Shown: one piece after another, positions 1 through 64,000 of the stretch
How positions within the stretch are numbered: position 1 is the stretch's first letter
Layout: every line of letters starts with the position of its first letter
Origin: Siphonodentalium dalli
Taxonomy: Eukaryota > Mollusca > Scaphopoda > Gadilida > Siphonodentaliidae
Assembly: GCA_032622095.1 (NCBI GenBank)
Contig: CP136067.1
Span: 97,268,707 to 97,332,706 of the forward strand
Direction of reading: 5' to 3'
DNA length: 64,000 nucleotides
Translations under genes and position numbers: made by a program
The notes under the pieces: model-generated
The model's database searches: none
Seen by the model: only the letters and a program-made list of their open reading frames with translations
What the model was told of the DNA's origin: nothing

Positions 1-985
1 GCCAATGCCTCACTTGGAAGTTGTTATGGTAGTTTAGATGTTATTATTCCGTTTTCAGAGTTAGCGATGTTGACCGAGAGCATGTTGATATGTTTTACCG
101 AATATGCCGAAGAAGCAATAGCGTATGCGTTAAAAAAACTGTGACTCGGATAATTTTGTTGTATGAAGAGCACCAAATTGAGACCAGTTAAGGGCTGTCA
201 AGCATGTTAGTGCCAGTGTCTACGGCGAGGTTGAGTTTGGTTGTGTAATGTGACCACAGCTCGTAGGATTTCCTCACAGCGAAAAGAGAAAACTCGTTTA
301 AGTTGAATATTTTGCTCCTGATGTCATCGGATAGGATGGAGAGCAATACCATTACTTGGTCCTTCTGTGCGAGGGAATCAACGTGTAAAAAACAGGGTAT
401 GCCAAACATGTCAATTAGTGAGAACAACACTTGTATTCTCACCTCTGATGTCGTCGAGCAGCCCAGTAAGGCATGCTCACTTGAACAATATCATCATAGT
501 CCTTGCCACACAGTTTGCATTTTCCACATTCCGGTGAGGTAGATAGACTCAGTAGTTTTGCAACAAGCAAGAATTTATGTTTTTCGTGTGCATGCGATCT
601 GCAAGACGTCCAAAGAACAGATTTTGTCAATATGTTATGCGAAGGTTGACAGTGAATCAGAACTTCTCATGCGCTCTTCGCACTCGCGCTTCTGTATTTT
701 GTTGATTTGTAGTTTGATGATTGTTTTTCATTCGCATTTGGATGGGAAATTACCACGTGTGGCGAAGTTATGGAGATATGAGCATAGATTATAGCGTTCG
801 AGTATAGATATAATATTGTTGATAAATGAAGAGTCGTCGGTTGACGTTTGTGAGAGGTGGTCGGCTAAACGTGATGTGAATAGTTCTTGCGACGATTTTC
901 CCTGCGGCATTCTGCAGAGGTTTCCGAAAAAACTGAGTTTACGTTTATCAATTCCCAATGGCTGGAAAGAAATAGTTCAGTGATT
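1..985 (-). mobile_element. LINE ORF2 C-terminal fragment, decayed
   Basis: Read on the minus strand, three broken frames join into the region downstream of the reverse transcriptase of a LINE ORF2. The first (958 to 728) carries a KRKLSFFGNLCRMP motif typical of this post-RT region. The second (630 to 439) carries a Cys motif, C-x2-C-x2-C, as in the CKLC zinc-binding tail of LINE polyproteins. The third (442 to 188) continues as an alpha-rich tail. Stops and frame changes separate them, so it is dead. The 5' part (RT and endonuclease) is absent: the homology stops where the foldback at 949 begins. The assignment rests on motif recognition. The clade was not determined. Confidence 0.6.
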
Positions 986-1326
986 ATCCCATTGTTCGCC
1001 ACACGCCACTCATAACAAACAAACAAACAAACCGCACGGGAACGTCACAGTAGCTTCAATTACCAGAGGCCACACGCAGGGGCATGGACAGCGCTATGCT
1101 GCCCCCAAACACACTGCCATTATACGCCGTTGCTATTTACGCGCCTCTATTATACTAAGCAGGCACATATATAGGGATGGCGTATAAGGGGAGTGCGGGT
1201 GGGGGTGCATGGACTCTATACTAATTGAAGTTACATTGAAACGACCGCGCGATTTGTTTGTTATGAGTGGCGCGTGTCGAAAAATGGGATATCACTGAAA
1301 TATTAGTTTGCCAGCCTTGGGAATTG
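949..1326. mobile_element. Foldback element with about 72-bp inverted arms
   Basis: Positions 949-1020 and 1255-1326 are inverted copies: CAATTCCCAATGGCTGG starts the left arm and CCAGCCTTGGGAATTG ends the right arm. A shared inner block lies around CGCCACTCATAACAAAC. Weaker inverted similarity continues inward (GTAGCTTCAATTA against TAATTGAAGTTAC), so nearly the whole 378 bp can fold. There is no coding capacity. It abuts the LINE fragment on its left. Confidence 0.75.
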
Positions 1327-2129
1327 GTCTGATTTACCAACAATACAATATATATACACCAACAGGGCGAACGGAAGGCGGTGGCAATAGTAATACATTC
1401 ATTGGTTGAATTATTTATTAACTAGTAGAATAATTACATTTATTATAATGATTCCACAGAACTAATCCAGTTCCGAAAATATTCACAGGTACTCAGGACC
1501 ACTAATCCAACGATGAATATAAACGAATTAACATTTAGATTTAGAACCACTAAATAGTGATATATCCAATAAACCAATAGAATCACCACTTCACTATATA
1601 GCGCTCCGCATATCCGATATAACTAACAACAGAACTTGTATCTTGAGAATCTGGAGGAATCTATGGACTATTATTAGTAATTTCGAAACAGTTTTCTTGT
1701 AACGACGACACGTTTGTCACATAATCATGATGTGCAGCATTACCTTTGGCAAAAAGTAAGTTGGTTGTTGGTTACATGTCCAAATGCCTTATCATCATTC
1801 TGGAAGACCGACCTTCGTAATTCATGATCCACTTATACAATGTATATAATATAATAGTATAACACAATCATGCGACTGCCACATTCGACTTTCCAAACAC
1901 ATCTGCGAGTGACTTGGTTTGTGAAAACGGTTCACACGTTAGTCACGTTCATGGGACCAGTCCATGTTGTTTCGGATAATATTTATTCACATTCAACGGC
2001 GATCATTGCATTGTTAATCGGACTGTTAGGCTTGGCTAACGGGCTATTGTATTGAATCTCGGCCAGCGCACGGATTTCGCGTCGTGGTCAACACACGCTC
2101 AACGGCGCAATATCCAGTTAAGTGTCGGT
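1327..2129. other. No recognised feature
   Basis: AT-rich DNA. The only open frame (1870-2055) is 61 codons and shows no family resemblance. I see no repeat or RNA gene here. Confidence 0.5.
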
Positions 2130-2217
2130 CAGGGCACGTGAATAGTTCTTTACCAGAATAAAAGCTCGTCTTCGACTCGATGTATTCTGGTAAAGAACTA
2201 TTCGTGTGCTCTAACCC
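2130..2217. repeat. Palindromic hairpin with C-GAA-G apex
   Basis: Left arm 2130-2168 and right arm 2176-2217 are inverted copies; the core GAATAGTTCTTTACCAGAAT is perfect. The turn at 2171-2173 reads C-TTC-G on the plus strand, that is C-GAA-G on the minus strand. It is one of four hairpins in the window with this turn. Confidence 0.8.
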
Positions 2218-2880
2218 TTACTAAAAGCGGACGCCTGAACTACACAATCATACTAATCGCGGTCATACCGTGATATATTCAAGTGGGCAGTAATTACAGA
2301 GTATCCCTGAAGATACAAGTGTCTATATATCAAAGGCTGCGTGATAATTTAGTTGTGAAGATGAGTGTTTAGAGAACAATAGATGGTGTTATGTTGGAAT
2401 TTGCCAAAAGTTGGAAACATTAAGGTATCAGTTGGACAATTCCGAGCCAATTAAGAGGAGCGCATGCGATTTAATGCGGTTTAAGTGGGTGTGCAGTTGG
2501 AAATTCACAGATGAACACCCATAACAAACGAAGACCACCTACCCAGATCCCTGGATTTAAACGACAGCAGGTTTGAAAATGGTTTGAATACTTCTGATCA
2601 TTGGCAACGACGGGTAACCATGGTAGTGATAACCATAATATTGTTTCAACTGACATTCAAATTGGGTATTTGATAAGATGATAAAAACACGGATGTATTT
2701 TTGAATGATACGGTACAATAGTAGACTGTTATTATTCGTGGTATTCCATAAAGTATCCTCCTCTGATTCTTGTACTATTGAGTCAAAGCATATGTGGTTG
2801 TTTCACAACGCGTCACGTACATTCATTTTAATGTATCATGTTGAATTTGATCTGGTGTCGGTTACACCGAAGACGAAGAA
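2218..2880. other. No recognised feature
   Basis: Short ORFs only (minus 2471-2656, plus 2705-2887), none with recognisable motifs. Confidence 0.4.
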
Positions 2881-3055
2881 AAGATGATAACTATAATGAT
2901 GATGATAATTTTTTGTTGACGACGATGATGGTCACGAAAATGGCGACAACGACGGTGATAATGATGGTGATGATGATAATTATTATGATGGTGTGGGCGC
3001 GATGATGATTATGATGACAGCGACTATGGAATGGTGATGGCTTAGACGTAACGCC
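2881..3055. repeat. Imperfect GAT/ATG trinucleotide repeat
   Basis: A run of degenerate GATGATGAT and GATAAT triplets with interspersed GAC and GGT triplets. It is a decayed microsatellite. Confidence 0.8.
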
Positions 3056-4817
3056 GAAAGTGTTGGCGGATAATGATGTTATAAATCAAATGAACAAACC
3101 GTACAAAAACCATCTCAATGTTCAAATATATGACAAACTGTGACGTCATCCCTATATTGCCCCATATCCCCCATACCAATTAGTTTATGCTTTTCGATTT
3201 TGTTCTATTTACTATACACGAACACCAGAGCTTTGATAATCGAACTCTTTTAAAATTTGATTACTTTCAGCTGAGGTATACATATGTCGAACATGATGCT
3301 TATATTACAAAATTCCACAATTCTCCAAAATATATGCACGAGGCCGCCGTACCATAATGACCATTATTGATGTAATCTCAATTGCAAATAAGTATTCGGT
3401 GGCCATTTAGAAAATCCAAGATGGATGCCAGTTGAGTTGCCTGTTAAATGAAAATGTTACAAGTTCCATCCATACTCATTCAGTGGTGAATTTTCAATTG
3501 ATAATTATTTGTTATGGACCCATATATTCCATTCGATGGACAACTAGTTGAATATAATTTTATTTGCGGCCATTTCGAAAAATATAAGACGGCCGCCAGA
3601 CATCGTCGTAAAAAATGGAAACATGGATATTTGCTGTAAACATATTTATTCTCCCAATAATTTAACATCTATAAATAATACCTAACAATTACCGTTCATT
3701 GGTGCAGAATAGAGTTTTACTTGAAGGATTCAAAAACAAGCTAAAGTTTATTTTATGTCGTCTCTCCGTGATAATTCGAGCAGTATAAACAGTGGTCATA
3801 GTAAGTATAATAGACAGTGAGGGTGGAAGAGATAGAGTTGAAGAAGATGTCGAGAAGTTGATGACATTTACAAGCACATTGTTTGTCACATCACATGTAA
3901 GTCACGAAGAGTAATTATTTGCTCAAAGTTAATGAATGTACATATGTACATCGTATATATGCGGTACACATACACACTATCCACATATATTACTTTATTA
4001 TTATACAAATTAGAGGCACCATGTTTTACTGAAACGTACTGATTTTGCTATAAACTTATGTGTTGCTAATATTATATCAGAATTTTCGCCTACCGATAAT
4101 TGGTCGGTTTGAAGTAGAGTACCTATCTCTGCGTGTGCATCTGGTATTGTATCTCAGATGGTTATGGTGTAGATCGTAATTTAGATTGGTACACCCGTTC
4201 TTATACTTGTGTGATATATCTGACATTCCCTGTTCTCTAAACACAGCAATGAAACGGTGCTTTGGCCTAGATTTCCGTTCATACATTATCGTACATGTAG
4301 TTAGCAGAATCACTGATACACGTATGGGTAATATGAACTTGACGTCGCTTTGTTTCTTCAGCTGAACATTCACTGGTAGAAGAAATGCCCTCGTTTTAAC
4401 GATTTCATACAGCGCAACATCGCTGCCAACATTGGACCGTTATGCATGGGCAGGTTGTAGCATGTTCCACGGTACAAAACTATTTAAGTAACTGGCAGAC
4501 TGTAACAGACCGTTGTATTTTTTTACGGTTCAACACCGTGTAATTAATATTAAGACAATAACTAATAACTGTCTTTCATGGGTCAGCACCATTGTTTTTG
4601 CTCTTGCATGTAATTTGCTAATTTACCGTAGAATTAGCCAAGTTCCCGTGGTGACAATATGATTTCCCGGTAGGCATTACGATTCATATGTTTTAGAATG
4701 GTCGCAATTAGTATTATTAACTGAAAATGCATCTTAGTTCTTCTATTACGGTCATAGTGTTGGTGACACTTAAATCCTCATCAATGCATAAAGAGACAGA
4801 AAATACATTTGAAGTTT
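3056..4817. other. No recognised feature
   Basis: AT-rich intergenic or intronic sequence. The minus ORF at 4077-4373 (98 codons) and smaller ORFs have no recognisable domain and irregular composition, and I do not support them as genes. Confidence 0.4.
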
Positions 4818-4821
4818 GAAG

Positions 4822-4859
4822 AGGATCAAACTCGTTATGTGCCTCGTGGAGTTTGATCC
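4822..4859. repeat. Short perfect inverted repeat
   Basis: GGATCAAACTC at 4822-4832 is answered by GAGTTTGATCC at 4849-4859 across a 16-bp loop. Function unknown. Confidence 0.7.
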
Positions 4860-5509
4860 GGAAAAAGGCTATGCAGGCGTGATGTGATCATCTTTCAACG
4901 ATTCCTAGAAACTTAACATACCCATTTGTATGTTTAGTTCAGTTTACAAACAAGTACAGCGCACATAAGCCTAATCTTCCTAAAGTGACAACACACCCGG
5001 AGATGATGGGATAATTTTCAGCTATTGAGGGTATAGAGTAAACACATTCAATGATGTGTAGAGATATTGCTTCTTAAGGAGAGACATATGTGAAGGAATG
5101 AAGGCATTCCAAGAAAGACCATACACAGTTGCCATATTTGTAAATGAGGCAGGCTTTTCCCGGAAGTCTAAAAGTATACAGTATGGCATAACCATATTTG
5201 TGGAAGAGCAACAAGTTTTTTTCTGAGAAAACTGCGGGCACACAGGAGGTCAGCTGCAGCCATTGGTTGCAGAGCCATATTTGTTTATCATATTTAGTTC
5301 CGGAGATGTCATTTGAATAAAGTTAGAGGAATTAGAACAAGCGGCAGTCAGTTCACTTTCTCTCAATTTTGTGCTGTGGTAGTTTGTATTACTGTTATCT
5401 TACTCTGTTTACTACTATACTATACATGTTATTATCATGGGACGTGTGAGAAGGAGCGCTTCATGGACAGTTAATCATGGATTAAATTCAGAAGCTAATT
5501 ACACAGTTA

Positions 5510-6810
5510 ATGATGTCTTTGGTCAGTCCAGGACAGGATCTCATAACATACAGCAGACTAACTCTGTTCCCCAACAATTCAGATGAAAATCCAGCAAACT
5601 GGACAGTTCAAAGACTATTACGGGAGTTGAATAGAATAGGGATCAGTATGCCATTCAAACGGAAGCCAACTCTGTTGAGACTTTATAAGGACAACAACTC
5701 TAAGCATAGTGACACGTTGGAAGGACCTACAGTTTCTCACATACTGGAGACTGTAGATGTGACAACAGACAATGCACAGACTGATGTTACTGCAGAATCA
5801 AATATACACAGTGCAATATCATCATTAACATATATTGGTGTATATTGGACAATAAATTAAATATGCAACAACCAGTTCAAGAGGTTGAATTTGTACCAGT
5901 CACAGGAGGATTTCCTAACTCACATAGGAGTAGGCAGCAGCCAGAAAGTTCTAATTGTATTCCAGTGGATATAGAGACCGTGTATTAACGGAATATATCG
6001 GCTACACAGCTAGGTTTGGGGCTATATAACTCAGCTATCAATGGTAATGGACAATACCCATTTTCGTCGGACTGGAAAGGTGTATCCATGTCACCGTTAC
6101 CTCAAATTGAGAACATTCCCAGTAACTTAAAACATAAGATATGGGCATGCCATGACACCAATCTGGCCCAGTTACTTATACCAACATTTAATGGACATTC
6201 GGCAAGTGCGAATTCAGAGGTACCAAGGGCAGAGAATCGGCCTGATGGAGGCTAAGTCGGTCAATTTCGATCACAGAATTCATAACATCCTTCAATCGTT
6301 TCAAGACAGTGATGTGCCAGGCCTTCCCACACCGTAGAGAGGAACTGGACATTTACCAGGCAACCATTTTGGATATGTCAAATAGATTTCCTGGTGGAGC
6401 TTTCTGTGAGTACCACAACACATTATCAGCAAAGCTGCTTCATGGCTGTTTAACAACAATACATTAGTGGACTGGTCGGTGCGAGATGACTCGTTGTTCT
6501 GTGATATATTTGCAGGTAAAGTGAGTAAGAATTGTGATTTATGTAAGGCCATTATTCATGCAACTCATTTTTTTGTGTATGCTAAGAATGAGCAGTAATA
6601 TAGCCATGCACGTCCATCTGGGGGTTTCTCTAAATATCCAACACGCCCTAAAGTATTTTTTCAGGGCAACGAGATCTGTTACAATTTCAAATCGGTAAAG
6701 AGCTGTGCAAATAGGTCATGTATTTATGCTCATATTTGTCTAATTTGTAAACACCGACATAGCAAAGTCAAATGTTACAAGGCTATTATGCCGGCAACAT
6801 CTAAATGACT
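5510..6810 (+). pseudogene. gag: DIRS gag-like ORF, broken
   Basis: The open stretch 5510-5860 carries a SAP-like segment (WTVQRLLRELNRIGISMPF) typical of the start of DIRS gag proteins. After stops, the homology continues in other frames: IYQATILDMSNRFPGGAF near 6350-6400, then a Cys/His cluster at about 6670-6790 of the form C-x5-C-x4-C-x3-H-x2-C-x2-C-x4-H-x4-C, seen in DIRS gag C-termini, where it is thought to bind nucleic acid. At least four frame changes or stops are needed to read through, so it makes no full protein. Confidence 0.7.
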
Positions 6811-6839
6811 TTCACAAGCAGACACACAGAAGATCCCCC

Positions 6840-8288
6840 TGTCTGCTACTACTCCAATTAATGTCGAACAGCTTCAGCATGAATTAACTCACCCCGATCG
6901 AAATTGTGTTCAATATTTATTGGATGGATTGCAGCATGGGTTTCATCCTGGCATCCAGGATATACCATCCACTAGCTTTCAGTGTACGAATTGATTGTCA
7001 ACTGTTAGCAACGAGCAAGTGGTGAATGGGTTAATTGAAAAATAAGTAAACAAAGGGTATTTGCTGGGTCCATACCAGAGGCCACCATTCCGGTCTATAG
7101 AATCAATGCAATTTGTCTAGTAACAAGCAAATATTCAGCCAAACAGCTACTCATTGTGGATTTATCAGCACCTCACCACCATTCTCTACATCCATGTGTG
7201 AACTCTTTGATCAACAAAGAGGAATTTTCATTATCATATTTGATGATAGATGATGCTATCCAAATTATATCGGAATACCTGGTTATGTAAATTTGATTAA
7301 TTAGATCCCTTTAAACAGGCGCCACTGGCACCAGAATTATGGCCTTTGTATGGGGTCTGTTGGACAGGGTTATATTATTTTTTATCACAGACTACCATTT
7401 GAAATCGTAGTTGACCTTATCTGTTGACCAACTGTCTACATCAGTCTGCTGGATTGCACATCATAATTATGGCATTGAGAACATCTTATATTTACTTGAT
7501 GATTATCTGACAATTGATAAGCCAACTCAGTCCAGTTGAGAAAGGACCAAATCAGTTATGACCATGTTGTTTAAGAAATTAAATATCCCTCTGGCAGAAC
7601 ACAACACAGTAGGCCCATCACATTGTCTCGAATATTTAGGTATACTATTGGATACTGTAGAAACTGTTATGAATTCAATGTATGCTAGACAAATTCAGTG
7701 CAAGTAAAACATGTACCAAAAAGGAAATGGCAAGCCTCTTATGTCACTTGAATTTTGCAAGTAAAGTGATTGTGCCAGGTCGATAATTTGTGTCATATTT
7801 ACTATCGCTGCATAACTCACTTAAAGAATGTCATCATCATATTACGCTTAATGCATAGTGTATGGCAGATCTGCAATGTTGAGTACTTTTATGAAATGGT
7901 GGAATGGTGTGGCCTTTTTTCCGGATAGTAAGATCACAGAAGCATCAACATTTCAGTTATTCACTGACGCGGCCAGTAAGACTGGTTTTGGAGCTTACTT
8001 CCAAAAACAATGGTTTCAGGCAACATGGCCATCAGTTTTTGAAAGTCAGCAGTTCCCAGACCAGGAATAATCTATGGCACTGTTAGAGCTGTATCATATC
8101 ATCGTGGCAGCTATATTATGGGAACATCTGTGGTCCGAGAAACGTATTCTCTTTAATTGTGACAATATGGCATCCGTGCACATTATTCAGAAGGTCAGTC
8201 CTAAGTGCCTATTCTATTGAAACTGATGCGCAAATTAACACTTGTGTATAAAATATAATTTCTTGATATATGGAAACTTTATTCTATC
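6840..8288 (+). pseudogene. DIRS reverse transcriptase and RNase H region, broken
   Basis: Reading across frames gives the DIRS RT order: the PINVEQLQHELTHPDRN start, a GLQHGFHPGIQDIPS segment, SLINKEEFS-like palm residues, the catalytic LLDDYLTIDKP box at about 7490-7520 (two Asp retained), CLEYLGILLDTV, then the RNase H start LFTDAASKTGFGAYF (7950-7995) and ALLELYHIIVAAILW. The region ends at FNCDNMASVHIIQK followed by MRKLTLV. Many in-frame stops. The 3' continuation lies beyond the insertion at 8292-10906. Confidence 0.8.
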
Positions 8289-8291
8289 TAA

Positions 8292-8939
8292 GGTAGCAGT
8301 ACACGATTTCACGGGTTGTAGGTCGTCTGAAAAATAGAAATATAAGTATCTGGGGGGCATAATGGCCAGTGTAGCCGGTGTTAACTGTGTCATTACTGGT
8401 TTGAAGGTTTATTTATTTTACAAAACTGGGAAAGTTCTCAAAAAAGTGAAAAATTTGGATACGCAACAGGGTTTTCGTATTCAGTGAAGGCCAACTCTGT
8501 GTTATTGATTACAGGAAAATAGCCCGATTTCTCTCCCCTGAATTCTGTCATCTGGGCTCGCAAGACTTTTTTTTCAAATTGATACGATAACTTTTTTTCT
8601 ATTTCAAATATTTCTCAGCTCTAGCATAGCTCTATCAGGTGGAAGAATCTTATTTACTGACATTCGCTCTATCATGGTCTGTTTTTGGGTTGAAAATGGC
8701 CAATTTGAGTAAAAAAATGGGTAAAATTGAGCGGTTCGTGTGTGCTAACCAAGGGGCATAACTCAATGACAAACTGTACGAAGAACCAAAAGTACATTTA
8801 TATGATTACACCTAAAATTTCTGTCGAAATTAAAACATGCTCGATTGGATATATGCCAACGATAATGGCTTAGCATTGATTTGAAGTACAGTAACCCCTC
8901 CCAGGTTGGCAAAATTGCTGGAAATCGTGTATTGCTACC
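8292..8939. mobile_element. 648-bp TIR element, copy 1
   Basis: Begins GGTAGCAGTACACGATTTC and ends with the inverse GAAATCGTGTATTGCTACC, giving 19-bp terminal inverted repeats with one mismatch. Flanks are TAA on the left and TTA on the right. The TWA target and GG terminus recall PIF/Harbinger MITEs, but no transposase is present, so the superfamily is inference. Near identical to 10259-10906, same orientation. Confidence 0.85.
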
Positions 8940-8942
8940 TTA

Positions 8943-10255
8943 AAGAGACATATCAAATTGGATAAATTAGTGAAAATCTACTGAAACATTTTATCTTTCC
9001 TATCTTCGTGTCTGAGTTACTATTGACAGTTTCTATTTATGACTGTTCTCGGAATTAGGTGCATTTGCTTGTAGAGTATTTGTATCAGAGGCTGTAAAGT
9101 TTGATAGTATGGATTCCAGCTTGACAAGTCACTGAATGATCACACCGACAGGGCAAAAAACAAATTCAACGTATGTCTGCTATCGATAAAAAAAACATTC
9201 CGGTTCACATTGGGGGGGGGGGGGGGTTGGTTATGTGATTATATATGCATCAGTTACTCTGTACGATTCGTTTCGAGTGGTGCGGTTTTGTGTAATTACA
9301 TAAAATTGACATTAATTTAATGAAACGTGTTGCCACGCAAACATTTCAACAATGGATTTCCTTGGATACCTGGTATGAAAAGCCATATTAATGTTGGTTA
9401 TTTAGTCTTGGTCGTGTTTCCGAATGACCGAGTAATGTCAATATGTATATTGGAGAGGGGGTAAAGTCAGCTACTGAGTTATCACGAACAGCGCGTGAGC
9501 ACCAGCACAATAAAAATGGTATATAAGATTCCATAAATAATTAAATAGTGTGATTTCAACTTGACAATTAAGTCATTGAATGTACACCGACCGGCCAAAT
9601 AAACATGGTTCACATTTTGGGGGAGGGGTGATTATATATGCATTAGTTATTCCCTACGATTTGTTTGGAATTTTGTTGCGTTCTTACATGTTTATGACTG
9701 ACCACATAAAAGTGATTTGCATGTAACGAAATGTGTTGCTAAGGGAACATCCCAACAATGAAACTCCTCGGATACCACCTACGAATAGGCGTATTGATTG
9801 ATATTGGTCATTCGGTCTTGGTCGTGTTTCCAAATAACCAAATACATTGTCTCTTAACATATTCGGGGGGGGTGTGTGACAAGAACATTGTCTTAACATA
9901 TGCAGGGGAGGATGGGGGGGGGGGGCTGGCTAGTAAATAACCACAGTTTATATGCTTTGGTCAGCAGAATACAGATGTAATATGTCTGTTCAGACTGCCT
10001 TTTTGACTGGGATGTTTAGTTTTAAGGTGGTGGGCATGATGTCACATTTATAATTTAACTGTTTTTTTTTTCGCTATAACCAATAATTTGGGTGAATTTG
10101 GTTCATTTTTATTGAAACCACACTACTTATATTGACCTTATTTCCCATTCGCACTGAAGAAACACCATATGTGTTATATATCAAAGTTATCGGTGTACGT
10201 CAGAGACTTAACTGGACATTTGCGCGTTGAAGGGGGATAACTCTTTTTTTTCCTT
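8943..10255. repeat. Spacer between the two TIR elements, with internal tandem duplication
   Basis: About 1.3 kb lying between the two 648-bp elements. Two diverged copies of a roughly 400-bp unit are visible, about 9113-9540 and 9549-9940. Each contains a CTTGACAA start, CACCGACNGG, a G-run, GATTATATATGCAT and GTCTTGGTCGTGTTTCC. Poly-G runs at 9212-9226 and 9914-9925. No credible coding capacity; the small ORFs overlap the duplicated unit. Confidence 0.7.
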
Positions 10256-10258
10256 TAA

Positions 10259-10906
10259 GGTAGCAGTACACGATTTCACGGGTTGTAGGTCGTCTGAAAA
10301 ATAGAAATATAAGTATCTGGGGGGCATAACGGCCAGTGTAGCCTGTGTTAACTGTGTCATTACTGGTTTGAAGGTTTATTTATTTTACAAAACTGGGAAA
10401 GTTCTCAAAAAAGTGAAAAATTTGGATACGCAACAGGGTTTTCGTATTCAGTGAAGGCCAACTCTGTGTTATTGATTACAGGAAAATAGCCCGATTTCTC
10501 TCCCCTGAATTCTGTCATCTGGGCTCGCAAGACTTTTTTTTCAAATTGATACGATAACTTTTTTTCTATTTCAAATATTTCTCAGCTCTAGCATAGCTCT
10601 ATCAGGTGGAAGAATCTTATTTACTGACATTCGCTCTATCATGGTCTGTTTTTGGGTTGAAAATGGCCAATTTGAGTAAAAAAATGGGTTAAATTGAGCG
10701 GTTCGTGTGTGCTAACCAAGGGGCATAACTCAATGACAAACTGTACGAAGAACCAAAAGTACATTTATATGATTACACCTAAAATTTCTGTCGAAATTAA
10801 AACATGCTCGATTGGATATATGCCAACGATAATGGCTTAGCATTGATTTGAAGTACAGTAACCCCTCCCAGGTTGGCAAAATTGCTGGAAATCGTGTATT
10901 GCTACC
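10259..10906. mobile_element. 648-bp TIR element, copy 2
   Basis: Same length and orientation as copy 1, with about three visible differences over 648 bp. Flanked by TAA at 10256-10258 and TAA at 10907-10909. The right flank resumes the DIRS coding sequence directly. Confidence 0.88.
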
Positions 10907-11787
10907 TAAGAGCAATGACATCAGCGATAGCCTCTCTCGATTTTAGACGGACTGATTCTGGCGGCTGGCACCAAATGCACACCCACCCCTTGTCGGATAC
11001 CAACAATGGAGGTGGTGTTGGCCACCTACATGTAAATCCTTGGGTGAATCAGCTTGTAGCTGCTGCTTTAAATCCTTCAACAGCACGAGTTTATCAAAGC
11101 GCCACACTTAATAAAAGTTGTTGTGATGAATCATGGAAAGTTTCTACCTAATGTTTCACTGTCATGGTGAATGAAGAGATCTTAATATATTATGTACCAT
11201 ATTGTCGACATAGCTACATTGTACAGGGACTTCCTAGCCCATTGCTGAGTGCCTGGGGCCCGCATTTGCAAAACGTGAAGCAGTACTTCGTGGTAACAAA
11301 CGGCTACAAGTGAACCGACAAATGTTCGATTGCCCATCACAAATCCGATACTGGAGGAGATTGTGCAGAAACTCAAACAACCTTTTAGAAGTCTTTTCAT
11401 TGATCTGATATTAAGTTCTGTGAGCATTGTGGCCTTCTTTGGTTTCTTACGATATGGCGACTTTACAGTCAAAAGTGGTAAGTTTGATCCGCAGTTACAT
11501 TTATGTATATATGACGTACAATTTCACTGTTCAAACAATTTACTTTATGCTACTCTACAAATTAAAAACTCCAAAACAGATCCATTCAGGCATGGCGTTC
11601 ATGTGAAATATTTTACGCATCGTTGGATATGACACACAGTTCAGGTTGTGCCAGCTCTTATGCAGCCAGTGGTATTCCAGACCATTTAATTCAACTGCTT
11701 AGTCGGTGGGATTCACAATGTTACACTAGGTACATTCACACTCCTGAATACTCCTTGTCTAGCGCAAATGAAGATTAAATGAATAGT
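10907..11787 (+). pseudogene. DIRS tyrosine recombinase region, broken
   Basis: Directly after the insertion the frame reads KSNDISDSLSRF, the end of the DIRS RNase H region, followed by FWRLAPNAHP. The recombinase follows: NPSTARVYQSA at about 11066, then 11330-11632 with FFGFLRYGDFTV (position of the first catalytic Arg) and a Lys-containing KNSKTDPFRHG. The last part at 11630-11778 reads HSSGCASSYAASGIPDHL and SRWDSQCYTRYIHTP. The HxxR box has lost its Arg (Gly instead); the Trp and nucleophile Tyr remain. Frameshifts separate the parts, so it is inactive. Confidence 0.78.
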
Positions 11788-11832
11788 TTTATGTAAGAAG
11801 TAGCCAATCTGTCAGATATTGAATAAAGTTAG

Positions 11833-12119
11833 CAAGTTTAAATAAGAATACCTGCAACAGATACAATTCTAGGGTTGTCAATCACGACAAATTATAACAA
11901 GTATATTGGTAGCCTACAGATCGAATGGGTTATCACATATTTGCTTCTGGATTCAAGCCTCATATGCAATACCAATACAACATGTTGGGAATCATTGCGA
12001 TTATTAGTATAATCTCCATTTGGGGCTTTCACAATATCGAACTGACAGATTTTCAAGATTTAGTATTACAAGAACCCCAGTGTTCACCGGAACAATCTTA
12101 GGATAACCTGACTAATTTG
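11833..12119. other. No recognised feature
   Basis: Short AT-rich stretch between the DIRS element and the inverted-repeat element. Nothing further recognised. Confidence 0.4.
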
Positions 12120-12499
12120 TCCATTTTCATAACAGACATCACATGCATACCGTAATCTCAGGACTTTTATCCCGTTCAGGATTTGGCCGAAAATGTGCTT
12201 TTCTCGAATTCCGAATCCGGATCCGCCCAATATGTTTAAATTGCTTGAAAACACTACTATGTGGCATTTTCGCATTATATCACCGCTATAACATGAACAA
12301 ACATTGCTATTGAACAGGTTGCAGACATATACTGCTGAATACAGTAATGTTGTCAGAGCGGAGGGCGAATTGCGTCTGAAGAATACACGGGTTATACTGT
12401 CGTGTGCGGTGGTATCTACTATCATAGTACACATTCATGTATCTACCGAGATGAATGTGGAACGTGCATGAGCGCAACATCTGCGAACTGTCCGGTGTT

Positions 12500-13147
12500 G
12501 CAAACAGTTGAATGGATCACTCCATTGAATCCGGATTGTTTTCGATCTCTCTCCCCCTCTCCCTCTTTCTCTCTCCTAATATCTCTACCCCCTTCTCTCT
12601 ATATCTCTTGTTCTTTCGTTAGCCCCTGATCATTCAGATTGCAGACGGTGTGCATACACATCGCATTAGTTAAGTTCCGGGAAGCGAATCCGGGTTATTC
12701 TTAATCGATAATCTGGAACTCTGGTCATCTGGTGTCAAGGTACTTAGTGTTGACTCATAGCATATTGTGGGGGGGGGGGTCTTGTTGCTCTCTGTTCCCC
12801 TCTTTTTCTCTTCTGATAACTCCGGTAGTTCTGACAATCTGTGTTGTCTTATCTTCATTGTCTCCGCCACATTTGCTCATTATATCTATAAATAAATGTA
12901 ATTTTATCAGGTAGTTTGTTAGATAATTTGTTCTGGCATATGAACATATATGAATGAGCGTGAAACGGGTGTGCATGACAAATTGTTTGATGTCATATAG
13001 CAACGAATCCTGGCTTTCCAATGCATTGATTCAGTTCCGGGAGGCGAATCCTGGTTATTTTCGATTGACAATCTGATACTCGGTTCACAATCACGTATCT
13101 ACCGAGATGAATGAGTGAGCAAGCCACTGATAAATTTGTATTAATTA

Positions 13148-13189
<42 letters not shown>

Positions 13190-13340
13190 ATATATCTCGT
13201 TCGTTCGTTATCCCTTGATCGTTCGTGTAGAGAGTATAAGTTGTACAAACATCGCCTTGGTTCTGTTCCGGAATCGAATCCGGGTTATTCTCGAATGATA
13301 TTCCTGGACTCGGGTCATCTAATGTCAAGTGATGTGAAAC
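12500..13340. repeat. Three diverged repeat blocks between the arms
   Basis: The phrase GTTCCGGGAAGCGAATCCGG recurs with changes at 12674, 13034 and 13265, each followed by TTATTC or TTATTTTCGA and CTGGAACTC or CTGATACTC. Pyrimidine-rich tracts (12545-12612, 12780-12830) and a (CT)n run at 13150-13186 are embedded. The phrase resembles a T-arm but no complete tRNA can be folded around it. Confidence 0.65.
13150..13186. repeat. (CT)n microsatellite
   Basis: Uninterrupted CT dinucleotides, followed by a short TATATATA run. Confidence 0.95.
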
Positions 13341-14339
13341 ACTCCGGCAGGGTGATCAACTAGAAATGTAGATTTTCTTGTTTAAAGTAGGTATTTTTTA
13401 CAAATATTATATCTAAATTGACAACAAACACTGCCATTCTTTATATATTAATTAAATGTAGTGACTCTCGATGGCGAAATCATTTTCGTCAGTTTATCGC
13501 GGATAGATGCGTCCCGAATCGAGTAGTAAATATTTACAATTGAGCGTTGTTCAGACGATGTTTTCTATGGAGTGGTTGTCGATTTGCTTCATATTTTCGG
13601 TGATGTTAGTAGAATGGTAAATTCCTCCAGTTGACATAGGTCCTGAATACTATCTTACCAGTACATAATATGTCTTTAGAGTTGATTTATAGGAAATATT
13701 GTTATCTCATTGCTCGCTATCCCGCCTCTCTCACGCTCTCGCGAAGGTTCTCATTAGGAAAGACTCAAAATCTCTGAGAACAATCATGATATCTGCACCT
13801 ACTGTATCACAAAACACTCCTGATGCGAACTGCTTCCGGTGTCGTATACACAGCGGATACGTGTGTACTATGATAGTAGCTATTACCGCACACGATTTTA
13901 TAATCCGTGTGTTCTTCAGACGCAATTCGCCCTTAACTGTGGCAACAGTATTCAGCAGTATATGTCTGCAACCTGTTCAATAGCAATGTTCGTTCATATT
14001 ATAGTGGTGATATAATGCGAAAATGCCACATAATAGTGAGTTAAAGAAATTTAAACATTGTGGGTCGGATCCGAATCCGGAATGCGGGGAAAAAAACTTT
14101 TTCGGCCAAATCCTGACGCGGTTCCATATCCGGAATCAGGGTTACAGTTAGTCCATAAGCATCACAGAAGAGCAGAGTATTTATACACATGCGGGTAACC
14201 TGCATGTATGGCGCGGGCAACCTATTGGTATGGAAGCTGAACCTTGTTTGACAAGTTTAATTAATGAGTGTTTTGTAATTTTCTGAGCTTACATGATAGG
14301 CATTTCATCCGGATGGTTATTTAAAATAGTTCACATCCT

Positions 14340-15120
14340 TTGTCTGCCATATCCTGCTATTTTCACCGTTCTTCATCGAACTTTTGGAGTGTGTCCCCAA
14401 TTGTTCTTGGAATAAAAAAGTGTTGGAGAGGTTGTTGTCCAGCTTCGTATCCTGGAGTTTTTTCCCCTTGTTCAAAAGGAATTAATTCAAGATTATTAAG
14501 AGTGACAACGTTATTAATATACAACCTACTTGTGTGCAACAATCGAAACAATTGTGTTATCATCGAGTTAATGGAAAGCCCACGACAATCTGTGAACACA
14601 AGCATGTGTCTGCACTTCCAGTCGCATACTACTCCCACATCCTACGTCAGACCGTTCATGTTGTCACCATAGCACACTGACACAGATAAGTGATTAGAAG
14701 GAATTGCAAGTATATGAATCGAGACGCATAACATCTTCCAGTGGCATCGTTACTACTTAGTGCTGAATATATTTATTCACAGATAAAGGTAACAGTAACC
14801 TTAATTTACAATATCAACACTATTTTCGAGTTAATGGACCGCCCATGGCAACCAGTTGGGACCAGCAGCATGAGTCTACCCGATAAAGTCACGCCATACG
14901 CTAATATACTGTACAAGAAAACCATATTCAGAAATGTTACACCCTCAATCATACGATCATATTATTTGGCATATATCAAATATATTGGAGCTTTAATGTA
15001 GTGATTGTGAAAAAATTCTATATAGGTAACGGCTATTTAGTTGATTATATGTAATATGTTTTGTGCGCTTGGTGAGAAAGTATGTAAAACATTTTAAACT
15101 CGGACGTGCTAAGTAGTAAT
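14340..15120. repeat. Dispersed repeat with internal duplication
   Basis: Two related segments occur in tandem about 265 bp apart, around 14565 and 14828, sharing TCGAGTTAATGGA and a CCCA(T/C)GGCAACC-like continuation. The 3' half (14905-15120) reappears, diverged, at 19320-19540 (shared: TATTGGAG(C/T)TTTAATGTAGTGATTGTGAAAA, broken here for length). The 110- and 91-codon ORFs overlapping it on both strands are unsupported. Confidence 0.6.
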
Positions 15121-15154
15121 TAAGAAACTATGAGGTTTTATTTGTGAGAATTGA

Positions 15155-15530
15155 CGCCATACCCCCATAGTCAGTCAAGTAACATGAAACCGCGTCCATA
15201 CCATAGCTCCAGAGTTAGACATATATACCACGCCATGCCCCCACAGTCAGTCACGTAACATGAAACCGCGTCCCCCATATTTTTCCTCCAGAATTAGACA
15301 TGTATACATCATACCCCGTAGTAAGTCACGTAATGGGAAACCGCGTCCCCCATAGTATATCTACCCCCAGAGTTAGACATGTATACATAAAACCACCAAA
15401 GTTATAGCCGTGTAAACCGCGTCCACCGTAGTATACATATGATGTTTATGTTTTTAGATAATTGTGTGTATACGTCATACCCCCATAGTTATAACCGTGT
15501 AAACCACATACTGGAGTATGATTGCTAGCG
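15155..15530. repeat. Minisatellite, unit about 75-80 bp
   Basis: Four to five diverged units carrying AAACCGCGTCC, CCAGAGTTAGACAT and ATACCCCCATAGT. Copies of AACCGCGTCC are spaced about 75 bp apart. Confidence 0.85.
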
Positions 15531-15570
15531 ATATGTCTAGAATTCCCTTATACTATGTTTATATGGACAA

Positions 15571-15915
15571 ATGTACTCGTGACGTGTGAATGTTAAAGGG
15601 ACAAAATGCATTCGCGATGTGTGCATGTTAAAGGGACACACGACACTCTCAGTGTGTGAATGCTAAAGGGACGCAATGCACTCACGGTGTTTGAATGTTA
15701 AAACACAGACGACACTCTCGGTGTACACATGTTAAAGGGAGGCAATGCACTCACGGTGGGTGAATGTTAAAAGGAAAGCATGACACTCTTGGTTTGCGAA
15801 TGTTAAAGGGACGCACGGCACTCACTGTGTGTGAAAGTTAAAAGTACACTAGACACTCGCTGTGGGTAACTGTTAAAGGGACATAAGGCACTCGCCGTGG
15901 GTGAATGCTCAAAAC
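15571..15915. repeat. Minisatellite, unit about 36 bp, alternating dimers
   Basis: About nine to ten units built on GTGTGAATGTTAAAGGGAC. Even and odd units differ: one class reads GCAATGCACTCACGGTG and the next CGACACTCTCGGTG, so the higher-order period is about 72 bp. Confidence 0.9.
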
Positions 15916-17087
15916 TAAATCTTAAACATAAAAGTAAAACAATTTTTTTTTTTAAACTTAAACCTTTTCAAAAATAATTATAAAAAAATAAATTAAAGAA
16001 ATATTTCAAATTTAAAAAAAATGAACTGCTAAGTTTAAACAAAATGACTGGAAAATACAGACTCAAAGCTACTTATTGGTGACATCTCGCTAAATGACAA
16101 TTTAAATCGAATGTTAATCAATTTTGTTCGAACTTACATAGCTTCAACTTGCCACTTTGACATCAGCGAATAGGCTGCATTACTGTTAAAGTAACACAGA
16201 TTGCAGCAGACCCCCCGGACGCACATTGATGGAACCAACACAATCATGAATATACATCTGTTATATCATAATTCCATATAAATTGTATACTACGTTTTAT
16301 ACATGTGGATCGAACCTTACATTATACCTATGTAAATTCACATGTTCCTTATATTATTGTCTGCAGCGAGACCAAGATAAGTTTTGTAACTTGTGTCTCA
16401 ATCCCCTGTATTTAATTCTGAATGCAAATACAATATGTTAACGTTAACAAATTAAACCATTATATTGTCGATTACCATCAACAATTGCTTGACCATACAT
16501 TCAACCGTGCCGAAATATAAATGATCAATACTCCGTTTGAAATAAGTTTATCGTCTAACTGCGAAATCGCTTGAGTGACAATGTTTGAATTATGGTGCTC
16601 GCTGTTATATCATGGGTCGAGAAATTGAGGGCTACTACATAATCTTAAGCATGATAAATGCCTGCATAATATATGGGGTATATAATCGATGACGTTGCAG
16701 CTAAGATTAATAACACATATACATGGATAAGATATCCTTAGGTTATGATGATCATATATAATGGACACAATGAAATAACAAAAAGTGGTTGATAATTTGT
16801 TGCATGGAAATGTCAGTTGTGATGGCCCTTAGATTACACTCACGCATGTATCCACGGCATATACTCTCCCAATTTCAGCGGGAAGATGTACGAAGCTTGT
16901 GCACTATACACATTGGGTATCCAGGGGATATACACACGCACAAACCGTTCGTTCTTATGTAATGACAAGACAAGCCTTATTTCCAACTAAATCCTGAAAA
17001 GTCACCCATAATTCTGCTGTGGGTAAGGAGTCGATTAATTATATCTGTCGCGTTTTTGGGAGATCGGTCGTCCGTATCAGTTGATAT
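15916..17087. other. Gene-free, A-rich then mixed
   Basis: 15930-16060 is strongly A/T-biased with poly-A and poly-T runs. The rest shows no repeat, RNA gene or coding signal that I can support. Confidence 0.5.
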
Positions 17088-17866
17088 GCCCCGGTTCCAT
17101 ATTCCCGATTTTCTGTCCCGAATTAGTATATTCGGCACCAATTCGGGACCAGACCAAATCGGCAGCATTCGAGAGAATTCTGGACGAGTTTTATTCCAAA
17201 AGCCGCCGAACTGATGACAAAATTTAATCGTCCCGAACATTGCCGAGTATTCCAGAATGCTTCCGAATTTCTTCCCGAATGATAAAGAATTATCCCGAAC
17301 TGATACCGAAATTTCGTGCGAGTAGCTGCCGAATTTCCCAGATTACTACCGACTTGTTGCCGAATACCCCGAATCAATGCCGAACTGGTACCGAATTGAT
17401 GCCGAATAAATACCGAATTGGTATTCAATTGCTGCCGAACGTCCCGAATCGATGCCGAATTTTGCAGATACACCGGATCTTAGTATAAAAGCAGCCACAC
17501 ATGGCGAATTCGGGAATAAGCTACCGAATACTGCCGACTACTCCAGAATATCCACCCGAATATTGCCGAATACTGCCGACTACTCCCGAATAGGTGCCGA
17601 ATTGCTCCCGAATTTCTCCCGATGATTGACAAATCGGGGCGATTCGGCTTGGTTCACGATAGTTTTGAACATTTCAAAACTGTCGGGAGCGGGCCCAGAA
17701 TCGTCCCGAATCGACCCCGATAGCACCGATATCCCCGATCATGTTCGGGGGTAAAAATTCACTGTACCGACTCATCCCGAACTTACTCCACGATGTTTGC
17801 AAAATTATGATTCGGGAGTCATTCGGGAACATTCGGGGTGGAAAATCGGGGATATGGAACCGGGGC
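17088..17866. mobile_element. CCGAAT-rich inverted-repeat element (779 bp)
   Basis: Bounded by near perfect inverted repeats of about 25 bp that begin GCCCCGGTTCCATAT at 17088 and end with its complement at 17866. The interior is packed with the hexamer CCGAAT and its complement ATTCGG, often as GCCGAAT or TCCCGAAT at short, irregular spacing; density is highest at 17240-17460 and 17510-17620. ORFs on both strands here (116 and 82 codons) simply translate the repeat. Flanks do not give a convincing target duplication; TA on both sides is possible. Confidence 0.75.
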
Positions 17867-17888
17867 TTAACAAAATCGTCGTCTAAAA

Positions 17889-18340
17889 GGTTACACTGGT
17901 GTAAATAAGGTTCGGAGAGACCTCTAGCGGATGCGGGAGGAATATATAGGAGAGAATAAAATAGACACTGGGCCCTGATTGGTCAATAGCCTTGTGTGCT
18001 TTTTGCATAAAAAAAATCATCACACCTCTTCCCTATGGTTTCCCACTGGTAAAATAGCCATTGGCACAGGAATTAACCCTCTGTAGTGAAGATTGAATTT
18101 TTTGTTGTGGTCTAAATTATGACAGTATTTTTTTATGCGGTTCTGACACTTGTTAGGAAAACACAAGATTTAAAGGCGAATTCCCTGCCTGTCGTACCTG
18201 ATTTTTTTGTGCAAAAAGTTTCCCAAAGTGTCAATTTTTCAGATTTAAAGAAAATTTTGGATCCAACGTTTATATTGCCAATAGTATACGCTAAAACGTT
18301 AGCACTGAGGTCTATGGAAAACATTTACACATGTGTAACC
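17889..18340 (+). mobile_element. 452-bp MITE, copy 1
   Basis: Starts GGTTACACTGGTGTAAA and ends with the diverged inverse TTTACACATGTGTAACC. Flanked by TAAAA at 17884-17888 and 18341-18345, a 5-bp target duplication. The same sequence occurs inverted at 23020-23471 with the same length. No coding function: the 74-codon ORF inside is a shadow. Confidence 0.88.
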
Positions 18341-18345
18341 TAAAA

Positions 18346-20085
18346 GGCGCACACGCCGTGACCATGCATGTGATTAGGATGCAAGGTCGTTTTCATTGAC
18401 TGTATATATATAAGGTATAGATGACTATAACATATCAAAACCCTTAAAGCTAATGTGCAATATATCCAACAAAAAGCGTCTATTTCGCAATTATCATGAG
18501 ATGTGATCCGGGAGATAGTGGCAATGGGTGGTTTGGGGGGGGGGGGGGGCGTCTCACCCATAACTTTGGTAAATATGGTATAGTTGGAAATTTCATACCT
18601 AACATGACCTTGTTGGAAATAGGTTTAGTTAGTTCTCGTGGTTCGATTTTCAAATATTTATAATTTTCCTACTTCTTGGTCAATTTTTGGAATGAGATGG
18701 CCATTAGTTGGAATTGTTCATACCTTTGGGGGTGCCAGACTGGACAATTTATAACACGTGGACAGCTTGAGACCGGTCTAGATGCTATGATTTTGCAATT
18801 CTCGTGTTCAGATTTAAAACTGTTCTCACACCCGACCGAAGCATGGTCGGCCCGGTATCCCCCTTAGCCAGTCAAAAGCCGCTAATCAATTTAAACAATT
18901 TAAATCGGGTGGGAATTTGCCTGTCCGGTTTGACCATTAGATGTTAGGATTTTGACACTTGCAGGTTCAGATCTCGAAATTGACTAACACTGGGCTGAAC
19001 TTTGGCCGGTCAAAGAAAAGTGATCAATTCAAAATAGCCTACCACCCAGGCCTGTGAGGAACCAGTTGGAAATAATGAAAGTAAAATCCAACGGGGTTGC
19101 AAATGGATTTCAGAAATCTTATGAGTTTGTTCTGGTTAAAATATTGGGGTGGAGTGCAGTTGTAAATTCCAACGGGGACAACCCAGTGCAGACACTGTAG
19201 CAATGTCCATGAGTGTGATCAAACAGCTACATCGACTCGGTAATACAACTCGATGCCAATCTAATAACACCCGAGGTTGGAACATGACGATCATATCCAA
19301 GAACCACACCATACAGCAAGACAATATTAACAAGAAAACCACAGTCAGAAATGCTAACGCCCTCAAGATATATTATTAGGCATATATACAATATATTGGA
19401 GTTTTAATGTAGTGATTGTGAAAATTGTTTATATAGGTAAAGTTATGTAGTTGAAATGTGATGTTTTATGTATATTCTGTGCAATTGGTGAGAAAGGATG
19501 TGAAAACATTTAAAAAATTGGACGTCCCAAACTGAAGTTTAATTTGAAATATATATACACCATACATCACGAATTTATATACGTTCTGACATGTTCATTG
19601 CCAAACATGCAACGGCCATTGCATTGATACCCCAATAGCCACACACCCATTGTCAAAACATTGACGAGTGACACGCTATTATGTTGACGCGCTGCCAGCT
19701 CGCGGCCAATAAACCAAACTCTTGGTTTCTCGGTTCTCTTATACGACATTTGAATTGATTTCGACTGGCATGCATTTTTCTTTGTTATCTGTTCTAATTT
19801 ATATTGAAATAGAGGTCTGAATAGTGCATGAAATAGTACACCGAATAATAATCAGGCCAAAATTGTCGATCTTCATTTCGTGGTCGAGTACGTAAATACC
19901 GAGTACGCTGCTAATAACATTATGTCCATCCAAGTACGTAAATACAGAGTACGTTTTTATTAACACTTAATCCATCACCCCTATGACAGGACCAGATATA
20001 CTTGCCAATATACACCATGAGAGGCCGTAATATCTAAGAATTGCCTCAGGTAATGCACTCCTGATATCAACTTTGAAGATTTGGT
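18346..20085. other. Gene-free; part of a dispersed repeat
   Basis: A 15-G run at 18535-18549. The segment 19320-19540 is the second copy of the repeat also seen at 14905-15120. Overlapping ORFs at 19136-19379 on both strands are uninformative. Nothing else recognised. Confidence 0.5.
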
Positions 20086-20625
20086 CTCTAATGAGGGTTA
20101 ATTAAAATACATGTATGATCCAATGAGAGTTAATTAAAATATGGTCACATCCAGGGAGGGTTAATTAATATATAGTTCGATGAGGGGAAATTAAAAAATG
20201 GTCACATGAGGGTTAAATAAAATATGGTCCATTGAGGATTAATTAAAATATGGCCCAATGAGGGTTAATACAAACATGGTCCCATGATGGTTAATTAAAC
20301 TGGTACCATCTTTGTTAATTAAAATATGGTCCCATTACTGGTCAGGCCGGTTAATTAGAATATTGTCTCATATGGGTTAATACAAATATGGACCCTTGGT
20401 TTTAATTGGAATATGGTCCCACCAAGGTCAATTAAAATATGGTAACAAGAGGGTTAATTACATTTAAAATATGGTCCCATTACTAGGGTTAATTAATATT
20501 CAGATATGGCGTAATCAGTGTTGATTAAACTGCAGTCCCATATGGTTAAATATAATATAGTCCCATGATGGTCAATTAAAATATGGTCTAGTCAGGACTA
20601 ACTAAAATACCCCCATGAAGATCAG
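20086..20625. repeat. Minisatellite, unit about 28 bp
   Basis: About eighteen degenerate units of the form GGTTAATTAAAATATGGTCC plus CATGAGG. Spacing varies because several units have small insertions. There are no unique spacers between units, so it is not a CRISPR array. Confidence 0.9.
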
Positions 20626-21479
20626 GTAAAACAGGGGGGGGGTAATTTCTGCGTATTGAATGCTGCGTATATAGAATAAGGCCACAGGTATGTTAAACAA
20701 CCAATGTGAAGGGTTAGTGTTGAACTGTTCTTAATAACATCTCTATCATAGCTCAAATATATTCCAGAAACAAAGAAATATAAAAAATGGTTTAATAGAC
20801 CAAGAATAAAGTCCACTAAACATCAATATTTACAAATAGCACGAAGGAGTAACGCGGGAATTGGTTAATAATTACCATCCCAATTTATTCCGAGTATAAC
20901 ATGCCGATATTTGCCCCGTATTAATAAATGAAACGTTCACTAAACGATGTTAAATAACACGTTAAGCACCGATATAAACAAACAGCTCGAATGGTTCATG
21001 TTCAAGGGAAATGTGCAGGTGCTCCCCTGTTCATGGTGCTATACGGGCTAATTAGTCTCAGTGTAAAAGAAATATTGTTACACATCAGCTACACTTGTCG
21101 ACACGGATCGATATTTTAAGTTGTTTATGTTAGGCTATGAGTCTATTATAAAATATGAAATAAATCCTCGGTAAAAGGACAGATTTATCCCTGTGATACA
21201 CCAGTATTGGAGGATCCTAAAAAATCATGTGATACCCGACTGTGTTTTCTTTTATCTCAAAGGAAATTATATATGACTGCACACTGTGACCAATATTTTT
21301 GAACGGGCCTTCTATAAAATTACATCTTTCTTGACAAATTGTATTTTCTTGTGGAAATAGTATATACATGTAATTGTGGTGGATATCGGTGACTAAAACA
21401 TTCTTACAAATGTTAGTATCCCTCCACTGTAACCACTGACCCAAAACGTCACCAAATGTGCGTTTTTAACCCACATTAT
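20626..21479. other. No recognised feature
   Basis: AT-rich DNA with ORFs of 64 and 75 codons on the minus strand, neither with recognisable motifs. Confidence 0.4.
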
Positions 21480-22700
21480 CTTTTTCCTCGTATCATTGGA
21501 GAAGAACATGTATGGATTTGGTGGAAATTAATGCTAACATAACTGCATCAGCTATGGTGTCCGTCTCCTCTCCATTGATTACTCGAAAGGCGCTACCTTT
21601 TACATAGTTAAATAACGTTCACTACACTCCTGATATCAAGGAGATGATTATGTATATAAGTTTGTTGGTAATCGGCGAATAAACAAATTCCTCAATGTTA
21701 TTGCCCCTCTGCGTACCTCTGACTCGAACGGCGCCAAACATGGATATGACTATGTATAAATTTGGTGGAAATCGGCGACAAAAATATTTATTCAGTTTAC
21801 TGCCCCTCCCCTTTGCTGCCCCTGACGCCAACAGCATCACTATGATTTTAGATAAATTTCACCCGCTCCATTATCGTTGTCCTAGAGTTACTCCTGCTGG
21901 ACCCCATTGGTCCTATCTACTGTTGATGATCCCCCGTGAACATGGATAGACAGACATACATTCGCAAATATAGGCACCAAATGTGGCATCTTTAACGCAC
22001 ACGATTTGATGGATTTTGGTGACCTATCCATATCCCTGTAAAATATGTGGAAATCGGCGACTAAACAAACGGCACAAATGTTGCGTATTACAAGAAGAAT
22101 ATGTTTGATCAATGTTGATGTCCCTCTCCCCTCCGTGCACCCTGACGCGAACGCCCCAATTTTAACACCATTAGATTGATTGATTGATTGGGGTTTATTG
22201 TCGCTTTAGCAACTGAGGCCATATCACGACATTGCCAGTTTTAGTGGTGGAGGAATTCCGCACACTTGCGACTAATCTAAAAGTGATTTCAATGGCTGAT
22301 AAACTCGTCAACCATGTGCGGCAAACCATCGGCAATCGTCGAGTAACTGGTAACTCCACCAGATAACGATTTCGAGTTACAAAGGTCCACGATGGAAACA
22401 TGTGGATTTGAACCATAATCGCCAGCGCTGGAGGGCGAAACGGCTTTGAGTTGTACCCCTAACCGATTTGGCCACCGATGCCCCCACACCATTAGACTCG
22501 TGATATCATGGAGATGGCTATGTATAAGTTCGGTGGTAATATTCGACTAACCAAATTATTATCAAATGTAGTGCCCCCATATCTCAACAAAGGCACCAAT
22601 TCGGCGTCTGTAAATCACACATGGAGAAGAATGTGTATAAATCTGGTGAAAATCGGCGCTAAAATACTCTAAAATACTCCCCTTCAGTGCACCCCTGACT
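21480..22700 (-). mobile_element. Helitron-related repeats, inverted, interrupted by a SINE
   Basis: On the minus strand this carries the phrases found in the Helitron at 42242-45904: GCCGATTNCCACCAAA, TGGCGCCGTTCGAGTCAGAG and, at 21945-21976, a 5'-end-like block TATATTTGCGAATGTATGTC followed by TGTCTATCC. Several units follow one another (21490-21700, 21700-21850, 21980-22160, 22497-22690). No Rep/helicase coding. The SINE at 22176-22485 sits within it. Confidence 0.6.
22165..22496 (-). mobile_element. tRNA-derived SINE with 11-bp target duplication
   Basis: The element spans 22176-22485, minus strand. Near its head the minus strand reads TGGCCAAATCGG (22474-22463), a good RNA polymerase III A box, and GGTTCAAATCC (22414-22404), a good B box, about 48 bp apart as in tRNA promoters. 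It ends with GATATGGCCTCAG, GCTAAAGCGACAATAAACC and an (AATC)n tail. The direct repeat ACACCATTAGA lies on both sides (22165-22175 and 22486-22496). The tail matches the LINE at 31616-33808, its likely mobilising partner. A 73-codon ORF inside is spurious. Confidence 0.92.
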
Positions 22701-22714
22701 CGAATGCCACCCGT

Positions 22715-23014
22715 TTTGACGTTACATCGATGCTCTCAGAACAATCACCATTTTTGTCCCGGCTGTGATGTAAGGCACACCCGAGCGCGGGGATTATATA
22801 GAATATATGGATGACAATGGATAAAAACATTATCCAAAAACAGTCATGCCTGTTGATGGTTGTGGGGTCCAGTCCTATCAGCGAATGGAAACCAAATGAA
22901 CACGTCATTGTGGAGACAGGCGTTCCGGAATTAGGAACGCAGATATATCATATACATGTTGATTATTTCAAACCAGAAGTGATTTCTGAGATTAATGATA
23001 TTCGGAGAGAAGCA
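22715..23014 (+). repeat. Duplicated GPCR upstream region, copy A
   Basis: Diverged copy of 25006-25310. Shared blocks: ATGCTCTC..AACAATCACCATT, GCGGGGATTATATAG, GGTCCAGTC(C/T)TATCAGCGAA, GGAGACA, AAACCAGAAGTG(A/G)TTTCTG, ATTCGGAGAGAA. It is the upstream part of a GPCR duplication whose receptor portion (23904-24145) is now a relic. Confidence 0.7.
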
Positions 23015-23019
23015 ATGTA

Positions 23020-23471
23020 GGTTACACTGGTGTAAACGTTTTCCATAGGCCTCAGTGCTAACGTTTTAGCGTGTACTGTTGGCAATATAAATTTTGGGTC
23101 CAATATTTCTTTAAATCTGAAAAATTGACATTTGGGGAAACTTTTTACGCAAAAAAATCATGTCTGTCTAACAGGGAATTCGCCTTTAAATCGTGTGTTT
23201 TCGTAACTAGTGTCAGAACCGCATACAAAAATACTGTCACATTTTAGTCCACCTAAAAACAATTCAAACTTCACTACAAAGTATTAATTCCTGTGCCAAT
23301 GGCTATTTTACCTATGGGAAATCATAGGGAAGAGGTGTGATGATTTTTTTTTATGCAAAAAGCACACAAGGCTATTGACCAATCATGGCCCAGTTTCTAT
23401 TTTATTCTCTCCTATATATTCCTCCCGCATTCGCTAGATTTCAATCCGAACCCTATTTACACCAGTGTAAC
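23020..23471 (-). mobile_element. 452-bp MITE, copy 2 (inverted)
   Basis: Same family and length as 17889-18340, opposite orientation. Flanked by ATGTA at 23015-23019 and 23472-23476, a 5-bp duplication. It is inserted in the upstream region of the dead GPCR copy and is absent from the paralogous region 25006-26117. Confidence 0.88.
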
Positions 23472-23499
23472 ATGTACGCGATATTTATGATTGTATAAG

Positions 23500-23503
<4 letters not shown>

Positions 23504-23586
<83 letters not shown>
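23504..23586. repeat. (TA)n microsatellite
   Basis: About 83 bp of uninterrupted AT dinucleotides. It directly follows the MITE and lies upstream of the GPCR relic. Confidence 0.97.
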
Positions 23587-23591
<5 letters not shown>

Positions 23592-23903
23592 CCTTCTGTT
23601 TATGGCGGTTTTAGCGAATGTGACTATTAACAGCTATGCCCATGCGAAGGCCGCCCGTATGTTTAAGGAAGATACCGACTCAACAGTAGTGGGAATATGA
23701 GTGTCCAATTTGAGTTGACGGTTAACTGACATACCTGAGTCCTGGGCCTCCGTATACCCTGATAATAATGTTCCGCTGACCATAATCATATCTTGAAAAT
23801 ACATATACCTGTCCATACCCATACCCTAACCAAGAATATTCAATAATGCATATTATACCTGTATTATGCATGTACCATGATCATATTTTGAACATGTATA
23901 CCT

Positions 23904-24145
23904 GTGTATACCACAACGGTTCCAGCACCATATCGAGGAGAACTGGGTTATGGCGGGTTCAAGCTGATTCCAGAAAACATGTCTGCATATTACATCGCAA
24001 TGTATTATATGTGGGTCATTGCCGGCATTGGAGTACCAGGAAATATCATCTCGATTCTAATTATATGTGGGTCATTGCCGACATTGGAGTACCATTCTAA
24101 TTATATGTAAAATGGGACCAATGAGTTATTACGGCCTTCTGGTAA
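23904..24145 (+). pseudogene. GPCR N-terminal relic
   Basis: Encodes TTVPAPYRGELGYG, then an IPE-like stretch and a first membrane helix with WVIAGIGVPGNI, matching residues 21-73 of the intact receptor at 26118. After IIC, a local templated duplication (GGGTCATTGCCGACATTGG for a second time, 24065-24100) wrecks the frame. Homology ends at about ATGGGACCAATGAGTT (24111-24126). Helices 2 to 7 are missing. Its upstream sequences (22715-23014, 23640-23900) are also duplicated ahead of the intact gene, so this was once a full tandem copy. Confidence 0.85.
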
Positions 24146-25005
24146 CATGTGATGGCCATGAATGTGGTACGGGCATATTTTTCGGCTCCCCGGGTAACAC
24201 GAGCTTGGCCCGGACTCCATCCGACATCACGTTATGATGTCATTTCCGCACGGGCAAAACTGTTTCTCGGGAGCTGCTTGGCAAATCACACCGGTCCTGA
24301 TTCCCTAACGTCGCGGTTTGACGTTAATATCCACACGGACATCGCGGTTCTCAGAAACTTCGGATCTCACTGGCACGTGGTATGATGATATATTTCCGTC
24401 CTCCGGGTAACATGTGTTGGGTCTGAACTCTGCCCGACATCACTTTTATTGTAGACCATATCAGAACAAAATGAGATTTCAAATTTATGCGAAATTTATT
24501 CGCATTTGTGAGAAGAAATAAATGTGAAATTTATGCATTCACCTAAATTCCAAGTTTATGATAAATTTATGCCGTTGTAAATTGTATACATGGAATTTAG
24601 GAACAATTTGTTCTTTTGTAAATTCCTCTTTCAAGCAGTGTAATTTGACCACGACAAAGAAACCTTAGAGATAAAGCATCAGGGTGCCCAATTAAGAAGA
24701 GAGTGTTGGCATGTTTTACGAAACAGAACATATACTACCGGTCTTGCCAAGCTCTGGCTCTATCAAATTAATTGGATAACAGATACAGACACCATACAAA
24801 CATCCGTTGACGTCGCAAATGATTTCTTAAAAAACAAGAATGTATATAAACAAACGGAAATATCGCTTATTCGAAATAAAGAGGAATTTGATCAAAACCA
24901 GGATGATTACATCAAAACCCATTGGTATTGAACAAAACCCGAATAATTGATAAAACCAATGGGTTTTGATAAAAACTCAACGGCTATGAGTGTAACATGG
25001 CGTTA
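24146..25005. other. Gene-free; short direct repeats
   Basis: A block of about 50 bp (CCGGGTAACA.G..TTGG, ending CCGACATCAC) occurs at about 24175-24228 and again at 24393-24443. An A/T-rich stretch follows at 24470-24620. CATCAAAACCCATTGGT at about 24910 is answered by ACCAATGGGTTTTGAT at about 24957. No gene. Confidence 0.5.
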
Positions 25006-25310
25006 CTTATATGCTCTCCTAACAATCACCATTGATGTTCCCGGTGTGGAGTATATATTGCACACGCACACGCGGGATTATATAGCGTAAATGGATGAAA
25101 ATGGATTTAAATAATCTCCAAAAAAGGTCAACCCTGTTCTGGATGGTTGCGGGGTCCAGTCTTATCAGCGAAAGGCAACCAAATTAATACGTCAAAACAT
25201 GTTGTGGAGACAAGCGATTCGGAATTAGTAACGCAGATTTATAATAAATTTTGATTATTCAAAACCAGAAGTGGTTTCTGGGATTATTGGTATTCGGAGA
25301 GAACCAGCGT
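25006..25310 (+). promoter_or_regulatory. Conserved upstream block of the intact GPCR
   Basis: Paralogous to 22715-23014. The best conserved word is GCGGGATTATATAG at about 25071-25084, a possible TATA-containing core. It lies a kilobase upstream of the ATG, so transcription from here would need an intron or long leader. A pyrimidine-rich stretch ending ATTCAG just before the ATG (26102) could be a splice acceptor. All regulatory meaning is inferred from conservation between two copies. Confidence 0.35.
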
Positions 25311-25322
25311 GAGAGCGTATAC

Positions 25323-25482
25323 ATAAGGATTAACTGTCATGTGGACTGTTTTTATGGAGATGTAACCGTGAGGTAAGTGGACATAACTTGTGTAAAACCC
25401 GAAGGGTTTTACATACAAGATATGACCACTTACCTCACGGTTACATCTCCATAAAAATAGTCTACATGACAGTTAATCCTTA
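25323..25482. repeat. Palindromic hairpin with C-GAA-G apex
   Basis: Arms of about 78-80 bp (25323-25400 and 25403-25482) are inverted copies with about five differences. The inner stem GTAAAACCC closes on GAA (centre at about 25401). It sits between the duplicated upstream block and the 344-bp dispersed repeat, upstream of the intact GPCR. Confidence 0.92.
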
Positions 25483-25490
25483 TATTTATA

Positions 25491-25834
25491 TACATTTAGC
25501 GAAAAAGCCACTTTTGTAAATGTATATAAATCGAAAAGTGTATTGTGACAAGATCAGCCCAAAATACCCAATAGCACCCTTGGCAAAAGTTAATACGAAC
25601 AATTTCTCTTCATATTGAAACCCGATGATGTATTAAGTCAATCCTGCGCGAGTCCAAATGCGCCCAAAACATTACGCGTTCGTCTTTCCAAACCCAATGA
25701 CGTATCGATGGTGTTATGAGCTTGTTGTTATGAGGCGTTGCGCATTCACCGAGAAATAACTGCAACTAGCCACGTGGGCGCCGACCAATCAGAATGCTGG
25801 ATTTAGTGATGACAACACTTAGTGTGTAAATAAA
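25491..25834. repeat. 344-bp dispersed repeat, copy 1
   Basis: From TACATTTAGCGAAAA to GACAACACTTAGTGTGTAAATA. A second copy with only a few differences lies at 49633-49975 in the same orientation. No terminal inverted repeats or coding capacity; a SINE-like or solo terminal sequence is possible. It lies in the upstream region of the intact GPCR and is absent from the paralogous upstream region. Confidence 0.85.
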
Positions 25835-26117
25835 CATTCATGGATGTTAAATGCCAACTGGCGCTAACATGAACATTTTCAACTTTTAAAGAAGATACCG
25901 ATTCAATCGTAATGGAACTATGACTGACATTCCTTATTCCTGAACCTTAGAATACTCTGATAATACTGATACCCTGACCATACGCATATCCTGAAAATAC
26001 ATTATCATGCATATTATACCTGGATAATGCATTTGCGGTGACACTATTATGAACATGTATGCTAAATGATAATCGTTTCTTATTATTACAACTGTCATTC
26101 AGGTCTCCGAAATCGAG

Positions 26118-27302
26118 ATGAGTTCACCAGTGAACCACACTATAGACTGGAATGGAACAAGAAACGACACATACAACACAACGGTTCCAGCAACATATCG
26201 AGGAGAACTGGGTTATGGCGAGTTAGAGCTGATTCCAGAATTCATGGCTGCATATTACATCACGATTTATTATATGTGGGTCATTGCCGGCATTGGAATA
26301 CCAGGAAATATCCTCTCGATTCTAATTATATGTAAAATGGGACCAATGAGTTCTTCTTCTCTGCACATATGTGTTCTCGCGGTTGCGGACAACCTCGCTA
26401 TATCTGCAAAGATAATTTACTCACAGATGACAATGAACGATGTAAAAATCGGATCGTTCGGATGTAAGTTTCTGATTTTCTCGACACAAATTTGGTCGAT
26501 GTTCGCTAATTGGATCATTGTAGCCATGACGACAGAGAGATACATCGCGGTTTGTTTCCCGTTAAAATCCAGACGGTTCTGTACGAAGACGATCGCAATC
26601 TTCAAGCTCGCGGTGATCTTGTTATTTCTGATTGGGCTCAATTCACACTTTTTCGAGATAATAACAAATACCTATCACCCGGTTCACAGAGAAAATTGTG
26701 ACGCTCATACCGATCCAACAACTCAGTTTTGGGCTAACAAGGTGTGGTATTGGATTGATGGAGCTTTCTTCGCCATAATTCCTTGTGTGATTATCATAGT
26801 GTTAAATGTGATGATCATTGTGGGGTTAAATAAATCTCAAAAACTGAAAAAGCAGATCGCTTCACAGAACGAGAACCAAATCCAGTCCAACGTGGAGCAG
26901 CAACGACATATCATGAATATGCTTCTTGTGGTGTCCATTACATTTGTAATGCTGAATGCACCAAACGCAATTTTCTTTGTAGCGACAACATTCATCGACT
27001 ATGAAGCCACTCTTCAGAGTTATTCTAACTACATTCTAGGGGGAACTATTATCCAACTTTTGTCAAATTTCAATCACTCAGTTAACTTTGTTTTATACTT
27101 CTGGGTTGGGAAGCAGTTCCGTGCAAAATGTATGGAACTCATGTACCGGCGGAGGTGTGGATCACCTACATCGGATCATGCATACCCATGCGTTGGTCGG
27201 GTATCAACAGTGAGCGGCGTATCCGAAAATTGTAATACTGAAATTTCAACGGTCGCTGCTGGAGGAATCCTGGTAATGAAAATAGAAGATAGCCGAATCT
27301 AG
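26118..27302 (+). CDS. Class A G-protein-coupled receptor, peptide-receptor-like
   Basis: Single open frame of 394 residues. The N-terminus has four N-glycosylation sequons (Asn 6, 12, 16, 20). Seven hydrophobic helices: about 46-72 with GN at 63-64, 82-102 with Asp91 in LAVAD, 115-139, 158-178, 211-237, 265-293 with Pro282, and 305-330. Cys116 and Cys194 are placed for the extracellular disulfide. ERY (140-142) replaces DRY. Helix 7 reads NHSVNFVLYF, an NxxNFxxY form in place of NPxxY, common in invertebrate peptide receptors of the FMRFamide-receptor-like group. A basic segment (331-347) follows, then a Ser/Thr-rich tail. It should sit in the plasma membrane and signal through G proteins. 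The ligand cannot be told from sequence. The ATG at 26118 is chosen because it precedes the sequons; the frame is open further upstream. Related copies lie on both sides. Confidence 0.9.
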   Translation: MSSPVNHTIDWNGTRNDTYNTTVPATYRGELGYGELELIPEFMAAYYITIYYMWVIAGIGIPGNILSILIICKMGPMSSSSLHICVLAVADNLAISAKIIYSQMTMNDVKIGSFGCKFLIFSTQIWSMFANWIIVAMTTERYIAVCFPLKSRRFCTKTIAIFKLAVILLFLIGLNSHFFEIITNTYHPVHRENCDAHTDPTTQFWANKVWYWIDGAFFAIIPCVIIIVLNVMIIVGLNKSQKLKKQIASQNENQIQSNVEQQRHIMNMLLVVSITFVMLNAPNAIFFVATTFIDYEATLQSYSNYILGGTIIQLLSNFNHSVNFVLYFWVGKQFRAKCMELMYRRRCGSPTSDHAYPCVGRVSTVSGVSENCNTEISTVAAGGILVMKIEDSRI

Positions 27303-27339
27303 GTTATGGGACATGGAGGAAACACGGAACAATATACAC

Positions 27340-27460
27340 AGCAGCATAACACCGCATTGAGGTGATCACATATTTATGCGGATTGGATGAATTTACATTA
27401 GTTACTACGACTCGGGGTCTCAGATCTCGGATTACGAAGATAACCGTCTTTAATTTATTA
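27340..27460. repeat. 3' flank duplicated after each GPCR copy (A)
   Basis: ATGCGGATTGGATGAATTT, ACATTAGTTACTACGACTCG and TCTCGGATTACGAAGATAACC recur at 28245-28365 with few differences. This marks the tandem duplication that produced the truncated copy. Confidence 0.88.
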
Positions 27461-27464
27461 AAGA

Positions 27465-28210
27465 AGATCGCAATCGCCAAGCTCGTGGTGATCTTGTTAT
27501 TTCTGATTGGGTTCAATTCACACTTTTTCGAGATAATAACAGATACTTATCACCCGAACATTGTGACTCTCATACCGATCCAACAACACAATTTTGGGCT
27601 AACAAGGTATGGTTTTGGATTGATGGAGCTTTCTTCGCCATAATTCCTTGTGTGATTATCATAGTGTTAAATGTGATGATCATTGTAGGGTTAAATAAAT
27701 CTCAAAAACGGAAGAAGCAGATCGCCTCACAGAACGAGAACCAAATTCAGTCCAACGTGGAGCAGCAACGACACATCACGAATAATTATGCTTCTTGTGG
27801 TGTCCATTACATTTGTAATGCTGAATGCACCAAACGCAATTTTCTTTGTAGCGACAACATTCATCGACTATGAAGCCACTCTTCAGAGTTATTCTAACTA
27901 CATTCTAGGGGGAACTATTATCCAACTTTTGTCAGATTTCAATAACGCGGTTAACTTTGTTCTATACATCTGGGTTGGGAAGCAGTTCCGTGCAAAATGT
28001 ATGGAACTCATGTGCCGGCGAAGGTGTGGATCACCTACATCGGAGCATGCATGCCTGCGCGTTGGTCGGGTACCGACACCGAGGAATTCACACATATCGG
28101 TGTCTACATGCCCGCCAGTGAGCGGCGTGTCCGAAAATGGTGTTACCGAAATTTCAAAAGTCTCTCGTGGAGGTATCCTGATCATGAAAACAGAAGAAAG
28201 CCGAATCTAG
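27465..28210 (+). pseudogene. Truncated, twice frameshifted GPCR copy
   Basis: Starts within helix 4 (KIAIAKLVVILLFLIG, matching residue 157 onward of the intact receptor) and runs to the same C-terminal residues DSRI or ESRI. A net 10-base loss near 27546 (after TYHP) and a 4-base gain near 27784 (after HITN) put the middle in another frame; together they restore the original frame from MLLVVSITF on. The ECL2 cysteine is lost. The tail has about 15 residues more than the intact receptor, between GRV and VSG. There is no start, signal or first three helices, so it cannot make a receptor. Upstream is a copy of the intact gene's 3' flank. Confidence 0.9.
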
Positions 28211-28244
28211 GTTATGGGGAAATGGAGGAAACACTATAAACTAT

Positions 28245-28365
28245 AGCATGACACCACAATGAGCTAATCACATATGTATGCGGATTGGATGAATTTTACA
28301 TTAGTTACTACGACTCGGATCTCAGATCTCGGATTACGAAGATAACCGACTTTAATTTATTGGAC
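28245..28365. repeat. 3' flank duplicated after each GPCR copy (B)
   Basis: Second copy of 27340-27460, lying after the truncated GPCR. It is followed by the palindromic hairpin at 28401. Confidence 0.88.
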
Positions 28366-28400
28366 AGGGTGGAGACAACGAACACTATAAACAATATACA

Positions 28401-28546
28401 GTTGTCGCCCGTTGTCGAGGGAGACATTGAGATTTGTGACCCGCTAGAGAACGGAATGTCTCCCGAGGAGCGAAGCTCCTCGGGAGACATTCCGTTCTCG
28501 AGCGGGTGTCAAATCTCAATGTCTCCCGAGAAGAAGGGCAACAACT
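28401..28546. repeat. Palindromic hairpin with GCGAAGC apex
   Basis: Arms of about 71 bp (28401-28471 and 28475-28546). The inner part is perfect: CGGAATGTCTCCCGAGGAGC, GAA, then its complement. Outer parts have few mismatches. The heptamer GCGAAGC at the turn is known to form an exceptionally stable DNA mini-hairpin. Overlapping ORFs on both strands are shadows of the palindrome. Confidence 0.93.
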
Positions 28547-28704
28547 GTTTTGTTATCCGATTATACCACAGAAAATAGCCTTGCCATCCACACGCACGAT
28601 GTTGCACTGAGTCATGAGTGCTTTCTTTCCCGATTATGTATATTTTTAGTAACTTTTTATCGTCCCATAGGATTTCTGTTCCATAAACGATAGTCAAGCT
28701 GTTA

Positions 28705-29069
28705 AGCGTTTGATAATCCGCGTTTATTTACGATCATTTTGGTGGTCAAATCGTCAATATCGGTCCGTGCAATGTAAACCAATAAGCCATATAGGTATGT
28801 TCTCGTCTTATTCAAGGCATATTCAATGTCGTCTTGTGAGCGCAATTTACTCGCGATGTTCATTTCATAACGGTCTTCCCCGAAAGCTATTGGGAAGTTG
28901 TCAATTTCATTAATGTACATTCATATGTGTCAGTGCTCATGGCGATCCTCACATAAAATACTTCTATGATCACATTGCAGACATCGCGGATGATAAGTGT
29001 ACAGTACCATTCATTCGCGACAAACGTATGCATTACGTTGTCTACCAGCGAACATTTATAACCAACCAA
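28705..29069 (-). pseudogene. Unrecognised coding-like relic
   Basis: Two minus-strand frames meet: 29069-28887 (60 codons) and 28920-28705 (MYINEIDNFPIAFGED onward, 72 codons). Composition is protein-like, with charged amphipathic stretches such as LRSQDDIEYALNKTRTYLYG, and they would join with one frameshift near 28915. I recognise no family. It may be an old gene or transposon fragment, or chance. Confidence 0.25.
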
Positions 29070-29549
29070 CCTAAAGGGATCCTCTCTTTCAATGTTGCAT
29101 CATAATGTCGACATGAACAAATTGAATCACCGAGATGTTTCGATGTAAAAAAAGTAAATAATAACGCTTGTCCGATAAAAGTATCAACTTAAAACTTAAG
29201 AATATTAGTGTTCACTAAATATATGCAAATTAGCAAACACCACAACTGGTGTGTTTTGCGAATCCGTGGGGTATATAAGATCTATGATTTTTTAGTACGT
29301 TGTAGTGATGCGAAGTAGATGAGTTATTGCAGTGTGTGTTTGGAGATATTCTTGCAATATAACATCAGGCGGGCGACAAAAACAATGTATCCCGGGTCAG
29401 CGGGCGACAGTGTGATTTGTCGCCCGGCACGTGACAGCACATGGGCCAATCAGAAGGGTGGCAAATAGGGAGGAGGATAACAATGATCATGGATCCATAG
29501 GACGGCGGAGGTGGTAGTTATGCGCCTAGGTCACGTACCAGAAACTGGG

Positions 29550-29690
29550 AATTCGCGTGCATCGGGGTATACATTCCAGCGCGTTAGTCGGTACATGAAA
29601 CGCGGAATACAGACAAATATCGGTGTCGACACGTGAAATGCATTAGCAGAAATGCCAACGGTATCTGCTAGAGGGTCTCAGCTCTTAGCG
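29550..29690 (+). pseudogene. Possible GPCR C-terminal tail relic
   Basis: Resembles the tail of the truncated GPCR copy (28050-28180): GCGCGTTAGTCGGTA, ACAAATATCGGTGTC and TCTGCTAGAGG align in order with GCGCGTTGGTCGGGTA, CACATATCGGTGTC and the TCTCTCGTGGAGG region. No open frame survives. Confidence 0.45.
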
Positions 29691-31600
29691 GACAACTGAC
29701 ATTATTTTTATACTGACGGAATGGGCAGTTATCTACAAATATTTCTTCCTGCAACCGTTGACGAATTGATCATTAAATTTGACAAACTGAAACTACATGT
29801 ATAGTTCAACCATTGAGATTAATGACTTACTCCAACATATATCTATAGTGCCTAAAATTAAAATAGACACGATATAATATCAGCAAACTTTCGGACCATA
29901 TGATGGGTCGTTGCTTGCGCCACCATCGCCCCCGATGTTCCAGTTAGAAGTTTTAAGCCACACTGAAAGGGTGGGAGTCTGGTTGAGACTGTTTAGATGG
30001 TATAATTGTTCACCACTTGCTAGTGTTTAATACAAGTCGTACACAATGCATTTCCTCATAAAATGGTGTTTTTGTATTCAATGTGGGTTTATTATGACGT
30101 GTAAATATCGGCGACCCTACCCAAGCGTCTAGACGACGAATCAAATAACTGATGTGCGCGATTACTTGTCGAACGTTATTGTTTTATTCGTCTTGTTTAT
30201 TGTTTTTTCAGTTCCAATTTGTTTTTTTCCCACTCGTTTAAACCATATGATATACGAGGAACCTAACAAATTATACATCAAACTGTACGTTTTATTGGTG
30301 TAAATGTCTCTTTGAGGAATCGCAGTGGAGGTATGCATTTCATCCAATAGTAGTCATATTTGCCGTATAAATTGACTACATAGTATAAGTATATTATCAC
30401 TTTCCATTAACTCATTCAGTTCCCGTGTTCCTGTGGAAACCGATAGCTGTGTACCATGTTTCACGTGAGAAAGGCCAGCATTTACACTAACTAGATAATT
30501 AGTTTGACTATTCAATATTGGAAAGAATCTAATTGACAGCAGGCACCGATAGTACATGCCCTACTCATTTCCGGTACTACAGGGTAATCATTGTTTAAAA
30601 ATTCCATATTGCTATGGCAACGAGGACTTCATATGAACACCGATTGCGTGAAATGTTGTTTTATATGGCCATCTAACGAATTTATTCAGTAGAGTGTTAG
30701 ACATTGATTTTTCTGGTGGAATAACATAATATGACAAGGACCAGAGGGGTTATAGGTGAGGCATAACGATTTCGAAGGGGGAAGCTTCTTGGGCTTTTAC
30801 TGATCATGTTCCAAGTAAATTTATTCAACTAATATGTGACTGGTCTAGTGATTGCAGTAAGCGAAATGTTCATTAATCACTTAAGGATGGGTTTGTATCG
30901 GCTAATCGAATGAAGGTAGCCATTTTGGAACCCTAAACCCGGCTCCTTCGGATTTGGTGCCCCCATTGCTTGGCGCCTTGTATGATAATATACTATATGA
31001 TCATTTTATTTACAATATACACACATGGACAGTAAAATTACAAATAAATATAATATTAATAGACTATACATGCATATTGTTAGGGTGATATATTCCTATC
31101 ACCCCTGAATGTGGTGACAGATTATATGATGAAGATGGCCGAATTAATTTGATTGTCTTTAGGTTACGTTATAATTACTGACCTTAAGATATATTACTAT
31201 GCGTTTCATTTAAGATGTAAATATGTAACACGATTAGACCAAGGAAATTCAGGTGTCATTTGGTTTGACATAGGATAACGGCATTCTCAAAATAACTTAG
31301 CACACTAAACGACCTCAATACTTATTGATGATGCTCCAAATTCAGAGACGATTTCAGAATACTGAGTCAGTTTAATTAAGGTATATGTCATGTTCCCTGT
31401 CATCTGCGTGTATGTAGTATCCAAATTGACTTAGTTCTGTCTAATCTAATGCCGCCTGCTTGTTTTTCATATCATAATCCGGCGTGTTGGCTGATAATGG
31501 AGCCCATGTAATATGTCGTTATATGCTTTGCCAGTGAATGTGGTCTGAAACAGACCAATCCCTTGGTGACTATAGGCTAATCCACACATGTGATGACTGT
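29691..31600. other. Gene-free
   Basis: AT-rich DNA with minus ORFs of 61 and 67 codons that I cannot support. No repeat recognised. Confidence 0.45.
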
Positions 31601-31601
31601 C

Positions 31602-33822
31602 ATCACAACAATATGCCCCCGTGTGGGCCCGGTGTAGAATATGATTACTGCTCCACTGCGAGGGGTAATAATCCCCTAATGTGGCACCCTGTTTGCTGTG
31701 GGGTGCATCCCGTGAGGTTTGGTGTAGGAGCCCTGGGGGTACTAGGGTGGCCGTTTCACGTGAGTCGTAGACCTGTTGTTACGGCTTAGCTCATGGTCAT
31801 CTTTGGTCCTACATCTCTTCAAGTCGGGTGGTTGAGTTGACCTGGCTCAATCAATCGGCTAGTCACGCCTCTCCACAGTGTTTCAGATTACATTTCTGCC
31901 ATCTTTGCTATTAAATTTCTGGTGTCTAGTTGTGTTTTCTGTTTTTTCATGTCTTTCTTTCGTGTCATGTTTGTTTGCATTTCGTCTTCATCACTGTTAA
32001 ATGTTTCAATTATGTACTGCTTACGCCTGTCTCACTGTGGCGAGGTACAGGGAGGCTGCTACAGCTATATACCAGTCTTTGGCCCGGTCATAATTCGAAT
32101 GGTAGTCCGAGGCGGCTGCTGGGCTAGTTGTCATAACCCATAACAAACAAAAACGTAAGAATGAACACCCGTCAAGTTCCACTGATGCTGAGGTCTATCC
32201 TCAGTACTCGGTACATGGTTTTGATCCAAATGTTCAGAACTTCTGTATTTGTGATTTATAAAATGCTCCAAAGAATAGCCGGACAATTAAAATTTGTCAA
32301 ACCGATCAGGACTGGGCCACTCAGTTGCTCTCTTCTGATCGAATGTTCATGAAAAATTCAAGCTGACTCTCTTGTGCAATGGAGATTTATTGCACAAATA
32401 CCAGTGTTTGTTACTCATTACAAGGCATTGAACAGTAGCTGAGCTGTGTTGAGAACTCCCCGATATAGCTGATTCTTCTGAGTCAGATATATTGGGTGAG
32501 TTAGCACCACAGGGAGTTCCAGAAGTCCGTAGATTAGTAGATGGTCAAAAAGCTCAGTTGAACAGTTATATTCTGACCATCAATCGGTGCGAACATCCAC
32601 CAACATTGAAGGTTGGGTATATGAAGACGGATTTAAGTACATATGTTCCAAACCCATTGCAATGTATTACATGTCAGGAGTATGGCCATGACCAGGAAGA
32701 TTGTAAAAGTACAGAAAAAGTACTCGCACGATGTTCTCTTTCTGGTCATGATCATACGGATTGTGCTAATCTTAAGAAATGATCAAACTGACAAGTTTCA
32801 CATTCTGCAATGGATCGTTCCTGTCGCGTTTGGGACTATGAATTCAAGATTCAATGATGTAAAGCTGAGAAGCATCTGTCATATATAGATGCTAAGAAAA
32901 TAGTTGATCCTCGACCATCCATTCCACAGGTCACATACTCAGTAATCGTGTCTACACTAAAAGTGTGTTGATGGCAGCACTCAGACAGAGAGTCAAACCA
33001 AACTCGCCAGTATATCACTACACGAGCAACACAAGTTGAGGAGACTGATCATATTCCTTTCCAGAGCCCGTAGAGCTAGCTATAGATACAGCTTCTGTCG
33101 CCTGTAGCTTCGGAACAAAGATCACCAAAGTCAATCAAACGTTTCGACTCTCAGACAGAGAGGTACATCTTTGAGCTTTCAAAATGTAACCACATGATTG
33201 ACGAGAAACGGTTCACCCTCAAAGATAAGAAACAGTATTTGGGGATCGAAGCTGTCTGTTGGTTGAAGGGTGACATTATGTCTCACCCACCCGGCATCAG
33301 CTTGACGCATTTATAAAGTTCATGCGTGATTCATCAAATATTAGAAATACTTTATCACTGCAAAGTCTGATTTTAAAAGCTACTTTACATATTTTGATGT
33401 GGATCCTTGGTAATTTCATGTCATTTATTTGCTATATATTATCTATTCTTGTACTACTTGTATGCGTTCTTGAAGTTATATTCCTGACTCCAAGTGGAAA
33501 CATTCCTCTTAGGTGCTTTTATTTGTACATAGCTCATCGTTGCATTGTTTTAATCCAATCCGCCCTCTGATTTATCTACACAGTTACTTCGCTTTGATCT
33601 CTTTTGATACCTGATTCTGTTCTTGGTCGTGATATGGCCTCGCGGCTAAAACGACGTTAAACCCTCAGAGGAGGTACTCATAAGTGAGTCTAAGTGAGTC
33701 AGCACTTGTCCTCCAATCCCATTGTATGTATACAAGTATATGTGTTATTTCCTATGTATTATTGTATTTAGACAAATAAATATGTTTAAACTAACCCTCA
33801 GTCAATCAATCACAACAATATG
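31602..33822 (+). mobile_element. Internally deleted LINE with both ends and a 14-bp target duplication
   Basis: The element occupies 31616-33808 between two copies of ATCACAACAATATG (31602-31615 and 33809-33822). It starts CCCCCGTGTGGGCCC, has a GC-richer leader to about 32150, an ORF1 relic, then a very short 3' part ending GATATGGCCTCGCGG, CTAAAACGACGTTAAACC and an (AATC)n tail. Almost all of ORF2 (endonuclease and RT) is missing. ORF1 and tail resemble the I/Nimb-type LINEs common in molluscs. With RT gone it cannot move on its own. Confidence 0.9.
32150..33150 (+). pseudogene. LINE ORF1 (gag-like, zinc knuckle), broken
   Basis: The best open part is 32492-32782. It contains GVPEVRRL, an RNA-binding-fold-like NSYILTINRCEHPPTLKVGY, then YVPNPLQCITCQEYGHDQEDC, a CCHC knuckle (C-x2-C-x4-H-x4-C), and a second degenerate one (C-x5-H-x4-C) in LARCSLSGHDHTDC. 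Before it, 32160-32280 continues the N-terminus in another frame (RKNEHPSSSTDAEVYPQYS). After it, KAEKHLSYIDAKKIVDPRPS (about 32862-32925) continues the C-terminus in a third frame. ORF1 proteins of this kind bind the LINE RNA. At least three disruptions. Confidence 0.75.
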
Positions 33823-36538
33823 TGAGGTCATTATTGGAATATCAAGTATCTGGACTTAAACATTTATGTATTATTTTAGTTGTGGCTGGTCATGCATATT
33901 TTAAATTCAGATAAAAATATCAAACATATTTATTGCATTGATGGAAAATTAGCCAACATCGTCTGTGATGCCATTTCCACCAGGAATATAACCTACATAA
34001 ATGTTTATCCAGTGGCTGTATTAAAATAGATTTTATAGTAAGAGATTTATTATTTCAATTTTATACAACAGTAATCTAGAATACTTTGGCAAGATGTAAT
34101 CAAAAGTTATCAAAAAGTAATTGAAATACTCTACAAATTTCAAAAGTATTTGGTTACTACAGTCATAATATTTTGGCTCCTAAAATACTTGGTTACAAAT
34201 ACAACAATATAATGATTACGATTCTGCCATCCCTGATATGACGTGTTACCATCACGCAATTTGTTGCGGCTGAACCAACTCCCTCTAAACTGGAAATAGA
34301 TAGTAGATTATGGTAAGGAAAGTGAGAAGTATTTTCAAATTATACACATATGAACTTGTTGTGTTTATGTTATACATGTATGTTTAATTTCTTTTGTTGT
34401 TATTCCTCATTAAATATTATTTCAATAACAAACCTTCTGTCTCGCATATGTCCTTGTAATGCGTACATGCATGTATAATATGCCTGTATTCTAGAACTAC
34501 CAGGTCCGTGTGGATTATAATATTTATGTAAAACTTGGGAAGTGCCCAGAAATGTGTAAAAAATGAAGACTCTAAAAACGCTTGGCTCTACCTACCGCAG
34601 CTACAATTCGGGCTGCACCCGTCAGGGATGTTGGATGCCAAATTTATCGAAATTCACACACAGTGTCAAATCAGAACAATTGAGCATTGTGGGCAGCAAA
34701 CCAATGACTTAACACAGGGATTTCCAAATGAATACATGTGAATAAATGTTGGTGGTGCCTGTACTTGTGAGTGGAATTCCAGAGTTTTCTGAACAATAAC
34801 AGCCAATCCAATAGTATTATTGATGAACTGTCACGCAATTACGATATACGACCGTTGATGTCAAAGTTTGGACAATATGGTTAATTTTCTCGCGGGCTGC
34901 AAGACTTAATTTGTCCCAGATATCACAGCTCTTTCTGGAGCTGTACATACTGTCACATTATTTTGAGTGTACAGTCAACTATAAGGTATATTATGGGGTG
35001 ATTGAATGCTTTAAAACCACACAATACTTAATATATCAGATTTGAAAAATGGTATTATGGGGTGCAGCACACACAACCAAATCACCCCACAATGTATGAT
35101 AGTCTAGATGGTGTGATAGTTTAGAAGGTTCATCCCGCAATGTATCTGTATTACGTGTTGGTGTGCCTTGCTAAAAAAAATTTAATTCTAAATGTTGGCA
35201 AAAAACGATTAACACACGCTGTTATAGCATCTATCGGGATACTGAGAGTTACACCAATTTAAAATTAAAGTTATTGGCTTACATAATTTATTCTCCGTCG
35301 TTCGGTAAGGTACGGATACAACGACACAGAAACAAAACACTACCTGCCCCATGCCATGCGTGGTTGGATAATGGTTAAAATTTAAACAAAATGTATTATT
35401 CATATTGCAGTTAGTGTTGCTATCAGGACGTCACATGATGAATACTGATAGGCATTGCGTTATGACAGTCGACACGCTACCATCATGAGGTAGGTGGATG
35501 CTACCAGGTTGACCCTGGACAACATGACTATGCTACGGATGTTGGTTCTCTATGCAAGTTTGTCTTAGAACAGACCGTCGTGTGCCCTTAACATTATTTA
35601 CGAAACATGTATGTACGATTGGAAAATAAAGGAAAAGTGATTCCCTCCAGTCAGTAAAAAGTGGACAGGCATGTGTATTTTATTACGTTCAGATTGCACA
35701 AGACACATATACTGGTACGCTAGTCTCTTTTCTGGAAGCTTATGGTTCTTGTTAGTTAAACGACAACTCCACTATTATAGTCTACATTGTATACCGTTCC
35801 ACTGGAGTTGAACTGGCCCTTTTTATAATTATGATACAATTAGCATGCATAAGAACTACTCAAAGTAATTACGTGATCCCAACTTGGCATCGAGAAAATC
35901 CATTAAAATATAGTTAAATATTCACTTATGTCCTGCAAATGTCAGTCGATGGAGTCCAGAACAATAACTATAACCTATTTCACAGATATAAATCAAACGG
36001 TCAGCATGCTGACGGAAGAAAAACGCCGTTTACCGTTTACCGTTCCACGCGGCCACAGTGGTAAGATATGTGGTGGTCAGCTGTAACTTGGTTATGAACC
36101 CATAACCCAATTTTTTCATTCATCAAAGTCAGGAACATGAGCATTCTCAAATATAGAACATTATTTATGGGTAGTTTCCTTTCTACATTATTATTAAATT
36201 TCGCAAAACTAGAAGTCTCCTATCAAAATCCTTAGATATGATAGCACGGATATATGAACAACACTTTTTACAGAAGTTCTTTATACCTGGAAACAGTGAA
36301 ATTTTAAGTGTTTTTATGCTACAACAGTAAAGTAAATATCGTTATAATATCCAACGGATTGGTGGTTCTTAAACGACGTGTCACAATTATCGCTTGTACC
36401 AAATTTTACAATGAAATTCCTGATATATTTTGGGAAAATAAATTTTGAAATACCAGGAAACTTTGGAAAAACATGCATCTGGCCCTTAAACCTTTCATGA
36501 CGGGAGCTTCCGGAATTTATTCGAAACCCCTGTGACCA
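33823..36538. other. Gene-free
   Basis: AT-rich. ORFs at 34535-34741 and minus 35209-35403 are unsupported. GTTTACC is doubled at about 36029-36042. Nothing further. Confidence 0.45.
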
Positions 36539-36923
36539 TACATTCTCTTAAATACGCGAGTCGACCATAGGTCGCTTCGCATAAATTGGCCTAACAAATT
36601 TTATATTATTTTTTATAATTGTTAAAAAATGTAAGAAAAAATAACAATAATTAAACAAGTTGGTAAAGAATGTAAGAAATCATGATAAAAATGAAAAAAA
36701 TTGTGAAAGAATGTAAGAAAAAAATTATAAAAATTGATAAAGAAAGTAAGAAAAAAATTATGAACATGTGAAAGAATGTAAGAAAAAATTAAAAAAATTG
36801 ATAAATTTTATTAAAGAATGTAAGAAAAATTTATAAAAAATTATTTAAAAAATGTTGGGTCAATGCATTCTCTTTTATATTTTAGGCGATCTATGATCGA
36901 CTCGCACGTATAAGATAATGCAT
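36539..36923. repeat. Inverted-repeat-bounded AT-rich minisatellite
   Basis: Outer arms (36539-36575 and 36885-36923) share CATTCTCTTAAATAC, GCGAGTCGACCATAGGTCGC and, inverted, GCGATCTATGATCGACTCGC. Between them (36600-36850) lies a degenerate repeat of about 40-45 bp on AAAGAATGTAAGAAAAAAATTAT, about five units. Confidence 0.75.
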
Positions 36924-38150
36924 TGGCCTGGGGTCTTTAATGTTGCGCCAGCGCAGCTCCCTTCGTGAAAGGGTTAACTGATGGAACATGATATAAACGG
37001 CCGTATCCAGAGGAGAATTGCATGGCGTCATATACGTATGTACCTGCGCGGTACTACACAATTAATTTGAAATGCACGATCAATTTATCCAACATGAAAT
37101 AGAAATTACGATTACCGGTATATATGTGAACTACACCAGGTGATATAATCCAGGTACCACTGACTGACTAACAGTATTGATGTATACCATGAATAAAAGT
37201 GGACACCTGAACCATGTGCAACGGCTTGGCCAATTGATTTGAAAGTTGGTGTCTGCATAGCCATTGAGCATACGCACAGTGGATCAACGGACACGAACCA
37301 AAACCGGAAGTCGTAGATTTCGAGGTGGAAAAATATCAGTCGACAAATATTTGTTGACATTTTTTGACGGTTTTTTGGGGAAATAAACGCTTGGATAGCA
37401 TATCTGACCAACTGAAGGTGAGTGAAAATTTCTTCGCTAATGTTCGGACACCGACGGTCAATTTAAGTCAATTGTCATTGTTCGATCGCGGAAAAAATGT
37501 CATTTAATCATCGCCGCGAGACGATTTCTTCCCCAAAATATCCCAGAAAATCATACTTTTCACATTCATCGCAGACAGCTGTCGCAACAACCTATATACC
37601 AATCGAAAGGCCTGTTTTCCCCCACAAATGCATATTTTGAGTATTTTCGCGGACTGTCTAAATTTACAAATTTCATCTTTTGATGCAGGTACCACCTCGA
37701 AAATATGGAAATATTGTTAGAAAAAGAATATTACTATGCCCTCCATGACCAAGGCCGTAGCAACAGATTGTTTTGACGGTGGGAGGTGTAGATGTATTTT
37801 CCAATAGTTTGATATTTCAGCCAGTATATAGCGTGAAATTTGATACTTAAAAAAAATAAATTCGATTAATTTAAGAAAAAACAAATCGGGACCCATGGCT
37901 GTTCTTTAAGAGGCCAAATTCACATTTCATAATTAATTGCAGTTAAGCAATAGCACATAAGCATAATTATTTGCGATTAAGCGCAATTCATGGTTATATG
38001 CAACTATGTACCCCTGGTGAATAAATAGGTCTATCTATAACTAAACCTGAACTCATATTGACATATCACCTCCTTGTTTTCATTGCTTTGGATAGTTGGG
38101 ATTGTGAACTAGCCTAAATTCTTTATCAAAATGGGGGACTCGCGACAGTA
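36924..38150. other. Gene-free
   Basis: TTTCGAGGTGG at about 37319 is matched in reverse by CCACCTCGAAA at about 37691, possibly the ends of a 385-bp MITE, but the inverted repeat is only 11 bp. ORFs at minus 37112-37411 and 37504-37695 lack recognisable motifs. Confidence 0.4.
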
Positions 38151-38232
38151 TAACCTTATGTTGTAGTTGAGTCGAGTCGAGTCGAACATGCATACTGTCG
38201 GTTCGGATATAGTTTAGTCGTATCATAATCAG
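38150..38232. repeat. Dispersed repeat R, copy 1, left of the MULE
   Basis: GAACATGCATACTGTCGGTTCGGATA and TAGTTTAGTCGTAT are shared with 42085-42140. Copy 1 resumes at 39609 after the MULE. Confidence 0.75.
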
Positions 38233-39608
38233 TAGTCCAAGTCTTCTTGTACTAAAACCAGCTAAGATATTGGGATGGCGATTTGCTGTTTTTAGTCCAA
38301 GCCCGCTTGTATACCATTTCTATCACACGAGTTACGCCCACGATCTGTGGCGGGAATTTGTGGTGTATTTTACTCGATTTACCTAGCAAATCAATACATG
38401 ATGCTATATACATCGGAAAGGCTTACATCTTATGGTCATAATGGTGTATAATAATCTAACTTTAATGTTAAATTACACATAGAATATTCCGGTTGATTGC
38501 CACAAACATCGATTTGTTTCTCTGTTTGTTTACGTTTTAACCGAAAGCCGAAGTGGTCCGAATAAGTTCGGCATAATCCGCTGTTTGTTCTGGGAATTCT
38601 ACTTTCCGTTTCTATATATAGCGCGGGTTTTCCGAAAAAAAATGGCGAAAACCGATCGCCAGAAAGTCCAGTTTTCTATGTGCTTTCAGAACAATTCCCG
38701 CACTAAAAACTTAATGACATAATGGAGGATCAGAACGGTAGTTTTGTTGACAATTTTCGCAAGCAACTTGTCAAAATTGGAGCAAATTAGAACTCTTGTG
38801 TCTGGCTTGGCATGCGTGTGATGTGCATTTTGACATCTGTGTTGATAAAATAATCGGAGAACCGAATCACACAGTTACGAAATATAGTTCTTCCGTTTTA
38901 GTGGGACTTTTCAAACTTAAGGTTAAAAATTTATACAAATTTGATTTGATTTTTTGTGTGCTTAACCAGAGCAGTATATTGCCCTGTTCGCTTAGTATAT
39001 ATCTTAATTTCGCGGAAGTCCACCAAATATGGGTGAAATGTAGCACCATATAAGGCATATTATATCTAATGCTCGTAACTTGTGTTTACACTGTTTTAAA
39101 CGTTGAGAGGGTTCTAATTCCCGTAATTTATTTAGTGTATTACATTTATATCTCCAATGTTTAATTAATCTATTTATTATTTTATTTATTGACATACATA
39201 ATTACGATTACAATGGAGAATTCATCGTAATTTGCGCTGTTGTCCAAAATCTACGGAATATTTTCAACGGAAAATGCCGAACACAGTTCGCGAGGTCAAC
39301 CGAGTTCGCATACTTTTAAAAAATTGTAAACATTGAGGTAAATGTCTCTTTTCGCATTAAATTACCGTTTTAAATTCACAACTGATGTGGGTTTCAGATA
39401 AAATAGCATGTCTTCTGCGGAAAATATCCGTTTATTATCGCAATTGTGATATTTTATTTCATATAATTGTGGTTTTATTTGAGCGGGTCACTAACGCTAA
39501 GCTCTGTCATAAGAGAGCATATAGGACGGGCTTGGACTAAAAACAGCAAATCGCCATCCCAATATCTTAGCTGGTTTTAGTACAAGAAGATTTGGACTAC
39601 ATAATCAG
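38224..39608. mobile_element. Mutator-like element with 73-bp TIRs and 9-bp target duplication
   Basis: The element proper is 38233-39599 (1367 bp). The first 73 bp (TAGTCCAAGTCTTCTTGTAC onward to 38305) recur inverted at the right end with one visible mismatch. CATAATCAG lies on both sides (38224-38232 and 39600-39608). Long TIRs plus a 9-bp duplication are the signature of Mutator-like elements. No transposase ORF, so it is non-autonomous. The target is a copy of a repeat whose unoccupied version is present at about 42110-42165. Confidence 0.93.
38612..38790 (+). other. Promoter-like block and 22-codon ORF inside the MULE
   Basis: TATATATAGCGCGG at about 38614 resembles a TATA element. It is followed about 100 bp later by an ATG at 38722 opening MEDQNGSFVDNFRKQLVKIG plus two residues, then TAG at 38788. 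MULEs are known to capture host gene pieces, so this could be a captured 5' end. It could equally be chance. Confidence 0.25.
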
Positions 39609-40640
39609 GTGCGTATTGAGACCCAATATGGCGAAAAAGCCCATCTAGATTCAAGCTACTTCATCTTACTTGCCATGCATTAAATTTTGTCATCAGAGAC
39701 AGTGTTTCTGTTTTTTTAACTGGGGTGTCTCGCCCAACCTCATTCAAACCGTTCATCAGGGGGACAAATCTATATATCCATGCATTTTTCGGGCTACACC
39801 CGAAGTCAATGTTCTCTTAGTCTGGTTTTTGGCTCAATTCTAGATCTGATGTATAACTCTGGCGAATCGCGTGGAAAGCATGACCGCCTATATGAAACAT
39901 TCTGTACTTCATGTATATACTATGGTGCATATCAAGCAAAATGGTCGGCATAACAGACGCCATCTTGTCTGGAGTCTAAGCGGCCACAACACGCCAGGAT
40001 TATTACACTTCAGAATGGGGTTTCTGCGGTGGTCCAAACGTGATACCAAATCGAAGGCATCAAACATTTCGTATGCGATAGTGCAATTGAAACTCTCTGG
40101 GCTCTCTGTCTATTACTCGTCGATATATTTGGAGGTTCATGTGAGCCATTCCCGTTTAATGTGTGTAGATAGTGTGTAACGGAGGGCGTATACACGCTCT
40201 AAACATATCACGGACATTTCTCATTATTTTCAGCATCGAAGAGTCACAAATGTCGATAACTGGCGTCGTAAATATATCATTAAAATGTAATCATTAGCTT
40301 TCAACATCGAAAACGAAAACTATAGTGGAGTAAAGTCAGGTAAGACACCTTTAACGGTGCTCCTGGAATCATTATCTCAATAGGGGTCCGCACTAATACC
40401 ATGGAATCGATGTTCAACTTCACCGGATATTGGTCATTTAATTGTATACGGACTTCATCTGTTTCAGATAGTCATACCAAGTTCTGTTCCGATTTTCTTC
40501 AGACTATATGAAACAATAAAGAGTGTGTATGTTATATATCAAAGATTGAAAAGAACTTCAAATTTGCGACCACTTTTTGCAAGACATTTCAGATTATACT
40601 AAGATTGTCGGCATTTTGTGTATTTAATCACCAATATTAA
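39609..40640. repeat. Dispersed repeat R, copy 1, right part
   Basis: 39640-39720 matches 45910-45990 (CTTCATCTTAC, GCATTAAATTTTGTC, AGAGACAG). 39905-39980 matches 46690-46765 (CAGACGCCAT, TCTGGAGTCT). 40190-40420 matches 41110-41335 (TTTTCAGCATCGAA, CATTATCTCAATAGGGG). The 102-codon ORF at 39871-40179 lies in repeat sequence and is not supported. Confidence 0.7.
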
Positions 40641-41099
40641 AAATCGATTAAAGTGACTGGATATGGGCGTAAAGTCTGATTTCGAGACTTCGACGTAAAA
40701 CCAGCATTATCATAACATATTACACTAGCTGGTTCACGTCGAAGGAAACTAGGACAGACGGACTCACAGAAAGACCCACTCAAGTCACCGATTAGTTTGA
40801 GCCGATTTTACTTCAGAGCAGAATAGAAGAATAAAGAGCGTTCTCCCAAATTAATAACAATTAATGTCATAACAATATAATAATTTTGCGGCTGTGTGAT
40901 TGGGGGATCTATTCCTGATTTGGCAAATAAAGAGCGTTTATTTTATATGTCAACGATTGGAAGCAGCTGGCAAAATGATATTACTTTGGAAAGATTTTTC
41001 AGGGTATACAAATGTTTTTTTTTTCGATCAGCAATTCGTGTATTTAGCGACCCATCTTTACCTTCTTCCAAATATTTGGAAGTATGAACGAGCCATGGC

Positions 41100-42241
41100 C
41101 ATGTAATGTGCATCGGCATCTAAACACCCTGAGAACATTTCTCAAATTTTCAGCATCGAAAAGTCACAATGTTCGGTATATGGCGGCGTAAATTCTCATT
41201 AAAATGTTCTCATTAGTTTTCAGGATTGAACACGAAAACTATAGTTGAGCAAAGTCAGACTGGAGATCATTACTGATGCTCCGGGAGCCATTATCTCAAT
41301 AGGGGTTCGCACTAATAGTTTGGAAATCGATGTATAGATGTTGGTCAAGTCATAGATAAGTTGGGTACTGATTGTTCTCAGAGCAAAGTATAATAAGGAG
41401 CGTTCTAGTTAGTCTAGTCCTGATATGGTAATACAACGAGCGTCAGATATGTAGAGGATAAACATGTTTTTCTGGTGTGATTTGGGACGATTATCTGTGG
41501 AGTTTTGAGATGGAAAATACAGTTTTAAATACCGGCGCAGCGTGTAGCCGGTAAAACGGATATTTTGCATCGGAAAACCTACCGAAAAACGTCCCAAATC
41601 AAACAGACAGCATGTGTATCCCCATTCTAAATCACACACATAGAAAAATCATGCTATAGACATACAAATCTACCCACGAATTGCTGCAGTGGACGGTATA
41701 TAATTGATTTTGTCAAAGAAGCATAGGATTGAACATATTTAAAAAAAAGCACATGTCATTCTCAATATGGTGGGACCACTTTCGATCCAGATAGATGTCA
41801 AGGGGCGGACCAAGATGTCAGTAACACCGGATCTTCTGTGCAGTAAATATCCATAGTACTTATAAAGTTCTGGTGAGTTTTCGCGTGTTTCGTATGTATC
41901 TGAGACTGATGAGTTGGACTAATTATCTCATCTGAATATGAGTCCGTACCATTTTCGAATCATGTATACACATATATTATGGGTGGATTCATTAAATTAA
42001 TTGAACAGTCATCTCAGCAGTCAAATTTCCTCATTCAAAAAGGCGAATGAAAATGACGTATACATAAGTCCATGTTCACACGAACATGCATGCTGTCGTT
42101 TCGGATAACAGTTTAGTCGTATCCGAATCGGGTTTGTATTAAGACCCCACATAGCGAAACAATACCATACGACTATGGTAATATAAGACGGTCATGTTGT
42201 GGACACAGTTAATACCATGTATTAAGGAGGTTATCCTGCCA
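41100..42241. repeat. Dispersed repeat R, copy 2, left of the Helitron
   Basis: 41110-41335 matches 40190-40420. 41750-42170 matches 50560-50990 (CTGTGCAGTAAATAT, GAGTTTTCG, TCTGAGACTGAT, CATCTCAGCA). Copy 2 resumes at 45905 after the Helitron. Confidence 0.7.
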
Positions 42242-43183
42242 TCTATATCTATATTTGCGAATGTCTGTCTGTCTGTGTTCTATAGAAATTCACAGGGGAC
42301 CACCTAGATGACAAAAATGGGTCTAATAGGGGTAACTTTTTACGAGAAAGATAACGGCGAGGGTTAGAATTTGATAAAGTGACGCCGCTGTTGTCAGGGG
42401 CAGAAAAGGGGGAGGGGCAGAACAAAAATTGTCGCCGATTGCCACCAATCTTAAATATAATCATCCCCATAACATGAGGAATCTAATGGAGTGGTTTAAA
42501 TATGTTAAAAGTCGCGCCGTTCGCGCCAGGGATGCCCGGAAGGGGAGAGGGGTACCAAAATGGATCAAAATAATTTTAGCGCCGAATTCCATCAAATTTA
42601 TGCACATTCTTCTGAGATCTTCTCCATCATACAAGGAATCTTATTGCTTGATTTAAAGACGCCAAATTGGTGTCGTTGGGATTAGAGATTTGGGGGCGGT
42701 AGGTGGGTACTAAATCTGATAAGTATTGGTTTAGTCGCCGATTGCCACGAAACTTATTCATCCCATGATATGAGGTGTCTAATGGCGTGGCTTAAAGCTG
42801 TCAAACGTGGCGTCATTCGAGTCAGGGGTGCCCTGAAACAGAGAGGGCACCACAATTGATACACATTATCTTTAGCGCCAATTGCCACCAAATTGATACA
42901 CATTCTTATCCATGATATGAGGTATCTAATCGCGTGACGTCATATTGGTGCTGCTTTGGTGAGAGATGGGGTGGGATGGGGTGAGCACTAAATTTGATAA
43001 AAAATTGTTTAGTCGCGGATTAGCACCAAACAAACAAATAATAATATCCATGATATAAAGAGTCCAACCAAAAACTTATAAAAAATATGTTTAGTGCCAA
43101 TTACCATCAAACACATACACGTTCTTCTCAAATGATACAATGAATCAAATATTTGCGAACATCTAGCTTTCTGTGTTCTATAT

Positions 43184-43772
43184 ATAACTTTAAGGGTACA
43201 CTCGAGATGGCACCAAGGGGGTCTGACAAGGGTAACTTTTTACGAGTAATATAATGGTCAGGGTTAAACTTTTCTAAAGTTAAGTTGTTGATACGAGGGA
43301 TATAAACGTGTGATTTAAGACGCGAAATTGGTGCCGTTTGTGTGAGAGATGGGGGGGGGTAATAAATATGATAAGAATTTGTTTAGTTGCCGAATACCAC
43401 CAAACTTATATATAATCATCTCAATTATATAATGCATGCATGAGTCTAATATACCTGGTTTATATATGATAAAAGTGGCGCGATTCAAGTCATACATGTC
43501 GATACAAATATATTAATAGCACTGATTCCGCCAAATTCATTCACGTTCGTATCTAATGATATGATTAATTAAATCACATTTGGGGCCATTTGGTTCATGG
43601 ATGGCGAGAGGAGATTCACTAGCATTTATAAGAGTGTTCAATTCGCCGATATCCAACAAAGTTATATATAGTCATCTCCAAGGCCATCTCCATGTTGTTA
43701 TGAGGAGTTGTTGGCATTCTAATTTCACAATCTGGACAAATGGTGACCGTATTAAGTTACTTGAACAATTAT
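43184..43772. repeat. 600-bp direct repeat inside the Helitron, copy A
   Basis: From ATAACTTTAAGGGTACA to CTTGAACAATTAT. Highly similar to 44313-44921, same orientation. A 5'-end-like phrase (ATATTTGCGAACATC) precedes it at about 43149. Confidence 0.88.
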
Positions 43773-44312
43773 TTTGAGTGTGTTTTATTGAAGGGCATAG
43801 CGCCATGTTGTCATTTCCCTTGCACAAGATATAATCGAACCTTCATGGTATGTGCAAGTAGGGTCTTGGTCGATGCATGCCAATAGGTTAGTGTGAAATG
43901 TTCTGAACGCCCGCTGTTTTCTCCAGATCGAGAACCGAGGTTATTCGGGTTACACCATTAATGTTTTAAAACGCCGGGAGTGCTAGCGTAGCATCCAGCT
44001 GATTCGAACTTAGGAGGTTTTTTGTCTCTTCTGTAAATTGAAGATATATTTTGGTCGGACAATAGACAATTTTTCTTACCAATATAGTATGCTCGTTGTA
44101 CGCAACAATGGGGTTGACCCAGAAAAATTGTTAAAGAAGCGATCTTGGTGTCATTCAATGCGGGATAATCTGTTGTACAATATATCCAAAATCCGATTTG
44201 GGGACAATCAGGATCCAAGATGGCGTCCAACATGGCCGCACTTAGTCAAAAGAGACTCTGGTTGAGAAATTATTCGATTATAATGAGAACAAATATTGCC
44301 ATATGTATACAA

Positions 44313-44921
44313 ATAACTTTAAGGGTACAATCGAGATGGCACCAATGCGGTCTGACAGTGGTAACTTTTTACGAGTAAGATAATGGTCAGGGTTAAACTT
44401 TTCTAAAGTGACGTTATTGATACGAGGAATATAAACGTGTGATTTAAAGACGCGAAATTGGTGCCGTTTGGGTGAGAGATGGGGAGGGGGTAATAACTAT
44501 GATAAGAATTTGCTTAGTTGCCGAATACCACCAAACTTATATATAATCATCTCCATTATACAATGCATGCATGAGTCTAATAGACGTGGTTTATATATGG
44601 CACAAGTGGCGCAGTTCAAGTCACGCATGAGGGGAGTTGCAACAAAGTCGATACAAATATATTAATAGCACTGATTCCGCCAAATCCATGCACGTTCGTC
44701 TCTAGTGACATGATTAATTATATCACATTTGGGGCCGTTTGGGTATTGGATGGGGAGAGGAGATTCACTAGCATATATAAGAATGTTCAATTCGCCGATA
44801 TCCAACAAAGTTATATATAGTCATCTCCCAGGCCATCTCCACGTCGTTATAAGGAGTGGTTGGCATTCCAATTTCACAATCTCGACAAATGGTGACCGAA
44901 TTAAGTCACTTGAACAATTAT
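44313..44921. repeat. 600-bp direct repeat inside the Helitron, copy B
   Basis: Second copy of 43184-43772, with about 20 extra bases including GCATGAGGGGAGTTGCAAC. About 540 bp of unrelated DNA separates the copies. Confidence 0.88.
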
Positions 44922-45904
44922 ATCTTCTCAACTGTCATATTTATATGGGGATGGAACTCAGGGCATTCCTATAATCATCTAGCAATACATATACATAGAA
45001 GAAAGCATTAACAGTATATTTATATCAATCTATTTAAGAGCTACATATATTCATTCAAACTGAGGGACCTTGAATCGTCAGAGGATTGCATATTAGAATG
45101 GCTCATGTATATGTTATAACACGATTGAGTCTGTCTCATTCAATATAGTTTCCACAAAAACAGTTACAATTGATAAGAGCTATGGAAATGTAGTGCAGAC
45201 CTGTTCAAAAAGAGTGGTCGCAGTGTGCAGTCAGATATGGTTTGGTTACTTCTGAGATAAAGGAAAACGCAGTCCGTAGCACATGACTTTTCAGGATCCT
45301 CTGACAAGGGTATATCTGCCAGATACAGAGGATTTCTTTCATATTTTAGAACAGACGCATCGCCTAACATAAACAATTCAAACTATCGCTGTGTCGGACA
45401 CATGTAGCTGCTACATACATGCATAACATCATTTCTTTTAAACTGAAAATGATTAGCCAGTATATATAACAGATCTAGAGGAGCACCTGGACATCTCTTT
45501 AAGACATCTGTATCTTCATGAAGATGTGATAAACTAGATTGATTGATTGATTGATACATCTCTATGTAAAACACAATTGTCGTCTTTTATTGTTTCGAAC
45601 TAATGTGTTTATGATGTTTCATGTTTCATGCTATAACGTCTGAAGTATACGCAGTTGTAAATAAATAAATAATTCTTTATTGTGGGAGGGAATAAACGCG
45701 ATAACCAAAATGATAATCGCTCCGATCTGACAAGGTGAGCCACTATATTCCAAGTGTAAGAATCATGTTTTGTGATGCCATTTTGATATACAATTTATGA
45801 GAATACGTGTAACACGTTGAGAGCACGAGTATTCTCTATTCCCACCAAATATCCAGATGGTTTCACATCACTTTAACCTGGGCAACGCCGGGTAACCCTG
45901 CTAG

Positions 45905-46765
45905 TATATAATAAAGCCACTTCATCTTACGTGCATGCATTAAATTTTGTCCTCAGAGACAGGGTTTGTGTTTTTAATTTTTTACTTGGGTGATATCTCG
46001 AAAAATGTTTAGGCACGTATGCTGATTTTTTACTTTTGACCCTTGTTGGGACCCACCCACCCCATCGTCCAAATTGTTTTCCGCTTTCGGCAGTTTTTTC
46101 CGACCATTTTTGGACACCCACCCCCTTTTAGCACTAAAACAGAGATTTGCGCACGGGGGTGGAAATAAAGTTTTTTTCCGGGCACATATGCCAGGGTGGG
46201 TGGGTGGTCGATAGGACCAACAAATTTTTTTTTCCGCAACTCAAAAATATTATACAAACAGTATAGCCTGTAGCCCATGCTAATGGATTGAATTTTGAAA
46301 TCCAAGATGGCTGCTGGCAGCCATGTCTTTTTTGACCGAATGACCCCCAAAATGACTCGTTCCTATTTACATGTCAATGTTAACATCCATGACTAATAGT
46401 GTGCACTGAAATTCATATACAGCTGTTTACAGTGAATTTCCCCCCGCAAATTTCTGTTTTAGTGTTAAAAGGGGGTGGGTGTCCAAAAATGGTCGGAAAA
46501 AACTGCCGAAATTGAAAAAAAAATGGACGCGGGGGTGGGTGGGTCACAACAAGGGTCGAAATTCAAAAATCAGCATACGTGCCTGCAAATATTTTCCGAC
46601 TCCCCCTGACTTGCGGGGGGGGGAATTCACTGTAAACAGCTGTATATGAATTTCTGTGCATACTATTTGTGATGGATTGTATATACCATTCTGTACTATA
46701 CTATAGTCTGGGGCATATAACAAAAATGGCCGCCATGACAGACGCCATTTTTTCTGGAGTCTGAA
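45905..46765. repeat. Dispersed repeat R, copy 2, right part, with a nested foldback
   Basis: The start (45910-45990) and end (46690-46765) match 39640-39720 and 39905-39980. In between, 45996-46158 and 46442-46601 are inverted copies (AGGCACGTATGCTGATTTTT against its complement; TTTTTGGACACCCACCCCC against its complement). 46376-46446 and 46615-46690 are a second inverted pair (TTCATATACAGCTGTTTACA). ORFs here on the minus strand (106 and 79 codons) are shadows of these arms. Confidence 0.75.
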
Positions 46766-48628
46766 AGGTAACTTTTCTAGCATCCGGAAAACAGAATCCG
46801 GCTTTTAAGTTTGTACTCTGTGACCTTTTGACCTGGTTGACCTTGATCAGATATTCACAACCACATACACCCCCGTTGTATATAGAAATGCACGCCATTT
46901 CGTTTGGTATATAACATGTCCCCACTACATGTATTTAAATGCAGTTCTTGTTGGGTCCATTTCAATCTAACTACCCTTAAACAATTGCGATCGAAAAGAA
47001 CTATGGTAACTGGGAGAAACGATTACAATTTCCATACATTACAAACATATCTCGCAGCGAATGTTTTATATGTTGTCAGGAAGAAGCCCCTGCATACATT
47101 AAGAATAAAATAAATTTTGTAAATATTTTCAACCGATATATGTCGTATTTTGACTGGACTATAACATATGGTTCAAATGGAACTACTCAATCCGGGGGTG
47201 CATGCGCATTAAGAAAATCTTAGGTGGACACACCAACTGAGACCCTATACAGCCACGTCCCTATCCATCAAAGATTTACACTGTTTAATTTTCCCCTACC
47301 ATACGTACAGTTCCGGGCCTATATTATTGAAAATATCCTACTATATACAAGGCATGTATTAGCATGAAATTAAAACACAAACAAACATACGAATACGCCC
47401 ACCCATGTGCACACACGCCCCTCCCCCGCCCACCAACACACACAACGACAAAGAAACATCTGCCATGTGAAGACCTGTCCGAAAGATAATGGTATATTCC
47501 ATATAATGGGGATATTTTACTAGCTCAAGTCCTAAAGTACGTGCCATTCTACGGATTTTCTTTCGTGCAATCGAATCCGAACTGGCGGAACCAGCTTCAC
47601 CAATGATTTAAGGAAATGTTATGCGGTCTGCATCCTATATGGACCACACCGCCATCAACAATTCATAAGTGAATAACTGACAAAATTGATAGCTTTTATA
47701 ATGAAGTATGACTTAATATATATTACATAATTATATTATAATAATTGAAAATCGATTCATCAGAATGCGTGACTGACATTGAGTGATTATCAGTACTAAT
47801 TCACCAACAAAAACAGTCAAAATGCGAAATATATAATCCGCATCTTTGACATCCCAACTCCGGTTTGGCGACATCTTATTGCAGTGTCGATCCGCGGCTT
47901 TGACCCCCATGATTATGGTGAGTACCTACACTTGATCGCGGTTAGTGATTTTTTTCTTTACGAATCGCACTGTAGGGTGGAACAACTTAAGGTTACTCGA
48001 ACATATATTTTCTATTGATACTTGCATTTTCCGCCGTTAGCGGCGGCTAATTATACCTCAAACGAACTATCTAACGTCAAAAAGTGTCCAGGATTTATGA
48101 TAAAAACGGATATGAGCCGGAATGTCCATTAAATGTAGCGGGGCGACAGCAAGCTATCATAATGAGGGAACATTACGCTTTACGAATTTATGTTTTAAAT
48201 AGTGGATAGCAACATCAACCGGGCGATAAATACATTCATCTGAGGGAGGATATGTTCATTTATCAAAAACCGCATGGTCCGGTTTCGTGATACCTTCCGG
48301 ATTGGTGATATCAGGTACACGGGTTAAACTTTGTGTATAGCATATATGGTCATGTAGTAGCATCGTTTGGTGTCATAATTAAAACGTTCAACCCTTCAAA
48401 TGAATTCGTAGAAAACACCTGTATTTGTGATTGCCACAATATAGTTGTAAACATTATATTGAAGGAACTTGTCCATATCTGAGCAACGCTCACGTGCGAA
48501 TGAATCAACTGTGACACGATAACACCAGTCGGCAGTCGCCACGTAGACACGCCCTCACTCGAGATAATTTACAGCTCCACCCTTTGATTGATTGTTTGCT
48601 AATTCTAAACCGCGATGAAGAAAAGACG
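46766..48628. other. Gene-free
   Basis: A C/A-rich low-complexity patch at 47400-47450. No supported coding region; small ORFs at 46904, minus 47359 and minus 48350 have no motifs. Confidence 0.45.
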
Positions 48629-49064
48629 GATTCGTCATCTCAAGTTTAGCCTCGGTAAAGCTGGTTTAGCTGGACCGCCGAATAAGATGGTTTAGTTGCT
48701 GGTTTAAGCTTATGAAACGCAGACAAATTATCGAAATTGACAAAAACTTATCCCCGCACGCTGTATATGTGTGAGTGCTTGTCGCTTATAAATGTCCAAT
48801 CAAAATATGGTCGTTGTCGTAATTATTGATTTTCGCAATCAATAAAACGAGGCGGTCCGCATTAGGAAAGTACGATTAATTATCTCGACGATACAGAGAC
48901 ACTACTGCTAAACCAACGGTCTGGCTGGACCAGGTTTAAACCAAAGATGACGAATGCGTCACTTAAACCTGTGTTCGCGGGTTTAAACCACGGATTTTGC
49001 TGACTCACGGCGGTTTAAACTTAGAGGTTTACGTAGACCAGGTTTAAACCGGAGATGACGAATC
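48629..49064. mobile_element. 436-bp MITE-like element
   Basis: Perfect 13-bp inverted termini: GATTCGTCATCTC at 48629-48641 and GAGATGACGAATC at 49052-49064. The second half holds several GGTTTAAACC palindromes and another AGATGACGAAT. No target duplication was found. Confidence 0.65.
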
Positions 49065-49414
49065 GGGCCATCATATTGTACCTTCTTGCCCAGATTATTC
49101 CGGCCGATACATTCAACTAAGTCCCTTAGCGACTTGAAGCTTTCGAAACCCCACTCCAAGCAAGCATCATAGTCGAAAATGTTCTATATCAAGCCTGTAT
49201 ACACCAGCTGTGTCGCTGGTATCTTAATAAAATGCCAGATATCACACAGACTTAACTAATTTCCACATCCGTAAGAGAAGACCTGTTTTGGACTGGCCTT
49301 AAATGTTTTGATAACAGAGAGTTTGACTTCGCTTATGACTACTCACTTGTCTGGCCTGTTAACAATGAACCGCTCGCGCACAGGTGATCAATGTTGTCAA
49401 TTATTGGTGCGGCC

Positions 49415-49438
49415 ATGTAAAATACATGTATTTTACAT
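49415..49438. repeat. Perfect 24-bp palindrome
   Basis: ATGTAAAATACA is followed directly by its complement TGTATTTTACAT. It lies in an otherwise featureless AT-rich stretch (49065-49632). Confidence 0.85.
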
Positions 49439-49632
49439 ACAGAGATTACATGCATCCATGTAAAACGCCAAATACACGATAATTACATAGCTTATATGCA
49501 TGTGTGTATCAACACTTAGGGGTTATCATCAAATCCTTCTATAAAGATAACAATTCATCCGATAATCCAATGAATAGTAACAAGCGGGCGCAAATTACGT
49601 TTACGTACCGGTACATGATCATATTATTGACA

Positions 49633-49975
49633 TACATTTAGCGAAAAGGCCACTTTTGTAAATGTATTTAAATCGAAAAGTGTATCGTGACAAAAACAGC
49701 CCAAAATACCCAATAACACGCTTGGCAAAAGTTAATAGGAACAATTTCTCTTCATATTGAAACCCGATGATGTATTAAGTCAATCCTGCGCGAGTCCAAA
49801 TGCGCCCAAAACATTACGCGTTCGTATTTCCAAACCCAATGACGTATCGATGGTGTTATGAGCTTGGTGTTATGAGGCGTTGCGCATTCACCGAGAAATA
49901 ACTGCAACTAGCCACGTGGGCGCCGACCAATCATAATGCTGGATTTAGTGATGACAACACTTAGTATGTAAATAT
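49633..49975. repeat. 344-bp dispersed repeat, copy 2
   Basis: Near identical to 25491-25834, same orientation. Ends TATGTAAATATATAG, just before the Cys-rich ORF. Confidence 0.85.
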
Positions 49976-50030
49976 ATAGAGATGGAGCAGGACTGTATGG
50001 AAATTCCCCCAACACTTTGCATCGGGACAT

Positions 50031-50267
50031 ATGTTATCAAGATATACTCTCAAAATATTCTGTAAACATTGTAGTGACCTACATTTGCCGTCGGTTGTGT
50101 GCGACGAAGGAAAGGATGCCCGAAATAGATGTGGGCGGTGCTTCAGTAAATTCCACAAAACATGGAAATGTGACAATGATATTGTGCACCCCCGTGTACG
50201 TGGTATCGCCAAAACCGAGGGTATCGCCAAAACCGAGAATATGGGAAAGTCATTTTCACGTATATGA
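50031..50267 (+). CDS. Small Cys-rich zinc-ribbon-like ORF, unrecognised
   Basis: A 78-codon frame from ATG at 50031; the frame is open further upstream. Six cysteines at residues 10, 13, 23, 33, 36 and 46 give C-x2-C-x9-C-x9-C-x2-C-x9-C, starting FCKHCSDLHLPSVVC and ending FHKTWKC. Two CxxC knuckles suggest zinc binding. An 18-bp tandem duplication encodes GIAKTE twice near the C-terminus. No family recognised. It directly follows a dispersed repeat, so it may belong to a transposon or be an exon. The overlapping 112-codon frame at 50017 and the minus 50230-49961 frame are taken as shadows. Confidence 0.35.
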   Translation: MLSRYTLKIFCKHCSDLHLPSVVCDEGKDARNRCGRCFSKFHKTWKCDNDIVHPRVRGIAKTEGIAKTENMGKSFSRI

Positions 50268-50559
50268 TATGGGGATATGTTTGTTTCTCATCGTAATACA
50301 GACATCGAGCATCGTATGTGTATGTCCACACGAAGCAGGGGTATTTATCCACTAGTTGTAATTTAGTTTCCCCAGATCAGACCATTAATGTTTTTTTGGC
50401 GAATTTTTTCAATGGTGTTTTTGCTTTTGCTCACTCAAATTTTCTAGAACATCCATTCACTAGTATAGTTCCTGGACTCCCACGCTTCCAAAACAAATGC
50501 CGGTATATAGTTGAATCTGTCAATGAAGCATACGATTTGACAGAATTTAAAAAATCCCT

Positions 50560-52060
50560 GTCGTTCTCAATATCCGCGCGATATGAAGGGACCACTGTCG
50601 GTCCAGAAAGATGCGAACGGCACAGATGAAGATGCGCCAAACGCCGAGTTTCTGTGCAGTAAATATGCGTATTACTTAAGGAGTTCTGATGAGTTTTCGA
50701 GTGTTTTTATGTGTATCTGAGACTGATAAATTGGACTGCGAATGTCATCTGAAATATGAATCCATAACATATTCGAAATATTGTGTGCATATATATAATG
50801 AATGTGTTTCAATTGAAATTAATTGAACATTCATCTCAGCATTCAGATTTGCGATCTCAAGAACGTGAATGAATGATAACGCGATACCTTGATCACACGC
50901 ACGTGAATGCTACCGTTTCGCATGCATGCAGCTAATCAGTTATTCGTTTAGTATTAACATGCTTGGAGTTTGTATATAGACCACACATGCCAGACGACAC
51001 GCTACGGCGTATCAACGATTTGTCATAATCATGTTTATTTTACAGACTTTAAATTATGACTCGTTCCCACTCGAGTAGACCGTTACGCGACAATGAAACC
51101 GAATCATCTTATTGGATATACATATATATATCGTATTGCTCCAAATTATGCAATTCTGGCTTTTTTGAGAGTCATCAGATAAAATTGTAACGGTTCTATG
51201 TTAACACACTAAACATCCGAACATATATGTACACACACAACAAAGTTACTGCTATTTATAATAAACACTTCACTGTGGAACATGTGTATACTGCCATGAT
51301 TTTTATGTGCACATGTAAATTGCACTATAGTTTATAACTTTTCTAATTTAGCCCTAGGACCACATATTTAGTGGGCATACTATTTACACAAGACTTCATT
51401 ATGTGATCGTATAGGTTGCATATACTGTATATTGATATGTATGTTTAACCGAAATGAATCTTATCTCCGTCCTGAGTTTGGTTTATGGTTCTAACCAAAA
51501 TTGTTATGGATGTTCAGCGTCAAGTCGCATCTGACTTTCCCTAACGATTCGTCTATGGGCACAATTTCCAATGGCGCATCTGATTCAGACATGGTATGTC
51601 ATAATACTAAATTCGAGATGCCACAAAATATCCGCGCAACACACAAGGGACCGGACGAATTGACTGATTAAGGGATCAATTATAATTTTATTATGATTTT
51701 ATGCGGACTGGCTGTTTTTGCTTTGTTCACAGACAGAGATAATTGTTGTGATTATAGCTCCACTCGTGCAAACTTTCACGAGGCCCGATGATGAGTATAA
51801 TGTGTCATTCATCATAAATTTATTTGTCTTCGGGGAGAGTACTTGTTTTGTTGGGGCGGAGTCTTAACCTCTGTCAAACCATTCAACAGAGAAAAATGGA
51901 CACCATAGCACATGATGGCGGTCAGACGAGCAATTTCCAATGATAATTCTTATACAAAACATCACAGGAAAAAAGATAAATATTTATACGTGCTCTATCC
52001 GCGAACATACTAGGCTACATCCGAAGACCACAATGTTCTGTCTTTTAGTCGGATAATTCA
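50560..52060. repeat. Dispersed repeat R, copy 3
   Basis: 50560-50990 matches 41750-42170. 51990-52050 (GGCTACATCCGAAG, AATGTTCT) resembles 39795-39840. The 103-codon frame at 50318-50629 ends within the repeat and has no recognisable motif. Confidence 0.6.
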
Positions 52061-52120
52061 TCCACTCGGTTATAGGGATGTGACAGTGGTGTGTTGGTGT
52101 AACATAACACTTCCCCAGAT

Positions 52121-52128
52121 AGATATAT

Positions 52129-52178
<50 letters not shown>

Positions 52179-52180
52179 AG

Positions 52181-52222
<42 letters not shown>
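52121..52222. repeat. (TA)n microsatellite, interrupted
   Basis: Two long AT runs separated by GTATAGCT. The 122-codon minus ORF across it is a repeat artefact. Confidence 0.95.
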
Positions 52223-52229
<7 letters not shown>

Positions 52230-52761
52230 TGGTTCATTTATATCCACATCCAAATGCATAATTTCAACAAATCCATATATCAATATTATATTGTTGTTTG
52301 TAAATGTGTAAATAATGGCTGTAAATATAAAACGATCAGCTGAAAAGCCCACCCATCAGTTACGAGTAATACTAATTTGACCACTCTAAAACATATCGAT
52401 CGGGCATGCCCCTTTTAAGACATAAAGGAATAAAGCTACGTGTATCACAGTTAAAACTCAAACGTATGTACACGTGCATACTTAATGCATACTTTGTTGT
52501 AACATTGTCCAGCTACTTGATAACTCAGTTTTTGTTTAACAGGCGCATACGTACATCACGACAATATACCAGTAATATCCACAGCTAGTTAGACATCTTC
52601 AGGAAAATAGCAGATCCCGTAGTAACTGCTCGATTACTTGGCGACAGCATTATCCTATAGTCGCACATCTTTCGATGAAATTTTGTATTTTATAACATGA
52701 TGCATCAAACTGGGTATTGTATACGACACTTAATATCCATACCAGTGAGTCAGCCAAAGAT

Positions 52762-53820
52762 TGGATTGGATTGGATTGTTTATTTGCACAAATTAAATAC
52801 ATAATACATAAACATAATAATATATCCTGAAAATTTGCACAGGAGCGGCATGGTCAATACAGGCCGTCTTCCTGTCGCCCCTTATACACAATATAGAATA
52901 AGTAGATGGCGATCATATTGTCGTGTGACAATCGAGATGTTGCATGAAGATTAGCTATGGTTGAGAAAATTTGTTACACTTGTGTTTTATTTATCCATTT
53001 TGTTCGGGCAGCTATGATTAAATGTTTGTCTATACAATGATGTGTCCATGGATTTGTGCCCATAAATTGTGAGTAATCCAGGGTTACGGCACATGACTAG
53101 GACACGTCTCTTAAGCGCAATTATACATACTACATGTATACTTATTGTTCCAATTACTTCCTACAATCTCGGCATTCCGCGTTGTCACAATTCACTAAGT
53201 TACTATAGTGTGATTGCACATCTATACGTATGGAAGATATAAAGATGGTTCTGCTAACTGCAAATTTGTGTTCCACACCCACGGGAATGAGTATCTTGGT
53301 AGAATTTGGGAGAAATTCGTCCTTGGAATTGTAGTAACCAAGTTGCCGGACTGCCGTGTGATTGACATAGGGGTATTCTTAAATAAACTTTCGAAAGGTG
53401 GCGGTTTTTTTTGTTTTTTCAATAGTACATGAACAATGCGTTTTGAAGATGATACAGGTCATGGAATTTAAGAAGTTTAAAATTTTTAAACAATGGCTCT
53501 GTATGACTGCGATATCTTTTATCGCATAAGATCCGGACTGCTTTTTTCTGTAGCCGAAACAGAGACCCTGATGCTGAATCGTGTCCCCAGATTATTATTC
53601 CGTACAGGAGATGACTGTGAATTAAGGAGAAATAAGAGTTTTTAGAGCGTTTTTTTGGCGAAATCGTTTGGCTTTACCAAGACAGTATATTGCGTGTGAT
53701 ATTTTTCTGGTTAACATTGATATGTGTTATTTGAAAGTAAGATTTTCGTCAATGATTATGCCATAGAATGTTCCGTCCATAGATCGGATGGGATGTTGGT
53801 ATTTATCCAATTTTATATAC
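52762..53820 (-). mobile_element. LINE 3' part (RT C-terminus, 3' UTR and tail)
   Basis: On the minus strand, from 53820: KLDKYQHPIRSMDGTFYG followed by IIIDENLTFK, the end of a CR1/L2-like RT, then a decayed thumb and tail region (MSITRQSGNLVTTIPRTNF at 53360-53300 in frame 53422-53222). The 3' UTR ends in an (AATCC)n tail at 52762-52781. The 5' continuation is at 57955-59890, beyond a 4.1 kb segment. Confidence 0.78.
53762..53819. repeat. 58-bp LINE segment duplicated, left copy
   Basis: CATAGAATGTTCCGTCCATA to CCAATTTTATATA; recurs with one difference at 57954-58011. The pair brackets the 4.1 kb interruption of the LINE. Confidence 0.9.
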
Positions 53821-53830
53821 AAAATTTAAG

Positions 53831-54273
53831 TGTATAATATCTAAGAATGCAACTGGTTTCCAACAGGACACTCGTATATATACTGACTCTCATTCTAACA
53901 TAATGTGTACCACTTAACTATTTAATCATGCTTTCTACACGGTATGACACCATGACATCCCTGAATTCGCCTGCCTGCCTACATATTAGATGTATAATAT
54001 CTAAGTATGCAACTCTTTTCCAATAGGAAACGTGTATATATGCTGATTCTCATTCTTACCTAATGTGGACCACTTAACTATTTAATCATGCTTTCTACAC
54101 GGTATGACACCATGACATCCCATAAATTGGATGCCTGCCTACATATTAGATGTATAATATCTAAGTATGCAACTCTTTTCCAATAGGAAACGTGTGTATA
54201 TACTGACTCTCATTCTTACCGAATGTGTACTACTTAAGTATTTAATCTTGCTTTCTACACGTTATGACACCAA
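53831..54273. repeat. 160-bp tandem repeat, about 2.8 copies
   Basis: TGTATAATATCTAAG recurs at 53831, 53991 and 54151, an exact 160-bp period. Each unit ends near CTACACGGTATGACACCATG. Confidence 0.93.
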
Positions 54274-54324
54274 ATATAAGCACATCAAAACGCTTATGTG
54301 AAGAACTTTAGCATATACACAAAT

Positions 54325-54870
54325 GCATACTAAATTTTAGATACAGAGATGATGACATTCTTATCCGGAATGCTGCGCGCCAAGAGGTGCTAGACTTCGT
54401 CTCATTGGCAAGCAATGCCCATGACCTATTGAAATTCAGTTATGAAATTGAGGGAAATGAAGGCAGTTTACTGAATCTTGATATATGTAAAGGTCCGACG
54501 TCTACGAATACTGAGATACTTGACATGAAATGTCACACGACTGAATCATTCCAGTATATACATAGGAAGTCTAACCACCCTTCCAGCTGTTTCATATCAT
54601 TTCTCACAGGAGAATTCACTCGATACCCACGTAACTCATCTACTGAAACGGAATTTATGAACCGTTGTTCTGGGTATCAACAAAAGCTAAAAAACAGGAT
54701 ATAACCCGAAAGAAATATCGGCGTCCCTGCAGACATTGACACTCAATGACCGACGTGCTAATTTAACCAAGAAGCACCTGCTAAATGCCACTGATAAATC
54801 ATATATTTTTGCACACGATACCAAACTGGTGCATCATAATATAAGACGTGTTACAATATAACTGGAACAT
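54325..54870 (+). pseudogene. Penelope-like reverse transcriptase fragment
   Basis: Begins FRYRDDDILIRNAARQEV, where YRDD is the RT catalytic box in the form used by Penelope-like elements. It continues LLNLDICKG, then TTESFQYIHRKSNHPSSC and a GEFTRYPRNSS block (all in 54387-54704). After a stop, GYNPKEISASLQTLTLND carries on in another frame. Fingers and N-terminal palm (upstream) and the GIY-YIG endonuclease (expected downstream) are not seen. Dead fragment. Confidence 0.7.
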
Positions 54871-55557
54871 TGTTTAAACAATTCATTCATGAGAGCTACG
54901 AACAATGTCCTAATTATATGCACACACGTGCAGTGAATAATTTACTCATTGAAAATGGAAACAAATGGAAAGTCTCGGTCAAAGATCGGACGTGATGTTC
55001 GTAGTTATCCATCCTTAAATTAAAAATTCCCCTACATGGGAATCAAAGACCCGCTAAGGGACTAAAATTTTAATTCCTGTACTTTGACGATATGTGACTG
55101 CCAGAACGCTTGAAATATTGGCTTATAATTATACCCACTTCATTTTCTATAGTAAATAGCCGTTGAGTTTATCAAAGCTAATGTAATTATATCGGATAAT
55201 TACATTAGGTCGAGATTTTATCAGTGCAACAAAAACGACCCAAAAGTACTTGCGCGCAATGATATTTGTAGTCCGTTGCATAGTAACTAAGGACGCTATT
55301 TTGTTCGCACTCGCTTCGCAGTACACATTTTTTTTCACGAACGCTATGAAAGCTAATAAAAGAATAATAAATAACTATCCAAATAAAGACAATGCCCCAA
55401 TATAATAAACATTCCCAAGCTGTTTACAGAGTGTAAATTTGGTCGTATTTGCGACGTTTCGTTACGAAATGCATGACTAAACATACACAACTTTTTAGTT
55501 TTCGTTTCATTTATAATTTTATTTACATTTTCCCAGCAGGCACCACTTGTCATTTTG

Positions 55558-55703
55558 TAAGACCACAGGAGTGTGGAACTTGATTAATAATTGCATTAAT
55601 TAGCCTAATTACCATTTTTTTGGCCATAATGATGGGCCAAAAAAAATGCTAATTAGCATAATTGAGGCAGTTATTGATCAAGTTCCAAGTTCCTGTGGTA
55701 AGA
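55558..55703. repeat. Foldback hairpin, about 68-bp arms
   Basis: ACCACAGGA and TGGAACTTGAT in the left arm (55559-55626) and GGGCCAAAAAAA, ATCAAGTTCCA, TCCTGTGGT in the right (55634-55703) are inverted copies. The 8-bp loop is unlike the GAA-loop hairpins. Confidence 0.85.
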
Positions 55704-55789
55704 GTATTAAATTTAGTGGTTATATATTGTGGGCACTACAATTTATATTATAGGATGAAATTTTTAATTACTGTTTACAGATGTCCCCA

Positions 55790-56610
55790 AACATTGTACC
55801 AGTCCCGTGAGGAAATTGCAACATATTTTTTCGCTTCGTCTCAGTGTAACGATATGTTACAAAGCGTTTCATGATTTCTGAGATTCCACAGAGACTGGCC
55901 CTACAAACTGAAACTTACAGTCCCCGTAAAAAAAATGCAGCATTCAATGTTTCTTCACCTCCTTTTATTGTAGCGATATGTTGCAAAGTGTTATGAGGCG
56001 TTACCGGTACATTTTACAAATGATATTAAGTCCCCCCCCCCCCCCAAAAAAAACCGCAGCATATTATTAAAACTCATCTCAATGCAGCGATATATTACAA
56101 AGTGTTATACGAATCGTTATATGATTTCAGAGATCCACAGTGACCGCTCGTAGACAGAACTGTGTTACAAATGATACAAAGTCCCTGTGAGAAAACTGCT
56201 GTATATTTTTTCAACTCGTCTGAGTGTAGCAATAAATTGTTACGAAGCATTACGTTACATGTGCAACAGAACGAGAGAGAGAGAGAGAGTGAGAGAGAAG
56301 TGTGGGAGTCGCACCGAAAGTTGGTAGCACCCGGAATCCCAAGCCGGTCACACATCCATGGAATAACCGCGCCCGACGTTGCTTAACTTTGGTTAGCACA
56401 CAAAGCGTGTAACGACCGTGACCTATCTATCAGAGAAGTCATCGGCCTTCTATATTTACAACGCGACCGCTATACACATGATTTCTGAGATCCACAGAGA
56501 CCACTCGTTGATTGGTGTTACAAATAATGTAACGTCCCTGTGGGAAAACCGCAGTATATTTCTTCTACTCGTCTCAGTGTACCGATATGTTAAAAAGTGT
56601 TACAAAGGTT
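55790..56610. repeat. Degenerate tandem repeat, about 110-170 bp unit
   Basis: Phrases such as AGTCCCTGTGAGAAAACTGC, TATATTTTTTC, CGTCTCAGTGTAGCGATATG and TTACAAAGTGTTA recur around 55800, 55918, 56028, 56179 and 56531. A (GA)n run lies at 56273-56297. A C-run at 56029-56045 interrupts one unit. Confidence 0.75.
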
Positions 56611-57177
56611 TACGTGTCTGAATTATCTGGACACAAGCGATTTAATAATCACTTTAAATTTGACCAAATAAATTAGTTTTGGAAAAATAAATCATCTTAA
56701 AATTCCTTAAATGCCATGATGATTTAATTCTTCTGAAAACTTGTTTCTCGGTAAAATCACAATGACCTGATGACAAAAAATGACTGCGAAAAATCGAAAA
56801 TTTAAAAGTATTTGGCTCACTGCCGATAGATAGGAGGATTCCTGTAAGAAAATTCTCACTAAACTTTTTGATTATCGCATGTTCATGATTCCCAGTTGAC
56901 ATGGAGACTAACTGTATATTTTCCTCTTCCAAAATTCTGCTAATAATGTTTAATTTTGATCAAAAGTTTATTAATGTTTTGTTTCGTCCCTGACATACGT
57001 TCGGGAAAAACCCACTCGATCTGCAGATCGATCGATATTATTCGGACGGGAATGCAGCGAGTTGTTTTCGGCTCAAGTCTTGTCTGTTATTTGAGAACAT
57101 ATAGTTCCTTGTTTCAATCGTATTTTAAGGGCGAATATGTCTTTAAAATCAATATTTAACAATCGATGGCATAATTA

Positions 57178-57332
57178 TAAGGAATAATCTCGGTTTCCTA
57201 ATGTAATTACACAGTCTAACGGCATATGCTGAATCACAAACTCTTATAAATCGCTTCGCGATTTATAGGTTTGTGATTCCGCATATGCCTTTAGACTGTG
57301 TAATTACATTAGGAAACCGAGATTATTCCTTA
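57178..57332. repeat. Palindromic hairpin with GCGAAGC apex
   Basis: Arms of about 76 bp. The outer 40 bp (TAAGGAATAATCTCGG to ACACAGTCTA) is perfectly inverted. The apex reads GCTTCGC on the plus strand (57252-57258), GCGAAGC on the minus. Confidence 0.93.
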
Positions 57333-57953
57333 ATTAACGACACACAGACTGTTGAAACGCAGATTACTCAATACAGATATCTCTTACAACATTTGTTAAT
57401 GAGATTACAACAATCTGGACTAATTGATCAAAAAGGAAAGTGTGAACTGCCTTGATATGTTACTTGACAGGTCTAAGCTGGCGCACATGTAAACTGAATG
57501 CTACCACGCTATTACGAAGTGGCTATGTCAATCACACTTAACGAACCAATGAAACTACGTGTTTGTTATACTGCCGTATTACACAAAGAACAGTGGGCTG
57601 ACCCGAGCACGTGTTATATTGACCAGCGATATTCGTAACAAATTACTATTAAGTGCGGACCACACAACATCACTCTGGGATAACTTGCACATAATGTTGC
57701 TTCCGATTATTGCTATTTCACAACGAATGAACTACTATGAACAACATGCGAAGCCTACTTAAAGGCAATCGCTCAACTCAGCTGTCCTGAGACAGACTAT
57801 ATCTACCACGCACACATACATATATGTGTCGATCCCTCAGTTACTTTGAGGAATCTTACTTCCGCTCTCTCCTGATGAGACCTTGCGGGTTCACCAATTT
57901 CTAAATTGGATGACAAAATAGGTCGAAACACTAATAGGCAGTGTAGAGTGCTA

Positions 57954-58011
57954 CATAGAATGTCCCGTCCATAGATCGGATGGGATGTTGGTATTTATCC
58001 AATTTTATATA
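57954..58011. repeat. 58-bp LINE segment duplicated, right copy
   Basis: Matches 53762-53819 with one difference. It is the point where the 5' part of the minus-strand LINE breaks off. Confidence 0.9.
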
Positions 58012-59890
58012 AAAAGTGATTTATCTTGGATTTGATTACTTACACGAACTAGTTCCTTTTTATTCAATTTAATTCGCAGATCTGCCCATTTAAAATCATT
58101 ATTTTGTGGATGCAACAACATATATTTAGTTTTTGATTCGTTGAGGGATAGTCGGTTACTACAGCACCAGCGGTATGCTTAATCTAGTTCATCGTTTATC
58201 TTATTCTGAATGGTTTTAGAATTAGTCCCTGATGTATATAACGTTGTGTCGTCAGCAAATGAAAGAAGTTTGAGATTGATACTGTTGGGCATGTCATTGA
58301 CATAGCTTAGAAATAGGATGAGGCCGAGTATATATCCCTGTGGTACTCCACATTCCATAGTCAACATTCCCCATTGATGATCGTGGACTTCTACATATTG
58401 TCGTCTGTGATGTAAGTAACGTCTGAACCAGTCATTAGCGATTCCCCTTATACCATAGTGATCGAGCTTTCTAAGTAAAATTTCGTGACTTATGGTGTCA
58501 AAAGATTTTGATAAGTCTAAGAAAATGGCAATGGTGTAGTCACGGGTTTTTTGTCATTACATTCCGCTACCGCCACATTTTCGAGAAGATATATTAGTGG
58601 ATGAATGGTAGAATGTTTCTTACGAAAGCCATATTGGTGTTCATGAATAATTTGATGTTTGTTGAGGAAAGTTGAAAGCCGAGCGTTGATTATTTATTAT
58701 ATTATTTTAGACAATGCAGGTATTATGCCGATCATTGATTGTTTGTTTCATTAGTTTCACGGATGAATCGTTTATATCTGAGCAAGTTTTATTAGATAGT
58801 TTTGAGCAAAGTGATATTAGTTCATCGCTGTTTGTTGGGGAAAATAAAAAGGTTAATTTCATATTGCCCCGGTAGGTAATCAGTGAAGTTCATCCCTGGA
58901 ATCTGTGTTACGTTTTTTGCGGTAATTCTCCCAATGTCAGCGAAATATGTGTTGAGTGCGCATGCGATAGTTGTCGGATCAGACAGTTTTCCGTTACCGG
59001 TACCTTTTGAAAATTCTGTAGGAAAGGTATTCAGATCATGAGCTATTTTAAGTGCGTCTTTCAGTATCGTCCAATTGCATCGCACGTTTGCTTGATTTTC
59101 CTTGAGAATATTGTCATAATAATGATTTTTTACTCCGTCGTTTTAATTGGTTGTATCTTCTGCAGTAGTTTTTGTATCTTTCTATGTGCTCATCTGTTGG
59201 AAATTTTAATTTATTGGTGTACAATTTAGTTCTTTTTGACTGATGATTGAATGAATCCTTTAGTCATCCATGGTTCCAGTTTAGCATACTTGTTTGGTGG
59301 TTTGCGTTTACTTATTGGAAAGGCTTCTTCGAAGAATAAGGAATAGCTGTGCAAACAGGCGTTATATGTTAGGTCTGCGTCGTGGTATATGAAGACCTCT
59401 TCGAATGAATGATTGTACAGGAGACTCTTAAATTTTGCTATATTGTTTTCGGACATTATTTGAGTTGATATCATTGGTTTCGACGTGGAATGTACCGAAG
59501 TGGTCTGAGACGTCCGGTAGGATGATTCCACTGTGAAATTTGCAGTTGGATATGCTATTTGTGTAAATGTGGTCAATGAGAGTCGCTGAGAATTCAGCTA
59601 CTCTCGTTGCTAGTAATCACTGGCATGAATCCATGTTCGAACATATTACTGACTAAAGCATTGGTTTTTCTGTGTGAATCATAATTCAGTAAATGCATGT
59701 TAAGATCACCTACGATGTATACTTTTGCGTTTAATTCGTTAAGTTTGATAATAACATTGTCAAGTTGATTAGAGAATGTTTCTATGTCAGCGAGCGGGGC
59801 AGTGTTGGGTCAGTATATAGAGCCTACAACGTATGAATTTTTTTATCCGGATTGAATATACAAATAATGTTTCAATAACGGGGGAAGTAT
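57955..59890 (-). mobile_element. LINE 5' part (endonuclease and RT), decayed
   Basis: On the minus strand, from about 59890: an APE-type endonuclease end (KVYIVGDLNMHLLNYDSHR, then LIDH-like TTFTQIA and SDHF-like TSVHST frames), a linker (59576-59226, 59085-58822), then RT. The RT catalytic region is intact in one frame (58367-58179): [20 protein letters not shown] and [14 protein letters not shown]2 is split by several stops and frameshifts. CR1/L2-like by motif style. The 5' end is truncated; the 3' end is displaced to 52762-53820. Confidence 0.82.
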
Positions 59891-60376
59891 ACAAATATAT
59901 ATATTTGTGAAGCCAAGACATAGTGGCACCACTTTAAGGATAATTGGAACTTCCTACATAAGATGACCACAAAAAAAGGCCGCCGGAACTGGAAAATTAA
60001 ACATTTTTTCACTAACAGTTTCTAGATTACTTTCTTCAGTTTGGAACTGGTGGAGAATAGTGGTTTTATTGCTTATGTTTCATGTTGACTGACGATTGGA
60101 GCAATGATTTATGACATTATTAAAGTCCCAGTTCCTTCGAACCACTAAAAAAGTCGATTTTACAGAACGCGGTGTAAAATTTCACGAACAACCGCCGTTG
60201 GGACTCTAGTCATATTTCAACAATAAATGAATAGAGCTGGTCGATGTAAGTGATGCATACCATTACGTGTATTTATTATATGCTTCCCTATTAAATTCTA
60301 TTGATTTCTTGTTCGCATAAAAAGCTATATTTCGCTAGTCGAGCGCCCAACTGTGCGCCAACGTTATATTCCACTG
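59891..60376. other. Intergenic, upstream of the Crypton-derived gene
   Basis: AT-rich; no repeat recognised apart from a short ATATATAT run at about 59897. Confidence 0.4.
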
Positions 60377-60445
60377 TAGATTCCCTTATATCACATGGTA
60401 GCTTCCTTATATTACACGCTAGCTTCCTTATATTAAACGCTAGCT
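60377..60445. repeat. Three 22-bp tandem units
   Basis: TAGCTTCCTTATATTACACGC repeated three times with changes. It lies just upstream of the Crypton-derived ORF, in its possible leader. Confidence 0.8.
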
Positions 60446-60640
60446 CCAATCGGGGCGAATCAATTGTAATGCCGTTAAATTTTGAATCGATATTCATGCG
60501 CCTGAAACGATACGGACTATTTGCACTTTTGCGCGTGAGTATTTCCCCCATAACTGCATTACAGACGCCTGTTTACATTAGCAACGTCATTCGTCAAGTA
60601 AAACATTGAAGACGGATTTGAAGTAAACGTAGAGGGCGAT

Positions 60641-62293
60641 GTGTTTTGGGACTCTTTGCTGGAAAAATTTGTCAAATATAATGATAAAGATCCACAAATT
60701 TGTGTTCAGAATAGTGACACTATATTTGACCAGCAGGTTCCTGCAGATTCAACTTCCACTTCAAGTTCAAGCTCACTACTGAATTCAGCCTCAGCCTCAG
60801 CTGCATTGCCAATATTGCCATTGCCTTCAACTTCCACTGTAAATTCCAGATTTACAAATGTAACTGATGAGGATGTGTCTCAATTCAATGACCAACAAAG
60901 AAATATAAATACTGTTAAAAAAACTGAATATGATATTAAACTCTTTAGAACATTTCTACTAAGTAAAGATGAAAAGAGACAGCCCGAGTTCATTCCCCCA
61001 GATGTTCTGTGTGGGCATATATCAAGTTTCCTCCTATCTGTGCGGAAGAAAGATGGAACTGAATATGAGCCAGTGTCACTTCGAGCGTTCATGTCCTCAC
61101 TTGATCGATACCTCAGGATGCGATCATATCCAGTTTCTGTCATAAGTAATCATCAGTTTTCATCATGCCGTGAAACTCTGAAAAGCAAACAGAAACAACT
61201 GAAATGTATAGGAAAGGGCAATAAGCCATTTGAAACAGGTCCGATTATTCAAGATGATGTTGAACGATTTTATGGGGCGCAAGTTCTTGGACCATATAAC
61301 CAAAAGTCGTTACAAAATTCTATGTGGTGGACTTGTGTTTTGTATTTCGGAAGGAGAACAGGGGAGGAAACTCATTCTTTGAAATGGGGCGATATCAGTC
61401 TGCAAGAAGATAATTATGGACAGGACTATATCATTTACACACAAGAGCGACAAACAAAGACAAGAAACGGTGAAAATCCACGAGACATCAGAATAATTAA
61501 ACCAAGGGCATATTCGGCCGACAACCCAGAGAGAGACCCGGTTAAATTATATCGATTGTTCAGCGAGAAGCAACCAGAAGATGAAAAAGATCCATACAGT
61601 CCGTTCTTCCTCTCCGTCAATTACCAGGGCTGGAATAAAGGCAAGCCTTGGTATAAACGGAATGCATTAGGCATTAATTCTTTAAATATAATTGTGCAGG
61701 GCATGTGTGTAGACTCAGGCCTCACAACGGATAAGCGACTTACCAACTATAGTGTTCGAAAACTGCTGGTCCAGTCACTTAACGATGAAAATGTACCACC
61801 GCATCAGATAATCCAGGTGTCAGGACGCAAGAATTTAAACAGTTTGTTGAACTACTCCAAAATGAATGCTGTCCAAACAAAACATATTTCTTCAATTGTA
61901 TCAAATACTGCTGGCAATAACACAGTCACAGAGCCAGATACAAAACTCCCAGCTACACAGCCTGCAGTGGAGCTTTCACCAGTATTGGAAACTGCACCTG
62001 CTCATGTACGAAGTTCTGACACTATTTCAATATCATCACCGACACATGTAACTGTTACCAAATCGACAGTTAGTGTATCAAATAGTGACCTTATTGATAC
62101 ACCTGGAGTTGTGAGTTCATCAAGTGCGATGCAAAGTTTGAAATCCATTTTCTCAAACGCAACTTTCAGTGGATCGGTGTACATGCACTTCCACAGCTGC
62201 TCACCGAAGCATCATATCACAGATGACACAGAGTCTAGTCCTATCGTGAAATACCGGCGAATCAGGAGAATAGTTGACAGTGACAGCGAGTGA
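60641..62293 (+). CDS. Crypton-derived tyrosine-recombinase-like protein (DUF3504 type)
   Basis: 550 residues plus stop. Residues 35-70 are Ser/Ala-rich. From 91 (TVKKTEYDIKLFRTFLL) to about 422 it follows the Crypton-derived recombinase fold found in KIAA1958-, ZMYM- and QRICH1-like animal proteins: a core-binding region (KSKQKQLKCIGKGNKP at 181-196), then the catalytic region with GRRTGEETHSLKWGDI (Arg 238/239), QTKTR (Lys 273), NYSVRK (Tyr370, Arg373), SGRKN (Arg396) and NYSK (Tyr405). Relatives usually have His at 370 and 396, so active-site residues are altered and DNA cleavage is doubtful; a DNA-binding nuclear role is inferred. The tail ends with basic KYRRIRR then acidic DSDSE. The codon at 60641 is GTG; the frame is open back to 60602 and the first ATG is at residue 151, so an upstream exon is likely. 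A GTGAGT donor at 60535 and an AG at 60609-60610 are in matching phase. Confidence 0.85.
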   Translation: MFWDSLLEKFVKYNDKDPQICVQNSDTIFDQQVPADSTSTSSSSSLLNSASASAALPILPLPSTSTVNSRFTNVTDEDVSQFNDQQRNINTVKKTEYDIKLFRTFLLSKDEKRQPEFIPPDVLCGHISSFLLSVRKKDGTEYEPVSLRAFMSSLDRYLRMRSYPVSVISNHQFSSCRETLKSKQKQLKCIGKGNKPFETGPIIQDDVERFYGAQVLGPYNQKSLQNSMWWTCVLYFGRRTGEETHSLKWGDISLQEDNYGQDYIIYTQERQTKTRNGENPRDIRIIKPRAYSADNPERDPVKLYRLFSEKQPEDEKDPYSPFFLSVNYQGWNKGKPWYKRNALGINSLNIIVQGMCVDSGLTTDKRLTNYSVRKLLVQSLNDENVPPHQIIQVSGRKNLNSLLNYSKMNAVQTKHISSIVSNTAGNNTVTEPDTKLPATQPAVELSPVLETAPAHVRSSDTISISSPTHVTVTKSTVSVSNSDLIDTPGVVSSSSAMQSLKSIFSNATFSGSVYMHFHSCSPKHHITDDTESSPIVKYRRIRRIVDSDSE

Positions 62294-62671
62294 AATCGAA
62301 GCAAAATTGTGTTGATTTTTATATTCCAAACTGCGAAGCGGAAGTATTATCAGTAATTAGGATTTTGGTATTTCCAAATGGAACGAACCTTTTGTGTTGT
62401 TAATTGTTCATTATGCTTGAACAAAATCAAACCATTTATTGAAGATAAGCAATTCTATTGCTTTGTTCGAGGTAAACGTTCATAAATTGATGAATATTTC
62501 GAATGGGTTCTCTTCATTCTTGCGGGGTCATCGGGGACTATTTTGTTGTGTTCACGCTTATTTTACAGAAGATCGTAGTGAACTGATCACAGAACAGCTG
62601 GTTGATCAAAACAAGTCATTCGATTTCTAATTTGTTGTGGTGATTAAGCGCAGCTAATCTGTTTAGCATAT

Positions 62672-62677
62672 AATAAA
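62672..62677 (+). terminator. Polyadenylation signal AATAAA
   Basis: AATAAA lies 379 bp after the stop codon of the Crypton-derived ORF, the first one on the plus strand downstream. Assigned to that gene by position only. Confidence 0.5.
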
Positions 62678-64000
62678 CATAATAGTTATATTTCACTGTA
62701 GCCACTCATGAGGTAATTCCGGTATTCACTCGAGAACCGCAGGTATCCTCTATATATCCCTCTTCTATCTAACCAAAAATATCCCTATTGGCTCTAACTA
62801 GTCACCAAAATAGCGGCCAAATTATTAAAAATAGTAGACATTGACCCAGTGGGCCTGCAATCGCTTACCAGTTGTGGTTGATGAATAATACTGGCTAATC
62901 TACCTTCTGAATATTTACTACTAATATTTATGATTAGTGCGTTAATAGTGGTTATTGTAATAACTTACATTACCATAAATAATGGATTTTTTATCATAAA
63001 CGTGACAAACTTTATATTTAATGTCCAGACCACATTTTCAACAAAAACCAGAACTATCTTTGGTAAAGGTGTTTCTTGTCTTGAACACTCTTGACTGCCT
63101 TGCACTGAGAACTTATTGACCACATTACTCGCTATGCCTTGACAAATGGCAACAATTTGGTAAAAAATCTCGATATTTTGACATATATCTCGAATAATAT
63201 CCTCTGATGTGACGAAAATGAAGCAGATTGTGACTCACTTGGTTATTAAACATGTTAGTTAATCAACTGGCAAATAAATATTCTATTCCGACAGCCCCAG
63301 TGTCGTATGAGCCTTGAAAAATATATTTGAAAAAAACAGCGGTATGCAATTTTGCCGAATATTGATTTTGGGAGTCTGGTCATGTATTTTGATGCAATTG
63401 GGCAAAACTTTGCGTAGAAAGTAGGGATGATCACGAATTGTGGCTACCATGACTAGCCCAATAACATCAGAGCAATTGAATAACATAATCTAAGACAACA
63501 TCGAAAAAGAAAGCAAAAAATTCATTTAGATGTTGCTCCATTTGCAGCGAAAACACCTACAATGTATCAATGAATTCGACTAATTCTCACCGCCTACACG
63601 TAAGACCAATTAAATATCTACTTAGTTTCCAATGAACTGCTGGCAGATTTATGACCGCTGACGGTCAGTGGTTTTTATAGTAATGAAACAACTCCAATGT
63701 GTACTTCAATATGAACGCAGTATACGATGGATGACAATGTGTTGGTTCAGGATTTAATAAGTTATCAAAGTATAGTGATGGAGTGGCTGGTCAGAGAATG
63801 ATACTGAAATGCAACATTGCGTGAATCAATTTCCAAAATTATCATATTGAGAAAAGTCTATGCCCGCAGTAATTTCACCACGAAAGGACATACACAGATT
63901 GTCACACAAACACAGATGACTCCATATAGCGGCACAAGAACGTCTCAATCTCAGAATTGATTAATCTCAGAATATGGGATTTACCACAACATTGTCGCCA
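62678..64000. other. Gene-free
   Basis: AT-rich DNA with no recognised repeat. The minus ORF at 63283-63486 (67 codons) has no recognisable motif. Confidence 0.45.

Follow-up and report, generated by a model that had tools for sequence, protein, structure and literature searches.

The window, a 64,000-nt stretch of the genome of the scaphopod Siphonodentalium dalli, contains a rhodopsin-type GPCR frame (26118-27302), a long open frame (60641-62293) carrying a DUF3504 domain, which we take to be Crypton-derived, and several large hairpins (Table 1). It also holds, at 46385-46677, a 61-nt inverted repeat with a 171-nt spacer, to which a stretch at 45998-46151 and one in locus L051 are related. 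Comparison of the whole window with Rfam gave no match at the gathering score. An earlier note on this DNA had described four hairpins with unrelated arms that all turn on C-GAA-G. Such a turn, a 3-nt loop closed by C-G, is indeed found at 25.3, 28.4 and 57.2 kb, and the full GCGAAGC that had been reported for two of the hairpins is present in those at 28.4 and 57.2 kb; d(GCGAAGC) is known to form a mini-hairpin of extra stability. The fourth case, 2130-2217, is weak, its C-GAA-G being a 3-bp stem inside an imperfect 22-nt centre that is paired otherwise, with a 4-nt loop, in the predicted fold.

Table 1. Hairpins, elements and end repeats in the window (positions are those of the window; loops in square brackets).
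Feature	Position	Strand	Remarks
Stand-alone hairpin repeat, ~0.1 kb	2124-2230, around 2130-2217		weak centre GTC-GAA-GAC on the - strand, 2168-2176
Family 2 hairpin	25318-25488	+	CCC[GAA]GGG; apex CCCGAAGGG, 25398-25406; terminal hairpin 25323-25483
Family 2 element, ~0.51 kb	25326-25834	+	AGGATTAAC ... GTGTGTAAATAAA; 30 fetched copies; left end +/-1 base
Family 2 foot repeat, TATATTTATATAC	25481-25493	+	imperfect inverted copy of far terminus
Family 1 element, ~1.09 kb	28395-29483	+	TATACAG ... GGATAACAA; 30 fetched copies align between the ends
Family 1 hairpin, 74-nt arms	28398-28548	+	GGAGC[GAA]GCTCC; apex GCGAAGC, 28470-28476
Family 1 foot repeat, TTGTTATCC	28550-28558	+	inverted copy of GGATAACAA (29475-29483)
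Family 1 stem copies, including second small hairpin CGGGCGACA...TGTCGCCCG	29383-29426	+	before far terminus
Family 3 element, ~2.2 kb	55125 (or 55126)-57330	-	hairpin end 57330, far end 55125
Family 3 second hairpin, CCTAATGTAATTA...TAATTACATTAG	55178-55209	-	12-13 nt in common with main hairpin stem
Internal hairpin of family 3 (contrast case of the earlier note)	55558-55703		turn other than GAA; mapped in family 3 at 55562-55699
Family 3 foot repeat, ATAATTATGCC	57168-57178	-	inverted copy of GGGTATAATTAT (55125-55136)
Family 3 hairpin	57178-57332	-	TCGC[GAA]GCGA; apex GCGAAGC, 57253-57259

Two simple accounts of the turn were rejected. The first was chance. Triloop palindromes whose arms match exactly over 4 bp or more numbered 586 in 114 kb of DNA (the window and five 10-kb stretches drawn at random), and 7 of them turn on C-GAA-G; when exact arms of 7 bp or more were required, 18 remained, 3 of them with this turn. 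The long hairpins at 25.3, 28.4 and 57.2 kb satisfy the stricter rule and are therefore those three, and by this comparison of arm lengths a chance origin of their turn was dismissed. The second was a difference in stability between the two strands, for which the energy model gave no indication, the GAA strand and the TTC strand being equally stable under the DNA parameters used.

Copies were sought in the 2.23-Gb assembly (9 contigs), where only the best 40 of the 740 to 1587 candidate places per hairpin were scored, so that what follows concerns the most similar copies. The three long hairpins belong to distinct, non-coding families of about 1.1, 0.5 and 2.2 kb, numbered here as family 1 (28.4 kb), family 2 (25.3 kb) and family 3 (57.2 kb), whose hairpins gave 1587, 829 and 1073 candidate places, the best 40 of each scoring 96-100%, 97-100% and 96-100% identity, respectively. 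In family 1, where no coding frame was recognised, similarity among 30 copies starts at TATACAG beside the hairpin, runs for ~1.09 kb in most of them and stops at GGATAACAA; two or three of the 30 have no recognisable far end. The far end of family 2 reads GTATGTAAATATA in most copies, compared with GTGTGTAAATAAA in the window. For family 3, the hairpin end was taken from 12 fetched copies and the far end from three long copies together with the window. A 5S-rRNA-like stretch suspected within this family was dropped, as the only Rfam matches were below the gathering score (11 of 13 to microRNA models and 2 of 13 to bacterial small RNAs). The hairpin at 55558-55703, which the earlier note had set apart as a useful contrast lacking the GAA turn, does have a different loop; as an internal part of the family 3 element at 57 kb, lying within its span and present wherever another family 3 locus extends that far, it does not serve as a contrast. 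The repeat around 2130 gave 1149 candidates, and its 39 other scored copies match over only ~0.1 kb (query positions 15-121 at most) at 90-94%.

A fourth family came from a hairpin scan of the fetched DNA, which disclosed GGCC[GAA]GGCC in the flank of a family 1 copy (locus L003). Family 4 was not picked for its layout and is thus an independent case. It has 740 candidate places; the 39 other scored copies are 91-94% identical and align from just outside the hairpin into the body, where 27 of the 39 alignments stop after 34-37 nt. The sequence at its hairpin foot, GTTGTTACCCAATA, recurs inverted as TATTGGGTAACAA where the family 1 copy inserted, and the far end of family 4 is known from one copy, interrupted exactly where family 1 sits.

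Three of the family 1 copies lie close together on contig C7, at 97297096 (L001, the window copy), 97350571 (L006) and 97384942 (L005), 53 and 34 kb apart, and have identical flanks. Locus L005 also holds a GPCR frame like that of the window, and the arrangement suggests that the GPCR region was duplicated locally along with its family 1 insertion.

The four families have their end layout in common. Each carries, on one side, a terminal hairpin with arms of about 70-85 bp and a C-GAA-G turn, and in every one of them the loop reads GAA and not TTC when the hairpin is placed on the left. Directly next to the hairpin foot, on its inner side, the sequence of the opposite terminus is repeated in inverted form over 9, 8, 8 and 12 nt in families 1 to 4, the match lying 0 nt from the far end. 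Shuffled sequences often give an 8-9-nt match at some place between two stretches of this kind; what carries weight is the repeated position. The family 3 repeat is self-palindromic, and family 4, with its far end from one copy, is not fully counted in this rule. In families 1, 3 and 4, in addition, a stretch of 12-13 nt from the stem appears again 53-110 nt short of the far end, a recurrence that at a length of at least 12 nt was seen in 0, 2 and 0 of 200 shuffles, respectively; it was not found near the far end of family 2. In families 1 to 3 the hairpin stands at one end only, and there are no terminal inverted repeats spanning the element.

Hairpins were clustered in 363.8 kb of DNA, partly overlapping and partly picked for carrying these repeats. 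The 124 hairpins found there fell into 12 clusters, of which four, corresponding to families 1 to 4, have the GAA turn and eight have other turns (ATA, TGG, ATT, GGC, TGCA and others); one of the eight is, by its sequence, formed by two facing family 2 copies. The arms of the GAA hairpins form no shared cluster in this sample, which bears out the claim of a common apex on unrelated arms and led us to reject a single repeat family with a conserved centre. The earlier note had called for a genome-wide scan of loops; in our sample, leaving aside the weak apex at 2130, a hairpin that lies below the filter of the cluster scan, GAA occurred only in the four clusters with the end layout. Of the 124 hairpins, 29 are of a 68-bp type, GCCAATGCATT..., that turns on ATA/TAT and is present at L061:1390-1615 and numerous further loci, often as facing pairs with CCCTGT/ACAGGG on their flanks.

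Within families, the CGAAG apex was present in 30 of 30, 30 of 30 and 12 of 12 fetched copies of families 1 to 3. This constancy is weak evidence, because the fetched copies are less than 1% diverged outside the apex (23 of 2940, 31 of 4440 and 5 of 1728 sites), and its use as proof of selection was dropped. An older family 1 copy in locus L063 has the apex GAT, and an older family 2 copy in locus L043 has lost the apex. In the stem of family 1, GA faces GA at the positions corresponding to 28465-28466 and 28480-28481 in 22 of 30 fetched copies, while the window copy and four others are perfectly paired there; tandem G-A mismatches of the GA/GA form are stable. Each family 1 arm, moreover, is a palindrome within the palindrome, holding an 11-nt inverted repeat, in part GGGAGACATTG ... 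AATGTCTCCCG (left arm, 28419-28465).

The insertion sites of families 1 and 2 were studied by joining the two flanks of each of 56 copies and comparing them with the collected DNA. In two cases a family 1 element has inserted into another member of its family, and the empty site of each can be seen in more than 20 copies. In these sites, AACAT/ACCTATATG and GACAA/ATCACACTGTC (the slash marks the junction), nothing was lost and nothing duplicated; the second is the loop of family 1's own second hairpin. For a few further family 1 pairs, alignments to diverged repeats continue through the junction at ~76-83%, with one row gapped there. Family 2 yielded no clean empty site, its best candidate matching at 80% with an uncertainty of +/-1 base. 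Family 1 thus inserts without target duplication. Two family 1 copies stand head to tail in locus L026.

The flank beside the hairpin is restricted in sequence in each family: AACAA or AACAT in 20 of 28 sites for family 1, ACATA in 22 and ATATA in 8 of 33 sites for family 2, and AATTA in 11 of 12 sites for family 3. When all 1024 pentamers were ranked under the target profile of each family, the family's own terminal pentamer ranked 1, 2 and 1 (families 1 to 3), with the register set by one base for families 2 and 3 and a rank of 107 for family 3 in the other register; under the profiles of the other families, the ranks were 17 to 458. In families 1 to 3, the element thus comes to lie next to a copy of its own terminal pentamer. 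Beyond the far end of family 1, the flank holds in addition a half-site in inverted orientation, at positions +8 to +11 (T 20, G 18, T 17 and C 12 of 25).

Machinery for rolling-circle transposition is present in the genome. A profile search gave 151 matches to Helitron_like_N (PF14214), those listed lying above the curated cut-off, and 44 of the listed matches are in open frames of at least 1000 aa (two with one internal stop); none of 14 control genomes had a match. Two of the matches, at 141795020 and 141803591 on contig C2, lie in 1650-aa frames on one strand with equal score. A distance of 8,571 bp separates the two, in what looks like a head-to-tail arrangement, and there are further close pairs. 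The machinery is without a link to the present ends: no copy among the 82 listed (family 1, 40; family 2, 30; family 3, 12) has any of the 44 listed places less than 260 kb away, a result that says little because only the best 40 copies of each family were listed, and a Pfam run on 10 of the 47 long frames of the examined DNA gave no Rep or recombinase domain. Y1_Tnp (PF01797), for which 5 of 14 control genomes had matches, had none in this genome, and a transposase of the IS200/IS605 type was rejected on that ground.

We consider it probable that the three large GAA hairpins are the termini of non-autonomous Helitron2/Helentron-like elements, that is, of rolling-circle elements of the Rep-helicase (RepHel) kind. 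The GAA turn that they share seems to belong to the way in which such elements move, and not to be left over from separate copying accidents. The earlier note had inferred a common mechanism as opposed to a common transposon family; its common cause does appear to exist, while three of its four hairpins are the same kind of transposon end. The families are Helitron2-like in appearance and in working, and we do not file them as proven members, since the RepHel partner is unlinked and the hairpin size and the target differ.

As an example of a common mechanism, the earlier note had named copying that turns at a GAA mini-hairpin on a single strand. In such snap-back copying, a C-GAA-G mini-hairpin would have primed synthesis and the neighbouring DNA would have been doubled into a long palindrome, with the common apex as its scar. 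It would agree with an apex that is common while the arms are unrelated, and with the inverted repeat within each family 1 arm (left positions 25-35 and 61-71), which looks as if doubled twice; furthermore, short Helitron2 hairpins already carry C-GAA-G in the accessible part of a published description (PMC5148889). At the present loci, however, every hairpin was inherited as part of a family that has many close copies, so that no copying event that turned at GAA is needed, and local snap-back copying there is not supported. In four of four families, moreover, the loop has the same strand with respect to the element, a constancy that free snap-back would not call for. What survives is a single event at the birth of each family, acting on a short hairpin of the Helitron2 type, which we hold to be unlikely; that snap-back produced the founder hairpin of each family is a guess.

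Another explanation is a Crypton-type tyrosine-recombinase element, whose circle recombines at a short core and whose ends are short direct repeats of the target. This could explain why the terminal pentamer equals the target, with short direct repeats at the termini and no duplication in family 1, and why the family 1 target is an interrupted palindrome (AACAW-n7-TGTC-like), and a DUF3504 frame lies in the window itself. Exchange of two strands would nevertheless mix the junction, whereas the hairpin-side junction keeps the element's own 7 nt, TATACAG, in 30 of 30 distinct family 1 ends (27 from loci found by a query containing those nucleotides and 3 from loci found without them). In addition, the hairpin, the foot repeat and the recurring stem are traits of Helitron2 (PMC5148889; PMC3627910), and the consulted passages on Cryptons describe none of them there. 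An origin of this kind seems quite improbable to us. Finally, ordinary cut-and-paste (DDE) MITEs with palindromic structure are a very remote prospect: the sample does contain MITE-like palindromic repeats, with TA at both ends of one and an 8-nt flanking duplication around another (L045 and L063, judged by eye), but those clusters are without the GAA turn, the ends of families 1 to 3 are one-sided with no element-spanning terminal inverted repeats, and the empty sites of family 1 are without duplication.

If the ends are of the Helitron2 type, their movement could take the following course. A RepHel protein supplied in trans would nick each end of the element, and the target as well, at the terminal pentamer; the element would travel as a single strand, probably circular, and the hairpin and its foot repeat would mark where copying starts or stops. 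The hairpin as the 3' end of the element fits the foot repeat, and the hairpin as the 5' end fits the flank motif beside it. The C-GAA-G turn may be kept for the ready folding of one strand, and so be strand-selective, or for contact with a protein; on either account the apex would be shared while the arms were free to differ. A bolder proposal is that these families represent an animal rolling-circle lineage in which a giant hairpin is locked by the strand-fixed C-GAA-G turn, in which the foot sequence pairs with the opposite terminus, and in which the insertion site is self-programmed, a eukaryotic analogue of the IS200/IS605 guide that is run by RepHel in place of a Y1 transposase. As the target matches the element's own terminus, each family would program its insertion site by base pairing. 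We put this forward as a tentative and rather doubtful extension of the Helitron2-like reading. The end recognition and target choice of Helitron-like transposons are still poorly understood. The young families described here, which share little but the loop, the foot repeat and the terminus-target rule, are natural variants in which a GAA mini-hairpin on one strand as a signal for recognition or strand choice, and the choice of target by base pairing, can be tested.

Parallels to these families exist in several known systems. The resemblance to bacterial IS200/IS605 elements lies in working only and is a functional analogy: according to the consulted portion of one account, these have an end hairpin, at whose foot a short guide pairs with the cleavage site, and a target identical to the flank, a scheme that the present hairpin and foot repeat recall, but their guide lies 5' of the foot and they use a Y1 transposase, for which this genome has no match (PMC6006769). 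HINE and DINE-1 elements, in the parts of two papers at hand, are closer, being non-coding and of high copy number, with subterminal inverted repeats of 11-15 bp, a palindrome at one end and no modification of the target (PMC4067079; PMC7492417); for HINEs the repeats are given as 12-15 bp (PMC4067079). The present families are likewise non-coding and of high copy number, with inverted repeats and a palindrome at one end; they differ in having stems of at least 70 bp, as opposed to a palindrome of 5-10 bp, and in targets other than TT or T-rich sequence.

For Helitron2 as described by Bao and Jurka (PMC3627910, in its accessible part), an asymmetric terminal inverted repeat is typical, with one copy at the terminus and the other just inside the opposite hairpin, and there is usually no target duplication; these repeats were suggested to define the end of the element. 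The families studied here match this arrangement of repeats, and family 1 also the lack of duplication. The inner copy lies 20-30 bp from the end in Helitron2 and about 150-175 bp from it here, a distance due to the giant hairpin, and the Helitron2 target, TTTT/T or C, differs from AACAW, ACATA and AATTA, which are not of the T type; members from Fusarium deviate from that target too. A literature search, outside which most subscription papers fall, gave no description of giant Helitron end hairpins or of the rule that the terminus equals the target.

The closest counterparts are FoHeli1 and FoHeli2, Helitron2 elements of Fusarium oxysporum, for which the accessible text of one paper describes C-GAA-G end hairpins on two different stems, a stem repeated in inverted form before the other end, no target duplication and evidence of joined ends (PMC5148889). 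The C-GAA-G end hairpin on differing stems is thus common to these elements and our families, as is the recurrence of the stem near the other end, except in family 2. The fungal stems are ~5 bp long and the elements encode RepHel, while the present hairpins measure at least 70 bp and belong to non-coding elements; the fungal target is TNAT/A (TNAT/T in a figure legend), as against AACAW, ACATA and AATTA; and no rule equating terminus and target is described for FoHeli1 or FoHeli2 in that part of the paper (PMC5148889). The C-GAA-G turn on different stems is therefore already published for Helitron2, without remark on it in the same accessible text, and its occurrence in two fungal elements as well as in a mollusc makes its role testable across kingdoms.
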